Origin: a virus
Length of the DNA: 48,305 nt
Reading direction: 5' to 3' (one strand)
IMG/VR virus record: IMGVR_UViG_3300028800_000141
Coordinates: 1-48,305 of that record
Position 1 is the stretch's first letter; each line of letters begins with the position of its first letter. This document shows, piece by piece, positions 1 through 48,305 of this stretch. The position numbers and the translations under genes were made by a program. The notes under the pieces were generated by a model, which was not told the DNA's origin, made no database searches, and saw only the letters and a program-made list of their open reading frames with translations.

Positions 1-147
1 GCGGCGGGCCAGGCCATCATCAACCCGGATTGGGTCAGTCGTTCACCGGTGCCGTCCGTCAGTGACGCGGCCGAGGTGTTGTAGCTGGAAATGACGTTCA
101 ACAGGTTGCGTATGCCCCCGAAGTAAACGCCGTCCGATAGGTCGTGG
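1..147. repeat. Left copy of the terminal overlap
   Basis: These bases recur at the right end (48160-48305) with a single difference: the left copy has three A at 125-127, the right copy two A at 48284-48285. The left copy keeps the spike/collar gene open; the right copy shifts its frame. This fits an assembly overlap of a circular or circularly permuted genome with one homopolymer error. A genuine packaged direct terminal repeat would be expected to be identical and not to interrupt a gene. Confidence 0.9.
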
Positions 148-551
148 GTCCTGGAGTTTTGAGGAGGCACAACTTGCCCGGTTGTCAGCCAGGTCGTTAT
201 TTCTCGGTCGTTGAAAAGCACCAGCCCTGTGTCTCCCGCCTTTATGGGCATGGTCAGGTATGCTCCGCCTCCCTGCAGGATGAACACCGGGCACTGAATG
301 AGCACCGGGTACGGCAGTAGGACGTCGGACGTCTGGCCATCCGGAGCAGGATTGGGCAGGTTGGGGTTGGCGTTCTTGAACACGCGCACATAGTTCACAG
401 TCAGGTTGACGGTCTGGTGGACAGCGTCGAAGCTGTTGACCGTGGCCAATGTCACGCAGTTGAAGTTAGCGGCAAACCCCTGGAACATGAGCCTTATCCA
501 GGCGTTCAGGTCCGGCGGTACCGGTATGAAGTTTTGACTGTCTTGTGCCAT
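1..551 (-). CDS. Central spike protein, Gp138-like N-terminal domain fused to a tail-collar domain (5' part; continues at 48159)
   Basis: The ATG at 551-549 overlaps the stop of the hub gene (TAATG). The frame stays open to base 1 and continues from 48159 to the stop at 47766, giving 945 nt and 314 residues. Residues about 35-150 resemble the OB-fold N-terminal domain of phi92 gp138-type membrane-piercing spikes: the 'GDTGLVLFNDREITTW' stretch and 'THDLSDGVYFGGI' are typical. Residues about 185-314 are a phage tail-collar domain. Its place after the hub and before the wedge genes is where a spike is expected. The fusion of spike and collar is unusual. The in-frame join supports a circular genome. 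Confidence 0.8.
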   Translation of the reverse strand, partial: MAQDSQNFIPVPPDLNAWIRLMFQGFAANFNCVTLATVNSFDAVHQTVNLTVNYVRVFKNANPNLPNPAPDGQTSDVLLPYPVLIQCPVFILQGGGAYLTMPIKAGDTGLVLFNDREITTWLTTGQVVPPQNSRTHDLSDGVYFGGIRNLLNVISSYNTSAASLTDGTGERLTQSGLMMAWPA

Positions 552-1504
552 TATGCGCTCGCGTTCACCACGTTGATTTTCTCCAGAGGGCGCAAGCAGC
601 TCACCACCGTCTTGCATTCCCCACCTACCGCGCCCGAGATCGTTCCCCTGTGTTCTATGCCCACTACCTTGAATATTCCGTTGTTGCTGTTCGGGTACTG
701 GGCAAGGGAGGAGCTAATGATTTGAACCTGCTGCCCCACCTGCAATCTGGGCTCAAAAAGCATCTCGACTATCAAGAAGTTCTGCTGCTTCTTGGGCGTT
801 CCAAGCAGGCCGGTCTGGGAATCTATGATCGTTAGGTCGCCCTCAAAGACATCATTCTCAAATAAGCAATACACTTTTCCATTATCTATATAAGCCTGGT
901 TGTTTGTTACTTTCTGCAAGTTATCCCAAGTATTACCAGTAAAAGCAAAATTTTGAGTAAAAGGAACATCAAATTGTGGACTAATTGCTCCTATTGCTAA
1001 TTGAGCACCTTTATTAGTTGGGTCTAAAGGAACGGTTGCTTTTAAGTCTGATATCAATCTTTCTATGATCTGTTTCTGGGTGAAAACTTTAGATGTATCT
1101 GTATAAGCTGCACCACTAAAATTTGACTTGGCATTTGTCATGACCCACCCATAATCATATCCATCAATCTCCGTGATAAAGTTCACACTCTTCTCCAGTC
1201 TGTATGACTGGGCCTGCATGACGTTTCCCTGGAAGATGATCGGCAGGGTTATCGCCTGGCCCTCCCCGTAGCCCGCCTTCAGGATCAGCGATCTGAACGA
1301 CACGTTGATGTCGAACTGGTTCTTGTATATCACGTTCCTGTGCTGCTGGCCGAGATTGTACACCCGGAAGTTGCCGGTGTTGGCCGAGGCCAAAACGTTC
1401 CTCTTTACCTGAAACTCGAGGGTCAACGGGTATGGGAAGATATACAAGTTCCCGTCATTCCCGACCACCTCTAGCTCGTAATTCCTCTGGAACTTAAGCA
1501 ACAT
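551..1504 (-). CDS. Baseplate hub protein (gp44-like)
   Basis: The product has 317 residues and lies between the plug-like gene and the spike, the usual position of the gp44/gpD-type hub ring in small myovirus baseplates. Its N-terminus looks like a beta-rich hub domain ('FPYPLTLEFQVKRN'), and a 'GYDYGWVMTN' segment near residue 115 recalls hub proteins. Role: it forms the trimeric hub under the tail tube and holds the spike. It overlaps the upstream plug gene by 11 bases and the downstream spike by one base. Bases about 838-1160 are markedly more AT-rich and use different codons from both flanks, a mosaic patch inside one continuous frame. Confidence 0.7.
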   Translation of the reverse strand: MLLKFQRNYELEVVGNDGNLYIFPYPLTLEFQVKRNVLASANTGNFRVYNLGQQHRNVIYKNQFDINVSFRSLILKAGYGEGQAITLPIIFQGNVMQAQSYRLEKSVNFITEIDGYDYGWVMTNAKSNFSGAAYTDTSKVFTQKQIIERLISDLKATVPLDPTNKGAQLAIGAISPQFDVPFTQNFAFTGNTWDNLQKVTNNQAYIDNGKVYCLFENDVFEGDLTIIDSQTGLLGTPKKQQNFLIVEMLFEPRLQVGQQVQIISSSLAQYPNSNNGIFKVVGIEHRGTISGAVGGECKTVVSCLRPLEKINVVNASA

Positions 1505-2045
1505 TTACAATTGCCCCTTCTATGGCCGCGACATGTACCGACTCCAGTATGTAGAAGCTAGCCCGGCCCGTTACGAAATCCGTCAGGAATATTGGCTCAT
1601 AGTCGTCCGTCGTGACCACTGACAGGCCGAACTCTATAAGATTCTTAAATTGCGAAAGCATGTTAGGGCTCGTCACAAGCCTTCTGTTGTTGGCTATGAA
1701 CGCCCCGTTGTTGTAGTTGAGACTGTAGAACCACCCCTCTTGCCCGGCGAAATAGTTCAAGGTCATGCTCACGACCGTCCCGTCCGCCAGCACTATCGAG
1801 ATGCTCTGGTTGGGGTCCGCCGTGAAGGTGACTATCTGGTTGGGGTTCACCTCCTGGGAAGAAACTAGCCCGAACGCGCTAAGCACGGGGTTTCCCGTGG
1901 TCGGCTGCCCCTGGGTCTGGCCGAGTACGACCGTTGGGTTGAGCATCTGGGACACGCGCCCTTTGGCGTTTCCCTGCAAAGTCTGGATCGGCGAATTAAG
2001 CAATCCGGGTTGCGGACTTGTGTATATGCTCGAAGACGAAGACAT
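1494..2045 (-). CDS. Baseplate plug-like protein
   Basis: The product has 183 residues. The 70-residue N-terminus is low complexity (Ser, Gln, Pro, Gly). Residues about 95-180 look like the small plug proteins of simple contractile baseplates (Pam3 gp18-like family): a 'GWFYSLNYN' beta strand, then 'NRRLVTSPN', then a C-terminal 'DDYEPIFLTDFVTGRASFYIL'-like fold. In that family the protein fills the hub ring or links hub and Dit-like ring. The long N-terminal extension is not usual. Identification rests on fold-like motifs and gene order. Confidence 0.6.
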   Translation of the reverse strand: MSSSSSIYTSPQPGLLNSPIQTLQGNAKGRVSQMLNPTVVLGQTQGQPTTGNPVLSAFGLVSSQEVNPNQIVTFTADPNQSISIVLADGTVVSMTLNYFAGQEGWFYSLNYNNGAFIANNRRLVTSPNMLSQFKNLIEFGLSVVTTDDYEPIFLTDFVTGRASFYILESVHVAAIEGAIVNVA

Positions 2046-2048
2046 CCT

Positions 2049-2825
2049 CTACCCCCCCACAGGCACAAAATTTGACGGCAAATTGTATGGAGCTACATTT
2101 GAGGGCAGCTTGACCCCGCTGCCCGGCACGTTAGTTATCGTTAAAGGCGTTGCCACCAAGCTGCTGGTCAACCTTATCTGCTTGAACGTCACCGTGAACT
2201 CACTTATGATCTGTGTGTTCTCCTGTTGCACTGGCGTCACCCTCTCCACATACATTGAGTAAAGCACGCCCCACGGTGTCTCAATCGAACATGACACTCG
2301 CTTTTGCCAAAAATTGACAAATGTGGTAAATGCGTTCTGCTGCTTGTTGGCACTAGTCGCCACGCCAGACAAGAGATCGTAAAGGCTCTGGGCCTGCCCC
2401 ACCACATTTATTACCTGACTTCCCTCAGCGGCGATCTGGTTATACACCTGGTTGGCCTGGGCGGAGAACACCGGAGCGAATCCCGGGACGGCGTCCAGGG
2501 TCTGTACGGTCGTCAGGATGGACAGGAGCGAGTTCGGAAACATCTGGGTCAATTCACCGATATACCCCTTGGCCACGTATTTGATCGGCCTCTGCGCAAT
2601 GTGGTCCTGAATGGCGTAATTGTCCTCGACGTAGTGGTCGGTTATGTCGCTCTCCAGGGTAACCTCCTCCTGGCCGAGGAAGTCAAACACGAAGCCGTTT
2701 ATGCCGCCCGTCGGCACTGTCCCCGTCGGCCTTACGATGTACTGGTTGGCCACGTTGTTCACCAGGTTCAGTGAGGATCCGACGACGTTCAGCTGGTTGC
2801 TGTTGAGGTCCAGGGCGTTTGCCAT
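2049..2825 (-). CDS. Dit-like baseplate / distal tail protein
   Basis: The product has 258 residues and starts two bases after the tape-measure gene ends. An N-terminal beta domain carries 'DITDHYVEDNYAIQDHIAQ', typical of Dit-like myovirus tail proteins that sit between tube end and hub. A helical middle (about 120-170) is followed by 'TPWGVLYSMYVERVTP', then a beta-rich C-terminus. Expected role: a hexameric adaptor joining tail tube to the hub and centring the tape measure. Function is inferred from motif and position. Confidence 0.65.
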   Translation of the reverse strand: MANALDLNSNQLNVVGSSLNLVNNVANQYIVRPTGTVPTGGINGFVFDFLGQEEVTLESDITDHYVEDNYAIQDHIAQRPIKYVAKGYIGELTQMFPNSLLSILTTVQTLDAVPGFAPVFSAQANQVYNQIAAEGSQVINVVGQAQSLYDLLSGVATSANKQQNAFTTFVNFWQKRVSCSIETPWGVLYSMYVERVTPVQQENTQIISEFTVTFKQIRLTSSLVATPLTITNVPGSGVKLPSNVAPYNLPSNFVPVGG

Positions 2826-2826
2826 G

Positions 2827-3912
2827 TCAGTAGTTCTGCGAGTTCTGGTAGAAGGACTTGGCGATCGTCTTCTCGAAGAAGGCCGCGACCTTGTGCTCCA
2901 GGTCCTCGATGTTGTGCGCGATTATGGTTATAGTGTTGTGCTGCTGCACGGTCTTTGCGCCTGAAGAGCCCACGGTAGAGGCTAGGCCCAAGGGAGCCAG
3001 AACATTATTTTGCCCCCAACTGAGGTAGGAGTTCAAGCCGTTTCCCAAGGCGCCTTTTAAAGTATTAGCCGCATTCCCTATGTCCTTTAAGTGCAGAGCT
3101 ATCTCGGCAATGATATACCCTATCTGCGTAAAAGGCCCCAGCAAAAGAGCTATGATTCCGATCCACTCCTCAAACCCTTTTCTAAGCAAACTCTGGTCGT
3201 TGTGGAGGTCCTTGAAAATCGAGTTTATCTTTTCTCCCAGGTATTCCAGGTCGCCCGCGAATTGAGAGGCCAAGTCGGTCGTAACCTGCTTGAGCATGAT
3301 CCCGACCTCAGTCCAGGCAGCATTGTATTTTCGGATGGCCTCTATCTGCGCTTCTGTCGGGGCCGGCATCGTCTCCGCGCCGTTGAAGCTCTTGAGCAAA
3401 AGAATCTGCTCGTTCAGGCCGAGCAGGCCCGCCACGTAGGTGCGCAACTCCGGCTTTATCTTCTGCAGCCCCTCGGTCGCCTTGTTGAGGAAGCTGAATG
3501 GGTCGTTCAGGTCAGACTGGTTTATCTTCGCGCCCGCCTGCTGGAGGAGGTATATGCCGCTCAGAAGGCTCGTGTCCCCGAACTGGATGGCCGCCATCTT
3601 CTTCTGCAGGCCGGAGAGCGAGGACGAGACTACGTCGCCCTTTACCCCCAGTGTCTGGGCGTACTCGCTCCATTGCTGCATTTTCTGGGAAGAAAGACCC
3701 GTCTCCTTGCCGAACTGGTACATGGGCTCGGTCAACTGCCCCCCGATGTCCATGATCTGCTTGAGGCCGTCCACTAGTCCGCCGACGCCCAGGGCCGCCA
3801 GCACGCTGTTGAAGTTCAGCTTGCCCAACTCTTGGACGACGTCGTTGAGTTTGACCTGGTCCACGTCGAAGCCCAACTCCATGAAGAGGGAGCCTATCTT
3901 GACGTCGCTCAT
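2827..3912 (-). CDS. Tail tape measure protein
   Basis: The product has 361 residues, mostly helical, with Gly/Ala-rich helices near residues 35-60 and a hydrophobic segment near 250-290 that could insert in the host membrane. Its ATG overlaps the stop of the frameshifted tail chaperone (ATGA at 3912-3909), the classical chaperone-then-tape-measure order. Tape measure length sets tail length. At the usual 0.15 nm per residue this gives roughly 55 nm, a short contractile tail (inference). There is no lytic domain. Confidence 0.8.
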   Translation of the reverse strand: MSDVKIGSLFMELGFDVDQVKLNDVVQELGKLNFNSVLAALGVGGLVDGLKQIMDIGGQLTEPMYQFGKETGLSSQKMQQWSEYAQTLGVKGDVVSSSLSGLQKKMAAIQFGDTSLLSGIYLLQQAGAKINQSDLNDPFSFLNKATEGLQKIKPELRTYVAGLLGLNEQILLLKSFNGAETMPAPTEAQIEAIRKYNAAWTEVGIMLKQVTTDLASQFAGDLEYLGEKINSIFKDLHNDQSLLRKGFEEWIGIIALLLGPFTQIGYIIAEIALHLKDIGNAANTLKGALGNGLNSYLSWGQNNVLAPLGLASTVGSSGAKTVQQHNTITIIAHNIEDLEHKVAAFFEKTIAKSFYQNSQNY

Positions 3913-4516
3913 TGCTTTTCCTTGTTAATCATTATGGCTGTCTCCTCGTATTGCTGGAGAAAATTCTCGTAGTGAAGCGCGTCCATTACTAGATCGACCC
4001 TCGTCTTCAGCACCTGCTCCGGGTGGCAGCCCCAGACTTTCGCCAGCCTCAGGCTTATGATAGTGACGTTGTCCGCTTCTATCTTGTATTTCGGTTTTAA
4101 GTAATGACCTTTCCTAGGATCGACAACTTTGAACTTGCTCCTGGAAAAAAAGGGAGGAGGTTCGCGACCAGAACCTCCTTCGCGACCGTCAAATAGTCGC
4201 CTATGGCCTTGTCATCCTCAAAGGTGGCCCGGGTCACTTTTTGGCCGTTGTACACGACCCTCTCCATGCACTCCCAGAGTATGGGGCGAATTGAAGCGGA
4301 GGACACTATCTGGAACACCGCGTTCTTTAGCGTGTTAAGCGCCCCGTCCTTGTTGATGCTGACCTCGCTGAAGTTCAGCAGGTCGCCCAGGCCCAACCCC
4401 AGGTCCATGTTCACCTGCTTGAGCTCCCCGGTCACCGCCATCAACAGCCTGTCGCAGACCTCCAGGTCTGACCTGGTTATCATTAATTTTGCGCCGCTTG
4501 ATAGTATCTTTTCCAT
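3909..4516 (-). CDS. Tail assembly chaperone, -1 frameshift product (G-T type fusion)
   Basis: Ribosomes that slip back one base at the T7 run (4151-4145 on the minus strand) leave the 139-residue frame after codon 124. They then read 78 further codons to a TGA at 3911-3909, giving a 202-residue protein. I translated the -1 frame: it is open from the slip site to the ATGA overlap with the tape-measure start and reads as normal protein ('SKFKVVDPRKGHYLKPKYKI' onward). In lambda and many myophages this long form recruits the tape measure and tube protein. The canonical heptamer, gene position and open -1 frame agree; frameshifting itself was not measured. Confidence 0.8.
4097..4516 (-). CDS. 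Tail assembly chaperone, short form (gpG-like)
   Basis: The unshifted product has 139 residues and is mostly helical. It lies between tail tube and tape measure, as tail assembly chaperones do. It ends with a TAA at 4099-4097, beyond the slippery T7 at 4145-4151. It probably coats the tape measure before tube polymerisation and is absent from the virion. Assignment rests on position and the frameshift arrangement. Confidence 0.75.
   Translation of the reverse strand: MEKILSSGAKLMITRSDLEVCDRLLMAVTGELKQVNMDLGLGLGDLLNFSEVSINKDGALNTLKNAVFQIVSSASIRPILWECMERVVYNGQKVTRATFEDDKAIGDYLTVAKEVLVANLLPFFPGASSKLSILGKVIT
4145..4151 (-). promoter_or_regulatory. Programmed -1 ribosomal frameshift site (T TTT TTT)
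   Basis: In the zero frame the minus strand reads CTC CCT TTT TTT CCA, which fits X XXY YYZ with all T. Slipping by -1 opens a 78-codon frame that ends at the next gene. The T run is flanked by C-rich bases. I did not find an obvious downstream pseudoknot by eye. Confidence 0.8.
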
Positions 4517-4543
4517 TTTCCCCTCCTCGATAGGGTGCTGCGT

Positions 4544-5002
4544 TTACATGTTGACTTGTCTTGGCGCGTTCGTGAAGTGGAGCATGTAGACCGCGATCGC
4601 CTGGTTGGTGTCGCCGTCCGCGTTCTCCAGGGCGGGCACGTTCTTCTTGAACGTCCCCCCCGACGTGATGTAGGACGTGGGCGAGATGTTCCCGCTTCCG
4701 TCCCCGATGTTCTTGATGAACTCGCCGTTCATGAGGGTGAACCCCGGGGGGTTGCTGATGAACGAGCTCAGGAGCGCGTTCAGGAACGCGTCGTCCGAGC
4801 TGCCCAAGAGCACGCGCAGCTCCATGGTGCACTGGAGACCGCTGTACTGGAAGGCGTAGATGCTGTTCCCGTTCTTCCCCGTCTTTATGACGGACAGGTC
4901 GTTGGGGTAGTCCAGCTTGCAGGTGTCGCCGTCGGCGAAGTTGTTCAGGACGCGGCCGTTGATGACGATCGTGTCTTTGCCTGTTAAAGATATTTCAGCC
5001 AT
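4544..5002 (-). CDS. Tail tube protein (DUF3277-like)
   Basis: The product has 152 residues, the usual length for DUF3277 tube proteins of contractile phages, and directly follows the sheath gene. It opens with 'ISLTGKDTIVINGRVL' and shows the expected beta-strand pattern with 'GDTCKLDYPND' and a mid loop around 'NGEFIKNIGDG'. Role: it stacks as hexameric rings to form the inner tube driven through the envelope on contraction. It must be made in high copy; a good Shine-Dalgarno (AGGAG) precedes it. Confidence 0.8.
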   Translation of the reverse strand: MAEISLTGKDTIVINGRVLNNFADGDTCKLDYPNDLSVIKTGKNGNSIYAFQYSGLQCTMELRVLLGSSDDAFLNALLSSFISNPPGFTLMNGEFIKNIGDGSGNISPTSYITSGGTFKKNVPALENADGDTNQAIAVYMLHFTNAPRQVNM

Positions 5003-5012
5003 GATGTGCTCC

Positions 5013-6386
5013 TTATTGGTTGATGTATACGTTCACAATGCTTGATTGAATTGCGCCTGCTTCCTTGATCGCGATGCTGATTGTCGGAGCCTTGCGAGCC
5101 GCTCTATCCGCCGTGGACTGTTGATTAACCGGGACGCTATATAAGTAGTACCCGTATTGGGCGATATTGGAGATGAGGTCGGCCTGTACGCCAATGATCT
5201 CGGCGGAAGTCCAAGCGCCTGGAGCGATATACCCGTTGCTGACGAACTGCTGGCACACCTGCTTGTAGGCGTTCTTGAGGGTCGACACACCCGGCTCTGT
5301 CTGGGGCACTTTGGTCCCGACGGTTGCGAGTGCGTTGAAACCAGCGACCTCGAGGGAGGCCACGAAGGCTATCAGGTTCCAGACCTCGTCGGCGTACTTG
5401 TTGGCCCCGTTGGAGTACACGCCGGAGTAGCCGGCGGTCGACGGGTAGATGTCTACGCCAGCGGCCTGGCACAACCCCACGATGCTCTGGGTGATGCCTG
5501 TGTCCGCCGCCACGGTCTCGAGCTGCTGCAGGTTCATAGTGATCGCGGTGCTTGAGCCTGACGAGTCCACCGAGAGCAGGCGGGAAGCGTATGCGGCCGC
5601 GAACAACCTGGCCTGGAGAGAGGCAGAATTGGAGTAGAACAGGCACCGGGTGTTGTAGTCGGTGGCCGCCTGAATGGTCGTGAAGGCGCCCTGGATATCC
5701 GGTATGCTGTTGGATGGCAGGAACAGAATCTTGTTCTGGTATCCCTGGACCGCCGCGGCGAGCGCTGGCCACGTGGTGTTGGCCCCGTAGCTGGTGCTGA
5801 TAATACCGACATAATACAAATAGGCCTGGGTGCGCGCGATGGCTTGGGTCAATGTCTCGGTAGTCACGGTGGAGATGGTGACAGTCAAACCGGTCCCTGC
5901 TCCCCCCGTTGTCGCGGCTGAAACAGTGGTGGAGTAGCTGACGCCCCCGGTCAGGAGGGTAATGCTCGACACCGTCCCGGAGCCGTTGACCGCCGAAACC
6001 GTCGCCGTGCCGCCGCTTGCCCCCGTCTGGGTGACGGTGATCACATCCCCCAATTTGTACCCGGAGCCGCCCGCGTTCACGCTGATGGCGTTCAGGGCGC
6101 TGTTCGCGAAGGCCGGGAATATGACGAGGTTTCCGCCCGCGCCCACCAGGCTCGGCTGCTGCGCGAAGACCGCGGCCGCCTGCTGGTAGGTCTCGGTGGA
6201 TGTCCCGAAGTCCACGCCCACCTGGGCGAGGGACACATAGGACCGGTAGAGGTCACCATTGGCGTTCGACAGGAACTGGTCCGAGGTGATGAGGGCCAAA
6301 TTGTTGACGTTGAACTCGCCCAGGCCAGAAGGCAGGAACGTAACTGACACGTCGATGATATTGGTTATTGGCAAAGATGTTGGCAT
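5013..6386 (-). CDS. Contractile tail sheath protein (DUF3383-like)
   Basis: The product has 457 residues, opens with 'LPITNIIDVSVTFLP' and contains 'FGTSTETYQQAAAVFAQQP', typical of DUF3383 sheath proteins. It lies just upstream of the tube gene. The C-terminal half carries the conserved sheath core ('GVYSNGANKYADEVWNLIAF' and 'GVSTLKNAYKQVCQQFV'). Residues about 97-176 are an inserted Gly/Thr/Val-rich beta domain with two 'GG.GY..GDVITVT'-like repeats, more often seen in tail fibres and appendages. It probably protrudes from the sheath surface. The call defines the phage as a myovirus. Confidence 0.88.
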   Translation of the reverse strand: MPTSLPITNIIDVSVTFLPSGLGEFNVNNLALITSDQFLSNANGDLYRSYVSLAQVGVDFGTSTETYQQAAAVFAQQPSLVGAGGNLVIFPAFANSALNAISVNAGGSGYKLGDVITVTQTGASGGTATVSAVNGSGTVSSITLLTGGVSYSTTVSAATTGGAGTGLTVTISTVTTETLTQAIARTQAYLYYVGIISTSYGANTTWPALAAAVQGYQNKILFLPSNSIPDIQGAFTTIQAATDYNTRCLFYSNSASLQARLFAAAYASRLLSVDSSGSSTAITMNLQQLETVAADTGITQSIVGLCQAAGVDIYPSTAGYSGVYSNGANKYADEVWNLIAFVASLEVAGFNALATVGTKVPQTEPGVSTLKNAYKQVCQQFVSNGYIAPGAWTSAEIIGVQADLISNIAQYGYYLYSVPVNQQSTADRAARKAPTISIAIKEAGAIQSSIVNVYINQ

Positions 6387-6396
6387 TTTACTCTCC

Positions 6397-6963
6397 TTAT
6401 TGGGGCAGTGATGTTAGGGGTTGCTCGAAATCCGCCTGCATGTCAGGCACACCGTCATTCACGTCTACGGCCACATTGTAGTTGTCGAACCAGGTGATGG
6501 TCTTAGTCTTCTGATAAGCCGTCAATATAACCACGGGCACATCATATCTGTAGAGCATGGCCGAAGCCTCGAGACTGCTCAGGTCCAGGATCTGGGGGTT
6601 GACCGAGAGTTTGAAGGCGTACTTCTCCTGGAGTTGCTGGGAGTAGACTGACCTTAAGGCCATGGCCGCTTCCTCTTTGCGTTGCAAAGCCTCGAAATTT
6701 CTGGAGAAAAGTTGCACTGTTAAAAATTCCTGGGTGTTGAGGTTCTGCTCTTCGCTGATATTCCCGTCGTTTACGGGGTTTAAATTCCTGTTGCTGTAAA
6801 CTCTGGAGTACTTGTATTCGATGAGGACAAAGAGCCCCGTACCTGTTGGCATAATAAACGGCTGTCCATAGATATATATCTGCGCGTCCTTGAGGGTCAT
6901 CTCCTGCTGCACGATGTCCCTTAGAAGGTCGAGAGAGGTGATCGTCTCTAGTTGGCTAAGCAT
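6397..6963 (-). CDS. Tail terminator / neck protein (gp12-like family)
   Basis: The product has 188 residues and immediately precedes the sheath, where tail terminator proteins lie. It has an alpha/beta pattern typical of LIC_12616-type neck proteins: an N-terminal helix, then 'GLFVLIEYKYSRV' and C-terminal strands 'RYDVPVVILTAY'. Expected role: a ring that stops tube growth and joins tail to head. It overlaps the upstream gene by 8 bases. The family call is from pattern and position. Confidence 0.6.
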   Translation of the reverse strand: MLSQLETITSLDLLRDIVQQEMTLKDAQIYIYGQPFIMPTGTGLFVLIEYKYSRVYSNRNLNPVNDGNISEEQNLNTQEFLTVQLFSRNFEALQRKEEAAMALRSVYSQQLQEKYAFKLSVNPQILDLSSLEASAMLYRYDVPVVILTAYQKTKTITWFDNYNVAVDVNDGVPDMQADFEQPLTSLPQ

Positions 6964-7345
6964 TCTGGAAACCCTCCACCACGAAGTAGTCCATGTACCC
7001 GTACTGCGCCCAGTTCTCTTTCTTCATGACCTTGTACTGCACCCCGAAAAGCGTTATCAAATCGTTGTTGTTCAGGTCCACGTTCGGCAAAATGTGAATC
7101 AGGCTCCATCGCCAGTTCCTCTCGCCCTCCATCTTGATCGCCAACTCCTGGGGAAGAGGTTGTATGGACGCCTGGGTCTGAACCGCGAAGTTCTTGATCG
7201 GCTTGTAGTACCCATTGATCAGCTGCTGCACCACCAGGTCGACCGTCACCGGCTGGAGCAGCACCATGACGGCCGCGCTCGCGTCGGGCAAGCCACCCAC
7301 GTTCATGGGGATCGTCAACCTATTCGCGTTTATTAGTGGCGGCAT
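6956..7345 (-). CDS. Neck / head-tail connector protein
   Basis: The product has 129 residues, beta-rich, with 'WRWSLIHILPNVDLNNNDLI' and a 'QYKVMKKENWAQYGYMDYFVVEGF' end. This C-terminal pattern (a condition-of-measurement strand, then Tyr/Trp-rich strands) is common in small neck proteins between head completion and tail terminator genes. It overlaps the upstream 68-residue gene by 26 bases. No specific function can be assigned beyond the neck. Confidence 0.5.
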   Translation of the reverse strand: MPPLINANRLTIPMNVGGLPDASAAVMVLLQPVTVDLVVQQLINGYYKPIKNFAVQTQASIQPLPQELAIKMEGERNWRWSLIHILPNVDLNNNDLITLFGVQYKVMKKENWAQYGYMDYFVVEGFQNA

Positions 7346-7526
7346 TCATAGGCTCCAGTTGCAACATCACGGTGACCAGGATGTTCCTCGGCCCGCTCCC
7401 GTCTATTATCTCCAGCATGAAGGTCCCCGGCGCGGCGCCGTCTATGCTGACGACCGCGAAGCCCATGCTCTCACACTGGGTCACCACCAGCTCCTTCATC
7501 GCCTGGACTTTCTCTAGGTCGGTCAT
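7320..7526 (-). CDS. Small hypothetical protein in the neck cluster
   Basis: The product has 68 residues starting at 'MTDLEKVQAMKELVV', with an ATGA overlap (7526-7523) to the stop of the previous gene. A longer upstream start would run inside that gene. It has an amphipathic helix followed by beta strands ('GTFMLEIIDGSG', 'ILVTVMLQLEP'). No family is recognised. The tight coupling suggests a minor neck component or assembly factor. Confidence 0.6.
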   Translation of the reverse strand: MTDLEKVQAMKELVVTQCESMGFAVVSIDGAAPGTFMLEIIDGSGPRNILVTVMLQLEPMNAATNKRE

Positions 7527-8089
7527 TTGGTCCTTACATCCGATGTTATCGATCGTCTCAGCTGCGCCGTGTCTATCAAGGGCTGGGCACTCCCTTTCCT
7601 GGAAACGGTGGACGGCGCGTTCGCCGGCCAAATTCCAAATCCCCTGGAGGCAAACGCGGTCTGCACGACCTGCTCGCCCTTTATGCCCAGGCGGATGAAC
7701 GCCGGCTTGAGGTTTCCCTCGTCTATCGCCTTCATCAGGTCCTGCCCGAACCTGGCCGCGTACTCGGGCATCTTCAGCGTCAGCGGCATCTCGAGAAACG
7801 AGCGCCTCGGTATGTGCCTGGCCATGGACCCCATTTCGTGGGTCAGCCCGATGTCCGCGTTCGTCTTGGCCTCGTTCTCTGGCAAGAAACCCGACTTCTT
7901 GAGCCCCTGCACCCGCTTCTTGTACTGCTCGTGGCTCTCGCCGGTCAATTGGGGAGCGCGGTTTGTCTTCTGACCGAGTACCCCCACGCGCGCGACGTAC
8001 TTCTTCTTCATCTCGGCCCTGATCGCCAGGAGCTTCTCGATGTCGAAGGTGATCTTTACATTGCGGCTTATGGATCGGGTTTGCTTCAT
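7523..8089 (-). CDS. HK97-gp10 / virion morphogenesis-like neck protein
   Basis: The product has 188 residues. It carries 'DIGLTHEMGS', 'IPRRSFLEMPL' and 'LIDTAQLRRSITSDV', the motif series of the HK97 gp10 / Mu gpG-like family. That series is a middle 'iP.RPF.', then the C-terminal 'PLvdTG.L..Si'. Members act at the head-tail junction as tail completion or connector rings. The gene lies after the DUF4054-like adaptor, as usual. Confidence 0.7.
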   Translation of the reverse strand: MKQTRSISRNVKITFDIEKLLAIRAEMKKKYVARVGVLGQKTNRAPQLTGESHEQYKKRVQGLKKSGFLPENEAKTNADIGLTHEMGSMARHIPRRSFLEMPLTLKMPEYAARFGQDLMKAIDEGNLKPAFIRLGIKGEQVVQTAFASRGFGIWPANAPSTVSRKGSAQPLIDTAQLRRSITSDVRTK

Positions 8090-8093
8090 AGCT

Positions 8094-8570
8094 TTAAGAG
8101 TAAGTCGTTGTACCCGCCACTATCCCAGCTCCACCGATCGTGTACGGATACACCAGTTGCATGTACTGCTGCCCGTAGGCGTTCCTCATGTACATCGAGT
8201 AGGTCGGGTTCTTCTTGAACTGCTCCGGCACCTCCATGCCCAGGCTGACCCCGCCCACCCCTATGGAGTTTGTCGGGAAGTTCGCCTGCGCGGAGATGCC
8301 CTTGGAGGACGCCTTGAGGTTCTCCACCAAAAAGAAGGCGGCCAGGTAGTAGAACACCGTGGTCGCCTGGCCGCTCGCTATGTTGAATGGTCTGGGAGAA
8401 AAGTTTACCTGAGCCAACGCGATCGCGTTGTTGATGTCCTGGGGCTGGACGTAGTCCAGGTCAGTGGCCGGCGTGTCCGCCCCCGCATACGGGAAGTCGC
8501 GGAAGAAGAACGCCTGGAACTGGGCCGCCGTGGGCGGAACCCATGTCACTCTGCTCACTGTGCAGGACAT
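8094..8570 (-). CDS. Head-tail adaptor (DUF4054-like)
   Basis: The product has 158 residues. It opens 'VSRVTWVPPTAAQFQAFFFRDFPYA' and has helices with 'DINNAIALAQVNF' and 'VFYYLAAFFLVENLKASS', matching the DUF4054 head-tail adaptor pattern of an N-terminal 'F...FP.F....d..I...l..A....' helix set. Its C-terminus runs 'TIGGAGIVAG', a tail often embedded in the neck. It lies between the capsid region and gp10-like gene, consistent with a ring docking on the portal. Confidence 0.65.
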   Translation of the reverse strand: MSCTVSRVTWVPPTAAQFQAFFFRDFPYAGADTPATDLDYVQPQDINNAIALAQVNFSPRPFNIASGQATTVFYYLAAFFLVENLKASSKGISAQANFPTNSIGVGGVSLGMEVPEQFKKNPTYSMYMRNAYGQQYMQLVYPYTIGGAGIVAGTTTYS

Positions 8571-8584
8571 CTAGGCCCCTCCCT

Positions 8585-8986
8585 TTATTTGTCGACCCCA
8601 TACTTCTGGAAGTCCCCGCTGCGGATTAGTTTGTTGGCTGTCTCTGAGTCCACCGTCACGATGCACCCGGGGGTGAGGACGATGTCCTTGTTGAACCTTG
8701 GGTTGCTGATCTTGCCCGTCCCGCGATGAACCTTGAGGACCTTTGACTTGTTGATGGTCCACTGGCGGATCTTCCTGATGTGCTGGATGGTGACCGGCTT
8801 GATGTCCTTTTTGGTCTCGACCGCTTCGGCCTTAGGGGCCTCGGCTTTTGCATTCTGGGCAAGGATCATGGCTTTAAGCTCCTCGATCTGCTCCTGCTGC
8901 TTGGCGATGAGGGCCTTCAAGTCCATTTCCTGGGAAGAATCTGCGCTTTGTTCGTCCTGCTCTACAACTGCGGCTTTCTTTGCCAT
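8585..8986 (-). CDS. Hypothetical head-associated protein with N-terminal coiled coil
   Basis: The product has 133 residues. Residues 20-60 are a Glu/Lys/Gln-rich coiled coil; residues 75-133 form a compact basic domain ('HIRKIRQWTINKSKVLKVHRG', 'GCIVTVDSETANKLIRSG'). It follows the major capsid gene after three hairpins, with GGAGGAG as ribosome binding site. It could be a capsid vertex or head completion protein; I do not recognise a family. Confidence 0.6.
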   Translation of the reverse strand: MAKKAAVVEQDEQSADSSQEMDLKALIAKQQEQIEELKAMILAQNAKAEAPKAEAVETKKDIKPVTIQHIRKIRQWTINKSKVLKVHRGTGKISNPRFNKDIVLTPGCIVTVDSETANKLIRSGDFQKYGVDK

Positions 8987-8998
8987 GTTGCTCTCCTC

Positions 8999-9051
8999 CC
9001 TCGACGAGGTTTTTAAGGGCTAGGTATCGAGGATACCAGGGCCTTTCGGCC
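8999..9051 (-). other. Three tandem RNA hairpins after the major capsid gene
   Basis: On the minus strand, after the capsid stop, come GGCC-GAAA-GGCC (9051-9040), GGTAT-CCTCG-ATACC (9037-9023) and CCTCG-T-CGAGG (9009-8999). No T tract follows on this strand, so these are not ordinary terminators. They could protect the 3' end of a capsid message or lower downstream translation. The last hairpin sits next to the ribosome binding site of the following gene. Confidence 0.6.
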
Positions 9052-9066
9052 TTTTCGCCCATGGGG

Positions 9067-10131
9067 TTAGAATGTGTAATACAGCATTTCCAGGGGCTTC
9101 AGGGCGACGACAGGGCTGAATTGGCCGTAGGCCGCGTCCTGGTACTGGAAGTTGTTGACGGTGTTCGGCTGGGTCGCGGTGATCATAACCGGGATGTCCA
9201 TGCGCACCGAGCGAACGTCGTAGTTCAGCAGGGTGTACACGTGGACGTCAAGGTTCGCGGCCGCGCTGTTGTAGGTCGGCATGGCGTAGGCGGAGGGCAT
9301 GATCTTGATGCCCCCGAGGCCCAATTCGCCGAAGGCCGCTTTCAAATACCCGAGCTTCGAGATGACCGGGAAGCCGGTGGTCGTCGCGGTGTACGGGACG
9401 GCCAGACCGTTGTAGTCGTCTTCAGGGATGATGAAGTGGGTCGGGTACGCGGTGCGGTTGTTGTTCAAGCGGTACGTCTCAAGCAAGTCGCCGATGAAGG
9501 TGGTGTAGTCGGCGAAGTCCATGGCGTTCAACAAGCCCGTGATGAGCGAGTAGTTGACGTTGACGTTCTGCTGGTTCAACAAGCCGGGTTGATTGACGGG
9601 GTCAGATGGCATGCCGAGGAAGAACATGGATTGGATGCCCAGGTCCCAGTTCTCCTTGCGCGCGTCGTGCTTGCTCTTGATCATATCCCAGTTGTTGGCT
9701 TGGAGCGCCTGTTCGATCTCGAAGATGGTATAATCGATCGACTTGGCCCAGTTATTGACCGGGGTGGTTACAGAACTAATTCCAACGTTGGACTTTGCCA
9801 GCTGGTCGTTGTTGCTGCCCTGGTTGATGAGGCCCTCGAAGAAGTCGCCCGAGGTGCTGAAGGTCAGGTTGGTGAGGATGGACTGCGCGAACGAGCCCTC
9901 CCCGACAACGACCGGCGCGTAGTCCATGGGGTTGACCTTGTAGAAGACCTGCTCGGTGATGAGGGTCTTGATGTAGGTCAGCGTGGTGATTGCGCGCTGG
10001 TACCCGAAGCTGGACGTCTCGATCCCCTGGGTCGAGTTCATGAGGGTCATGCCCCCATTCTGGGAGAAAACGGGGATCTGCTTTTCGACCCCGTTCTCCA
10101 TCACTTTCTTGAATCCGATTACCGTTTTCAT
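9067..10131 (-). CDS. Major capsid protein (HK97-fold, DUF2184-like)
   Basis: The product has 354 residues and lies after the protease/scaffold and decoration genes, the standard site. It opens with a flexible arm ('MNSTQGIETSSFGYQRAITT') and then 'YIKTLITEQVFYKVNP', which resembles DUF2184-family capsid proteins. The middle has 'SIDYTIFEIEQALQANNWDMI', as in spine-helix and P-domain sequences of this group. A GGAGG site precedes the ATG. It assembles the icosahedral shell. No delta-domain protease site is evident. Confidence 0.8.
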   Translation of the reverse strand: MKTVIGFKKVMENGVEKQIPVFSQNGGMTLMNSTQGIETSSFGYQRAITTLTYIKTLITEQVFYKVNPMDYAPVVVGEGSFAQSILTNLTFSTSGDFFEGLINQGSNNDQLAKSNVGISSVTTPVNNWAKSIDYTIFEIEQALQANNWDMIKSKHDARKENWDLGIQSMFFLGMPSDPVNQPGLLNQQNVNVNYSLITGLLNAMDFADYTTFIGDLLETYRLNNNRTAYPTHFIIPEDDYNGLAVPYTATTTGFPVISKLGYLKAAFGELGLGGIKIMPSAYAMPTYNSAAANLDVHVYTLLNYDVRSVRMDIPVMITATQPNTVNNFQYQDAAYGQFSPVVALKPLEMLYYTF

Positions 10132-10166
10132 CTTGTTTCCCTCCGGTTTAATTTATTTTTAGCCTG

Positions 10167-11045
10167 TTAGATCGCCGCTGTCCTTGAGACCTCAATGAAG
10201 CTCGTTCCGTTGCCCACAAACAGCAAGTTGAAGTATTTGCCGCTAGCAGTGCCAGTCGCCAAGGTACCCGTGGTCTTGAAGTTGGTACCGAAGGTGACAG
10301 TGTACGAGCTGCTTCCGCTTGTCAACACCTGGATGAGGATAAACGTGCATCCGGCCGGGACACTGGCCGCATTGATGGTGACGGACACGACCGGCGTGAT
10401 CGTGAACATGCCGCCCGCGGTCGCCGTGAGGGCGGACTGGGAAGCGGAGGTCGACAAGACGCTGATGGTCGTGGACAGGCTTGACTGGGCCACGAGGGTG
10501 GTGAATGAACCCGCGGCCGGAGCCGCCTGGCCGATAGGGGTGCTGTTGATCGATCCGCCGGTGATCGTGGCGGTGAGCGGATAGGACTGGCCGAGGATCA
10601 GGAAACGGAAGATCTCGGTGTCGGTCGCGTTGTCGAGCGCGATGCCGGAGATGGGGTTCACCCCGCCGGACACGACCATGCGAGGGCCTGTGACCAAGCT
10701 CGCGCTGGGGACGTATTCCAAATAATTGTTGCGGGTGATGGTGCCGTCAGCCTCGGCGTAGATGATCTGGCCGAAGAGGCCGATTTCCATCGCGTTGCCC
10801 GCGACGAACTGGTCGTACTTGAGCGAGTAGAGCACGTAGCCGAACGGCGCGGTGGTGGCCGTGCACTTGTCCACCAAGATGGTGGTGCCCTCGGTGCCGG
10901 TCATGTAGACCGCGTCGCCCGCCAGGATGGTGTTGGCGGAGTTGGGGTCGACCTGGACGGACAGGGTGTTGAAGTTCGCCTTTGTTGCCGTGTCCCCCAA
11001 AATCGGGGCCTGGTTGAACTGGTTCAAATTCTGATATTGGCCCAT
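10167..11045 (-). CDS. Capsid decoration protein with fibre-like C-terminus
   Basis: The product has 292 residues. The first 150 look like a DUF2190-type/cement protein, with beta strands 'AGDAVYMTGTEGTTILVDKC' and 'GYVLYSLKYDQFVAGNAMEI'. Residues 155-292 are Ser/Thr/Gly-rich strands ('TPIGQAAPAAGSFTTL') resembling short phage surface fibres. The gene lies between scaffold and capsid genes, as decoration genes usually do. Expected role: it binds the shell surface at local three-fold axes or hexamer centres, with the C-terminal part exposed. The two-part build is inferred. Confidence 0.65.
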   Translation of the reverse strand: MGQYQNLNQFNQAPILGDTATKANFNTLSVQVDPNSANTILAGDAVYMTGTEGTTILVDKCTATTAPFGYVLYSLKYDQFVAGNAMEIGLFGQIIYAEADGTITRNNYLEYVPSASLVTGPRMVVSGGVNPISGIALDNATDTEIFRFLILGQSYPLTATITGGSINSTPIGQAAPAAGSFTTLVAQSSLSTTISVLSTSASQSALTATAGGMFTITPVVSVTINAASVPAGCTFILIQVLTSGSSSYTVTFGTNFKTTGTLATGTASGKYFNLLFVGNGTSFIEVSRTAAI

Positions 11046-11077
11046 CGCGTTATCCTCCTATATGGGATGCTGTAGGT

Positions 11078-11698
11078 TTACTTTTTAACGAAAAATTTCT
11101 TACTGTTCTCAAAGCGAGACTCGAGGGAGCCGCTCTTAGTCGTGCCGTTCTGGAGAAGGGCATCTTCTTGCTCGGCCTTGTTAGCGTTCTCAAGCTTCAC
11201 GAAGTCCTTCATGTGGAGGGAGCCGGCTTTGAGGGCGGCGTTCTCCAACTTAAGGGCCTTGATCTCATTCTCCATCTTTTCGTCCTTATCGTCTTTGTCG
11301 TCCTTCTTCTTATCGGAGCCGTCCTCGTTGTACATGGTGCAGCCGGCTTTGTGCTTGTCGCCTTCGCCGCCGCAGCCGCAGTTGACCAATTTCTTGGCGT
11401 TTTCGGCCTTCTTCGCTTCGGCCTCTTTCTTAGCTTTGTCCTCGTCCTTGTCCTCGTCCTTGTCGGTGGAGGCGTTGCCCAAAGAAGCGGCATAGGCCTT
11501 GACTGCCTCTTCCAGGGTGACCTTCTTACCGTTGGCCAATTCAATCTCCTGCTTGCCGTCGATCTCATGCTTCTCGGCCACTGAGTTGTTGAAGGCGATG
11601 ATGTCGCCGATCTTGGCCTTCTTGCCCCCGCCGATGTCCACGAGGGTCTCAGGCGCGAACCCTTTGTCCTCTTTCTTGCCGAAGAAATTGAAGAACAT
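11078..11698 (-). CDS. Scaffold protein from an internal in-frame start
   Basis: Inside the protease gene an ATG at 11698-11696 is preceded by AGGAGG with seven bases between, far better than needed by chance within codons for Lys-Gln-Glu-Asp. Translation from here gives 206 residues: a short folded start ('MFFNFFGKKEDKG'), a charged Lys/Asp/Glu helix (about 95-165) and a basic C-terminus that would touch the capsid. This is the lambda C/Nu3 arrangement. A Cys cluster near residue 115 ('NCGCGGEGDKHKAGC') may bind metal. Confidence 0.6.
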   Translation of the reverse strand: MFFNFFGKKEDKGFAPETLVDIGGGKKAKIGDIIAFNNSVAEKHEIDGKQEIELANGKKVTLEEAVKAYAASLGNASTDKDEDKDEDKAKKEAEAKKAENAKKLVNCGCGGEGDKHKAGCTMYNEDGSDKKKDDKDDKDEKMENEIKALKLENAALKAGSLHMKDFVKLENANKAEQEDALLQNGTTKSGSLESRFENSKKFFVKK

Positions 11699-12250
11699 TT
11701 TGTTATCCTCCTGTTTGTTGGTCTTTGATATGAAGTTCTTCTCGTTGTACAAAACTGCGTCCACCCCGTTCACTGCCAGCATGCAGTCCTCGTAGCGCGG
11801 ATTCTGCACCAGGGCCAGGTGCTCGCCCTCGCCGTTCATGATCTCCCCGTCGTACTGGATATTGTGGTACTTGCCGCCTTCGCCGATGTTCTGAACCTTG
11901 TAGGCGCACGACACCCCCCAGCCGTCCTCGATGTGCTTGTGGGCCAGGTCGTTGGTCACCAGCACGTCCGCGTAGAACCACCCGTCGACCGCGTTGTAGT
12001 ACACGCTCTTGATGTACCCGACCGCGATGTCCTCGAAGTTCCCCGGGGACACCTCCTGGTGGTTGATGACCAGGGGCTTGTCCGTGAACGTCGGCGCGAG
12101 CTTGTCGATGGTCTCCTTCTTTAATAGAAGCGTCCCCATCTTCACGTCGTTGTAGCTGACGAGACCGGGCTCGAGGAACTTGAAGGAGTAGGTCTTCGCC
12201 CACTGGCGGGCGTTGGCGATCTTCTTGCTGGGGATGATGGATAGGGTCAT
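11078..12250 (-). CDS. Prohead protease-scaffold fusion (DUF2213-like)
   Basis: The product has 391 residues from the ATG at 12250. An upstream GTG at 12322 would add 24 residues but runs through a terminator hairpin. Residues 20-165 match DUF2213-type maturation proteases of herpesvirus assemblin type: 'FTDKPLVINHQEV' gives the likely catalytic His and 'GWGVSCAYKV' the likely Ser. The remainder is a charged scaffold that can be made alone from the start at 11698. Role: it shapes the procapsid, then digests the scaffold. It lies upstream of decoration and capsid genes. Confidence 0.75.
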   Translation of the reverse strand: MTLSIIPSKKIANARQWAKTYSFKFLEPGLVSYNDVKMGTLLLKKETIDKLAPTFTDKPLVINHQEVSPGNFEDIAVGYIKSVYYNAVDGWFYADVLVTNDLAHKHIEDGWGVSCAYKVQNIGEGGKYHNIQYDGEIMNGEGEHLALVQNPRYEDCMLAVNGVDAVLYNEKNFISKTNKQEDNKMFFNFFGKKEDKGFAPETLVDIGGGKKAKIGDIIAFNNSVAEKHEIDGKQEIELANGKKVTLEEAVKAYAASLGNASTDKDEDKDEDKAKKEAEAKKAENAKKLVNCGCGGEGDKHKAGCTMYNEDGSDKKKDDKDDKDEKMENEIKALKLENAALKAGSLHMKDFVKLENANKAEQEDALLQNGTTKSGSLESRFENSKKFFVKK

Positions 12251-12264
12251 GGGGTCTTCTGGGT

Positions 12265-12309
12265 AAAAAAAAATTCGCCTGTCCGGGGTTTCGGTCCCGA
12301 GCAGGCGAA
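12265..12309 (-). terminator. Intrinsic terminator inside the late operon
   Basis: On the minus strand an 8-bp stem (TTCGCCTG with CAGGCGAA) is extended, after one mismatch, by about five more pairs around a CCGAAA loop. It is followed at once by nine T (12273-12265). The plus strand has no T tract after the hairpin, so it acts leftward. It lies between the MuF/47-residue genes and the protease-scaffold gene, so it could attenuate capsid genes unless read through or antiterminated. Confidence 0.8.
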
Positions 12310-12360
12310 GTAGGTTCAACACTTGGTCCTGGAAATATGGATGGGTTTTTTAGGCTTTTC

Positions 12361-12504
12361 TCATAGGAGCTTCTCCTTTAGTGCCTTGTCCACGGAGCGG
12401 ATGCCGCCCTCGTAGAAGGTTATCTCTATCTTTCCAGTGAATCGCGCTCTGATTAACGACTCTATTATCGCAAGGAACTTGAGCATCGTAAACGGATTTC
12501 CCAT
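12361..12504 (-). CDS. Small hypothetical protein downstream of MuF
   Basis: The product has 47 residues. It starts 8 bases after the MuF stop and ends with TGA overlapping a following ATG (ATGA at 12364-12361). It has an N-terminal hydrophobic helix ('FTMLKFLAIIESLI') followed by strands 'GKIEITFYEGGIRSV'. The strand pair ending in 'GGIR.V' recurs in tiny phage proteins near head genes. Codon use matches the neighbours. No function is known to me. Confidence 0.55.
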   Translation of the reverse strand: MGNPFTMLKFLAIIESLIRARFTGKIEITFYEGGIRSVDKALKEKLL

Positions 12505-12511
12505 TGGCGTT

Positions 12512-13486
12512 TCATTGTTTGGAGTATTCCACCGGCGCGTCGCCCTCCAGCAGCGGGATCGCCACGCACCTGCAGCCGTAGTCGTAGCCCGGGTTGTTCC
12601 TCGCCCCTATGGCCTGGTCGCTTACCGGCGGCTCGTTGAACTTGAACCTGCGGCCGTCCAGTTTCTTGTGGTCCGGCCTCACGCGGGAGTCGTGGGACGT
12701 GGACCACACGTACTCCTGCACCCCCGCCTCGCGGTACCTCGCGTCCCTGTACGTGGAGACGAGTATGGAGGTCTCCTGCTTCGCCAGGAACAGGGCGTGC
12801 CTCTTGGACACGCCGTGCTGGGCCTCGATGAGCGGGATCAGGTCGGCCGCCCGCCCCCCCTGCTCGACGTGCTCCACGACCTTCTCGCGGAGCCGCTGGG
12901 CCGACTCCTTAGTCATCTTCTGGATGTAGTAGTCGAGGTTCTCGGTGTAGCCGATCCTCAGGGCCTCCTTCATGGTCGCGTCCTGCGTCATCGGCAGGCC
13001 TATGTCCTTGGGGATCGTCGTGCGGAACTGTTGGTCCAGGTCCATCGTTATCCCTGCGACCTGCCTCTCGAAGTCTATCGACGGGACCGCGCCGTCTCTC
13101 TGGAGGGAGTCGAGCTTCTCCTTGATCTTGTTTATCTTGTTCTGCGTGTCGGCCCTCCCGCGCGCGATCGCGATCTTGACCTCGGCCGGGACCTTTGCCT
13201 CTGGCAAGAAATAGGTCTTCCTCCCCTTGTCCCAGGATGCGCCCAGTTTCCTGAGCTCGAGGCCGATTTTCGCGCTGAATTTCCCCGTGAAGTGGTCGTT
13301 GGCATAGGACAGCTCGACTTTCTTTAGGGCGGTTATCAGGGCGCTGGACGGGGCGTTGTCCAGGCTCCCCTCCTCCGCGATCGCCATCACTGGGAAAAAC
13401 AATATCCTCTCCAGGAGGGCCTTGATCTCGCGGTAGACGGCCTGGTGATAGACATCCTTATCTTTTACTGGCTTTAGCTTTTGCAT
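12512..13486 (-). CDS. Minor head protein, SPP1 gp7 / Mu gpF-like (MuF)
   Basis: The product has 324 residues. The C-terminal third has the MuF signature: 'VSTYRDARYREAG', 'WSTSHDSRVRPDHKKLDG' and 'NPGYDYGCRCVAIPL', with the conserved Asp-Arg-Arg/His and Cys-Arg-Cys. The N-terminal two thirds are helical. These proteins bind the portal and reach into the head, and are ejected or needed for DNA delivery. The position after the portal gene is standard. It overlaps the small upstream gene by 29 bases. Confidence 0.85.
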   Translation of the reverse strand: MQKLKPVKDKDVYHQAVYREIKALLERILFFPVMAIAEEGSLDNAPSSALITALKKVELSYANDHFTGKFSAKIGLELRKLGASWDKGRKTYFLPEAKVPAEVKIAIARGRADTQNKINKIKEKLDSLQRDGAVPSIDFERQVAGITMDLDQQFRTTIPKDIGLPMTQDATMKEALRIGYTENLDYYIQKMTKESAQRLREKVVEHVEQGGRAADLIPLIEAQHGVSKRHALFLAKQETSILVSTYRDARYREAGVQEYVWSTSHDSRVRPDHKKLDGRRFKFNEPPVSDQAIGARNNPGYDYGCRCVAIPLLEGDAPVEYSKQ

Positions 13487-13661
13487 TTTTCTCCAGGATA
13501 GCTATTTTAGTTTTTAATTCTAAAATGCTTTCTTCTAACTCTATTACTGCACCGCATAATACTAGAGTCCTAAAGAACACAACTTGAGCAGTACATGGGG
13601 ATTCTTCAGTTATGTCGTATTTATCTTTTGCCCATTGCTTCATTTTCTCGTCTATCTTCAT
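13458..13661 (-). CDS. Small coiled-coil protein between portal and MuF
   Basis: The product has 67 residues with a helical N-terminus and a C-terminal coiled coil ('ELEESILELKTKIAILEKNAK'). The start overlaps the portal stop (ATG within 13661-13658). The gene is AT-rich relative to both flanking genes, suggesting separate acquisition. No family recognised. Confidence 0.65.
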   Translation of the reverse strand: MKIDEKMKQWAKDKYDITEESPCTAQVVFFRTLVLCGAVIELEESILELKTKIAILEKNAKAKASKR

Positions 13662-15130
13662 TTGCCCTCGGTCTCGTTCGACTTCTCTGGCCCACTGTCG
13701 TCATCGCTCTCCATGCCCATCTCTGCAACAGGAGTCGGCTCCCTTAGTCCTTCACCCACCTCGGTCTCCATAGTGAACACGTCCTCGACCTTCATGGCCT
13801 CGAAGAACTCCTCAGCAGTAAGCAAATCGCTGGAATAAAGCTGCATAAGTCTGTTCTGCTTGGATGTCTTGATTTCTTCTTCTTCGACGGGGCCTATCAC
13901 GCGGAGCGGCTTGAACCCTATTTTAAGGTCGTCCGGCTCGAACCCGAATAGGTGGCGGGAGCATGCCTTGATCACCGGGTACAGGATGTCCAGCGCCGGC
14001 TCGCGTATCTCGCTCTCGATCATCCCGTTGTAGTTCTCGAGGTCGTCGGTGTTGGCCGACAGGCCGGTCGTCGCGGTGAAGCCGAACAACTTGGACATGG
14101 GCATGCGGCAGGCCGCGGACATCCCTATCATGATCTGCTTGAACACCTCGCCCCAGCCCGACAGGCTGAGCTGCTTCTGGACGAAGTCGTCGTCGGTGTC
14201 CAGGATGAGGGCCCTGTGGTAGTTCTTCACGTAGTTGAGGTAGGTCAGCCGCTTGCTCACCTTGCCCCTCGCGAGGTCGCTCAGCACCGTGCTGTTGAAC
14301 CCCATCATCTTGAAGACGTCTATCTTGAACTCGTCCATGAGCTGGAACATCGCGTTCTGACCCTTGACGAACTGGTTGATGTCCCGTATCATGCGCTCGA
14401 ACTCGGACATCCCCCAGCCCTGCAGGCGCGGGCGCAGGAAGCTCGGGGCCTCCTTGCCGATCACCCGCATCACGCGGTCCTTGCGGAGCGGCTGGCCGTA
14501 GTAGTTATATGGGAACTCCACCTCGTCGATCTGGGTGACGTTGAGGATCAGCTCCCATCGGTCAGCGGCAATAAAAGACAAAGGAAGATCAGGGAAATCG
14601 ACATAGTTCCAATTGAGAGGTCCAAGCGGATCTTGAGGCACATTAATAACAAGGCCAGCGCCGCCATATAAACGAGCCCAGCGAAAAACATCCTTGACTT
14701 CGTGGAGCGTCTTGCTTTCCCTAAGATAATTCTGGAGAGTGTCAATGTCCTCATCGTCGAACTCCTTTGACGTTATGTCCAGGCCGCCCCTGAACGCGTC
14801 CATAACGGGCACGTCGATCGCGGTCTGAAGTATCCCGTGCGTCATGTAGGCCTGGGTGACGGCCACGCGGTTGAGGGTGATGATCGGGTTGTAGTTGAGG
14901 GACTGGTAGAGAGTGGAGCCGCTGGAGAGGGGCTGCGGGTAGAAAGGGCTGTTGCCCTGGGAATCGAACACGCCGGAGAGCATCTCGTCCCCGTTGTCCG
15001 AATTCTGAACCCTCACGCCCTGCATGAATATGTCCTCGAGCGGGGACGTTATCTCGATCTTGGGGTCGTTGGTGATCTTGGCGCCGGCCGTCTTCCTCGG
15101 CGCCCTTCTGGGTAGAGTCTTCTTCTTCAT
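13658..15130 (-). CDS. Portal protein (DUF1073-like)
   Basis: The product has 490 residues and sits directly after the large terminase. 'DEDIDTLQNYLRES', 'FRWARLYGGAGLVINVPQDP' and 'VIGKEAPSFLRPRLQGWGMSEFERM' are typical of DUF1073 portals; databases often label this family anti-CBASS Acb1-like because of its name history. It forms the dodecameric ring through which DNA enters and leaves. The C-terminus is acidic and Ser-rich. Bases about 14,560-14,760 switch to AT-richer codon use inside the gene. Confidence 0.85.
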   Translation of the reverse strand: MKKKTLPRRAPRKTAGAKITNDPKIEITSPLEDIFMQGVRVQNSDNGDEMLSGVFDSQGNSPFYPQPLSSGSTLYQSLNYNPIITLNRVAVTQAYMTHGILQTAIDVPVMDAFRGGLDITSKEFDDEDIDTLQNYLRESKTLHEVKDVFRWARLYGGAGLVINVPQDPLGPLNWNYVDFPDLPLSFIAADRWELILNVTQIDEVEFPYNYYGQPLRKDRVMRVIGKEAPSFLRPRLQGWGMSEFERMIRDINQFVKGQNAMFQLMDEFKIDVFKMMGFNSTVLSDLARGKVSKRLTYLNYVKNYHRALILDTDDDFVQKQLSLSGWGEVFKQIMIGMSAACRMPMSKLFGFTATTGLSANTDDLENYNGMIESEIREPALDILYPVIKACSRHLFGFEPDDLKIGFKPLRVIGPVEEEEIKTSKQNRLMQLYSSDLLTAEEFFEAMKVEDVFTMETEVGEGLREPTPVAEMGMESDDDSGPEKSNETEGK

Positions 15131-15133
15131 GTA

Positions 15134-16384
15134 TTACCTCCGTGACACGGCGTCGAAGCCGGATACCCTTGATTTTATGAGCGGCTCGAGGGCGTAGCGG
15201 TTCTCGTCCGGCGTGTGGTTGGATTTGTCCACAGGCTCGCTGAGAAGCGCCTGCGTCCTCTTGTCCCGCGCCCACCGGTAATTCTGGTAGTCGTCCTTGG
15301 CACCTGGGCACCTGCGGTGTATGTAGATTGCTCTATAGTTGCGTAAAAAGTCAATGCCATCTTCGACGCTCCCTGGCTTCTTGTTGGCCCCCACGCAGTT
15401 GATCGACTGCCACCGCCTGCCGCCCTTCTCGAACGGCTTGCGCAGGTGGCTGATAGTGTCGGGCCGCGCGCTGTCCGCCATGAGGGGGTTGGAGCCCAGT
15501 CCCGGTAGGCCCTCCCAAAGCCTCTTGTGCATCTCGTCCAGCTCTATCCCTAGGCCGTATACTTCATGGTCGATATAAAGGTCGGTGAAGTCCCCATCTT
15601 GCTTCTCCCACATGCGGTGCGCGGAGAGCGGGTCGACACCGAAGCCAAAGTCAAGCCCGAAGTAAAAGCGTCTGACATCAGCCGGCGTAACAAAGTCCTG
15701 GTCGACCCTGATTTTGTCCTTGAATATGACGTCTTGCGCATAGACTTTGTATTGACCTTCCCATATCCACAAATACTTCTCGAAGTCCACGATCTTGCAG
15801 TGGTCCTTGTCGCGCCTCAGCTTGTCCGTGAACCAGGGGTTGTCCCGCCAGTTCATGTCGACCACGACGGACCGCGGGGGCGCGTTCGTGACGAACGTCT
15901 TGTCCGCGGGGCTGTCCTTAGTCTCCGGGTTGTAGCTCACCCAGGTCTCGGACCCGTCTTTGCGGATGGTGGGTATGAGCACGTCCAGGCTTTGCTGGCT
16001 CACGCCCTCGGCCTCCTCGATCCATGCGACGTCGATTCCCTTCAAAGATTTGATCTCATTATGATGCGAATGGAGCCCCTTGAATATGAACTCCGCCCCC
16101 GTGAAGGAGCGTATGGAGGTGTCGGTTATGCGGAAGTAGTCGTGGAGGCCGTGGTCGAATATCACGTCCTTTATGGTCTGATGGACGGACTCCTTGATGG
16201 AGGACTGCAGCTCGCGGCAGCACAGGAAGCGGAGGCGCTCGGTGACCGCGCGGCGGACGGCCAGGCGGGCGAAGGACTCGGACTTGCCGCTTCCGCGGCC
16301 GCCCTTGGCCACGCGGTAGTCCATGCCCCTGGCCCTAAGCGGGTAGAACTTCGCCGGGTACTGGATGTTGAGCTGCTGGCCCAT
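15134..16384 (-). CDS. terL: Terminase large subunit (PBSX-like)
   Basis: The product has 416 residues. Walker A is GGRGSGKS at 28-35, Walker B with catalytic Glu is VAWIEEAE at 119-126, and the RNase H-like nuclease begins with GLDFGFGVDP at 243-252. It pumps DNA into the prohead and cuts the concatemer. The length and motif series suit the PBSX/XtmB group. It overlaps the small subunit by 50 bases and is followed by the portal three bases later. Confidence 0.92.
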   Translation of the reverse strand: MGQQLNIQYPAKFYPLRARGMDYRVAKGGRGSGKSESFARLAVRRAVTERLRFLCCRELQSSIKESVHQTIKDVIFDHGLHDYFRITDTSIRSFTGAEFIFKGLHSHHNEIKSLKGIDVAWIEEAEGVSQQSLDVLIPTIRKDGSETWVSYNPETKDSPADKTFVTNAPPRSVVVDMNWRDNPWFTDKLRRDKDHCKIVDFEKYLWIWEGQYKVYAQDVIFKDKIRVDQDFVTPADVRRFYFGLDFGFGVDPLSAHRMWEKQDGDFTDLYIDHEVYGLGIELDEMHKRLWEGLPGLGSNPLMADSARPDTISHLRKPFEKGGRRWQSINCVGANKKPGSVEDGIDFLRNYRAIYIHRRCPGAKDDYQNYRWARDKRTQALLSEPVDKSNHTPDENRYALEPLIKSRVSGFDAVSRR

Positions 16385-17042
16385 CGGGCTTCTCCTCCAT
16401 TCCTGGGGAAGACTGCAAGTTCTCCTTGCTCTCGACGAACGCCTCGTTGATGACCGGGGCCTTTAGGCCCTCGAAGCCCTTGGCGTCGATCTCCAGGCGG
16501 TCGACCAAAAGCTTGAGGTGCTTGGCCAGGAGCTCGCAGGCGTGGTTCTTCGACCAAAACTTGATCTTGGTCACCTGGCCTTTGCCTACTTTAAACAGGG
16601 GCTCCTCTACTTCCACGCTGGATATTGACTTCTGCAGCCCTTCTGGCATCTTGTGGATTGGGAGCAGGTTTCCACCAGCATCAAAAGCATCTCTAATATT
16701 GGCCGTGGCCAATGTATACAACTCTTTCAGAATGCGCGTGCCCGTAATGTTGGCGCAGACCATTTGGGCGTCAATCTGGTCTTTGACGATGGCCGCGATG
16801 CGGGGTCTTTTTAGAAGCTTGTAGGCCATTGCTGCGGCGGAGGTTTTGTTGTTCGTGTATCCTGCCTTAATCACCGCCTCAGTGCCTCCTACGCCTTTGA
16901 GGTACTCCACTAGGAACTTGACTTCTTTCTGGGAAGAGTTCCATTCGTCCTCTGTGGGGGCCTCCGGAGCCCTTTGAGCTTTTATGAATTTTATCGGGTG
17001 GACGAGCTCTGCCTCGACCTTTCGCGCTTTCTTTTTGACCAT
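16335..17042 (-). CDS. terS: Terminase small subunit
   Basis: The product has 235 residues. 'FLVEYLKGVGGTEAVIKAGY' followed by 'SAAAMAYKLLKRPRIAAIV' is the terminase_2 (XtmA) DNA-binding signature. The middle is a helical oligomerisation part, and a basic C-terminal region ('WSKNHACELLAKHLKLLVDRLE') is shared by the family. It is the first gene of the leftward operon. It recognises the packaging site, which often lies in or near its own gene. Confidence 0.85.
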   Translation of the reverse strand: MVKKKARKVEAELVHPIKFIKAQRAPEAPTEDEWNSSQKEVKFLVEYLKGVGGTEAVIKAGYTNNKTSAAAMAYKLLKRPRIAAIVKDQIDAQMVCANITGTRILKELYTLATANIRDAFDAGGNLLPIHKMPEGLQKSISSVEVEEPLFKVGKGQVTKIKFWSKNHACELLAKHLKLLVDRLEIDAKGFEGLKAPVINEAFVESKENLQSSPGMEEKPDGPAAQHPVPGEVLPA

Positions 17043-17199
17043 GCGATGATTATACCGCTTTCCGCGCCCTTGCGAACATCATGCCCTTGTTCAGCTCCAA
17101 TTCTGGAGAAAGTTGGTGGGCTCTCCTGTTCGGGCGCTTATATAGAGAAGGCATCCATAAGGGTTTTTGGTTCAGCAATTATCAATATGCTATCTATTT

Positions 17200-17278
17200 A
17201 TACCTTAAAGGCAGCGGAATACCCTATCTGTCCCCGCAATGGATACCTAAGTGCTTGCAAACAAAGGAATATACCCTA
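17200..17278 (+). repeat. Four ATACCYTA-type direct repeats (iteron or operator candidates)
   Basis: Starts are 17200, 17219, 17243 and 17271, all in the same orientation and within 79 bases. The third is ATACCTAA, one base off. Such an array next to an HTH gene suggests an operator cluster; next to an early region it could also be an origin. No test distinguishes these from sequence alone. Confidence 0.5.
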
Positions 17279-17495
17279 GTAAGCGCGCGCGGATATGAAT
17301 GCCCCTCTATAGATAGGTCTCTTCTTTGTTATAGGTTAATGATTTTTTTCAAATTATAATTATGATTATAGAACTAATATACAGAGGGGTAGTTGGATCC
17401 GCGCTGCAATTGAACTTAAAGTTATATATACCAATACTTTGCGTCCAAAGACAAGGTATTAAGTTACCATCATATAGCTTGGAGTATAAAAGGTG

Positions 17496-17524
17496 TGTAC
17501 AAATAGTCTTTTCTCTTATATAAT
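17496..17524 (+). promoter_or_regulatory. Rightward early promoter TGTACA-N17-TATAAT
   Basis: TGTACA at 17496-17501 and TATAAT at 17519-17524 are separated by 17 bases. The -10 is perfect and the -35 matches 4 of 6 sigma70 bases. The HTH gene starts 25 bases downstream. A second promoter with the same -35 and spacing lies at 20520-20548, which supports both. Confidence 0.75.
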
Positions 17525-17549
17525 ATCCTCAATCAGAAAGGAATATGTG

Positions 17550-17783
17550 ATGAGCAAAGGAAAATTGCCAGTCGAGTTCGAGAAGCTGCTGGTACAGTGG
17601 AGATCAGATTTAAAGATGACACAAAAGCAGCTCGCAGAAGAATTGAGGGTATCACAGAAGACTGTATGTATGTGGGAAAGTGGTAAGTTTAAAGCCTCGA
17701 GACTTAAAGAATTTCAAGTATTAGAGTGGGCTTTTGAAAAAGGACTTGTAGATAAGTCCCCGAGATGGGAGGAGGATAAATGA
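17550..17783 (+). CDS. XRE-family HTH transcriptional regulator
   Basis: The product has 77 residues from the ATG at 17550 (AAAGGAA site). An upstream in-frame ATG at 17493 overlaps the promoter and is unlikely. Residues 14-60 form an XRE helix-turn-helix: 'WRSDLKMTQKQLAEELRVSQKTVCMWESG' contains the typical 'TQ..LA..L.VS..TV..WE.G'. It is the first gene of the rightward operon, so it probably controls the divergent region just upstream. It lacks a dimerisation domain like that of CI, and is more Cro-like in size. Confidence 0.8.
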   Translation: MSKGKLPVEFEKLLVQWRSDLKMTQKQLAEELRVSQKTVCMWESGKFKASRLKEFQVLEWAFEKGLVDKSPRWEEDK

Positions 17784-17953
17784 CAACTATAGTCGAGGCA
17801 CAGAATACGATTAAAAAGGAAAGAGCTAGGTTGAAGAAAGAAGGAGCATCTATTTCACTGCTCCAAAGATTAGAGGATGTCTCTCATTCTTTAGCTGTGG
17901 CTATTGAACAGATTAAGTATGAGGGATTTGACCCGGAAGGAGCAGGAATATGA
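17780..17953 (+). CDS. Small hypothetical protein
   Basis: The product has 57 residues, translated directly from the sequence. Its ATG overlaps the stop of the HTH gene (ATGA) and its stop overlaps the next start (ATGA at 17950-17953). It is mostly helical and charged ('TIKKERARLKKEGASISLLQRL'). Chained overlaps and the GGAGG site upstream support it. No family is recognised. Confidence 0.65.
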   Translation: MTTIVEAQNTIKKERARLKKEGASISLLQRLEDVSHSLAVAIEQIKYEGFDPEGAGI

Positions 17954-18186
17954 ATTTAAAAGAGTTTACGTTAGCCGAAGTGATAGATGCCTATGGCAAG
18001 CATGCCGAGTGGAAGACAATGCCCTCGTGCTTTTGGATACCGCAGAAGGACTGGGTCATGCTGTGCGGGGTGGAGGAGGACGTAGCTATTGAGTTCGCGT
18101 CCGAGATAATCGACCAGTGGAACGGGGAGGCGTTGGAGAGGCAGCATGACGCTCTCGCAGAGTTGGTGTTTAAGGGGGGCAAATGA
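17950..18186 (+). CDS. Hypothetical protein
   Basis: The product has 78 residues, acidic, alpha/beta. It has an AAGGAG site and ATGA overlaps on both sides. A 'CFWIPQKDWVMLCGVEEDVAIEF' middle suggests a small folded domain. No family is recognised. Confidence 0.65.
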   Translation: MNLKEFTLAEVIDAYGKHAEWKTMPSCFWIPQKDWVMLCGVEEDVAIEFASEIIDQWNGEALERQHDALAELVFKGGK

Positions 18187-18602
18187 CAATCCTCGTCGAC
18201 ACCCGCGAACAATCTCCTGTGTTCGCAGGGAAGCGGATGACTCTTCCTTTTGGCGATTATGCTTGCGAACTCGATGATGGTACCATGCCACCCGTGTTCT
18301 TTGAGCGCAAGAGCATACCGGACCTATTTGGGACGATGTCCAAGGGGTATGAGCGCTTTCGTAAGATGCTCAGGAGGGCCGCGGAGGCCGAGGTCAGGAT
18401 CGTCATCATTATAGAAGGCTCGCTGCGGAAGGTGCTCAAGGGCTACCCCAGGTCGCAGAGGACCGGGGCGAGCGTCGTGAAGCAGCTTTACACCATCCGC
18501 GCGGTCTACGGGGTGGAGGTAGTTTTTTGCCAGGATCGGCTGGAAATGTCGCAGCACATATACCACTGTTTCGACGCCTATAGGAGAATGAAATGCAAAT
18601 AA
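18183..18602 (+). CDS. ERCC4-type nuclease
   Basis: The product has 139 residues. 'ILVDTREQ' at 3-10, GDY at 24-26 and 'ERKSIPDL' at 41-48 are the ERCC4/XPF active-site series (GDX..ERKX3D). The family cuts branched DNA or flaps near ds-ss junctions. Here the domain is alone, without a helix-hairpin-helix pair. It may process replication intermediates or resolve branched concatemers before packaging. It overlaps the following gene by 10 bases. Confidence 0.85.
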   Translation: MTILVDTREQSPVFAGKRMTLPFGDYACELDDGTMPPVFFERKSIPDLFGTMSKGYERFRKMLRRAAEAEVRIVIIIEGSLRKVLKGYPRSQRTGASVVKQLYTIRAVYGVEVVFCQDRLEMSQHIYHCFDAYRRMKCK

Positions 18603-18835
18603 AAGGTATTTGGATATGGGTTATAGGTTTGCCCTTAATTGGGCTTATTTTAATAATCAACTACAAGGCTCAAGAGTGGAATGTTAGGAACTTCGAGGCG
18701 CCAATTATAAAAGACACCGCGACCCAAGAGGCTTTAGATATAACAGAATCCCGTAGACGAGAGGATATTCTTGCCAGGAAGATTAGCGAGTTGCAGTATC
18801 AGGTGGATGTTATGGCTGAGAAAGAGGCACATTAA
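18593..18835 (+). CDS. Small membrane protein with coiled coil
   Basis: The product has 80 residues. Residues 4-22 are one membrane helix ('GIWIWVIGLPLIGLILII') and residues 45-80 a charged coiled coil. The stop overlaps the next ATG. It resembles spanin-like or membrane-anchor proteins in build, but this part of the genome is early, so a host-envelope or superinfection role is equally possible. Confidence 0.6.
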   Translation: MQIKGIWIWVIGLPLIGLILIINYKAQEWNVRNFEAPIIKDTATQEALDITESRRREDILARKISELQYQVDVMAEKEAH

Positions 18836-19134
18836 TGGACTGGCTCGAGTACAGGCCCGCGTTCCTGCCCCAGTTTCTCTCCAGGGAGATAGACCTGCGG
18901 ATGTCCGCGGAAGCGTGGGCGTCCTTCTGGATGTCCGCGCTCCTGGCTTTGATGTGCTCGGTGGGGCTGGCGATAGTGCTGCTGGCCGCGCTGGGGTGGC
19001 GCGACTTCTCTTCCAGGGGGGTCAAGCCGGATAGGCCCGTTGTCCACAAAGCCCGGCCGGTAGCGGGGGTATACGACGACGGAAGCTTGACGATATTCGT
19101 GAACAAGAACTGGATCGAGGGGAGAGCTGAATGA
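18835..19134 (+). CDS. Small single-helix membrane protein
   Basis: The product has 99 residues. Residues about 33-55 are a membrane helix ('SALLALMCSVGLAIVLLAAL'). The N-terminus is probably outside or periplasmic and the C-terminus ends in 'DDGSLTIFVNKNWIEGRAE'. It is chained by overlap with both neighbours. Function unknown. Confidence 0.6.
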   Translation: MDWLEYRPAFLPQFLSREIDLRMSAEAWASFWMSALLALMCSVGLAIVLLAALGWRDFSSRGVKPDRPVVHKARPVAGVYDDGSLTIFVNKNWIEGRAE

Positions 19135-19205
19135 TGGAAGACTGGATGGCCTTAGGTTTTCTAATGGGAATGGCTTGCGCCACTTTGATATTGACATTAC
19201 ACTAA
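19131..19205 (+). CDS. Putative 24-residue membrane microprotein
   Basis: ATGATG at 19131 overlaps the stop of the previous gene; a GGAGAG site lies seven bases upstream. The product is hydrophobic ('WMALGFLMGMACATLILTLH'), enough for one membrane helix. Its size and overlap pattern match the 21-residue gene at 19544. Evidence is limited to overlap, ribosome site and composition. Confidence 0.4.
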   Translation: MMEDWMALGFLMGMACATLILTLH

Positions 19206-19217
19206 GGAGAAGTCTAA

Positions 19218-19553
19218 ATGACCCACCCACTGACATCTCTGCCTGGAGCGGAGGAAGTGTTGCCGAAGAAGAAAAGCTTAAATCCCAAGTCAATGTTTTT
19301 CAAAGAAGAAGAAATCATACGAGCTAAATCTTGCAACGCTTGCCTCTCAGAGCTTGACGGCGTCGGGGTGGAGGTTGATGTGGAGGAGTTGGCTAAAGAA
19401 ATGTATAAAGAATGGAAAATACATACTATGAATAATGATATGGATAATTGGGAAATTTTAAAAAATTCTGGTACAAGAAATAAATGGAGAAAGTTAGCCC
19501 AGGCCATCGCCCAAAACCCCAAAATTTTAAGGCTGGTGAAGGTATGTGGTTAG
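19218..19553 (+). CDS. Hypothetical protein
   Basis: The product has 111 residues with a good AAGGAGA site. A Lys/Glu-rich N-terminal helix contains 'CNACLSELDG'. The C-terminal half ('MYKEWKIHTMNND', 'RNKWRKLAQAIAQNP') is AT-rich and helical. Composition shifts within the gene, from GC-rich to AT-rich near 19,390. No family is recognised. Confidence 0.55.
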   Translation: MTHPLTSLPGAEEVLPKKKSLNPKSMFFKEEEIIRAKSCNACLSELDGVGVEVDVEELAKEMYKEWKIHTMNNDMDNWEILKNSGTRNKWRKLAQAIAQNPKILRLVKVCG

Positions 19554-19609
19554 CGCTTTACATAGGGATTATATTCATAGCATTTGCTGCGTGGTTAGAC
19601 GATGAATGA
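19544..19609 (+). CDS. Putative 21-residue membrane microprotein
   Basis: The start lies inside the end of the previous gene and its TGA overlaps the next ATG. The product is a single hydrophobic helix ('MWLALYIGIIFIAFAAWL') with an acidic end. It pairs with the similar microprotein at 19131. Low confidence because of its length. Confidence 0.35.
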   Translation: MWLALYIGIIFIAFAAWLDDE

Positions 19610-19632
19610 GACACCCGCACCGAAAGGAAGAC

Positions 19633-20091
19633 ATGATTATGAAATGGCCTGAGAAGAAAGAAATGGTGGGTAATAAAATTGAATTATCGTTTGAATCTGG
19701 TTGGAATGCTTGTTTAAAAGAATGCAAGAAGTCATACGAGAAAGAAAGCAACGTATCTCCCCATAAACTTTATGAAATGGCTGGTGGCAATACTGAAAAG
19801 TACATTGAACTGATGAAGGCTCATGGATATATCATTCCTAAAAAGCAACAACCCAAGCTGTTTCCGCTGGATGAGAAGCGGCAAAGAGGGGAATGTTGTA
19901 GCAGATATCCTAGTTGTATCCATTCATATTGGGCATCAGTAAGAATTACTAATAATAACCAACAGCCCACCCCATCCCCTGCGCTGACGGCTCAAGATAT
20001 TCAAAATATAATAAATAGTTTTACTGGAAGTAAGGGCCAGAAGTTATATTCGGATTCTTTGGCCCAGGCTATATTTGACCGGATTAAGTAG
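19633..20091 (+). CDS. Hypothetical protein
   Basis: The product has 152 residues from the ATG at 19633, chosen because GGAAG sits six bases upstream; an in-frame ATG at 19606 lacks this. It starts with a 'WNACLKECKKSYEKE' helix; the C-terminus is 'LYSDSLAQAIFDRIK'. A Cys pair 'CCSRYPSC' lies near residue 94. It is AT-rich relative to neighbours. The 'W..C...C' helix is common in small phage proteins of unknown function. Confidence 0.55.
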   Translation: MIMKWPEKKEMVGNKIELSFESGWNACLKECKKSYEKESNVSPHKLYEMAGGNTEKYIELMKAHGYIIPKKQQPKLFPLDEKRQRGECCSRYPSCIHSYWASVRITNNNQQPTPSPALTAQDIQNIINSFTGSKGQKLYSDSLAQAIFDRIK

Positions 20092-20097
20092 GGTTAA

Positions 20098-20292
20098 ATG
20101 TGCGAAAAAGAACCAAAATCACCATGCTGTAAAAAGAAGATGCGGCACATAGCTGACAATGTTCACTTCCACTATGAGTGCGTAGGGTGCTGCTCTGAGT
20201 ATGATTTGGACGGCATAACAAAATGGATTGATAAGCCAAAGAAATATAAGAAACCCTACACTAAAACAATGGACGAGGACGCGGGGATATGA
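20098..20292 (+). CDS. Small Cys-rich (zinc-ribbon-like) protein
   Basis: The product has 64 residues. Cys residues group as 'SPCCKKKM' and 'YECVGCCSEYD', a layout that would suit a zinc ribbon. It overlaps the next gene by 4 bases (ATGA). No larger family is identified. Confidence 0.55.
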   Translation: MCEKEPKSPCCKKKMRHIADNVHFHYECVGCCSEYDLDGITKWIDKPKKYKKPYTKTMDEDAGI

Positions 20293-20474
20293 ATATGAGA
20301 CATAGGCTTATCGAGTGGATTTGGCGGTTGAAGGCCGGGGCGCGGAAGCAGAAAGCGCAGCTGCTGATGGGGGCCTTTGTCCTGGCCGCCTTTGCTTTTC
20401 TCCAGGCTATCGGCCGCGGGGAAGGGGCGGTCGACCCCTGTCCGGCGTTCGTCGGGTGCGTGGTGCCGTCGTGA
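20289..20474 (+). CDS. Small membrane protein
   Basis: The product has 61 residues. A basic N-terminus is followed by one membrane helix near residues 24-42 ('LLMGAFVLAAFAFLQAI'), then a short tail with two Cys. A TTCTCCAG octamer lies in its codons. Function unknown. Confidence 0.5.
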   Translation: MNMRHRLIEWIWRLKAGARKQKAQLLMGAFVLAAFAFLQAIGRGEGAVDPCPAFVGCVVPS

Positions 20475-20519
20475 GGATGTGGATGGCGGACCCCCGCGGG
20501 AAAAATAACGAAATAATAC

Positions 20520-20548
20520 TGTACAAATCCTGCGAAATAGTGTATATT
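20520..20548 (+). promoter_or_regulatory. Early promoter TGTACA-N17-TATATT
   Basis: TGTACA at 20520-20525 and TATATT at 20543-20548 with 17 bases between. It lies in a 119-base gap after a GGACCCCCGC / CCCGCGGG element and an A-rich stretch. The same layout occurs before the promoter at 25195. It drives the gene at 20594. Confidence 0.65.
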
Positions 20549-20593
20549 ATAAATAGATCGTTGAAGCGAATATTAACCTGTGTGGAGGTAAAT

Positions 20594-20752
20594 ATGGAAA
20601 AGCTAGAGCAGACAGTAAAAGCGCAGTTGGAACAAGCATTAAGATGGATACAAGAGGCCGAAGTGGGACAACAATGCGATGTTAGCAAATACTTAAGCTT
20701 AGTCAAAAGACATGTTAAGCAGGCACTTATAATAGAGAAGGAGGGTATATGA
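20594..20752 (+). CDS. Small helical protein
   Basis: The product has 52 residues with GGAGG eight bases before the ATG. It is all-helical with heptad-like Leu/Ala ('LEQTVKAQLEQALRWIQEAE'). It is the first gene behind the promoter at 20520. A longer frame beginning at 20315 runs over the upstream gene and promoter and is rejected. Function unknown. Confidence 0.6.
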   Translation: MEKLEQTVKAQLEQALRWIQEAEVGQQCDVSKYLSLVKRHVKQALIIEKEGI

Positions 20753-20919
20753 GCAGATTCATGGTGACTATGACGATGAGGACCTACGTGGAGGCCAAGG
20801 ACCAGGCGGAGGCCGAGGAGATGGTGAGGGACATAGAGTCCGAGGTGTGCCTGGAGACGATACGGCACCCGAGGATAGCGGTTGAAAGCGTCAAGAGCTT
20901 CACGATCATACAGGGGTAG
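20749..20919 (+). CDS. Small hypothetical protein
   Basis: The product has 56 residues, translated by hand. The ATG overlaps the previous stop (ATGA) and GGAGGG is upstream. It has beta strands at the N-terminus ('FMVTMTMRTYVEA') and end ('VKSFTIIQG'), joined by an acidic helix, a ferredoxin-like pattern. It ends with TAG. No family is recognised. Confidence 0.55.
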   Translation: MSRFMVTMTMRTYVEAKDQAEAEEMVRDIESEVCLETIRHPRIAVESVKSFTIIQG

Positions 20920-20963
20920 GGAAACGCAATCATAACGTACTATATAAGAGAAGGGAGCTGGGT

Positions 20964-21650
20964 GTGGACAGACAAAGAAGGCTTTTAAGACAGGATTTCA
21001 GCGAGAACGTGGAGCTCGAGGCTAAGCGGGCGGAGATGTGGGCCAAGGCCGACGAGGTGTTCGAGGTGGTGCAGAAGGCGATCGGCGGGGCCAAGGCCGA
21101 CGCGCTGAAGCAGTTCAACCGCCACAACGAGACGGTCAAGGCCTTTTTGGCGGCCAACAAGGGGTACTTCACCCGCAAGCGGATGGCCGTGATCGAGAGG
21201 GCTATGATTAACTTCTCCGAGGGGGCCGGCGGGGAGGAGGTCTCCATGCCAAGGGGCAAGGGCGCGAGGGCGATGGCTATCGCGGGCTTGCTTTTCTTTT
21301 TTCTCCAGGGGTGCGCAATGGCGCAGGAGATGCCTTGGACAAACAAAGAGATAGTCAATGCAATCTATATTGCGGAAGGTGGAAAAAATGCAGAATACCT
21401 TTATGGCATCAGAAGCATTGCGTGCTCGAGCGCGGAAGAATGCCGTGAAATATGTTTCACGACTGTCAAGAAAAATCGCTCACGATTCGCTAAGTATGGG
21501 CATAGAAAATTTAAAGGATATGTTGAGTTCCTTGCATCTCGTTATTGTCCTGTTGGAGGGCCGCATGCGAGTGTTGCAGAAAGAAGACTCAATAAAAATT
21601 GGATCAAAAACGTGAAGGCAATCCTGAGGAAGAATAGGGGGAGAGCATGA
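20964..21650 (+). CDS. Lysozyme-like protein with N-terminal extension
   Basis: The full frame starts at GTG 20964 (AGGGAG site) and encodes 228 residues. Residues 1-94 are a helical, charged domain I do not recognise. Residues 95-228 equal the secreted endolysin-like product described at 21246. A Sec signal in the middle of a protein is odd, so the long form may be a separate regulator, an inactive precursor, or an artefact of two genes sharing a frame. Confidence 0.5.
   Translation: MDRQRRLLRQDFSENVELEAKRAEMWAKADEVFEVVQKAIGGAKADALKQFNRHNETVKAFLAANKGYFTRKRMAVIERAMINFSEGAGGEEVSMPRGKGARAMAIAGLLFFFLQGCAMAQEMPWTNKEIVNAIYIAEGGKNAEYLYGIRSIACSSAEECREICFTTVKKNRSRFAKYGHRKFKGYVEFLASRYCPVGGPHASVAERRLNKNWIKNVKAILRKNRGRA
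21246..21650 (+). CDS. Secreted lysozyme-like endolysin candidate
   Basis: An internal ATG at 21246 follows GGGGAGGAGG, one of the best ribosome sites in the window. The 134-residue product has a Sec signal (residues about 8-26, 'AIAGLLFFFLQGCAMAQ'), with either AMA|QE cleavage or a Cys lipobox. It is followed by 'IYIAEGGKNAEYLYGI', where the Glu is the likely catalytic acid, and 'EFLASRYCP' and 'LNKNWIKNVKAIL'. This motif series is known from small phage and bacterial lytic-transglycosylase-like proteins. It acts in the periplasm on peptidoglycan. It lies in the early operon, away from the holin-like genes. Confidence 0.6.
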   Translation: MPRGKGARAMAIAGLLFFFLQGCAMAQEMPWTNKEIVNAIYIAEGGKNAEYLYGIRSIACSSAEECREICFTTVKKNRSRFAKYGHRKFKGYVEFLASRYCPVGGPHASVAERRLNKNWIKNVKAILRKNRGRA

Positions 21651-21844
21651 GCGCGTTGCTGTTGATAGTGACCTTTATGATTATGTATTTTTTGCCAGCA
21701 TTGGAGGCGCACCGGAGGAATCATCGGAATGCTGTGGCGATTTGCGCGCTTAATGCATTGCTGGGATGGACAATACTGGGGTGGATTGTGGCGCTCGTGT
21801 GGGCGCTGACGGACAACACGAAAGGGGAGGTGAAGTATGGCTAG
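21647..21844 (+). CDS. Superinfection immunity protein (Imm_superinfect family)
   Basis: The product has 65 residues with two membrane helices joined by 'AHRRNHRNAVAICALNALLGW' and 'GWIVALVWALT'. The pattern 'yFLP...A..R.H.N...I...N..lGWt..GWi.aLvWAl' is that of the superinfection-immunity family related to T4 Imm. It likely sits in the inner membrane and blocks DNA entry of a second phage. It lies next to the endolysin, overlapping it by 4 bases. Confidence 0.8.
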   Translation: MSALLLIVTFMIMYFLPALEAHRRNHRNAVAICALNALLGWTILGWIVALVWALTDNTKGEVKYG

Positions 21845-22025
21845 TCGAGGAAAGCCGAAGGGGAGCATAACGTCGCTGTTGAAGGGGATGCTAAGGGATA
21901 GCCCGGGTCTTAAGTATGCGACGGCGAAGAAGGCCGTGGGGGCGAGGTCGAAGGTTTTTGACGAGCGTCATTTTTCCTGGTATAAAAGTGCATACAAGCG
22001 GGGCGCTCTGAAAGGGGTGAGATGA
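21837..22025 (+). CDS. Small basic hypothetical protein
   Basis: The product has 62 residues, Lys/Arg-rich ('SRGKPKGSITSLLKGML', 'HFSWYKSAYKRG'). It overlaps both neighbours. The pattern 'k.s...i...l......s..........G.....f....f.wYKs.yk.G' looks like small DNA-binding winged-helix-like proteins in other phages. Function unknown. Confidence 0.55.
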   Translation: MASRGKPKGSITSLLKGMLRDSPGLKYATAKKAVGARSKVFDERHFSWYKSAYKRGALKGVR

Positions 22026-22402
22026 TGGGGATAGAAAAGCTGATAATTCCGTCCAGCACTAAGGTCTTCTTAGCGAATGGGGACAGACTGGAGAAGATGT
22101 ATAGGACCCAGCTCGCGTTTCATAGGAGGCTGCACAAGTCCTACCACCCCGAAGCCGAACTGGCGAAGACGGCGCGCAACATCATGATGGAGGGCGCGGA
22201 GCTGATGGACCAGCTCAACTGGAAGGAGTGGAAGACGACCCGCAAAGAGGTGGACTGGGAGCAGGTGAATTATGAGTTGGCGGACATCATGGCCTTCCTG
22301 CTCAACGCCTGCATCGAGGCCGGAATAAACTATGAGGATCTATTTCAATACTACATGAGGAAGGCGGAGGTCAATGTCAACAGACAAGAAGCGAACTATT
22401 AA
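22022..22402 (+). CDS. dUTPase / MazG-like all-alpha NTP pyrophosphatase
   Basis: The product has 126 residues. 'MMEGAELMDQLNWKEWK' and 'NYELADIMAFLLNACIEAGI' give the metal-binding E..E and E..D pairs of all-alpha NTP pyrophosphatases, and the end '.YYMRKAEVNVNRQEANY' matches the dimeric dUTPase_2 family. It would lower dUTP and supply dUMP, fitting the nucleotide genes beside it. It overlaps the next gene by 29 bases. Confidence 0.75.
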   Translation: MMGIEKLIIPSSTKVFLANGDRLEKMYRTQLAFHRRLHKSYHPEAELAKTARNIMMEGAELMDQLNWKEWKTTRKEVDWEQVNYELADIMAFLLNACIEAGINYEDLFQYYMRKAEVNVNRQEANY

Positions 22403-22559
22403 GAAGGAGGGGCGTCTCTCCGGGAAGTTCAAGCGGGAGGTTACCTTCGACATACTCAAGCACTTCCAGAACTACTACCCGAAGCTGAGCAAGGTGCAGG
22501 TCCGGAGGGTGCTGAGCTACGCGTACCAGACTTTGCGTAGGAAAGGGGTTAAGTCATGA
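22374..22559 (+). CDS. Small basic hypothetical protein
   Basis: The product has 61 residues, strongly basic, helical ('GKFKREVTFDILKHFQNYYP'). It is nested between the dUTPase-like and DUF1599-like genes with overlaps on both sides. Function unknown. Confidence 0.5.
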   Translation: MSTDKKRTIKKEGRLSGKFKREVTFDILKHFQNYYPKLSKVQVRRVLSYAYQTLRRKGVKS

Positions 22560-22858
22560 ATATAGAGGAGAGGAATAAGAAATTGTTGGAGTTCTTCGCG
22601 GACTGCTCAATCATTCTGGAAAAGAAGGGTGCTGACTATAACCCTGACGGGGTGGCGTTCTCAGAGATCCGGCACGAGGCCGACGATCTGGGGCTAAGGC
22701 CCGAGCAGGTAATGCTTGTACTGGCTGGGAAACACTGGGGGGCAATCAAAACATATGTCAAGACGCAGAAGCTCGCCACAGAACCTGTGTGCGAAAGGTT
22801 GAAGGATTTGGCTAATTACTGCGCTTTAATGGCAGTTATGTTGGAGGATAAAAAATGA
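22556..22858 (+). CDS. Nucleotide-modification-associated protein (DUF1599-like)
   Basis: The product has 100 residues. 'LEKKGADYNPDGVAFSEI', 'QVMLVLAGKHWGAI' and 'EPVCERLKDLANYCALMAVML' match the DUF1599 pattern (Nucleotide modification associated domain 1). The domain is found beside enzymes of base modification. It overlaps the thymidylate-synthase-like gene by 4 bases, which strengthens the pathway link. Confidence 0.65.
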   Translation: MNIEERNKKLLEFFADCSIILEKKGADYNPDGVAFSEIRHEADDLGLRPEQVMLVLAGKHWGAIKTYVKTQKLATEPVCERLKDLANYCALMAVMLEDKK

Positions 22859-23673
22859 TAGAAACTAATTACATGGGCCTTTTGTCGAAGGTTATGAATG
22901 AAGGAATAGAAGAACTTAATCAGAGAACTGGAATTAGGACAGCTCGCCTCTTAGGCGCAGTCGTAGACCTCGACCGGAGCATGGGTATATTTTCTCCCAG
23001 GAAGATGTCAGTTCGCATTGCGGCCGCTGAGTGCGCATGGATGTTAAGTGGGGATAAGAGCACTACCTGGTTAAATAGACATACCTCTATCTGGAAGAAG
23101 TTTGAGGATGAGACCAGTCCTGGGGTGATTTCTACGGCTTATGGCTTCAGGTGGAGATATGCCTTCCGTCGGAACCAAATACAGGAGGCCATAGACTTAC
23201 TTAAGAAGGACCCGAGTACAAGGCAAGCATTGGTTATGTCGTGGGACCCGTATATTGACGGCCTGATGAATCAGGGCAAGTCCAAGAATGTGCCATGCCC
23301 ATTCGCCTTCTCATTGTATGTCAAAGATGGCCATGGACACGCTGTGGTGTACCAGCGGAGTGCAGATGTGGTAATAGGGATACCGTATGATCTTATGGTT
23401 TACTATTTGGTAAGCCAAGCGATCTTCAACTCGGCTCAATACTCGTTCTGGGGACTGAGGATAATGATAGGTGATGCGCATGTATACGCGAACCAATATG
23501 ACGTCGCGCGGAGGATGATGGCGGCCAAGAGTTCGAGCCACCCACATTATTTTAGGCACTCGTGGACGGTGGCCGATATTGTGGAAGCGCCGGATGAGTT
23601 TGTATCGAACTTCGCGGGGGTGTATAAGGGGATTGAGTGGCCAGTGACGGATAAACTGGAGGCGGCGCAATGA
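22855..23673 (+). CDS. Thymidylate-synthase family enzyme, probable dCMP hydroxymethylase
   Basis: The product has 272 residues. It keeps the family frame: catalytic Cys148 in 'NVPCPFAF', 'YQRSADVVIGIPYDL' at 166-180, and 'GDAHVYANQ' with His209 and Tyr211. In thymidylate synthases the Pro-Phe-Asn-Ile Asn recognises dUMP; here it is Asp179. T4 dCMP hydroxymethylase has catalytic Cys148 and Asp179, the same numbers, and Asn-to-Asp change in thymidylate synthase shifts preference to dCMP. Predicted reaction: dCMP plus methylene-THF to 5-hydroxymethyl-dCMP (or methyl transfer). It lies beside dUTPase, DUF1599 and dCMP deaminase genes. Confidence 0.8.
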   Translation: MIETNYMGLLSKVMNEGIEELNQRTGIRTARLLGAVVDLDRSMGIFSPRKMSVRIAAAECAWMLSGDKSTTWLNRHTSIWKKFEDETSPGVISTAYGFRWRYAFRRNQIQEAIDLLKKDPSTRQALVMSWDPYIDGLMNQGKSKNVPCPFAFSLYVKDGHGHAVVYQRSADVVIGIPYDLMVYYLVSQAIFNSAQYSFWGLRIMIGDAHVYANQYDVARRMMAAKSSSHPHYFRHSWTVADIVEAPDEFVSNFAGVYKGIEWPVTDKLEAAQ

Positions 23674-23816
23674 CTTCGACAATGATGATGAAGTGCCTGG
23701 TATTGGTTTACTCAGTAATTTGTATAACCTGCCTCCTGGAGAGGAATTGGCCTAAAGCAATGTATTGGGCCAGCGCGGGTTGTATAACAATTAGTGTATT
23801 GTGGGGGATGAAATGA
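23670..23816 (+). CDS. Small membrane protein
   Basis: The product has 48 residues, found by hand. ATG overlaps the previous stop and TGA overlaps the next start (ATGA on both sides). It has one or two short hydrophobic helices ('CLVLVYSVICITCLL', 'GCITISVLWG') and three Cys. Function unknown. Confidence 0.5.
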   Translation: MTSTMMMKCLVLVYSVICITCLLERNWPKAMYWASAGCITISVLWGMK

Positions 23817-24454
23817 AAAAATACTCTTTGATTTGTGCGGATCCACCATGGCCATATTCTTCTAGAGAAGGGACTAAAGCAGGTGGTAGATTCAAGATAA
23901 CGGATTCATACTCAGTTTTAAGTGTGCGGGATATAGCCAGTTTAGATGTTCCATCAATAACTGCGGATAATGCTATTTGTGCTATGTGGGTGACAGACGC
24001 TTTCTTAGAGTATGGTTTGCTCGTAATGAAAGCTTGGGGTTTTACTTATAAGACAGTAGCTTTTTGGTGGCATAAGAAACATATAAGCGGCAAGACAGCC
24101 ACGAATATGGGGGAATATACTTTAAAGTGTGGTGAACTTGTAATTCTGGGAACAAAAGGTAAACCAAAGCAGCTTATAAAGAATAGATGCCAAAGACAAC
24201 TAATAGAAGCTCTTCGTAGAGGGCATAGTCAAAAGCCAGTCGAGGCACTCAACAGACTTATGCGCATGGCACCGGGGGGGGATAGACTAGAAATGTTTTC
24301 TAGAGATAAGCGCAAGAGTTGGGATGTATTCGGGAATCAAGTAGAGGGTTCAATTAAAATTCCTTTTCGTAAAAATCTACAATTAGACTTCAAAGGCATG
24401 AATATTTGCGGTACTGAGAATAGTCTGCCTAAGCACTTAAGAGGAGAAGAGTAA
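23813..24454 (+). CDS. MT-A70-family DNA adenine methyltransferase
   Basis: The product has 213 residues from ATG 23813 (a GTG four codons earlier is less likely). DPPW at 10-13 is catalytic motif IV, followed by 'YSVLSVRDIASLDV' and 'AMWVTDAFLEYGLLVMKAWGF'. The end 'HSQKPVEALNRLMRM' holds the SAM-binding part. These phage orphans methylate N6 of adenine, protecting phage DNA. AT-rich codon use differs from neighbours, suggesting acquisition. No restriction partner is seen. Confidence 0.85.
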   Translation: MKKYSLICADPPWPYSSREGTKAGGRFKITDSYSVLSVRDIASLDVPSITADNAICAMWVTDAFLEYGLLVMKAWGFTYKTVAFWWHKKHISGKTATNMGEYTLKCGELVILGTKGKPKQLIKNRCQRQLIEALRRGHSQKPVEALNRLMRMAPGGDRLEMFSRDKRKSWDVFGNQVEGSIKIPFRKNLQLDFKGMNICGTENSLPKHLRGEE

Positions 24455-24918
24455 TGACTAAGCATGAATACATCTGCGCGATCGCAGACGTCGTCCGCTC
24501 CAAGTCCGATTGCTTCAAGCGCAAGGTGGGGGCTGTATTTGTGAACGCAGACTACGAGATTCTGGCGACGGGGTACAATGCGCCGCCTAGGGGATTCCAG
24601 CACTGCGATCGTACAGACGAGCGGAACAATTTTGTGAACTGTATGCCACATACCTGCGGGGAACCGTGCACGCGCACGATACACGCGGAGCAGAATGCGG
24701 TCGCCCAGGCGGCCAAGAGGGGCACGGCGCTCGCGCATTCGACACTGTACTGCACCTATGCCCCCTGCCAGACGTGCGCCAGGCTGCTGATTAACATCGG
24801 CGTGGTCAAGGTTGTAGTGCTGGAAAAAGATAAAGATGTCACGGGGCACGAAGAGTTGGCCATGGGCGGCATTCCTGTGTTTTACGCTCAGGACCACGGG
24901 AGCGAACTGAGCTTATGA
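24454..24918 (+). CDS. dCMP deaminase
   Basis: The product has 154 residues. HAEQNA at 77-82 and 'APCQTCARLLINIGV' with Cys105 and Cys108 bind zinc and catalyse deamination. A 'CDRT..' to 'HTCGEPC' insertion with extra Cys (51, 63, 68, 72) may bind a second zinc, as in T4 and ComEB deaminases. It converts dCMP to dUMP, balancing the pool used by the neighbouring hydroxymethylase. The start overlaps the previous stop (TAATG). Confidence 0.88.
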   Translation: MTKHEYICAIADVVRSKSDCFKRKVGAVFVNADYEILATGYNAPPRGFQHCDRTDERNNFVNCMPHTCGEPCTRTIHAEQNAVAQAAKRGTALAHSTLYCTYAPCQTCARLLINIGVVKVVVLEKDKDVTGHEELAMGGIPVFYAQDHGSELSL

Positions 24919-25163
24919 GGGCCCTCGACATGCTGAGCATCATAATAGACCTCGCCCACCTCCTCCCCGCAAAGGAGAGGGAGTTCTGCGCGGAGATGGC
25001 CGGGTTCGTCCTGAAGGGCAAGGAGCTCACGCTGCCCCAGCACAACTACCTCACGGCCTGCTACGATAGGGTGGTGGCCGCGAAGTACGGCCTGGAGCCG
25101 ATGGCCACGGACAAGGAGTTCGCGGCCCGCCGCGCGATCAGGAAGGCGCGGGACCCCCGCTGA
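24915..25163 (+). CDS. Hypothetical protein
   Basis: The product has 82 residues, helical ('LSIIIDLAHLLPAKEREFCAEM', 'LPQHNYLTACYDRVV'). It overlaps dCMP deaminase by 4 bases. The pattern 'a...LP.ke..Fv..m......ltekQ...L....d' is reminiscent of small phage proteins fused to or near helicases; no firm family. Confidence 0.55.
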   Translation: MRALDMLSIIIDLAHLLPAKEREFCAEMAGFVLKGKELTLPQHNYLTACYDRVVAAKYGLEPMATDKEFAARRAIRKARDPR

Positions 25164-25176
25164 CCCCCGACGGGGG
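25164..25176. other. Perfect 13-base GC palindrome before the promoter at 25195
   Basis: CCCCCG-A-CGGGGG directly follows the stop of the previous gene and is followed by an A-rich run. A GGACCCCCGC copy occurs just before it (25151-25160) and again before the promoter at 20520 (20488-20497). It may end incoming transcription or bind a regulator. Confidence 0.55.
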
Positions 25177-25194
25177 AAATAAACGCGAAATTAT

Positions 25195-25223
25195 TTTACG
25201 AGGAGCCTGTACCTTGGTATAGT
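25195..25223 (+). promoter_or_regulatory. Early promoter TTTACG-N17-TATAGT
   Basis: TTTACG at 25195-25200 and TATAGT at 25218-25223, spacer 17. Five of six -10 bases match. The upstream A/T-rich run (25177-25194) could act as an UP element. The expected start near 25230 begins a leader of about 125 bases. Confidence 0.65.
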
Positions 25224-25229
25224 AGTACC

Positions 25230-25345
25230 ATCAGTCAAGTGTGGTTGTTCGAATAAGTTTCCGAGGAGAGCGGTCGTCGGCCTGGTCTCAAAAACTGGGT
25301 CGATCTGGTCCACACACCAGCCGCTCTCCGAGGGCTTTTCATCCC
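25230..25345 (+). ncRNA. Structured leader or small RNA
   Basis: From the promoter at 25195 the transcript contains GGAGAGCGG (25265-25273) pairing perfectly with CCGCTCTCC (25321-25329). Stacked on its 3' arm is CTGGT-CCACAC-ACCAG (25305-25320). The outer stem is followed by GAGGGCTTTTC, a weak T tract. It could be a leader that controls the next gene or a small RNA. It does not fold as a tRNA. No Rfam family is recognised. Confidence 0.5.
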
Positions 25346-25356
25346 CAGGAGTGAGT

Positions 25357-25605
25357 GTGGCGCTCGGATATTGTTCTACCTGCAAAGAGAATTCAATTGC
25401 TATCAAGACTTACCAGAAGAAGGGTAAGCCCTACAAGAGCGTCTTCGAGTACTGCATCAACAAGAACCCGTCATGCCAATACAAAAAGCTAATCCAAGGA
25501 GTCGACTATGGGAGCGTTCGAAAAACTGTGCAAGAAGGCCGCGAGGGACAACCCGATATCTTTCCCAGAAAAAGACAAGAGCAGCTCAAGTTTGCCTTTG
25601 ATTGA
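25357..25605 (+). CDS. Small zinc-ribbon-like protein
   Basis: GTG at 25357 is preceded by AGGAG with five bases between; the in-frame GTG at 25351 overlaps that site. The 82-residue product has 'GYCSTCKEN' and later 'YCINKNPSCQY', a four-Cys zinc-binding layout. The rest is basic ('GRPDIFPRKR'-like end) and overlaps the next gene in another frame by 98 bases. Function unknown. Confidence 0.55.
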   Translation: MALGYCSTCKENSIAIKTYQKKGKPYKSVFEYCINKNPSCQYKKLIQGVDYGSVRKTVQEGREGQPDIFPRKRQEQLKFAFD

Positions 25606-26269
25606 CACGCGGAGGCTTATCTCTTTCCAGAGGGAGTACGCCGCGGCTCAGGATTACGCTGGGAAATATAGAGTGCTGAGGGTGCGCTGGCTCGAGGTCG
25701 CTAGGAATCAGCAGATGCCGGATTTTCACCAGGAGATACTGAGTGCACTAATAGGTTATAGGTACTTGGCTATAGCGTATGCAGAGAAGGGGTTGATGAT
25801 GCCTATTAATCTGGTAAAAAATTTAGAAGCATTAGAGCAAGGGGACATAAGTAAGATGCGTCCCCACATGTCGCGGATGATGACGATTTTAACACAAACA
25901 AACACCAATCGAGGAGAAGAGGAAATGGTCAAGAATACGGAAGCTAAGAAGGGCAGCGGCGTGAGCCACCTGTATCTGGAGATTTTCGAGAACCAGGGCA
26001 AGGCCAAGTTGACGGACGAGGCGATAGCCAACACCATAGAGACAGCGACGGGAACCCTCCCGACGCTCAAGAATGTGGCTTCCTACCGTTGCATGTACAA
26101 CGCCGGCAAGCTGCACGGCCAGAAGGCGTGCCCGAAGGATAAGGTCAAGGCCGTGCGCATCAGCAAGGCCAAGCCCAAGAAGCCCATGAGCGAGGAGACG
26201 AAGGCGAAGCTCAAGAAATATACTGCCGACAAAAAGGCTGCTAAAGCTAAAATTGCAAAAAAGAAATAG
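25508..26269 (+). CDS. Hypothetical protein with Lys/Ala-rich tail
   Basis: The product has 253 residues. Residues 1-140 are helical and hydrophobic in part ('ILSALIGYRYLAIAYAEKGL'). Residues 140-215 look like a separate DNA-binding-like domain. The last 35 are Lys/Ala-rich, histone H1-like ('AKLKKYTADKKAAKAKIAKK'). A strong GAGGAGAAGAGG site precedes an internal ATG at 25925, which would give the last 114 residues alone. Two genes sharing a frame, or one with two products, are both possible. Confidence 0.55.
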   Translation: MGAFEKLCKKAARDNPISFPEKDKSSSSLPLIDTRRLISFQREYAAAQDYAGKYRVLRVRWLEVARNQQMPDFHQEILSALIGYRYLAIAYAEKGLMMPINLVKNLEALEQGDISKMRPHMSRMMTILTQTNTNRGEEEMVKNTEAKKGSGVSHLYLEIFENQGKAKLTDEAIANTIETATGTLPTLKNVASYRCMYNAGKLHGQKACPKDKVKAVRISKAKPKKPMSEETKAKLKKYTADKKAAKAKIAKKK

Positions 26270-26291
26270 TATATGGGCGAACGGGGGGATA

Positions 26292-26351
26292 GGCGATCTT
26301 TGACGCCGAAAAGCCGGGCGATCTACCCGGAATTCCCCTAGAGCCTCTAGG
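26292..26351 (+). other. Three short hairpins in a 90-base gap
   Basis: GGCG-N8-CGCC (26292-26307), CCGGG-N7-CCCGG (26314-26330) and CCTAGAG-C-CTCTAGG (26337-26351) lie one after another. No T tract follows. They precede a gene whose ATG is eight bases after the last one, so they could control its translation or stabilise the upstream message. Confidence 0.5.
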
Positions 26352-26358
26352 AAAAAAT

Positions 26359-26502
26359 ATGAACAATGACCAGGAAATTGAAATAGTGAAGTTGTTGTTA
26401 GTGTGCGCGATGATAAGGATGCGGGATTGCTCCCACCTGGATGTGGGCAACTACGTGGCTACAAACTTAAGGATAGTCAAAGCGGCGGTGAGGGAAATAT
26501 GA
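26359..26502 (+). CDS. Small hypothetical protein
   Basis: The product has 47 residues, found by hand. It lies between the hairpins and the DUF2130-like gene, with ATGA overlap at its end. It is helical with two Cys ('IVKLLLVCAMIRMRDC'). The ribosome site AGGAAA is moderate. Function unknown. Confidence 0.5.
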   Translation: MNNDQEIEIVKLLLVCAMIRMRDCSHLDVGNYVATNLRIVKAAVREI

Positions 26503-27587
26503 GCGAAACGATTGATTGCCCGGAATGCGGGTTCGTCATAGAACTTGACAAGGCTATGGCCAAGAAAATGGAAGCCAACTTGGATAGGGAGATGGCCAAG
26601 AAGATGGCGGCCTTCAAGAAGTCGTTAGAAGAGCAGACAGAAAAGGACCTTAACATGTTAAGGGGTCAATTGGACACGGCCAACAAGAACGAGCTCGCAC
26701 TACGCAAACAGAAGACTGAGCTTGAGCAACGCGCCAAGGACATGGACCTCGAGGTGCAGCGGAAGCTGGACGAGGAAAAAAACAAGCTCGAGAGCCAGAT
26801 CGTCTCCAGACTGGCCGAGGACCACAGGGCCAAGGACGCCGAGAAGGACAAGAAGCTCGCGGACACCCTCTCCCAGGTCGAGGACCTCAAGCGCCGCATG
26901 GAGCAGGGAAGCCAGCAGGCGCAGGGCGAGACGCTCGAGGCAGAGCTCGAGGAGTTACTGAGAGCACAGTTCCCCTTGGACAAGATAGACCCGGTTTCCC
27001 CGGGCATCAAGGGCGGAGACATACTGCATACTATTTTCTCCAGGAATGGAATCGAGTGCGGCAGGATACTCTGGGAAATAAAAAGGACCAAGTCCTGGTC
27101 CGATGCATGGACGGCCAAGGTGAAATCGGATGCTCGCAGTGTTAGGGCTGACATATGTCTTATAGCTAGCGAGGTGTTACCAAAGGGACTAGAAGGTATT
27201 GGTCATCTGTTCGGCGAGTACGATGGGGTGTGGGTGTCTTCCCCAAAAAGCTGCATTCCATTGGTGCACGCGTTGAGGCAGGGATTGCTCAAGGCGGCCA
27301 AGGAGCGCTATATGCAAGCCGGGAGAGGCGACAAGGCCGGTCAATTGTACGAATACTTTACTGGAGTCGAGTTCAAAGGTAGAATTGGGGCTATTGTGGA
27401 TTCCTATGTGGCCATGAAGTCAGATCTAGATTCTGAACGTAGGGCCATGGAGAAGGTTTGGGCCAAGAGGGAGAAACATATTCTTATGGTGACGTCCTCA
27501 CTCTCTGGGATGCATGGGGAGATCGAGGCGATAGCTGCGGGTGAACTGCCAGTGTTACCGGCATTGCAGTTGGGGAGCGACAAGTGA
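26499..27587 (+). CDS. DUF2130-family coiled-coil protein with nuclease-like domain
   Basis: The product has 362 residues from the ATG at 26499 (GAGGGAAAT site). 'CPECGF' at 7-12 begins an N-terminal zinc-knuckle-like part, residues 20-150 form a long coiled coil, and the C-terminal domain has 'GIKGGDILHTIF' and 'ILWEIKRTKSWSDAWTAKVK'. This Asp-x(n)-Glu-x-Lys series resembles a restriction-endonuclease fold, and matches DUF2130. Function of the family is unknown; its place beside RecB-like and Sak4-like genes suggests recombination or DNA end processing. Confidence 0.75.
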   Translation: MSETIDCPECGFVIELDKAMAKKMEANLDREMAKKMAAFKKSLEEQTEKDLNMLRGQLDTANKNELALRKQKTELEQRAKDMDLEVQRKLDEEKNKLESQIVSRLAEDHRAKDAEKDKKLADTLSQVEDLKRRMEQGSQQAQGETLEAELEELLRAQFPLDKIDPVSPGIKGGDILHTIFSRNGIECGRILWEIKRTKSWSDAWTAKVKSDARSVRADICLIASEVLPKGLEGIGHLFGEYDGVWVSSPKSCIPLVHALRQGLLKAAKERYMQAGRGDKAGQLYEYFTGVEFKGRIGAIVDSYVAMKSDLDSERRAMEKVWAKREKHILMVTSSLSGMHGEIEAIAAGELPVLPALQLGSDK

Positions 27588-28579
27588 AAGCATTTTACGA
27601 CATGGAGCGTGATGGCGTGACCCAGAGCCTTATATCTATGTGGCTTACTTGTAGACAAAAAGCAAAACTCTATTTAGAAGGGTGGGATAGTAAATATCAT
27701 AAGGAGGCCCTAATCGACGGGAACATAGGACATGCCGTGCTGGAGAGAGCGTATAACCTGATCCGAGAGAACAAAATGACGAGACCTCCGAGCGAGAAGT
27801 TATCGAGGGCGATCGTATCCAAAGTTGAAGAACAATGGTACTCCGAGAACGCCAAACCAGGAGCAGAAGCACGCGAGATGGTCGAGAGAGCATGTGCGGT
27901 CATGGAAGTATTGCTGCCGGCGTACTTTGATTTCTGGAGAAAAGACTTCACTGATAAGAAGTGGGAATCGCTGGAGGAAAAGTTCGAGTTGCCTATGACG
28001 GTTATTTCCAGTGAAGACATGGCTGTGAGCATTCCGTTGCGCGGAAAGAAGGATGGAACTTTTCGGACTTCGAGGGGCATCTGGTTGTTCGAGACCAAGT
28101 TTAAGTCCCAGGTGGACGAAGACGGAATAGTGGCGACATTAGGCTTTGAGACTCAGGTCATGTTGTATATGCTTCAGACCTACTACTCGAACCTCAACCC
28201 CAAGGATCCCATGAAGGCCATGCCCAAAGGCTGTCTATATAATATCGTACGCAGGGCCACTTTAAGGAAGAGGGTCAAAGAAGGGGTACCTGAGTTCGCT
28301 AAACGGGTGAAGGCTGACATCGCGAAAAGACCGGACTTTTATTTCATACGCATGGAAAGTCCGTTAGTGGCCAAGGACCTAATTTCTTTCCAGAAGGAGT
28401 TGCAGAGTCTGTTAGGGGACATGTACGACTGGTGGAAGGGTTTGGCCCCGCACTATAAGAATACTTTTTCATGTATCGGCAAATTGGGCAAATGCCAATA
28501 CCTTCCTGTATGTTCGCGTGGGGACTACGGGACCCTAGCAAAAAGAAAAGTTGTATTCAAAGAACTGGAGGATTTTTAA
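27584..28579 (+). CDS. PD-(D/E)XK nuclease with Cys cluster (Cas4/AddB/RecB-like)
   Basis: The product has 331 residues (GTG start overlapping the previous TGA). 'GNIGHAVLERAY' at 46-57, Asp157 in 'GKKDGTF' and Glu170-x-Lys172 in 'ETKFKS' are the nuclease motifs. One Cys near the start (23) and three near the end (297, 304, 310) match the iron-sulfur staple of Cas4, AddB and Dna2. Expected role: a 5'-3' ssDNA exonuclease feeding the Sak4-like annealing protein encoded next. No helicase domain is present. Confidence 0.8.
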   Translation: MKAFYDMERDGVTQSLISMWLTCRQKAKLYLEGWDSKYHKEALIDGNIGHAVLERAYNLIRENKMTRPPSEKLSRAIVSKVEEQWYSENAKPGAEAREMVERACAVMEVLLPAYFDFWRKDFTDKKWESLEEKFELPMTVISSEDMAVSIPLRGKKDGTFRTSRGIWLFETKFKSQVDEDGIVATLGFETQVMLYMLQTYYSNLNPKDPMKAMPKGCLYNIVRRATLRKRVKEGVPEFAKRVKADIAKRPDFYFIRMESPLVAKDLISFQKELQSLLGDMYDWWKGLAPHYKNTFSCIGKLGKCQYLPVCSRGDYGTLAKRKVVFKELEDF

Positions 28580-29424
28580 TGATTAAGATACTAAAAGGCA
28601 ATAAAAAAGGGAAGTCTGTACTAAGGGAACAGGAAAACACAAGCAAGTATGAGTTACCCGCAGAAAAATCAGAACCATCTGATTCTCTTCAGGATTACTC
28701 CATACTTTTGTATGGCCCTAAGAAAATAGGAAAAACCTCGTTGACTGCGCAATTCGAAGGGGCCATGAGTTTCATGACGGAACCAGGGGGCAAAGCACAA
28801 GCCATGTTCCAAGCACCATGCCGCGATTGGGCAGAGTTAAGGGGCAAGACTAGGTTATTTATAAAGGATGATCGGTTCAGAACAGGCATAGTGGATACAG
28901 CAGACTTGGCCTATGAGCAATGCTTAGCCTATACCTGCAAAAAGATGGTGATTGATCATCCAAGCGATGAGGCATTTGGCAAAGGGTGGAATGCGGTCCG
29001 CAAAGAGTTTCAGTCATGGGTTATGGAATTGCTCGGTTCTGGAAAAGGTGTTATATTTATTTCTCACCAGAAAGAGCACGAATTTAAAACCCGACGCGGG
29101 GATGCCTTTAACAAAGTGGGCGCGTCAATGGCTGGGCAAGCTGCAGACGTGATTGAGGGACTTGTGGACATTTGGGGGAACTATACCTACGACGGGAAGA
29201 GGCGATATCTCATCATAGGCGGATCGGAGGAGGTCGATGCGGGGAGCAGGGTCGAGGGGCACTTCATAAATGGAGGAGGAGAGTCAATAGATAGAATACC
29301 CATGGGAAGAAATGCAAAAGAAGCTTATAGGAATTTTGTAGCAGCTTTTAATAATCAATTACATGAAGAACTTGAAGAAGCTGTTATGTCTAAAAAGAAA
29401 TTAGTTATTAGAAAGATTAAATGA
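28579..29424 (+). CDS. Sak4-like RecA-fold ATPase (single-strand annealing)
   Basis: The product has 281 residues. Walker A GPKKIGKTS at 46-54, a Walker B-type 'TGIVDTAD' at 102-109, then 'GVIFISHQKEHE'. This AAA_24/Sak4 pattern occurs in many phages next to a Cas4-like nuclease and SSB, as here. It would promote annealing or strand invasion. The last 150 bases (from about 29,270) are much more AT-rich than the rest, continuing into the next gene. Confidence 0.75.
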   Translation: MIKILKGNKKGKSVLREQENTSKYELPAEKSEPSDSLQDYSILLYGPKKIGKTSLTAQFEGAMSFMTEPGGKAQAMFQAPCRDWAELRGKTRLFIKDDRFRTGIVDTADLAYEQCLAYTCKKMVIDHPSDEAFGKGWNAVRKEFQSWVMELLGSGKGVIFISHQKEHEFKTRRGDAFNKVGASMAGQAADVIEGLVDIWGNYTYDGKRRYLIIGGSEEVDAGSRVEGHFINGGGESIDRIPMGRNAKEAYRNFVAAFNNQLHEELEEAVMSKKKLVIRKIK

Positions 29425-29735
29425 AAAAAGTTTATAAAACAACTTTAGTTCAAAGAGAGAGAAAAAGAAAATCTAATGAAGATTGGAAATTAAGACATCC
29501 TAAAAGATATAAAAAATTTTTAAGTGACGCTTCTAGGAAATGTGTTTATGGAGTTACTAAAGAACAGTTTGAAACGGCTGTTAAAAAACAAAATAATAGT
29601 TGTTCAATTTGTAAAATAGCTTTTAAATCTTTAAAAAGAAAAGGTCCAAATGTAGACCATGATAAAAAATGTTGTCCAGGTAAGAAATCATGTGGCAAAT
29701 GTGTAAGGGGTTTTATATGCTTTAATTGTAATTAG
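29421..29735 (+). CDS. Recombination endonuclease VII-like protein, ended by an internal amber
   Basis: The product has 104 residues. 'CSICKIAF', 'VDHDKKCC' and 'CVRGFICFNCN' are the Endo VII zinc/His-Asp-His core (C..C ... vDHdH ... vRG..C..CN). Homology continues past the TAG at 29733-29735: the same frame reads 'LLGNAKDNIIILQNAIKYL', where relatives have 'CN..LG...D....L..A..YL'. So the gene lost its end by a nonsense change, or the TAG is read through. The frame reaches 29852. The gene is AT-rich, basic and looks acquired. Confidence 0.75.
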   Translation: MKKVYKTTLVQRERKRKSNEDWKLRHPKRYKKFLSDASRKCVYGVTKEQFETAVKKQNNSCSICKIAFKSLKRKGPNVDHDKKCCPGKKSCGKCVRGFICFNCN

Positions 29736-29852
29736 CTATTAGGTAATGCAAAAGACAATATCATTATCTTACAAAATGCAATTAAATATTTAAAATCTTA
29801 TATTAAAACCAGGGGTCAATCCCCAAAAACAAGGAGAGCAAAATGGCAATAG
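29733..29852 (+). pseudogene. In-frame remainder of the Endo VII gene after the amber codon
   Basis: After the TAG 38 further codons stay open, ending at TAG 29850-29852 inside the next gene's start. The first 22 encode the conserved C-terminal helix of Endo VII relatives. This is a natural 3' part, not a separate gene: it has no start codon or ribosome site. The final dozen codons may be incidental. Confidence 0.65.
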
Positions 29853-30694
29853 ATCCAAAGATGGCAGCTAAGCTTAAGAACTTCAACAAGAACTTTGCCA
29901 AGGAGAAGAAGCGGGCCGACGAGCTCGGCGGCTTCGCCGAGATACCTGACGGCAAGTACCTGGCGAAGGTGTCGTCCTGCGAGATCAAGAACTCGAACGC
30001 GGGCGAGATGCACCTCGTGTTCCAGTTCGAGATACTGGAGAGTGCTGAGGACGAGAGCCTCGTGGGTGCCAAGGCCAGTAAGTGGTGCAACATCGAGAAA
30101 GAAGATGGGTCAGCTTATTTGATCCGCGACTTGCGTCGTTTTGGCATCGAGCTCGAGGATCTCACCCAACTCCCTGAGGTCGCTAAGATGATCGATGAGC
30201 AGAAGCCTGAAGTTAAAATCAGTCTCAAGACTGGTAATACCGGGCAGTTCACGTACATCGACCAGGTCATTAGCGAGATGGACGCGGGCGACCACGCGGC
30301 GGCTAAGGACGCTGACGGGGAAGATGAAGATACAGATGACGTTGAAGCTGAGGATGAAGATGTCGGTGACGGAGACGTGGAGGAGGAAGGTACCTCGATC
30401 GAAGTCGGCATGAAGGTCAGCTTCACCTGGAAAAAAGAAGAGATGGAGGGGACCATTAAGGAGATCCTCGAGGATGAGGGCAAGGTCAAGATTTCGTCAG
30501 GCGGCAAGGTTTACCCGGTCGCAGTCGACGCTATTTCTATTCCAGAAGAGACTAAAGCTGATGAAGAAGTCGAGGAAGAGGACGAAGTCGAAGAGGAAGA
30601 AGAGGCCCCTGTTAAGAAAGCTGCGCCTAAGAAGTCCGCGCCCGCAAAGAAGACCATTCCAACTAAGAAACCCGCAGCTAAGAAAAGAAAATAA
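29843..30694 (+). CDS. ssDNA-binding-like protein (DUF669) with acidic linkers and basic tail
   Basis: The product has 283 residues with an AAGGAGAG site. Residues 30-145 match DUF669: 'IPDGKYLAKVSSCEIKNS', 'HLVFQFEILES', 'YLIRDLRRFGIELEDL' and 'GQFTYIDQV'. An Asp/Glu-rich stretch (150-185) follows, then a small KOW/Tudor-like barrel ('VGMKVSFTWKKEEMEGTI'), a second acidic run and a Lys/Ala/Pro-rich tail. Most phage SSBs end acidic; a basic tail is unusual. It probably coats ssDNA for the polymerase encoded next. Confidence 0.7.
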   Translation: MAIDPKMAAKLKNFNKNFAKEKKRADELGGFAEIPDGKYLAKVSSCEIKNSNAGEMHLVFQFEILESAEDESLVGAKASKWCNIEKEDGSAYLIRDLRRFGIELEDLTQLPEVAKMIDEQKPEVKISLKTGNTGQFTYIDQVISEMDAGDHAAAKDADGEDEDTDDVEAEDEDVGDGDVEEEGTSIEVGMKVSFTWKKEEMEGTIKEILEDEGKVKISSGGKVYPVAVDAISIPEETKADEEVEEEDEVEEEEEAPVKKAAPKKSAPAKKTIPTKKPAAKKRK

Positions 30695-30700
30695 ATAGTT

Positions 30701-32602
30701 ATGTCCCTATCTTCGTTAAGAGGTAAAGTGATTGGGTTTGACTGCGAGACCACCGGCCTGAACCCCTGGCGGTCCGCAGTCTACGCCCGGTATAATATGG
30801 AACCGGCCCGTCCCTTTGCTTTCGCGCTTCAAGACGCCTTTGGAAACTCCGCGTATATAAGGTGGGAAGTTGACCCACGCACAAGACGGGTTATACCCGT
30901 GAAGCGGGATAAAGTAGCTTTGACTGAGGTGCTTGGCGATCCAGCCATAACGAAGGTAGGGCATAACGTTTCTTTCGACATCAGGATGTGCCGCCTCGCG
31001 GGGATAAAGGTCGATTGGACAAGGGTACACGATACCCAGTTCATGGCCCACGTCCTCACGGGCGGTAGTCTTTTCTCGTATGCGCTTAAGTCTCTAGCAT
31101 TACAATGGCTGGAGATGAGCAACGAGAAGCAGCAGGCATTGGAAGTGAGTACTAAGAAAAACAGATTAGAAGCCAAGAAACTCGGCTGGAACATATCCAA
31201 CGAAGAAGCCCATGGTAAGAAGGAGTGCTGGCGTTCAGACTACTGGCTCGCGGACCCCATTCTTCTTCAGGAGTATGCGGAGGAGGACATGAACATGACC
31301 ATGCCCCTCTACCTAGGGCTCAGAGCTAAGTTGAAAGAGATACCATCTCTTTGGGAAGTCTACCAAGGAGAGATCAGGGTCATGAAGGAACTATACCGCA
31401 TGGAACTCGCGGGGGTCAATTGCTTCCCAGAGAAACTCATAAGCCTTCGTAAGTTCTACCAGGATTACTCCAACTCCTGGAAAAAGAAAGTGGTCGCGAT
31501 GGGGGCCAAGGACCTGAACGTCAACTCCCCCAAGCAGATGGTCGAGTTGTTCGTGAAGCAGCGCGGGAACAAGGTCTATAACAGGACCGCGAGCGGGGCA
31601 CCTAGCATCGACAACGACGAGCTTTTGCGCATGTCGGAGAAGGACCCACTCGCCAAGGCCGTACTAGAGTGCAAGGCCGCAGAATCAATGATCCTGAAGT
31701 TCATAAATCCGTATGAGAGATTCATGGCCAAGAAGGACGGGTGCTGGTTGCTGCATCCCAATTTCAGGCAAGCAACAGTGACTGGCAGACTGTCTTGTTC
31801 TGACCCGAATCTCCAGCAGGTGGGTTCGCCGGACAGCGTCAAGAAGAAGGCCGACATAGAGTTGAAGCCCCGAGAGGCCATGGGCCCAAGGCCAGGGTAT
31901 CTCTGGTACCTGCTGGACTATTCCCAGATGGAGGTCTGGCTGTTCGCCTTCCAAGCGAAGGATAAAATCATGATGAACGCCCTCCTTAAGGGCGAGGACA
32001 TTCACGAGGCCATCGGCAAGCAGGTGTGGGGGCACAAGCCGGATTGGAAACCTGGCAAGACAGTCTACCGCAAGAAGGGCAAGACGACGATGTTCCTCAA
32101 GCAGTACGGGGGAACGGCCAAGGCCGGCGCGGCTTTGTTCCAGTGCACCCGCGACGAGGCCCAGGACATCATAGACGAGTTTGACCGTCGCCTTCCTGGG
32201 GTGAATCAGTACGTCGAGCGCGTGACTAGGGTCGTCGAGAAGTCGGGAATGGTCGAGAACGCCTTCGGGCGCAGGTACTATTTGGATTCTAGGTTTGCGT
32301 ACAAGGCGGTCAATTATAACATCCAGGGGCCCTGTGCGGACATGATAAAGAGGGCCATCTGCCGCATAGGCCCGCTGCTCAGGAAGACGAAGCCCTGGGA
32401 GGCGAGGATGGTCTTGACCATTCACGACGAGTTGATTTTGGAAGTCTCTTCCAGGAGTGACAAGAAATATAGGAACCAGATCATAGCCGCGGTCAAGTGG
32501 GAGATGCAGAGGGACAGCGCGAAAGTCGGGCTGCCGGTCCCCATACCGGTCGGGTGCAAGGTGACTTCTACAACGTGGGCGGACGCAAGGGAGATCGAGT
32601 GA
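30701..32602 (+). CDS. Family A DNA polymerase with 3'-5' exonuclease
   Basis: The product has 633 residues. Exo I FDCETTG (13-19), Exo II GHNVSFD (87-93) and Exo III YAEEDMNM (192-199) form an intact proofreading domain. Polymerase motif A is DYSQMEVW (406-413), motif B runs from Arg457 through Lys461 and Phe465 to Tyr469, and motif C is HDE (575-577). Phe465 aligns with E. coli Phe762; metagenome studies link the identity of this residue to replication speed and lifestyle, with Phe common in lytic phages. It copies the phage genome. Confidence 0.92.
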   Translation: MSLSSLRGKVIGFDCETTGLNPWRSAVYARYNMEPARPFAFALQDAFGNSAYIRWEVDPRTRRVIPVKRDKVALTEVLGDPAITKVGHNVSFDIRMCRLAGIKVDWTRVHDTQFMAHVLTGGSLFSYALKSLALQWLEMSNEKQQALEVSTKKNRLEAKKLGWNISNEEAHGKKECWRSDYWLADPILLQEYAEEDMNMTMPLYLGLRAKLKEIPSLWEVYQGEIRVMKELYRMELAGVNCFPEKLISLRKFYQDYSNSWKKKVVAMGAKDLNVNSPKQMVELFVKQRGNKVYNRTASGAPSIDNDELLRMSEKDPLAKAVLECKAAESMILKFINPYERFMAKKDGCWLLHPNFRQATVTGRLSCSDPNLQQVGSPDSVKKKADIELKPREAMGPRPGYLWYLLDYSQMEVWLFAFQAKDKIMMNALLKGEDIHEAIGKQVWGHKPDWKPGKTVYRKKGKTTMFLKQYGGTAKAGAALFQCTRDEAQDIIDEFDRRLPGVNQYVERVTRVVEKSGMVENAFGRRYYLDSRFAYKAVNYNIQGPCADMIKRAICRIGPLLRKTKPWEARMVLTIHDELILEVSSRSDKKYRNQIIAAVKWEMQRDSAKVGLPVPIPVGCKVTSTTWADAREIE

Positions 32603-34797
32603 GCGACATAGACTTGACCGAAGCGCGCTTCAAGAGGCTGAAGGGTTTCACGATGCACGGGGTCGCGGTGCACTCCGTCGCGGGGTCGGAGGTGGTGGGC
32701 GATTGTCCGCTGTGCGGCAAGGAAAAGCATTTTTACCTTAATTGGGAGAAGTTGCTGTGGAACTGCAAGGTGTGCGCGGCGTCCGGGAACTTCCATGGCT
32801 TTCTGGAGAAGATAAATGACCGTAATAAAAAGCAAATTAAGCAAGAGCACATTGAAGCCCTTGCAAGGGATCGCGGACTGCCTTATCCTGCGCTTCAGTG
32901 GCTTGAACTCGGGTATGCTGGACAATATACTATTGCAGTCCGCGATCAAGCGGGCAAACTGGTCGATCTTAGAATATACAAAATCGGAAGCAAGGTTATA
33001 TCTACCGCAGGGTGCTCGACTGGTCTGCTTGGTGTTTCCGAGATGCTCAAAGCTAAAACTGAGCAGGTATTTCTTTGCGAGGGTGAGTGGGATACCATTG
33101 CGGTTCAGTGGCTTCTTGACGCTGCGGGGAAGCCAGGTAGGGCGGTTTGCTCTCCAGGTGCGGGCACATTCAAACCCGATTGGGCCGATTTTTTTCGAGG
33201 CAGGAGCGTCAGTGTACTATATGACCATGACCCAGCCGGCCTGAAGGGCGAGATGCTGGTCCTGGACAGGCTGGCCAAGGTCGTCAAGGGCATAAGGTTC
33301 TGCCACTGGCCGGCCGGCAAACCGGACGGCTACGATGCCAGGGACTTCATCCTTAGGAATGCGGTCGCTAAGAATACTCCCAAGCGCTGCTTCAGGTTGC
33401 TTAACGCACTGCTTAAAGACAGACCTCGGACTAGCGTGGACCAAGAAATAGAGTCCATGTTGGAAGAGAACAAGGCCCCGGAAGTTGATTCTTCTGTTAC
33501 CGTGACAGATGTAATCCGTGCCTATAATGAACTCTTGCACGAGCCTAATCGTATGGCCATAGAGCTTTCTATAATCATGATGATATCTAACCTGTTCGAT
33601 ACGGATCCCGTTTGGATGTTCTTGGTCGCTCCACCGTCTAGCGGTAAGACGCAGGTCATAAACGGACTTAAATATCTTTGCCAGCCATATGAGGAGACAG
33701 GTTACTCACTTAGTTCCATAACCACGCATTCGCTTATTTCTGGCATGGAGACAAAACGCGGTGACCCGTCGGTGTTCGCAAAACTGGACGGGAAGAAGGC
33801 GACTCTCATAATTAAGGACTACTCCACCGTGACCTCCATGCCAGAGGCGGACAAGCTGGAGATAAACGCGCAGCTTCGCGACGGGTATGACGGCTACACC
33901 TCTAAGAGCTTCGGAAATGGCGTGGTTAGGACCTACAACAAGTTGAGGTTTGGGCTGCTCGCCGCGGTGACCGACGACATCTACAACGAGGCCGTCACGA
34001 ACCAGGCCCTGGGCGAGAGGTTCGCCAAGCTGAACATCGGCCGCACCAACGACCTCGCGTTCGCCGAAGGCGCCATGGACAAGGCCCTATCGGACGACTC
34101 CAGGAAGGACTTCAAGGAGAACGAGGACCGGTGCGCGAAGATGGTCTACAGCTGCGTGAAGAACATCATGCGCCGGGTAGAGGAGGGCGCCACCCTCCCC
34201 AAACTCTCTCCAGAGCTGCAGGAGGCGATCAAGGGCGTGTCCCTGTACGTGGCCGCTATGCGCGGCGTCGTCTCCCGCGACAAGTTCCGCAGGGACTACA
34301 TAAAGTCGGCCCCCTACAGCGAAACCGGGATCCGCTTCGCCAAGATGATGGCCAACATCGCGGCCCACAACGCCCTGATGTATGGTAGGCCGACGGCCAC
34401 CCTCGAGGACCTGCCGCTGGTGCGGCGTATAGCCCTGGACACGATCGGGCAGAGGGACGAAGAGATACTCAGGAGGGTCTGGCTGCTGAACCGCGAGACG
34501 TCGGACCGCGAGCCCCTAAAGCACATCATCCAGGAGGGCAGCAAGTACACCGCCTACACCGTCCACTGCTGCCTGGAGGATATGGTGATGCTGGATATGC
34601 TGGTTCGCCAGAAGGAAGGGCGCAAGCACTACTACAGGATATCGGAGAAGACCAGGGCCATCGTCCGCAAGGCCAGGCTCTACGAGACGGAAGAGGAGCT
34701 CCAGAGGAACAACCACAAGGTCATACTCAAAAGGGCCCCTACAGGGATGGGCGACCCCAGACGCCGCAAATTAATCATAAAAAGGAGACCCTCATGA
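32599..34797 (+). CDS. Primase-helicase: zinc ribbon, TOPRIM primase and AAA+ ATPase
   Basis: The product has 732 residues from GTG 32599, which overlaps the polymerase stop. Residues 36-59 are a zinc ribbon (CPLC...CKVC). TOPRIM motifs are CEGEWD at 160-165 and DHD at 209-211. An AAA+ domain has Walker A APPSSGKT (344-351) and Walker B LIIKDYS (403-409). The C-terminus ('RVWLLNRET' to 'HYYRISEKTRAIV') looks like a winged helix. It primes and unwinds at the fork. No DnaB-like RecA helicase exists in the window, so this AAA+ part probably serves as helicase. Confidence 0.82.
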   Translation: MSDIDLTEARFKRLKGFTMHGVAVHSVAGSEVVGDCPLCGKEKHFYLNWEKLLWNCKVCAASGNFHGFLEKINDRNKKQIKQEHIEALARDRGLPYPALQWLELGYAGQYTIAVRDQAGKLVDLRIYKIGSKVISTAGCSTGLLGVSEMLKAKTEQVFLCEGEWDTIAVQWLLDAAGKPGRAVCSPGAGTFKPDWADFFRGRSVSVLYDHDPAGLKGEMLVLDRLAKVVKGIRFCHWPAGKPDGYDARDFILRNAVAKNTPKRCFRLLNALLKDRPRTSVDQEIESMLEENKAPEVDSSVTVTDVIRAYNELLHEPNRMAIELSIIMMISNLFDTDPVWMFLVAPPSSGKTQVINGLKYLCQPYEETGYSLSSITTHSLISGMETKRGDPSVFAKLDGKKATLIIKDYSTVTSMPEADKLEINAQLRDGYDGYTSKSFGNGVVRTYNKLRFGLLAAVTDDIYNEAVTNQALGERFAKLNIGRTNDLAFAEGAMDKALSDDSRKDFKENEDRCAKMVYSCVKNIMRRVEEGATLPKLSPELQEAIKGVSLYVAAMRGVVSRDKFRRDYIKSAPYSETGIRFAKMMANIAAHNALMYGRPTATLEDLPLVRRIALDTIGQRDEEILRRVWLLNRETSDREPLKHIIQEGSKYTAYTVHCCLEDMVMLDMLVRQKEGRKHYYRISEKTRAIVRKARLYETEEELQRNNHKVILKRAPTGMGDPRRRKLIIKRRPS

Positions 34798-35087
34798 GTT
34801 TGAATAGCCTGTTGACCTACAAGGGTGAGACTCTGACAGTCGCCGAGTGGGCAAGGCGCACTGGCTTGAAGGATAAGACTATCTACATGCGCATAAGGTC
34901 CGGATGGACCCCCGAGCGAACGCTCGAAAGGCCCCTACAGAAGGGGCTAGTGGCAAAGGACTGGCAGGAGAGGCATAATGCCAAGGCGCAGGCCGAGAGG
35001 GATGAAGAGCGTAGGCAGATTAGGGAGTGGCTCAGGACACAGCCGTCCCACATAGACGAGAGAAGAGAGGAAGGGGACATACTATGA
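34794..35087 (+). CDS. Small HTH protein
   Basis: The product has 97 residues. Residues 13-45 ('TVAEWARRTGLKDKTIYMRIRSGWTPERTL') are a helix-turn-helix of the 'W...tGi...ti..R...GWs.e.al..P' type found in many small phage proteins. A charged coiled coil follows. It overlaps the primase-helicase by four bases. It probably binds DNA. Confidence 0.75.
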   Translation: MSLNSLLTYKGETLTVAEWARRTGLKDKTIYMRIRSGWTPERTLERPLQKGLVAKDWQERHNAKAQAERDEERRQIREWLRTQPSHIDERREEGDIL

Positions 35088-35377
35088 CAGGAAAAAAAGG
35101 GCACGCGACGCCGCCGTCGCCAAACCATCCAATGAGGCGCATGAGGTTCTTCGTGGAACACCAGGACGACCCCATGTTCCCTAACGCCAAGCACGAGGCG
35201 CAGAGGATGAGCAGGAGGATGGCCGAGGCGGCCAAATCCAACAAGCGCAAGGTTAAATTAACGCCAGCGCCCCAGGAGCAGCCGAGACCTGTGGAGCACC
35301 TGCACAAGGAGAAGAAGAAACCGTTCCTGGAAAGAATAATCAGCAAGTTCAAGAAGGCAAGCCAACGGGGGAACTAA
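35084..35377 (+). CDS. Basic hypothetical protein
   Basis: The product has 97 residues from ATG 35084 (ATGA overlap). It is Lys/Arg/Pro-rich and probably disordered, with a C-terminal basic helix ('KKPFLERIISKFKKASQ'), which could bind membrane or nucleic acid. No family recognised. Confidence 0.55.
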   Translation: MTGKKGHATPPSPNHPMRRMRFFVEHQDDPMFPNAKHEAQRMSRRMAEAAKSNKRKVKLTPAPQEQPRPVEHLHKEKKKPFLERIISKFKKASQRGN

Positions 35378-35389
35378 CAGGAGGATGGA

Positions 35390-35677
35390 ATGATAGATCC
35401 GCATTCAGACTACATGGTGGTGGAGAAGCACGAGAAAAAGACCAAGCTTTTTATACCCAAGGACGCCGAGACTATCCGGTCGGAGATGATACCCTTCAAG
35501 ATACTGGCCATAGGGCCTGGCAGGTGGGAGCACGGGACCTTCATAAAGACCACCCACAAGTCCGGGGACTTCGTGTTCATATCGGGCGGGGTTATCGAGA
35601 CCAAGTACAAGGACGAGCCGTACTACTTCGCCAGGGAGAAGGACATAGTGGCAACGCTGAAGGGGGAAACGCCATGA
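35390..35677 (+). CDS. GroES-like co-chaperonin
   Basis: The product has 95 residues, the usual GroES length. The series 'DYMVVEKHEKKTKLFIPKD', 'FKILAIGPGRWEHG', 'KSGDFVFISGG' and 'YYFAREKDIVATLKG' follows GroES: V.....kt..GI..P, ...V.AvGpG, v.GD.V, and .y..ire.DIlA. The mobile loop is shortened. It may pair with the host GroEL to fold capsid proteins, like T4 gp31. It could also be a non-chaperone relative. Confidence 0.65.
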   Translation: MIDPHSDYMVVEKHEKKTKLFIPKDAETIRSEMIPFKILAIGPGRWEHGTFIKTTHKSGDFVFISGGVIETKYKDEPYYFAREKDIVATLKGETP

Positions 35678-35871
35678 TAGCAAAACTGCAGAGATGGCTC
35701 AAACTAACTCCGCCTGAGTCCAAGGATACTAACGTAGGTATTCAAATAGGCGTCGTCGACGGCAAGATCCACATGAGGCTGAACCGCAAGGTCGACCTCA
35801 TCACCTTTGACAAGGACCAGATGACCAGGCTGCTGGCGGCCATTGCCAGTCAGGCCGCGGCGCTGAAGTAG
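35674..35871 (+). CDS. Small hypothetical protein
   Basis: The product has 65 residues with ATGA overlap at its start. A short beta domain ('NVGIQIGVVDGKIHMRLNRKVDLITFD') is followed by a C-terminal helix that resembles 'FDKDQMTRLLAAIASQA'. It ends with TAG. No family recognised. Confidence 0.55.
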   Translation: MIAKLQRWLKLTPPESKDTNVGIQIGVVDGKIHMRLNRKVDLITFDKDQMTRLLAAIASQAAALK

Positions 35872-35880
35872 AGGAGGCTT

Positions 35881-36186
35881 ATGAAGAACATAGGAATAAT
35901 GCTTGGCTCCGGTTTAATGGCCAGTCTGCTGTTCGTGGGGATACTGTTTTTCCCCAGAAGCGGCTCCATGGACGCGATACAGCTTATTTACTTCGGCAAA
36001 GAAAACGGGAATGCCTATAGTCGATGGGCGTTCGGGGAAGACTGGTACATGGTCAGGATCCGAGACATCATACCTCTCTGGAATAAAAAGCACCCCGAGG
36101 TCGTTTTGAGCGACGACGAGGACCTCATGTCGTCCCTTAGGAAGGTGGCCAAGTATATTCTGGCCCACCCGTCGGAGGTAAAATGA
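35881..36186 (+). CDS. Membrane-anchored hypothetical protein
   Basis: The product has 101 residues with GAGGAGG before the ATG. Residues 5-26 are a membrane helix or signal anchor ('IMLGSGLMASLLFVGILFF'). The rest is soluble ('YSRWAFGEDWYMVRIRDIIP'), probably periplasmic. It heads the cluster of envelope genes that ends in the glycosyltransferase-like gene. Confidence 0.6.
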   Translation: MKNIGIMLGSGLMASLLFVGILFFPRSGSMDAIQLIYFGKENGNAYSRWAFGEDWYMVRIRDIIPLWNKKHPEVVLSDDEDLMSSLRKVAKYILAHPSEVK

Positions 36187-36548
36187 CAGAGGACCCCAAA
36201 AGCCACGAGTACTGGAACGGCCCAAAGAACAAGGCCATCCGATATTGGTTCTACGTCAACCGGGGAATGGGGCTTGTGGACCAGTTCAAGAACCTGGTCC
36301 TCTGCATAGCCGCGTTGTACTTTGCCTTGAAGCTTAACAATCCCCTGTTCCTTGTTGGGATGTTTGTTGTAAGCTTGCCGATAGTCGGGGTCGCCGGGTA
36401 CATTCAGGTGCACCACCTGGGTAAAATACTTGACTGGCTCAACATTCGATTCTCGACCCACTACTCTATCGAGACTTTCGAGATCCAAAAGGACATCCGA
36501 GATGCTGTCAAAGAAATGGCTGCGCAGGGCCGCAAAAATCCTGGTTAA
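36183..36548 (+). CDS. Two-helix membrane protein
   Basis: The product has 121 residues. Residues about 36-52 and 57-77 are membrane helices ('LVLCIAALYFALKL', 'LFLVGMFVVSLPIVGVAGYI'), and the soluble end is charged. It overlaps the upstream gene by four bases and the next by 47. Role unknown; possibly a partner of the polytopic protein at 36630. Confidence 0.55.
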   Translation: MTEDPKSHEYWNGPKNKAIRYWFYVNRGMGLVDQFKNLVLCIAALYFALKLNNPLFLVGMFVVSLPIVGVAGYIQVHHLGKILDWLNIRFSTHYSIETFEIQKDIRDAVKEMAAQGRKNPG

Positions 36549-36633
36549 TGTTCTGCTGGGTTTAGTTATTTTTATACTTTTTGAAGTTGCCGCATTTGCC
36601 TTGTACATAATACTTCCATGGGGGACGACATGA
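36502..36633 (+). CDS. Small membrane protein
   Basis: The product has 43 residues: a basic start ('MLSKKWLRRAAK') and one membrane helix ('ILVNVLLGLVIFILFEVAAF'). It is embedded in the end of the previous gene and overlaps the next start. Function unknown. Confidence 0.5.
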   Translation: MLSKKWLRRAAKILVNVLLGLVIFILFEVAAFALYIILPWGTT

Positions 36634-38090
36634 GGGAAGCCTTGAGTGTGGTTTTTATAGTGGCCTTTAATTTGGTGGTGTACTGGAGGACTTTAAAGTA
36701 CGGCCTAGTCATGGACGACATGCAGCACTGGAAGGGAAGGAGGGAGAACGGCCTCAAGGGATGGGAGTACTTCAAGAGCATCCGATCAGGGGCTCAGCTC
36801 AAGCAGTGGGCCGACGAGAGACTCTATAGCGGGACAACCTTCGGCCTTAACCTGAGAGTGGAAAGGTCTTTCGCCATCTTTCTGAACGCCCTCGTGGCCG
36901 CCCTCATGTACCTGGCCTTGGGAAGAAACGAAGTTTCACTTGTTGCCGCGCTTCTGTACAGCTGCAATCCGGTCAACAACCAGACGTCTTGCTGGTTAAA
37001 TGGTAGGCGGTATATACTCTGCATAGTTCTGGTCCTGCTGATGGCGGCCTTTCCGCCGGCGGCGATCCTGCTCTACCCGGCCGCCGGGCTACTGCAGGTC
37101 ACCGCCTTCTTCTCCCCCGTGTTGTTGGTCGGGCATTCCCCTTGGTACCTCGCCCTCATACCGGCGGCTCTTTTCTTCACCAGGAAATGGATCGTCGACA
37201 AGATAAGCTCCAGGGCCAATGCCATGGCGGACGGCGACCTCAAGACGTTCGGATGGACCAGACCGATAGTCATTGTCAAGACGTTTGGGTTCTTTTTCTG
37301 GAAGATGGTATTCCCCCAGGTCTGCGCCATGCAGTACCCGGACAGGATAAAGTGGGGTCAAACCAAGGAGGCGAACGATGAGGCTTATGCGCTTAACAGC
37401 TCGTTTTGGATTGGCATTTGTGCTTTTGCCGTGTGTGCTGCTGTTGTCTTTTTTTGCCCTGGGGCTTGTAGACCTTGGGCTGTGTTCATGGTCCTGGCTA
37501 CGCTCCAGTGGTCGGCGATAATCCCGGTAACGCAGATACTCTCCGACCGCTACTGCTCCATGCCTAACGTCTTTGTCATGTTCTTCGTGTCCTATTTCCT
37601 GCACGCCTGGGCCGGGGTTTTTTACGCGCCCATTGCGTGTGTGCTGGGCGCCTACTATCTCGTGTGCCTGTCAGTGGTCATGCCCATGTACAGGGACGTC
37701 AATTCCTGGTACTCCTACCATTTTACGCATTTTCCGGGGCTATCCTGGTACAGGCACTGCCTCATATCCGACCTCATGAATGAGGGCAAGAAGACCGAGG
37801 CCTATGGGCAGGTTGTGGAGGGGCTCTACTATGACAGGGAAGACTTCAGGCTGCTCATGTGGGCGGCGATATTGTCGGCGATCCACGCAAAGCCTAAAAA
37901 GGCGATCGAGTTCCTCGGCCTGGCCGAAAAGAATCTATGTCTGAACAAGGAGAGTGAGCAGCTTGAGGAGATAGCCTATCTGAGGGAGCAGGTGTCAAAA
38001 CTGCTTGTTCTGGAGAAGAAGACGGCCTACATGACCGAGAGGGAGAAGGCCGTCTTCATGAAGTCCAGAGGCGTAAAGATTAGTGGATAA
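36630..38090 (+). CDS. Polytopic TMTC/PMT-like membrane glycosyltransferase with TPR-like C-terminus
   Basis: The product has 486 residues from ATG 36630 (ATGA overlap, GGGGGA site); an ATG at 36618 is possible. About nine membrane helices fill residues 1-360. DD at 29-30 in the first loop is where GT-C enzymes carry their catalytic acid pair. 'NPVNNQTSCWLNGRRYIL' and 'IPVTQILSDRYCSMPN' match the 'hPV..e.vaW..GRk' and 'P....ADRYlYlP' hallmarks of TMTC-type TPR glycosyltransferases. Residues 375-470 are TPR-like helices. It would transfer a lipid-linked sugar outside the membrane, perhaps to alter the host surface. Confidence 0.65.
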   Translation: MREALSVVFIVAFNLVVYWRTLKYGLVMDDMQHWKGRRENGLKGWEYFKSIRSGAQLKQWADERLYSGTTFGLNLRVERSFAIFLNALVAALMYLALGRNEVSLVAALLYSCNPVNNQTSCWLNGRRYILCIVLVLLMAAFPPAAILLYPAAGLLQVTAFFSPVLLVGHSPWYLALIPAALFFTRKWIVDKISSRANAMADGDLKTFGWTRPIVIVKTFGFFFWKMVFPQVCAMQYPDRIKWGQTKEANDEAYALNSSFWIGICAFAVCAAVVFFCPGACRPWAVFMVLATLQWSAIIPVTQILSDRYCSMPNVFVMFFVSYFLHAWAGVFYAPIACVLGAYYLVCLSVVMPMYRDVNSWYSYHFTHFPGLSWYRHCLISDLMNEGKKTEAYGQVVEGLYYDREDFRLLMWAAILSAIHAKPKKAIEFLGLAEKNLCLNKESEQLEEIAYLREQVSKLLVLEKKTAYMTEREKAVFMKSRGVKISG

Positions 38091-38496
38091 ACCATATGAA
38101 AGAGCTTAAATAAAATCCGGCGATGAAGTCGCCGAGCAGTTGCTCCCAACTGATGTATATCCATCCCAAGACCAGGGCACCTACCACGTAAGGCCCAAAA
38201 ATCCACCAGCTGAGATGCCCAAGAGATGCCGTACCAAGGCTCAGAGCGACGGCTTGGATTGCCATCCAAATACCTCTAAACCAATTTCCGATTTTCCCGT
38301 ACCCCAGACACAACGTTCCCATGGTCGGGAGGCAGCATGCGCCTAGCCACCAGACACCGCTGAGGAAAGAAACACTTACCGCGATAACTGCTGGCATGAT
38401 GAACCTCCTGCAAAACAGCCAGTGGTATCCGCCGGCCGCGTTTAAGGCACCGCAGATGGCGTCGATCATTGCTTTAATCGCTATTGCTAATGGCAT
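38080..38496 (-). CDS. Polytopic membrane protein, last gene of the late operon
   Basis: The product has 138 residues with at least three membrane helices, Trp/Gly-rich ('FLSGVWWLGACCLP', 'LSWWIFGPYVVGALVLGWIYI'). A GGAGGTAA site precedes the ATG. It is a candidate holin or antiholin by position and build. It overlaps the convergent gene at 38090 by 11 bases. Confidence 0.55.
   Translation of the reverse strand: MPLAIAIKAMIDAICGALNAAGGYHWLFCRRFIMPAVIAVSVSFLSGVWWLGACCLPTMGTLCLGYGKIGNWFRGIWMAIQAVALSLGTASLGHLSWWIFGPYVVGALVLGWIYISWEQLLGDFIAGFYLSSFIWFIH
38107..38134 (-). terminator. Possible terminator of the late operon
   Basis: On the minus strand CGGCGA-CTTCA-TCGCCG (38134-38118) is followed by GATTTTATTT. 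It lies inside the last codons of the final gene. The hairpin is perfect but the T tract is interrupted. Confidence 0.4.
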
Positions 38497-38815
38497 TGGT
38501 CGTTACCTCCGTGTTTTTTGACTCGTCTTTGGCTTCTTTGACATCGCTCTCGGTCTCCGACGGTTTGGCCTGGCTCACGTGCGCGCCGCCCCAGTGAAAC
38601 GGGTTGAGGTCCAGCAGGGCGTAATGCTTCTCCACCGTGATGTACTCGATCGTGCTCTGCTGCTGCTTGGCGTTGCCGTTGAAGTCGTTGTGCTGGACAT
38701 TACTGGTCTTCCCCTTGTAGAGCATGTAACCCATGAACCCGCACGCCCCAAGGGCCAGGAAGCATAGGAACATAAGCCCCAGGTGAAGGCCGTCCGCCTG
38801 CCCCCTACGATTCAT
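38474..38815 (-). CDS. Membrane-anchored protein (spanin-like build)
   Basis: The product has 113 residues from the ATG at 38815, which overlaps the previous stop as ATGA; in-frame ATGs at 38824 and 38851 are alternatives. One membrane helix near residues 10-32 ('LGLMFLCFLALGACGFMGYML') is followed by a hydrophilic Ser/Glu-rich domain. That is the build of an inner spanin, but no outer lipoprotein is evident. Confidence 0.5.
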   Translation of the reverse strand: MNRRGQADGLHLGLMFLCFLALGACGFMGYMLYKGKTSNVQHNDFNGNAKQQQSTIEYITVEKHYALLDLNPFHWGGAHVSQAKPSETESDVKEAKDESKNTEVTTNAISNSD

Positions 38816-38982
38816 GAATGCCATAATAGCCACGCTTTCGTCACTGGCCATAGAAGGCTCCAGTATGTGTCATGATTATTTGGATTATATTCAGCCAGAC
38901 CATACATGACACCAGTTAACGGAATCATCAGCGGTACGGCTATGAGCCTCAATGGAAATAGCAATATAACGAACGGGTGCAT
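38812..38982 (-). CDS. Small membrane protein
   Basis: The product has 56 residues from ATG 38982, just after the previous stop. It has one or two hydrophobic helices ('FVILLFPLRLIAVPLMIPL') and a Trp-rich end. A longer frame from 39087 overlaps the upstream gene and is rejected. Candidate lysis-region protein. Confidence 0.5.
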   Translation of the reverse strand: MHPFVILLFPLRLIAVPLMIPLTGVMYGLAEYNPNNHDTYWSLLWPVTKAWLLWHS

Positions 38983-38983
38983 A

Positions 38984-39391
38984 TTAACTCGCCGGCACAG
39001 GCGTTGCTGTTTCTCCGCCAGGCATATTACCATCGTTGCCGTTTCCGCCCTGAGTGGCTTGCCACGACTTGAGTATTTGAAGGGCATTTTCCCGCAGCCA
39101 GTTGAGCATGTCCTCGCCTACCTGGATTTCTTGCTTGACCGCCTCAGCCCCGACGATGGCAGCCCACGCCTCGGCCTTTGCAATAGACGTTGGCAGTCCC
39201 TGCGCCTCTACCGTCTGCACAGCGGTCAAGGCAATGTCTTTCAAAGCAGCAATCTCGTCCTGTCCAAGGTGCTGCAATGCTCCCATAATAAAAGGCTCCA
39301 AAAGGCTCCAAGCATGCTGAGCGTAGTCCTCAAATGTTTTCGCCTCGGTAGAAACCCAGCTCTTAAACCATGAAATGATATTTTTCCACAT
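38984..39391 (-). CDS. Helical protein of the lysis region (LL-H holin-like)
   Basis: The product has 135 residues with AGGAG before the ATG. An N-terminal amphipathic or membrane-binding helix ('MWKNIISWFKSWV') is followed by helices with 'GQDEIAALKDIALTAVQTVEA' and 'AKAEAWAAIVGAEA', then a Gly/Pro-rich tail. Its layout recalls proteins found near holins; it has no clear full membrane helix. Function uncertain. Confidence 0.5.
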   Translation of the reverse strand: MWKNIISWFKSWVSTEAKTFEDYAQHAWSLLEPFIMGALQHLGQDEIAALKDIALTAVQTVEAQGLPTSIAKAEAWAAIVGAEAVKQEIQVGEDMLNWLRENALQILKSWQATQGGNGNDGNMPGGETATPVPAS

Positions 39392-39392
39392 G

Positions 39393-39617
39393 TTAAGCTC
39401 CTGTCTTTGGTGTTTGGTTTTGATTTTTTAAAGTATCAACGAAAGTCTTTAGGCCGTCTTCTAACTTGCCCAATACTTCAGCTGGCTTACTAAGCCCCAT
39501 GACTTTCAATGACGCAATCGCAGCGTTTAAATATCCCAATAACGCCGGAAACCAAATCATTGATATTTGAAGCCAGTTATGATTGATCCATTCCCATGCT
39601 GTGTGCTGATGTTCCAT
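39393..39617 (-). CDS. Small membrane protein, holin candidate
   Basis: The product has 74 residues. The ATG at 39617 follows CGGAGGTGATT, the strongest Shine-Dalgarno in the region; the GTG at 39623 overlaps that site. A hydrophobic stretch ('WLQISMIWFPALLGYLNAAIAS') forms one helix, and the C-terminus is charged. The build suits a class III holin or a membrane anchor. Confidence 0.5.
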   Translation of the reverse strand: MEHQHTAWEWINHNWLQISMIWFPALLGYLNAAIASLKVMGLSKPAEVLGKLEDGLKTFVDTLKNQNQTPKTGA

Positions 39618-39619
39618 AA

Positions 39620-39730
39620 TCACCTCCGTTTTAACGATTTAATAAACCTAATAATCTCCCGTAATGCTTTGGGATCATTTTCAATAGGTTTGAGTATTTT
39701 ACGGGCTTCTTTTTCTGTTAATGTTTCCAT
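39620..39730 (-). CDS. Small basic hypothetical protein
   Basis: The product has 36 residues, found by hand. Its ATG lies inside the end of the previous gene and its stop overlaps the ribosome site of the next. It is Lys/Glu-rich ('LTEKEARKILKPIENDP', 'IIRFIKSLKRR'). It fills what would otherwise be a gap. Confidence 0.45.
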   Translation of the reverse strand: METLTEKEARKILKPIENDPKALREIIRFIKSLKRR

Positions 39731-40023
39731 AGCATTACAATTGCTGATACCGCCATTACAATCGCACAAATAACCGTAACTAATGCCTGTGTATTCAGGG
39801 TTGAATCTTTTTTATCCTTCTTAGTAACCTCAGATTCTGATTGCCATTTCTCTAATTTTGTTACTCGGCCATTCTGAATTTTAACCTGCTCTTTTAATGC
39901 TTCTATATTTTCTACTTGATATTTCTGAGTAATAGCATCTTGAGCCCTATATATACGACTTTCAGCGATAAATTTATTTATCTCATCCCAATGTAGGCTA
40001 TCAATCTTCCTTCTATCTTCCAT
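39718..40023 (-). CDS. Coiled-coil protein with C-terminal membrane helix (XhlA-like)
   Basis: The product has 101 residues from ATG 40023, chosen for the AGAGAGGGG site; an ATG at 40080 would add 19 residues. Residues 40-70 form a coiled coil ('ALKEQVKIQNGRVTKLEKW'), residues 80-99 a membrane helix ('LVTVICAIVMAVSAIVML'). Hemolysin XhlA-like proteins of this build act with holins. AT-rich composition. Confidence 0.55.
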   Translation of the reverse strand: MEDRRKIDSLHWDEINKFIAESRIYRAQDAITQKYQVENIEALKEQVKIQNGRVTKLEKWQSESEVTKKDKKDSTLNTQALVTVICAIVMAVSAIVMLWKH

Positions 40024-40130
40024 AGAAAACCCCTCTCTCCATACTAACCTTCCGTCGACGAAAGACAATGATTCATCCATTTAGCAGCCTGGGAGCGCCC
40101 GGATATATTTTAACCATATCTGCCTATTTT

Positions 40131-43100
40131 TTATGTGCAGGTTCCAAGTGTTGTACAAATTCCACCAGTAAATGCCTTGCATAGGCAGGAGGTTGATCCA
40201 GAACCAGTAACACCTGCATTGCTTCCAACCGAAAATGAAGACGATCTAACCGTTCCATTGACGTCAAGCTGTTGACCAGGGCTTGAGGATCCTATTCCAG
40301 TATTTCCGAATGATGTAATCACAAAAGGAATTGGGGTTAATCCAACAGATCCTAAATATCCAGTGACCGAGTAATAAGCAGTTGCTGAATTATCGGACCA
40401 AGATCCATTTTGATTCAGCCAGCTGTCGTACGTCCCAGGAGCTCCTGAAATATCTAAGCGCCATGAATTGTTAGAGCTTTGTGCTCCGGTTGAGGCACAA
40501 TATAAAGCATATGTTCCTGAAGAAAGGGTGGCGGCCCCGGTAAAATTAAAACTGTTCAAGGAATTCTGTGTTGGTGTAAATGCCACGGTTAGATTAGGAT
40601 TTGCTATATTGGTCGTCGGAGTTCCACCTGTTGTGGTCACAATATCACAAGTAATCGTTCCAGTTGGGCTATTGAAAGTCGCATTAAAATACCAACTTGC
40701 ACCGACAATGGTAGACGTACTTGCTAAATTGAAAACTTGGGCGCAAGATCTGGTGTTTCCACTAATGTTTCCAGGAGTGCAGTTTGCGCTTCCTGGGGTA
40801 GTTGTAATGCTGTTTAATGTTGAAGTTGTACTAGATACATTATTGTCAACTCTAAACATCGTTGAATTTGTAGGCACATTGCCTACATAAAGTGTGGCGG
40901 TTGGGGATACTGTTCCGACCCCAACATTGTTATTAGCACCAAATGTACCAATACCCACATTGGCGATTGTAACCCACTGGGTTGGAATCCCACCTCCGCC
41001 TACCAGAGAACCATTGAAGTAGAGGGATCCTGCATTGTTGTAGAGCAGATTTGTAATCGATGCCGGAGAGGAGTTGCTAGTTAATACTTCGCCTATGTCT
41101 CTGACAGTCCCCTGCACATCTAGGCTCTGCCCTGGAGTGGTCGACCCTATTCCAACGTTCCCAGCTATAATCGCTCCTCCGGTTGGTCCTGCCGTGGTCG
41201 TATAGGCGTCTCCATTAGCTGCGCCTATACCTAAATTGCCGAGCACAGTAAGGCGGTTACTGTATGCTGCCGTCCCCACGCCCACGTTTGTCCCGTTGGT
41301 CGTGAACGTGGCGAAACCGGCGAAACTTCCAGCGCTATTGTACTGAACCTCACTGGTCAGTCCGCCCGGAGTGCCCCCCCCAGCCCCGCAGTCGCTTCCG
41401 GTCCCGCTCACGACGCCAGATGAATTAGCATGGAGGCACTGAGTTCCAGAAGCCACGGATGATAGAGTGAGGTTGCTCGTCTTCGTGGTGCCCTGTACGT
41501 CCAGTTGAGCTCCTGGAGAGGACTGGTTGATGCCCACGTTGGCCCCGGTAAAGTAAAAGCCTGTCACCCCGGTGCTGTTTAAAAACTCGTCATTGGATCC
41601 AACTATGGCTTCCTCCGCAACTACGGTATTACCCGAATTATTTATAACCTTTTCTATGGTCTGTACTTGTCCGCTTGTTGTCAAGTCCCCAGAACTATCA
41701 ACCGAGAGTTGGCCTGTTGACCCGACCACAAGGGTATTCCCTGCCGTCTTCGTTCCTATGGCAACGTTCCCGACCGAGTTGACCTCTAGGGCATTCTTAG
41801 ATGGGCTCACGTGTACGTCCAGCAGATTTATGCCGTTGGTTGTGCCTATCCCGACGTTCGTGCCGTTGAAGCTAAAAACATTTTCTTTGCCGGAGAAAGT
41901 CCCAACTGGTGAGTTGTATTCCACGGCATTTAATCCGCCACCTGGGGTAGAAGCGGAGCCGGCGCACGGCGAACCAGCATCGATCAGGTTCCCGCTGGAG
42001 TCAATCTTTACGCAGTCACCATTTGTCAGGGTGCCGGAGGTCGTTCCGAATGTGGTGGTATTTCCAGAATAGGTTCCCGACGCTAATTGCTGGACAGAAT
42101 TTGATATGACCGGAGACGATGCGGTGAGCGCAGTGGAAACTAGTCCTATAGTACGGATAGTTCCTTGAACGTCAAGCTTTTGACCGGGCACAGTCGACCC
42201 TATCCCGACGTTAGCTCCGAAGTAGTTGCTTCCAGCCGTGTCGTTCTGCCACACGCCATACTCGTGGGTTATGACGCCGGTCTTGATCGGCGTATCAAAG
42301 TATGCACCATAATAATTTGTGACTGTTCCACTGGCGTTCGCGTTCTTCCCCTGAACATAAAGACCGTACATGTTGTTGACAGTTCCAGTGCTCAGGTTTA
42401 GGGGTTGATTCTCTTCAGCCCATAGACTGCCAACGGTTCCAGAAGAGGAATTGGCGGGCTCGTTGTAAAGGCCAGCCAACTGCGTTATGGTGCCGCTTGA
42501 TCCGTTCGATGGGTTGTTCCTAACGCCTTCCATGTCCGCCAGGGTGTTTCCAGACGTGGCGTTATAGGTTGGCTGGTTAACCAAAGCTAAATACGCCCCA
42601 GAATTTGCCACGCTCTGCGTTCCGTTAATGACAACATTTATATAATTGGTGCTGGAGTTCGTGCTGTTTCCACTGGTCGCAAGCGTCGTGCCACTGGCGT
42701 TGTTTTGAGCCTGTACCCCTACACCGGAAACAGAGTTGCTTATGCCAAGAATCGATATTGGAGAAGTAGAGAATGCCTCAAGCGCAGCCGAAGATGGAAG
42801 TATGCCTACGCCGACATTTCCATTTTGCTGGACATAGAAATGCCCCGTCGTTCCCTGCACGTCCATCAACGCCCCAGGCACCCAGGTACCCACCCCAACG
42901 TTACCGCTTGTGACCACCAGGCCGGCCCCCTGCGGCGTATTAGTGCCGATGCCCACGTTAGTCATGACGTTCTGATTTATGGTCCATGTGTTGCTATGAG
43001 CTAAATTTAGGGAAACCACGACGGCCCCCGTTGTAGGGCTGGCGGTAATAGTGCTGTCGGAGTTTGACACCGATGTAACGCCGCCAGTTATGGTGTTGCA

Positions 43101-44006
43101 TCCAAAAGCATGCGTTGAAGTGTTGTACGTCAGAGCGCTTGATCCAGCGCTGCAACTGCCGATAGCTGTCAGCGTCCACCCCGTCCCGTTACCAACCGCG
43201 AGGTCGTCCGCCGGTGCTGTATTTAAGCCTGTGCCGCCGTACTGGTATGCGACCGGAGTTCCCTGCCAAACTCCAGTTCCTATCGTTCCGACCGTCGTCA
43301 AGGAAGATGTAACCACGTTCGATGCTAAGGTTGTTCCGGTCAGAGTTCCAGCTGGGGCAATAACCGCATTTGTTCCGGCCGCCGTGATGAGGCCCTTTCC
43401 ATTGACCGTGAAATTTGGTATGGCCGTCGATGACCCGAATGCGCCAGTATTGGTGTTAACCGTGGCTAACGTGAAAGCCGCGCTCCCAGGTCCGCTAGCG
43501 GTGCCGTCCCCGGTCAAGGCCGTTATGTAGCTCCCGGAGGCCTGCTTGCCGTTGAACGTGTTCCAGTCCGTGGATGACAAATACCCATTGGTAGAAGTGG
43601 TTGACTGAGTGATGCCTATGGTGCCACTTGACGTGATGGTTCCACCTGTTATAGGCGCGCTCGTGGCTATGGAAGTCACGGAACCCGCTGGAAGAGAGAA
43701 GTACCCGAAGGTTCCCCCCGAGTTAGTGCCATAGTATTTGCTGTCCCCCGGGGTCGCGGAGTCGTTCACGAGGCTGACGTTACCGGATATTTTCACCAGA
43801 GAGTCTATGAAGGTCAGCGCCGACAGGCTGCCTAGGCAAACGTCTATGTCGTTGAGGGACAGTTGGACGTTTGTGTCGCTGGACGTCAGGCAGTTGGAGA
43901 AGCTGGACGTCGCCACCGAGATGTTGGCAGCGGGGGTCTGGGTCGCCGTCGCCCATCCGGGGGCCAAGACTAGAAGCGCTAGAACTACAACGATGCTTTT
44001 ATTCAT
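40131..44006 (-). CDS. Very large fibre-like protein with a signal peptide and paired cysteines
   Basis: The product has 1291 residues. Residues 1-22 are a classic Sec signal ('MNKSIVVVLALLVLAPGWATA'). The rest is Gly/Ser/Thr-rich with about 13 'NVGIG..' modules and five with 'DVQGT' or 'DVNGT', as in phage fibres and bacterial surface proteins. Cys occur in pairs about 17 apart (for example 'CVKIDSSGNLIDAGSPC' and 'CLHANSSGVVSGTGSDC'), and four end the protein ('CLCKAFTGGICTTLGTC'). No S74 chaperone domain is visible. It closes the tail-fibre genes. It may be a fibre, or an exported host-surface protein. Confidence 0.7.
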   Translation of the reverse strand: MNKSIVVVLALLVLAPGWATATQTPAANISVATSSFSNCLTSSDTNVQLSLNDIDVCLGSLSALTFIDSLVKISGNVSLVNDSATPGDSKYYGTNSGGTFGYFSLPAGSVTSIATSAPITGGTITSSGTIGITQSTTSTNGYLSSTDWNTFNGKQASGSYITALTGDGTASGPGSAAFTLATVNTNTGAFGSSTAIPNFTVNGKGLITAAGTNAVIAPAGTLTGTTLASNVVTSSLTTVGTIGTGVWQGTPVAYQYGGTGLNTAPADDLAVGNGTGWTLTAIGSCSAGSSALTYNTSTHAFGCNTITGGVTSVSNSDSTITASPTTGAVVVSLNLAHSNTWTINQNVMTNVGIGTNTPQGAGLVVTSGNVGVGTWVPGALMDVQGTTGHFYVQQNGNVGVGILPSSAALEAFSTSPISILGISNSVSGVGVQAQNNASGTTLATSGNSTNSSTNYINVVINGTQSVANSGAYLALVNQPTYNATSGNTLADMEGVRNNPSNGSSGTITQLAGLYNEPANSSSGTVGSLWAEENQPLNLSTGTVNNMYGLYVQGKNANASGTVTNYYGAYFDTPIKTGVITHEYGVWQNDTAGSNYFGANVGIGSTVPGQKLDVQGTIRTIGLVSTALTASSPVISNSVQQLASGTYSGNTTTFGTTSGTLTNGDCVKIDSSGNLIDAGSPCAGSASTPGGGLNAVEYNSPVGTFSGKENVFSFNGTNVGIGTTNGINLLDVHVSPSKNALEVNSVGNVAIGTKTAGNTLVVGSTGQLSVDSSGDLTTSGQVQTIEKVINNSGNTVVAEEAIVGSNDEFLNSTGVTGFYFTGANVGINQSSPGAQLDVQGTTKTSNLTLSSVASGTQCLHANSSGVVSGTGSDCGAGGGTPGGLTSEVQYNSAGSFAGFATFTTNGTNVGVGTAAYSNRLTVLGNLGIGAANGDAYTTTAGPTGGAIIAGNVGIGSTTPGQSLDVQGTVRDIGEVLTSNSSPASITNLLYNNAGSLYFNGSLVGGGGIPTQWVTIANVGIGTFGANNNVGVGTVSPTATLYVGNVPTNSTMFRVDNNVSSTTSTLNSITTTPGSANCTPGNISGNTRSCAQVFNLASTSTIVGASWYFNATFNSPTGTITCDIVTTTGGTPTTNIANPNLTVAFTPTQNSLNSFNFTGAATLSSGTYALYCASTGAQSSNNSWRLDISGAPGTYDSWLNQNGSWSDNSATAYYSVTGYLGSVGLTPIPFVITSFGNTGIGSSSPGQQLDVNGTVRSSSFSVGSNAGVTGSGSTSCLCKAFTGGICTTLGTCT

Positions 44007-44016
44007 ATAGTATCCT

Positions 44017-44358
44017 TTAGGCTATTTGGATAATTCCGTAGACTGTGTCCCCGATGTTCACGCCCTGGTTCAGAGTGATCGTCAATTCGTTGACCACGTA
44101 GTCTATGTCGTTGTCGGGGTTCTGGAGCGTCCCAGTTATGGCCAGTGTTATTACGCTGACCGGGAAGGCCGGCAGCGGGCCGAACACCGTCTGGTTTGCT
44201 TGGGTCGCCGTGAAAGAGTACGGCAGGAAATTTGACACCGGGTTCTGGGCGCACACGTTTATCACCTCCGTGTTTTGGAACAGCTGGATGCTGCTGGGGC
44301 TTGTCTTGACGTCAATGCTATCTGGGCTCTGAAGAACCTGTATTGGGCCGCAGCTCAT
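44017..44358 (-). CDS. Hypothetical tail-appendage protein
   Basis: The product has 113 residues, beta-rich ('VSVITLAITGTLQNPDNDIDYVVNELTITL'). It overlaps the previous gene (ATGA at 44358-44355) and lies just before the large fibre. Such short beta-sandwich proteins often link baseplate and fibre. No family is recognised. Confidence 0.5.
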   Translation of the reverse strand: MSCGPIQVLQSPDSIDVKTSPSSIQLFQNTEVINVCAQNPVSNFLPYSFTATQANQTVFGPLPAFPVSVITLAITGTLQNPDNDIDYVVNELTITLNQGVNIGDTVYGIIQIA

Positions 44359-44717
44359 ATGGTGCTCCCCTGGATGAATGCGGGTCCGGCCAGCAGAGAG
44401 GTAACAACTGCCGTGCCCGAGGTCAGGAAAAGGTTGTACACGAGGGTCTGCCCGTTGCTCAGTCCTTGGGTGACGGAGGCAGGTACTGTGAAGGTGACAG
44501 TCCCCGCGGTCCCGTTTATGGTTATAGATCCTGCCCCGGTGGAAAGCTGTATGACGGGGGTTCCCGTGTCCTCGACCGTGACCCTGAAGTTCATCTGGGC
44601 CGTGTAGCCGGACAGGTTAACGACGCTCCCGTCCGGGTTGTACCAGGTGATCGTCTGGGTGTAGGTCGCACCCTGTATGAGCGTTATGGGAAAGTTCTGG
44701 GAAGCATCCATGTTCAC
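44355..44717 (-). CDS. Baseplate appendage protein, BppU N-terminal-like
   Basis: The product has 120 residues. 'PITLIQGATYTQTITWYNPDGSVVNLSGYTAQMNFR' starts a domain like the N-terminal part of BppU and related proteins (..i..G.t.........G...dLtGyta...ir). It lies after the collar-type fibre. It probably binds the baseplate or fibre. Written pattern is partial; family call from memory. Confidence 0.55.
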   Translation of the reverse strand: MNMDASQNFPITLIQGATYTQTITWYNPDGSVVNLSGYTAQMNFRVTVEDTGTPVIQLSTGAGSITINGTAGTVTFTVPASVTQGLSNGQTLVYNLFLTSGTAVVTSLLAGPAFIQGSTI

Positions 44718-44720
44718 CCC

Positions 44721-45581
44721 TTAGTATTTTATGATCGAGTTGAGCACAATATACGGCTGCAAGTTGTTGTGCGCAGCTGAGGCGTTCGCGGCCACGTTCG
44801 CGTTAGTGCTCAAAAGGTTCTCTGGAGAAGTGTTCTGGTGAAGCAATTGGCCGCTGTTGCCGCCGCCCGAGCTGAAGGACGTGATGGAGTGGGCGTGCGC
44901 TGGCAGGCCGCTTTCGCTGGCCGTCAACAGGTGGGTCGTTTCCCCGCCGGTGTTACCCAAGGTCCCGAAGTTTGGATCGGACGCCTTGTAGCCGACCGGG
45001 ACTCTGGTCCTCATGTCCGGGATGTTGAAGGTAGTCGTTCCATCCCCTATGCCGTAGATGGTTCCCACTACCGCGAAAAGGCTCGCGTAAGTGCTCCTGC
45101 TCACCGCTGAGCCGTCGCATATGAAGTACCCGTTTGGAGCCACGACCCCGGCATATTGCTTGACGACGCCGGTTATCTCTGCTCCAGGGATGCCATTCTG
45201 CCAATAAGACGGCTCTATATCAGGCTCTTGGTTCGTGTTATTATCTTGGATGGAAACATAGAATTGCCCATTGTATTGAGCAACGCTGCCTATATAGTAC
45301 ACCGTCTGGCTGTCCCACTCGGCTATGCCCATCTGGAGGATGTAGCAGATCTGGTAGAAGGCCAGGTAGTGCACGGAGTTCATGTCCTGATAGGGCGGGA
45401 TCAAAGCTCCTACCGTCGCCTGCGCCCATCCCGCTAGCCATGCGGCCAGGGACTGGATGGTGGCTGGGTCCTTGGTGGTTGTCGGTGCTCCGGTGGCCAG
45501 TGACCCAAATTCGCCGAAATCAGAGGTCGTCCCCGTTCCTCCGAAGATCTTCTGGTAAGCTCTGGTTATTTTACCCATCAT
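44721..45581 (-). CDS. Tail fibre with collar domain
   Basis: The product has 286 residues. The N-terminus ('AYQKIFGGTGTTSDFGEFGSLA') and central 'WDSQTVYYIGSVAQYNGQFYV' (a carbohydrate-binding-like V-shaped module) attach it to the baseplate. Residues 140-200 are the tail-collar domain: 'GYFICDGSAVSRSTYASLFAV' and 'TFNIPDMRTRVPVGY'. The end 'HNNLQPYIVLNSIIKY' is common to these tips. Expected role: host recognition. It shares the collar fold with the spike protein. Confidence 0.82.
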   Translation of the reverse strand: MMGKITRAYQKIFGGTGTTSDFGEFGSLATGAPTTTKDPATIQSLAAWLAGWAQATVGALIPPYQDMNSVHYLAFYQICYILQMGIAEWDSQTVYYIGSVAQYNGQFYVSIQDNNTNQEPDIEPSYWQNGIPGAEITGVVKQYAGVVAPNGYFICDGSAVSRSTYASLFAVVGTIYGIGDGTTTFNIPDMRTRVPVGYKASDPNFGTLGNTGGETTHLLTASESGLPAHAHSITSFSSGGGNSGQLLHQNTSPENLLSTNANVAANASAAHNNLQPYIVLNSIIKY

Positions 45582-45594
45582 GTGCTCCTTTTGT

Positions 45595-46209
45595 TTATAC
45601 CAAATTCAGGATCGCCTGCACGCCCATAGGACGTAACAGGATGTTGAGGTACTGCGCCACCGTGAAGACCGTGTGGTAGGCGCTCTGGACGTTATAGGTC
45701 ACCGTCATGTTCTTGTTGTCGACGAACTGGACCTGACTGCCGAAGAGGTTCCACAGCCCGTCGACGATGTTCTTCGTGCTGGAAAAGGTGTTGTTGAACA
45801 GTATCTTGAGCAGGATCAGCTGGTACAGTTGCCCGTCGGTCAAGGTGTAGGTCGCGCTGTCGAAGTAACTCCTGAAAAGGGATCTCGAGTATGGCGACGT
45901 CGTGTAGCTGCCGAAGCCTATCGCCGCCGCCGTTATCGTCGTGCTCGTGTACGTGCCGTAGCTGAAGAAGGTGTTCGCCAGGTCTAGGCCTATGACGTTG
46001 CGCGGCACCCCAACTATCTCCCCGATGATCGTCAATTGATTCCCCACTGCCGTGCTCAGGTCGAAGCAGGTTTGCAGCTCCTGGGGAAGCCCGTCGCACA
46101 GGCTCTGGTTGGCGAGCAACTGCACCGTCGCGACCATCTTTGGCGAGTTCTTGTACTGGGCGATCAAGAGCCCGCTGTAGTACTGGAGTAGGGCCTGGCT
46201 TACGGGCAT
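45595..46209 (-). CDS. Baseplate protein, DUF2612-like
   Basis: The product has 204 residues. 'DLSTAVGNQLTIIGEIVGVPRNV' and 'DGQLYQLILLKILFNNTFSSTKNIVDGLWNLFG' match DUF2612, the gp6-partner/gpI-like wedge protein after baseplate J in small myophages. It links wedge to fibres. It overlaps nothing but follows baseplate J by one base. Confidence 0.82.
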   Translation of the reverse strand: MPVSQALLQYYSGLLIAQYKNSPKMVATVQLLANQSLCDGLPQELQTCFDLSTAVGNQLTIIGEIVGVPRNVIGLDLANTFFSYGTYTSTTITAAAIGFGSYTTSPYSRSLFRSYFDSATYTLTDGQLYQLILLKILFNNTFSSTKNIVDGLWNLFGSQVQFVDNKNMTVTYNVQSAYHTVFTVAQYLNILLRPMGVQAILNLV

Positions 46210-46210
46210 T

Positions 46211-47401
46211 TTACACCACGCTCACTGTTGTGGTCGTTGTCGCTAAAGTTAGTATCTCGTACCTGAAACTCGGCAGCACCGAGGATGTGTAGCTCCCGGC
46301 GGATAGGCTTACCCCCGCCCAGGTGACTAAAATGTCCGAACTGTACTGGTGAATGAGGGCAGTTATGGAGGTCGTGTCGGCCACCTCGTATATCCCCAGA
46401 ATGTAGTTCGCGGCCAAATAGGTCTTCAGCGCCGTGGTGTCTATGGACCCCCCGGAAAGCGAGGAAACGGTCAGAGACAGGTACAATGGCTGGTCTACCG
46501 CCAGGGAGAAGCTTATGTTTATCGTCGAGCCGTCGCTCTGCGTCACGGAGACGGTGGTAGACCCGTACATCCCGCACCCGGCGTTCCTGTACAGGTAGAT
46601 GGCGTTCGCTATGTCCGTGTTGCTTCCGCCCTCGCAGATAACCCAGATCGAGTGCGCGGGCACGACCGTCAGCGCGGACACCGTCGTGGTGTTCTCGTAC
46701 ACGACCGCCTGGGTCAAGCCGTCTATCTGCAGCAGCCCGCCGTACAAAGACTGGTTGAATCCCTGGGAAGGAATGGCGGTCGACTGGGAGCGTCTAACCC
46801 TCAATTGGGAATCCGTCTCCTGGTTTGAGCCTATCTGGTATGGACTTGACGGGTTGTTGACAGAAGTCACTCCCGCTATAATTGTCACCGGGACGTTCAG
46901 GGTGTTCGGCAAGACCTGGATGAAGCCTATCTGCGCTGACTGGAAATTTAGCGAGTTCGTGGTCGCACTCACGGTCGTCGAGGTGATGAGGTAGAAAAGA
47001 TTGCCGTTGGCGTCGGACACGGTGAAAGGCGAAGAGGTATCAAGGCCGTTGAGGTTGAAGCTGGCGGAGCAAACGACATTAACCACGACCTGGGTGTAAA
47101 TGCCGCCTTTCCTCTTGAGACTACTACTGTTGAGCTGGCAGAGCGCGTCGAGGGAGGTGCCCACGGCCTGGGTCGGGTCGAACGAATCGTAGATCTGGAC
47201 GCAGAGTTGCTGAATGTCCTCGCTAGACAGGGCGAAAATGTTGATCCACTGGCCGTCGGGCGTGTTGGAGTCCGTGTTGATGTCGGACCCGTAGATCTGG
47301 ACCAGGCCAGGGACATCGGCCGTCCCATTGATGATGTTAGTTATGATCTGGGTGAGCGTGAGGATCGTTATCCCCGTTCCGTCGATTATAGGCTCTGCCA
47401 T
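46211..47401 (-). CDS. Baseplate J-like wedge protein
   Basis: The product has 396 residues. 'LCQLNSSSLKRKGG' near residue 85, 'SPYQIGSNQETDSQLRVRRSQS' around 190 and 'AVVYENTTTVS' follow the baseplate_J pattern ('G...EtD...R.R'). It forms the wedge that joins hub and sheath. It follows the small wedge gene and precedes the DUF2612 gene. Confidence 0.85.
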   Translation of the reverse strand: MAEPIIDGTGITILTLTQIITNIINGTADVPGLVQIYGSDINTDSNTPDGQWINIFALSSEDIQQLCVQIYDSFDPTQAVGTSLDALCQLNSSSLKRKGGIYTQVVVNVVCSASFNLNGLDTSSPFTVSDANGNLFYLITSTTVSATTNSLNFQSAQIGFIQVLPNTLNVPVTIIAGVTSVNNPSSPYQIGSNQETDSQLRVRRSQSTAIPSQGFNQSLYGGLLQIDGLTQAVVYENTTTVSALTVVPAHSIWVICEGGSNTDIANAIYLYRNAGCGMYGSTTVSVTQSDGSTINISFSLAVDQPLYLSLTVSSLSGGSIDTTALKTYLAANYILGIYEVADTTSITALIHQYSSDILVTWAGVSLSAGSYTSSVLPSFRYEILTLATTTTTVSVV

Positions 47402-47409
47402 CTTATCTC

Positions 47410-47769
47410 CTATGCGGCTGGTACATACTCCAGGTTATACTGGAAGTTGCTGGTAAATATAGTGTTGATGTTCATCGATATTTTTATTTTCCTGTCGACC
47501 AAGATCACATTTATGGAGTTGATGCTCGTCACGCCGAAGCACAGCAGGACTATACCCCGGACGCTCAAGATTATCTCCTGGGAGTTGGTCGGAACGCTAA
47601 AGAACCGGATCCAGTCAATCCCCTTCTGGATGTCGAAGTAGCAGTCCCGCAGAAAGCAGTACAGGTTGGTCTGCACGTTCTCGGCGATCGCGTTCTGCCC
47701 GGACAGAAAATTCTGCTTTCCCTGCCCGAATGTCGCGTCTCCAGTGTTGTCAAGAGCCCTTATAATCAT
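47410..47769 (-). CDS. Small baseplate wedge protein (gp25-like position)
   Basis: The product has 119 residues from ATG 47769, which overlaps the spike stop (ATGA at 47769-47766). A longer frame to 48144 is a shadow inside the spike gene. 'NTGDATFGQGKQNFLSGQNAIAENVQTNLYCFLRDCYFD' at the start and 'SINVILVDRKIKISMNINTIF' at the end fit a gp25/gpW-like wedge fold. It lies between spike and baseplate J, where gp25 homologues lie. Confidence 0.65.
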   Translation of the reverse strand: MIIRALDNTGDATFGQGKQNFLSGQNAIAENVQTNLYCFLRDCYFDIQKGIDWIRFFSVPTNSQEIILSVRGIVLLCFGVTSINSINVILVDRKIKISMNINTIFTSNFQYNLEYVPAA

Positions 47770-48305
47770 ATCTTTATAATCCAGTTTAGGCCTAGAGAGG
47801 GCTGCACGTTGTTGTGAGCTCCGTCGCCGCCGGTAGTATCTGTTGTGTGCCCAGTGCCGGTCGCCCATACCGCTATATCGCTTCCAGTGACCACCACCGG
47901 GATTGCCCCTGAAAACTCGTGGTTGTGCGATGGCATTTCTGGGATAGTGAGAGTGTGCGTCACTTCCCCGAATTCCTGGCCTAGGGTAAGCCCCAAAGTA
48001 CCACCTATTCCCGCGGCCACCTGCCCCCTCATGTCTGGCAATGTAAAATGAGTTCCGTCCGCGGATCCAAAAGTCGTCCCTATAACCGCGAACAAAAGCG
48101 GGTAGTCCGTCCTCTTCAAAGACTGCCCCTGGCAAAGAAGCCATCCGCTGGGGGCCGCGGCGGCGGGCCAGGCCATCATCAACCCGGATTGGGTCAGTCG
48201 TTCACCGGTGCCGTCCGTCAGTGACGCGGCCGAGGTGTTGTAGCTGGAAATGACGTTCAACAGGTTGCGTATGCCCCCGAAGTAACGCCGTCCGATAGGT
48301 CGTGG
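47766..48305 (-). CDS. Spike-collar protein, 3' part (joins 1-551 through the circle)
   Basis: From 48159 down to the stop at 47766 this completes the gene begun at 551. It carries the tail-collar domain: 'SGWLLCQGQSLKRTDYPLLFAV' and 'GSADGTHFTLPDMRGQV', ending 'HNNVQPSLGLNWIIKI'. Bases 48160-48305 are the duplicate copy; the missing A at 48284-48286 breaks the frame there, so a gene start placed at 48260 (TTG) is an artefact. Confidence 0.8.
   Translation of the reverse strand, partial: PRPIGRRYFGGIRNLLNVISSYNTSAASLTDGTGERLTQSGLMMAWPAAAAPSGWLLCQGQSLKRTDYPLLFAVIGTTFGSADGTHFTLPDMRGQVAAGIGGTLGLTLGQEFGEVTHTLTIPEMPSHNHEFSGAIPVVVTGSDIAVWATGTGHTTDTTGGDGAHNNVQPSLGLNWIIKI
48160..48305. repeat. Right copy of the terminal overlap
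   Basis: It matches 1-147 with one A missing at 48284-48286. See the left copy. The true genome end is therefore 48159, followed by base 1. Confidence 0.9.

Follow-up and report, generated by a model that had tools for sequence, protein, structure and literature searches.

A phage-borne family of membrane proteins with a GT-C-type fold and a TPR-like tail, encoded beside recurrent small membrane proteins

The locus described here raises the question of what a phage does with a large multi-spanning membrane protein that resembles GT-C glycosyltransferases and ends in TPR-like helices. GT-C enzymes use polyprenyl-linked sugars as donors and act at the outer face of the inner membrane. The known GT-C-type surface converters of phages are found in temperate phages, which also supply the partners that make and flip the donor. 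A preliminary description had read the protein as a TMTC/PMT-like glycosyltransferase, and we asked how far this reading holds and in which phages the gene occurs.

The window, which is the whole stretch of DNA analyzed, is a single IMG/VR virus record of 48,305 bases. Its ends (1-147 and 48160-48305) share a 147-base overlap that contains one gap, and the genome is accordingly nearly complete. The contig is circularly closed or terminally redundant, and it is not flagged so in the record. The phage is myovirus-like. The minus strand encodes tail sheath, baseplate J, portal, head protease, and terminase, and the plus strand encodes DNA polymerase A, primase, thymidylate synthase, and a GroES-like protein. 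The latter, a co-chaperonin (Cpn10, E 1.2e-6) at 35390-35677, lies near the genes discussed below and also adjoins them in the closest relatives (L003 6260-6562 and L004 6812-7144). On the minus strand, a 1291-aa protein (40131-44006) carries many NVGIG...PGQ.LDVQGT repeats, is 55% identical in parts to its counterpart in L003, and is probably a tail or host-contact protein. A small multi-spanning protein (38080-38496, minus strand) is convergent with the GT-C gene; its counterparts are fused to a longer N-terminus in L003 and 45% identical in L004. Near the convergent late-strand end of these two relatives, a minus-strand gene (L003 10210-10932; L004 10287-11015) encodes a protein with, by eye, the look of a papain-type cysteine protease, with motifs around a Cys and a GGHC stretch; its counterpart was not found in the window.

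The open reading frame of the GT-C gene, like all window features given by coordinates below, is on the plus strand; it spans 36618-38090 and comprises 490 aa. The polytopic protein and the three motifs attributed to it previously are all present in this frame: DD (residues 33-34), WLNGRRY (126-132), and DRY (310-312). By inspection, an alternative ATG at 36630, with GGGGGAC upstream, gives a 486-aa product. This start, favored already in the preliminary description, agrees better with the starts of the relatives than 36618 and is probably the true one. The differences from the L003 gene by codon position (0.40/0.29/0.69) indicate purifying, protein-level selection on the frame 36618-38090.

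Relatives of the protein were found in 21 further IMG/VR records by one-sequence and then profile-guided scans. L002 and L003 share one protein sequence, and across the GT-C gene no difference separates L014, L015, and L017. The family comprises about 18 distinct proteins, including that of the window, at 23-54% identity to the window protein. Invariant in all 18 are D33, D34, Y70, W126, G129-Y132, L140, G224, P233, R311, Y312, and Y367. Since DD, W126, G129-Y132, and R311-Y312 are invariant at 23-54% identity, they are not a product of chance. At position 83, the window protein has Arg, whereas the other relatives aligned have His.

Apart from the TPRs, the window protein had no sequence match in Pfam, PHROGs, NCBIfam, INPHARED, or the PDB, and the GT-C models of the family libraries matched no member. 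The tblastn search of INPHARED returned no match for three members (E up to 1) and a single chance match for a fourth (40 residues, E 3). The plasmid search gave TPR-like noise only, PADLOC matched nothing meaningful, and BFVD returned only weak viral matches, such as a Nitrosopumilus spindle-shaped virus protein and the Oenococcus phage phiS13 protein V5UQY6. In 84,980 species genomes, scanned twice with narrow seed patterns that could miss distant relatives, no cellular relative was confirmed. The family is a phage-borne GT-C-type family without a name in the libraries searched (Pfam, PHROGs, and NCBIfam). We found no phage GT-C/TPR system in the literature either, in agreement with the earlier remark that no such system had been described.

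For the fold, an AlphaFold2 model was built from a 15-sequence alignment and reached a mean pLDDT of 89.4 and a pTM of 0.87; a model from two sequences only was poor (pLDDT 50). In VIA-align 2, residues 1-362 matched GT-C enzymes over about 280 residues with Z of 12.8-16.3 (PglB 16.3, STT3 15.6, Pmt4 15.5, ALG12 15.4, Pmt1 14.2, ArnT 14.1, AglB 14.1, and ALG9 12.9), although with mostly helical models a best Z around 14 may reflect common arrangements. GT-C enzymes made up 23 of the 24 best structural matches, Pmt1 and Pmt4 among them. Foldseek alone gave no significant match, with the best GT-C rows at E about 0.2-0.3. Because of this, and because a Z of 14 between helical models could arise by chance, the case for GT-C rests on the uniformity of the top rows. 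The profile search of the PDB with the membrane part was empty. Comparison by hhalign with a single E. coli ArnT, a weak test, scored no better than the LacY or CodB controls, and a single E. coli YfdI/GtrS showed no similarity separable from the LacY control. A GT-C fold of residues 1-362 is well supported by the confident model; the outcome that the preliminary description had named as refuting its reading, a confident model lacking this fold, did not arise.

The TPR-like tail (residues 358-470; 37689-38027) was recovered by profile and structural matches. By sequence, the family profile matched TPR chains of the PDB (best E 1.9e-7), VIA-align placed residues 361-470 on TPR domains (Z about 12), and single relatives matched Pfam TPR_19, TPR_17, and ANAPC3 (best E 4e-4). 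The TPR-like helices noticed earlier were thus recovered by independent searches. PglB/STT3, Pmt1/Pmt4, ArnT, and ALG9/ALG12 share the fold of residues 1-362 of the phage protein and an acidic residue after TM1; the phage protein differs from these enzymes in lacking detectable sequence similarity to them and in having a TPR tail instead of a large periplasmic domain.

Seven motifs are listed for TMTC proteins (PMC7801869). M1, M3, M4, and M7 were paired with the phage family from their succession in the sequence and the loops in which they lie, not from a residue-level superposition. Asp33-Asp34 (36714-36719), in the first periplasmic loop after TM1, is invariant in the 18 proteins and a candidate for the catalytic acid or acids; its position is the equivalent of TMTC motif M1 (DD in EL1), which is kept, and of ArnT D55/E56 (PMC7801869). 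The W-L-N-G-R-R-Y stretch of the second periplasmic loop (36993-37013), with W and G-R-R-Y invariant in the 18, aligns by order with motif M3 (RxD in EL2); the Arg is kept, and Tyr stands in place of Asp. In motif M4 (KE(T/Q)xxT in EL3), the Lys-Glu pair of TMTC binds metal and phosphate (PMC7801869). At the place of this Lys, the window protein has Gln160 (37095-37097), and all relatives aligned have Gln or His, followed by a non-conserved residue and then mostly T/S/N. D310-R311-Y312 (37545-37553), in the last periplasmic loop, is the counterpart of motif M7 (ERxxY in EL5) and offers a candidate phosphate-binding Arg. The acidic-Arg pair is kept, with Tyr at +2 in the phage family and at +4 in TMTC; R311-Y312 is invariant, with DRY in 17 proteins and ERY in L046.

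As in TMTC1-4 and in bacterial GT-C proteins that end in TPRs, a GT-C membrane part precedes the TPRs; the roughly 11 TM segments of the model and the loop between TM7 and TM8 are shared as well. It differs in its much shorter TPR tail, its phage-borne state, and the two small membrane genes alongside. Neither PF08409 (DUF1736) nor PF13231 was matched in the HMM check; PF08409 had no match in the window protein or 14 relatives, and its model gave none in the control genomes either. TMTC membership was rejected on the altered M3 and M4 and the absence of DUF1736. The TMTC/PMT assignment of the preliminary description is accordingly not supported: RxD has become RRY and KE(T/Q)xxT has become [QH]x[TSN] (PMC7801869), and the protein is not filed as TMTC because these two defining motifs are not kept.

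The stretch 188-215 between TM6 and TM7 is strongly basic (mean 8.4 Lys+Arg versus 2.6 acidic residues), which suits a cytoplasmic loop and would therefore place the three motif loops in the periplasm. With eleven TM segments and a cytoplasmic 188-215, the TPR tail would be periplasmic too. The charge distribution agrees with the GT-C topology. In four relatives (L007 554-2149, L012 1393-2880, L013 5542-7002, and L043 1733-3262), the first periplasmic loop contains a CxxCxGxG zinc ribbon inserted in two parts (Pfam DnaJ_CXXCXGXG, best E 7e-4), and such a DnaJ-like insert is unusual for an extracytoplasmic loop. The 261-aa relative L046 6406-7191 keeps DD, GRRY, and ERY and lacks the middle membrane segments and the TPRs. 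It sits behind the same two small membrane genes and may be an enzyme reduced to its minimum or else a copy in decay.

One of these two genes, at 36183-36548, encodes a protein of about 120 aa with two hydrophobic segments that recurs with the GT-C gene and is its probable partner. Homologues were found in 13 further IMG/VR records, and the GT-C gene is present in 11 of these as well; with the window, the two-TM gene is present in 14 records and the GT-C gene in 12 of them. The two records without the GT-C gene, L049 and L050, are fragmentary (9 and 13 kb). The two-TM gene lies directly upstream of the GT-C gene in most cases and apart from it in L019 and the L047 record. In L047, L049, and L050 it is located around 6000 (4721 in L049) and follows other genes of unknown function. 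The identities of the two proteins correlate over nine phages (r 0.43, Mantel p 0.03), a correlation that common descent alone could produce.

Between the two genes, a 43-aa single-TM peptide (36502-36633) overlaps both neighbors and is a possible third member of the cassette; single-TM frames of 37-79 aa occupy this place in the window, L003, L004, L007, L043, and L046. Further upstream, the operon includes a 101-aa protein with one hydrophobic N-terminal segment (35881-36186), which had no family match and no relative among the loci in an all-against-all comparison. It is part of the operon, and its membership in the cassette is not supported. All three small membrane genes described earlier are thus there, and only those at 36183-36548 and 36502-36633 recur in relatives. 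Of the set 35881-38090, the GT-C gene and these two small genes recur in related phages, and 35881-36186 is without a counterpart.

The carriers have unrelated backbones. The window has a sheathed tail, L009 a head-tail adaptor of phrog_332, and L014 a phrog_113 portal. Their large terminases belong to several different families, and terminase genes of several families adjoin the enzyme gene in L007, L009, L012, L014, L018, L019, and the L047 record. The module is therefore not bound to one phage lineage. The position at the end of the early operon, given in the preliminary description, holds for the window; elsewhere, the gene is often beside terminase genes.

The phage systems closest in kind are the Gtr systems (GtrA flippase, GtrB GT-A, and GtrC/GtrS GT-C). 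Shared with them are a phage multi-spanning GT-C protein, a small membrane protein beside it, and, likely, an envelope target. According to PMC8035078, a multi-spanning GT-C enzyme also forms the third Gtr component. The earlier statement that Gtr systems have a different build is therefore correct only in part; the difference lies in the lack of GtrA and GtrB here, and in sequence and lifestyle. No GtrB-type GT-A (PF00535) was detected in any of 14 carrier records, several of which are fragments, with 14 of 14 controls positive; GtrA-type flippases (PF04138) were likewise absent from the 14, with positive controls. The carriers differ from Gtr phages also in lacking a tyrosine integrase (PF00589, 0/14), and the family in lacking similarity to YfdI/GtrS and in its added TPR tail. 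Serine recombinases (PF00239) were absent from the 11 carrier records searched. Lysogenic conversion is known for P22 and Shigella phages (PMC11436027); since neither PF00589 nor PF00239 was found, conversion of that kind is unlikely here. Imm and Sp, superinfection-exclusion membrane proteins of T4, inhibit DNA injection (PMC11436027). These proteins of virulent phages are likewise small or membrane proteins made during infection, and they differ in not being GT-C-like; an exclusion role for the present genes is hypothesized only.

Taken together, we consider a GT-C glycosyltransferase that uses a lipid-linked sugar from the host, acts at the periplasmic face, and remodels the envelope during lytic infection to be the best explanation, with a probability of about 0.6. 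Eleven TM segments would hold a periplasm-facing site of putative enzymatic activity, made up of D33/D34 and the GRRY and DRY loops. The sugar would be taken from a host polyprenyl-linked donor; donor and flipping would both come from the host because the carriers tested encode neither PF00535 nor PF04138. Transfer would take place on the outer face of the inner membrane, to an envelope glycan or to an exported protein, and the latter would be presented to the periplasmic TPR tail. Membrane partners would be the two-TM protein and, in many carriers, the TM peptide of about 40 aa. The lipid-linked donor, the topology, and the partner role of the two-TM protein are inferred.

A rival reading is a protein glycosyltransferase of TMTC/PMT type. 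In this case, the TPR tail would recruit a specific periplasmic host or phage protein, such as an outer-membrane receptor, and O-glycosylation would silence the receptor or alter its stability. Pmt1 and Pmt4 are among the closest folds, TPR tails bind proteins, the CxxCxGxG zinc insert in the first loop of some relatives is a typical protein-binding element, and TMTC likewise combines a GT-C part with TPRs (PMC7801869). We regard this as unlikely, given that the TMTC motifs RxD and KE(T/Q)xxT are not kept and that the tail is short (about 110 residues).

The loss of the Lys-Glu motif would also suit a dead GT-C relative or donor thief. Together with its TM partners, such a protein would bind precursors on polyprenyl carriers, or glycosyltransferases of the host, and block envelope synthesis, either aiding lysis or stopping host glycan assembly. 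The tiny TM peptides alongside the gene, its convergence in the window on the late-strand end, a site of small membrane genes, and the L046 version, with its motifs kept without the middle of the membrane domain, all fit such a protein. To our knowledge, however, GT-C enzymes other than TMTC, such as PglB, also lack the Lys-Glu motif, and the acidic pair and R311-Y312 are absolutely conserved at 23-54% identity, as in an active site; we therefore hold this reading to be rather improbable. A non-enzymatic membrane protein, whose GT-C likeness is a common helical arrangement only, would explain the lack of GT-C sequence similarity and the non-significant Foldseek result. It is hard to reconcile with the high-confidence model, the GT-C enzymes in 23 of 24 top rows over about 280 residues, and the acidic pair and loop order that match GT-C, and we give it very little weight.

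If the glycosyltransferase reading is correct, the benefit would lie in an envelope change during lytic infection that blocks further phages or stops progeny from sticking to debris; we hypothesize superinfection exclusion or lytic conversion as the role. More tentatively, at somewhat less than even odds, the two-TM protein, the TM peptide of about 40 aa, and the GT-C/TPR enzyme may form a previously undescribed lytic cassette that myo- and podovirus-like phages of unrelated kinds have in common. Within a single infection cycle, it would divert lipid-linked sugars of the host to the glycosylation of targets in the periplasm or at the surface, a surface conversion that needs no lysogeny. The invariant residues of the family are direct targets for mutants. 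The recurrence of a GT-C/TPR enzyme, accompanied by new small membrane partners, in phages without integrase, GtrA, or GtrB suggests that lytic phages also rewrite envelope sugars.
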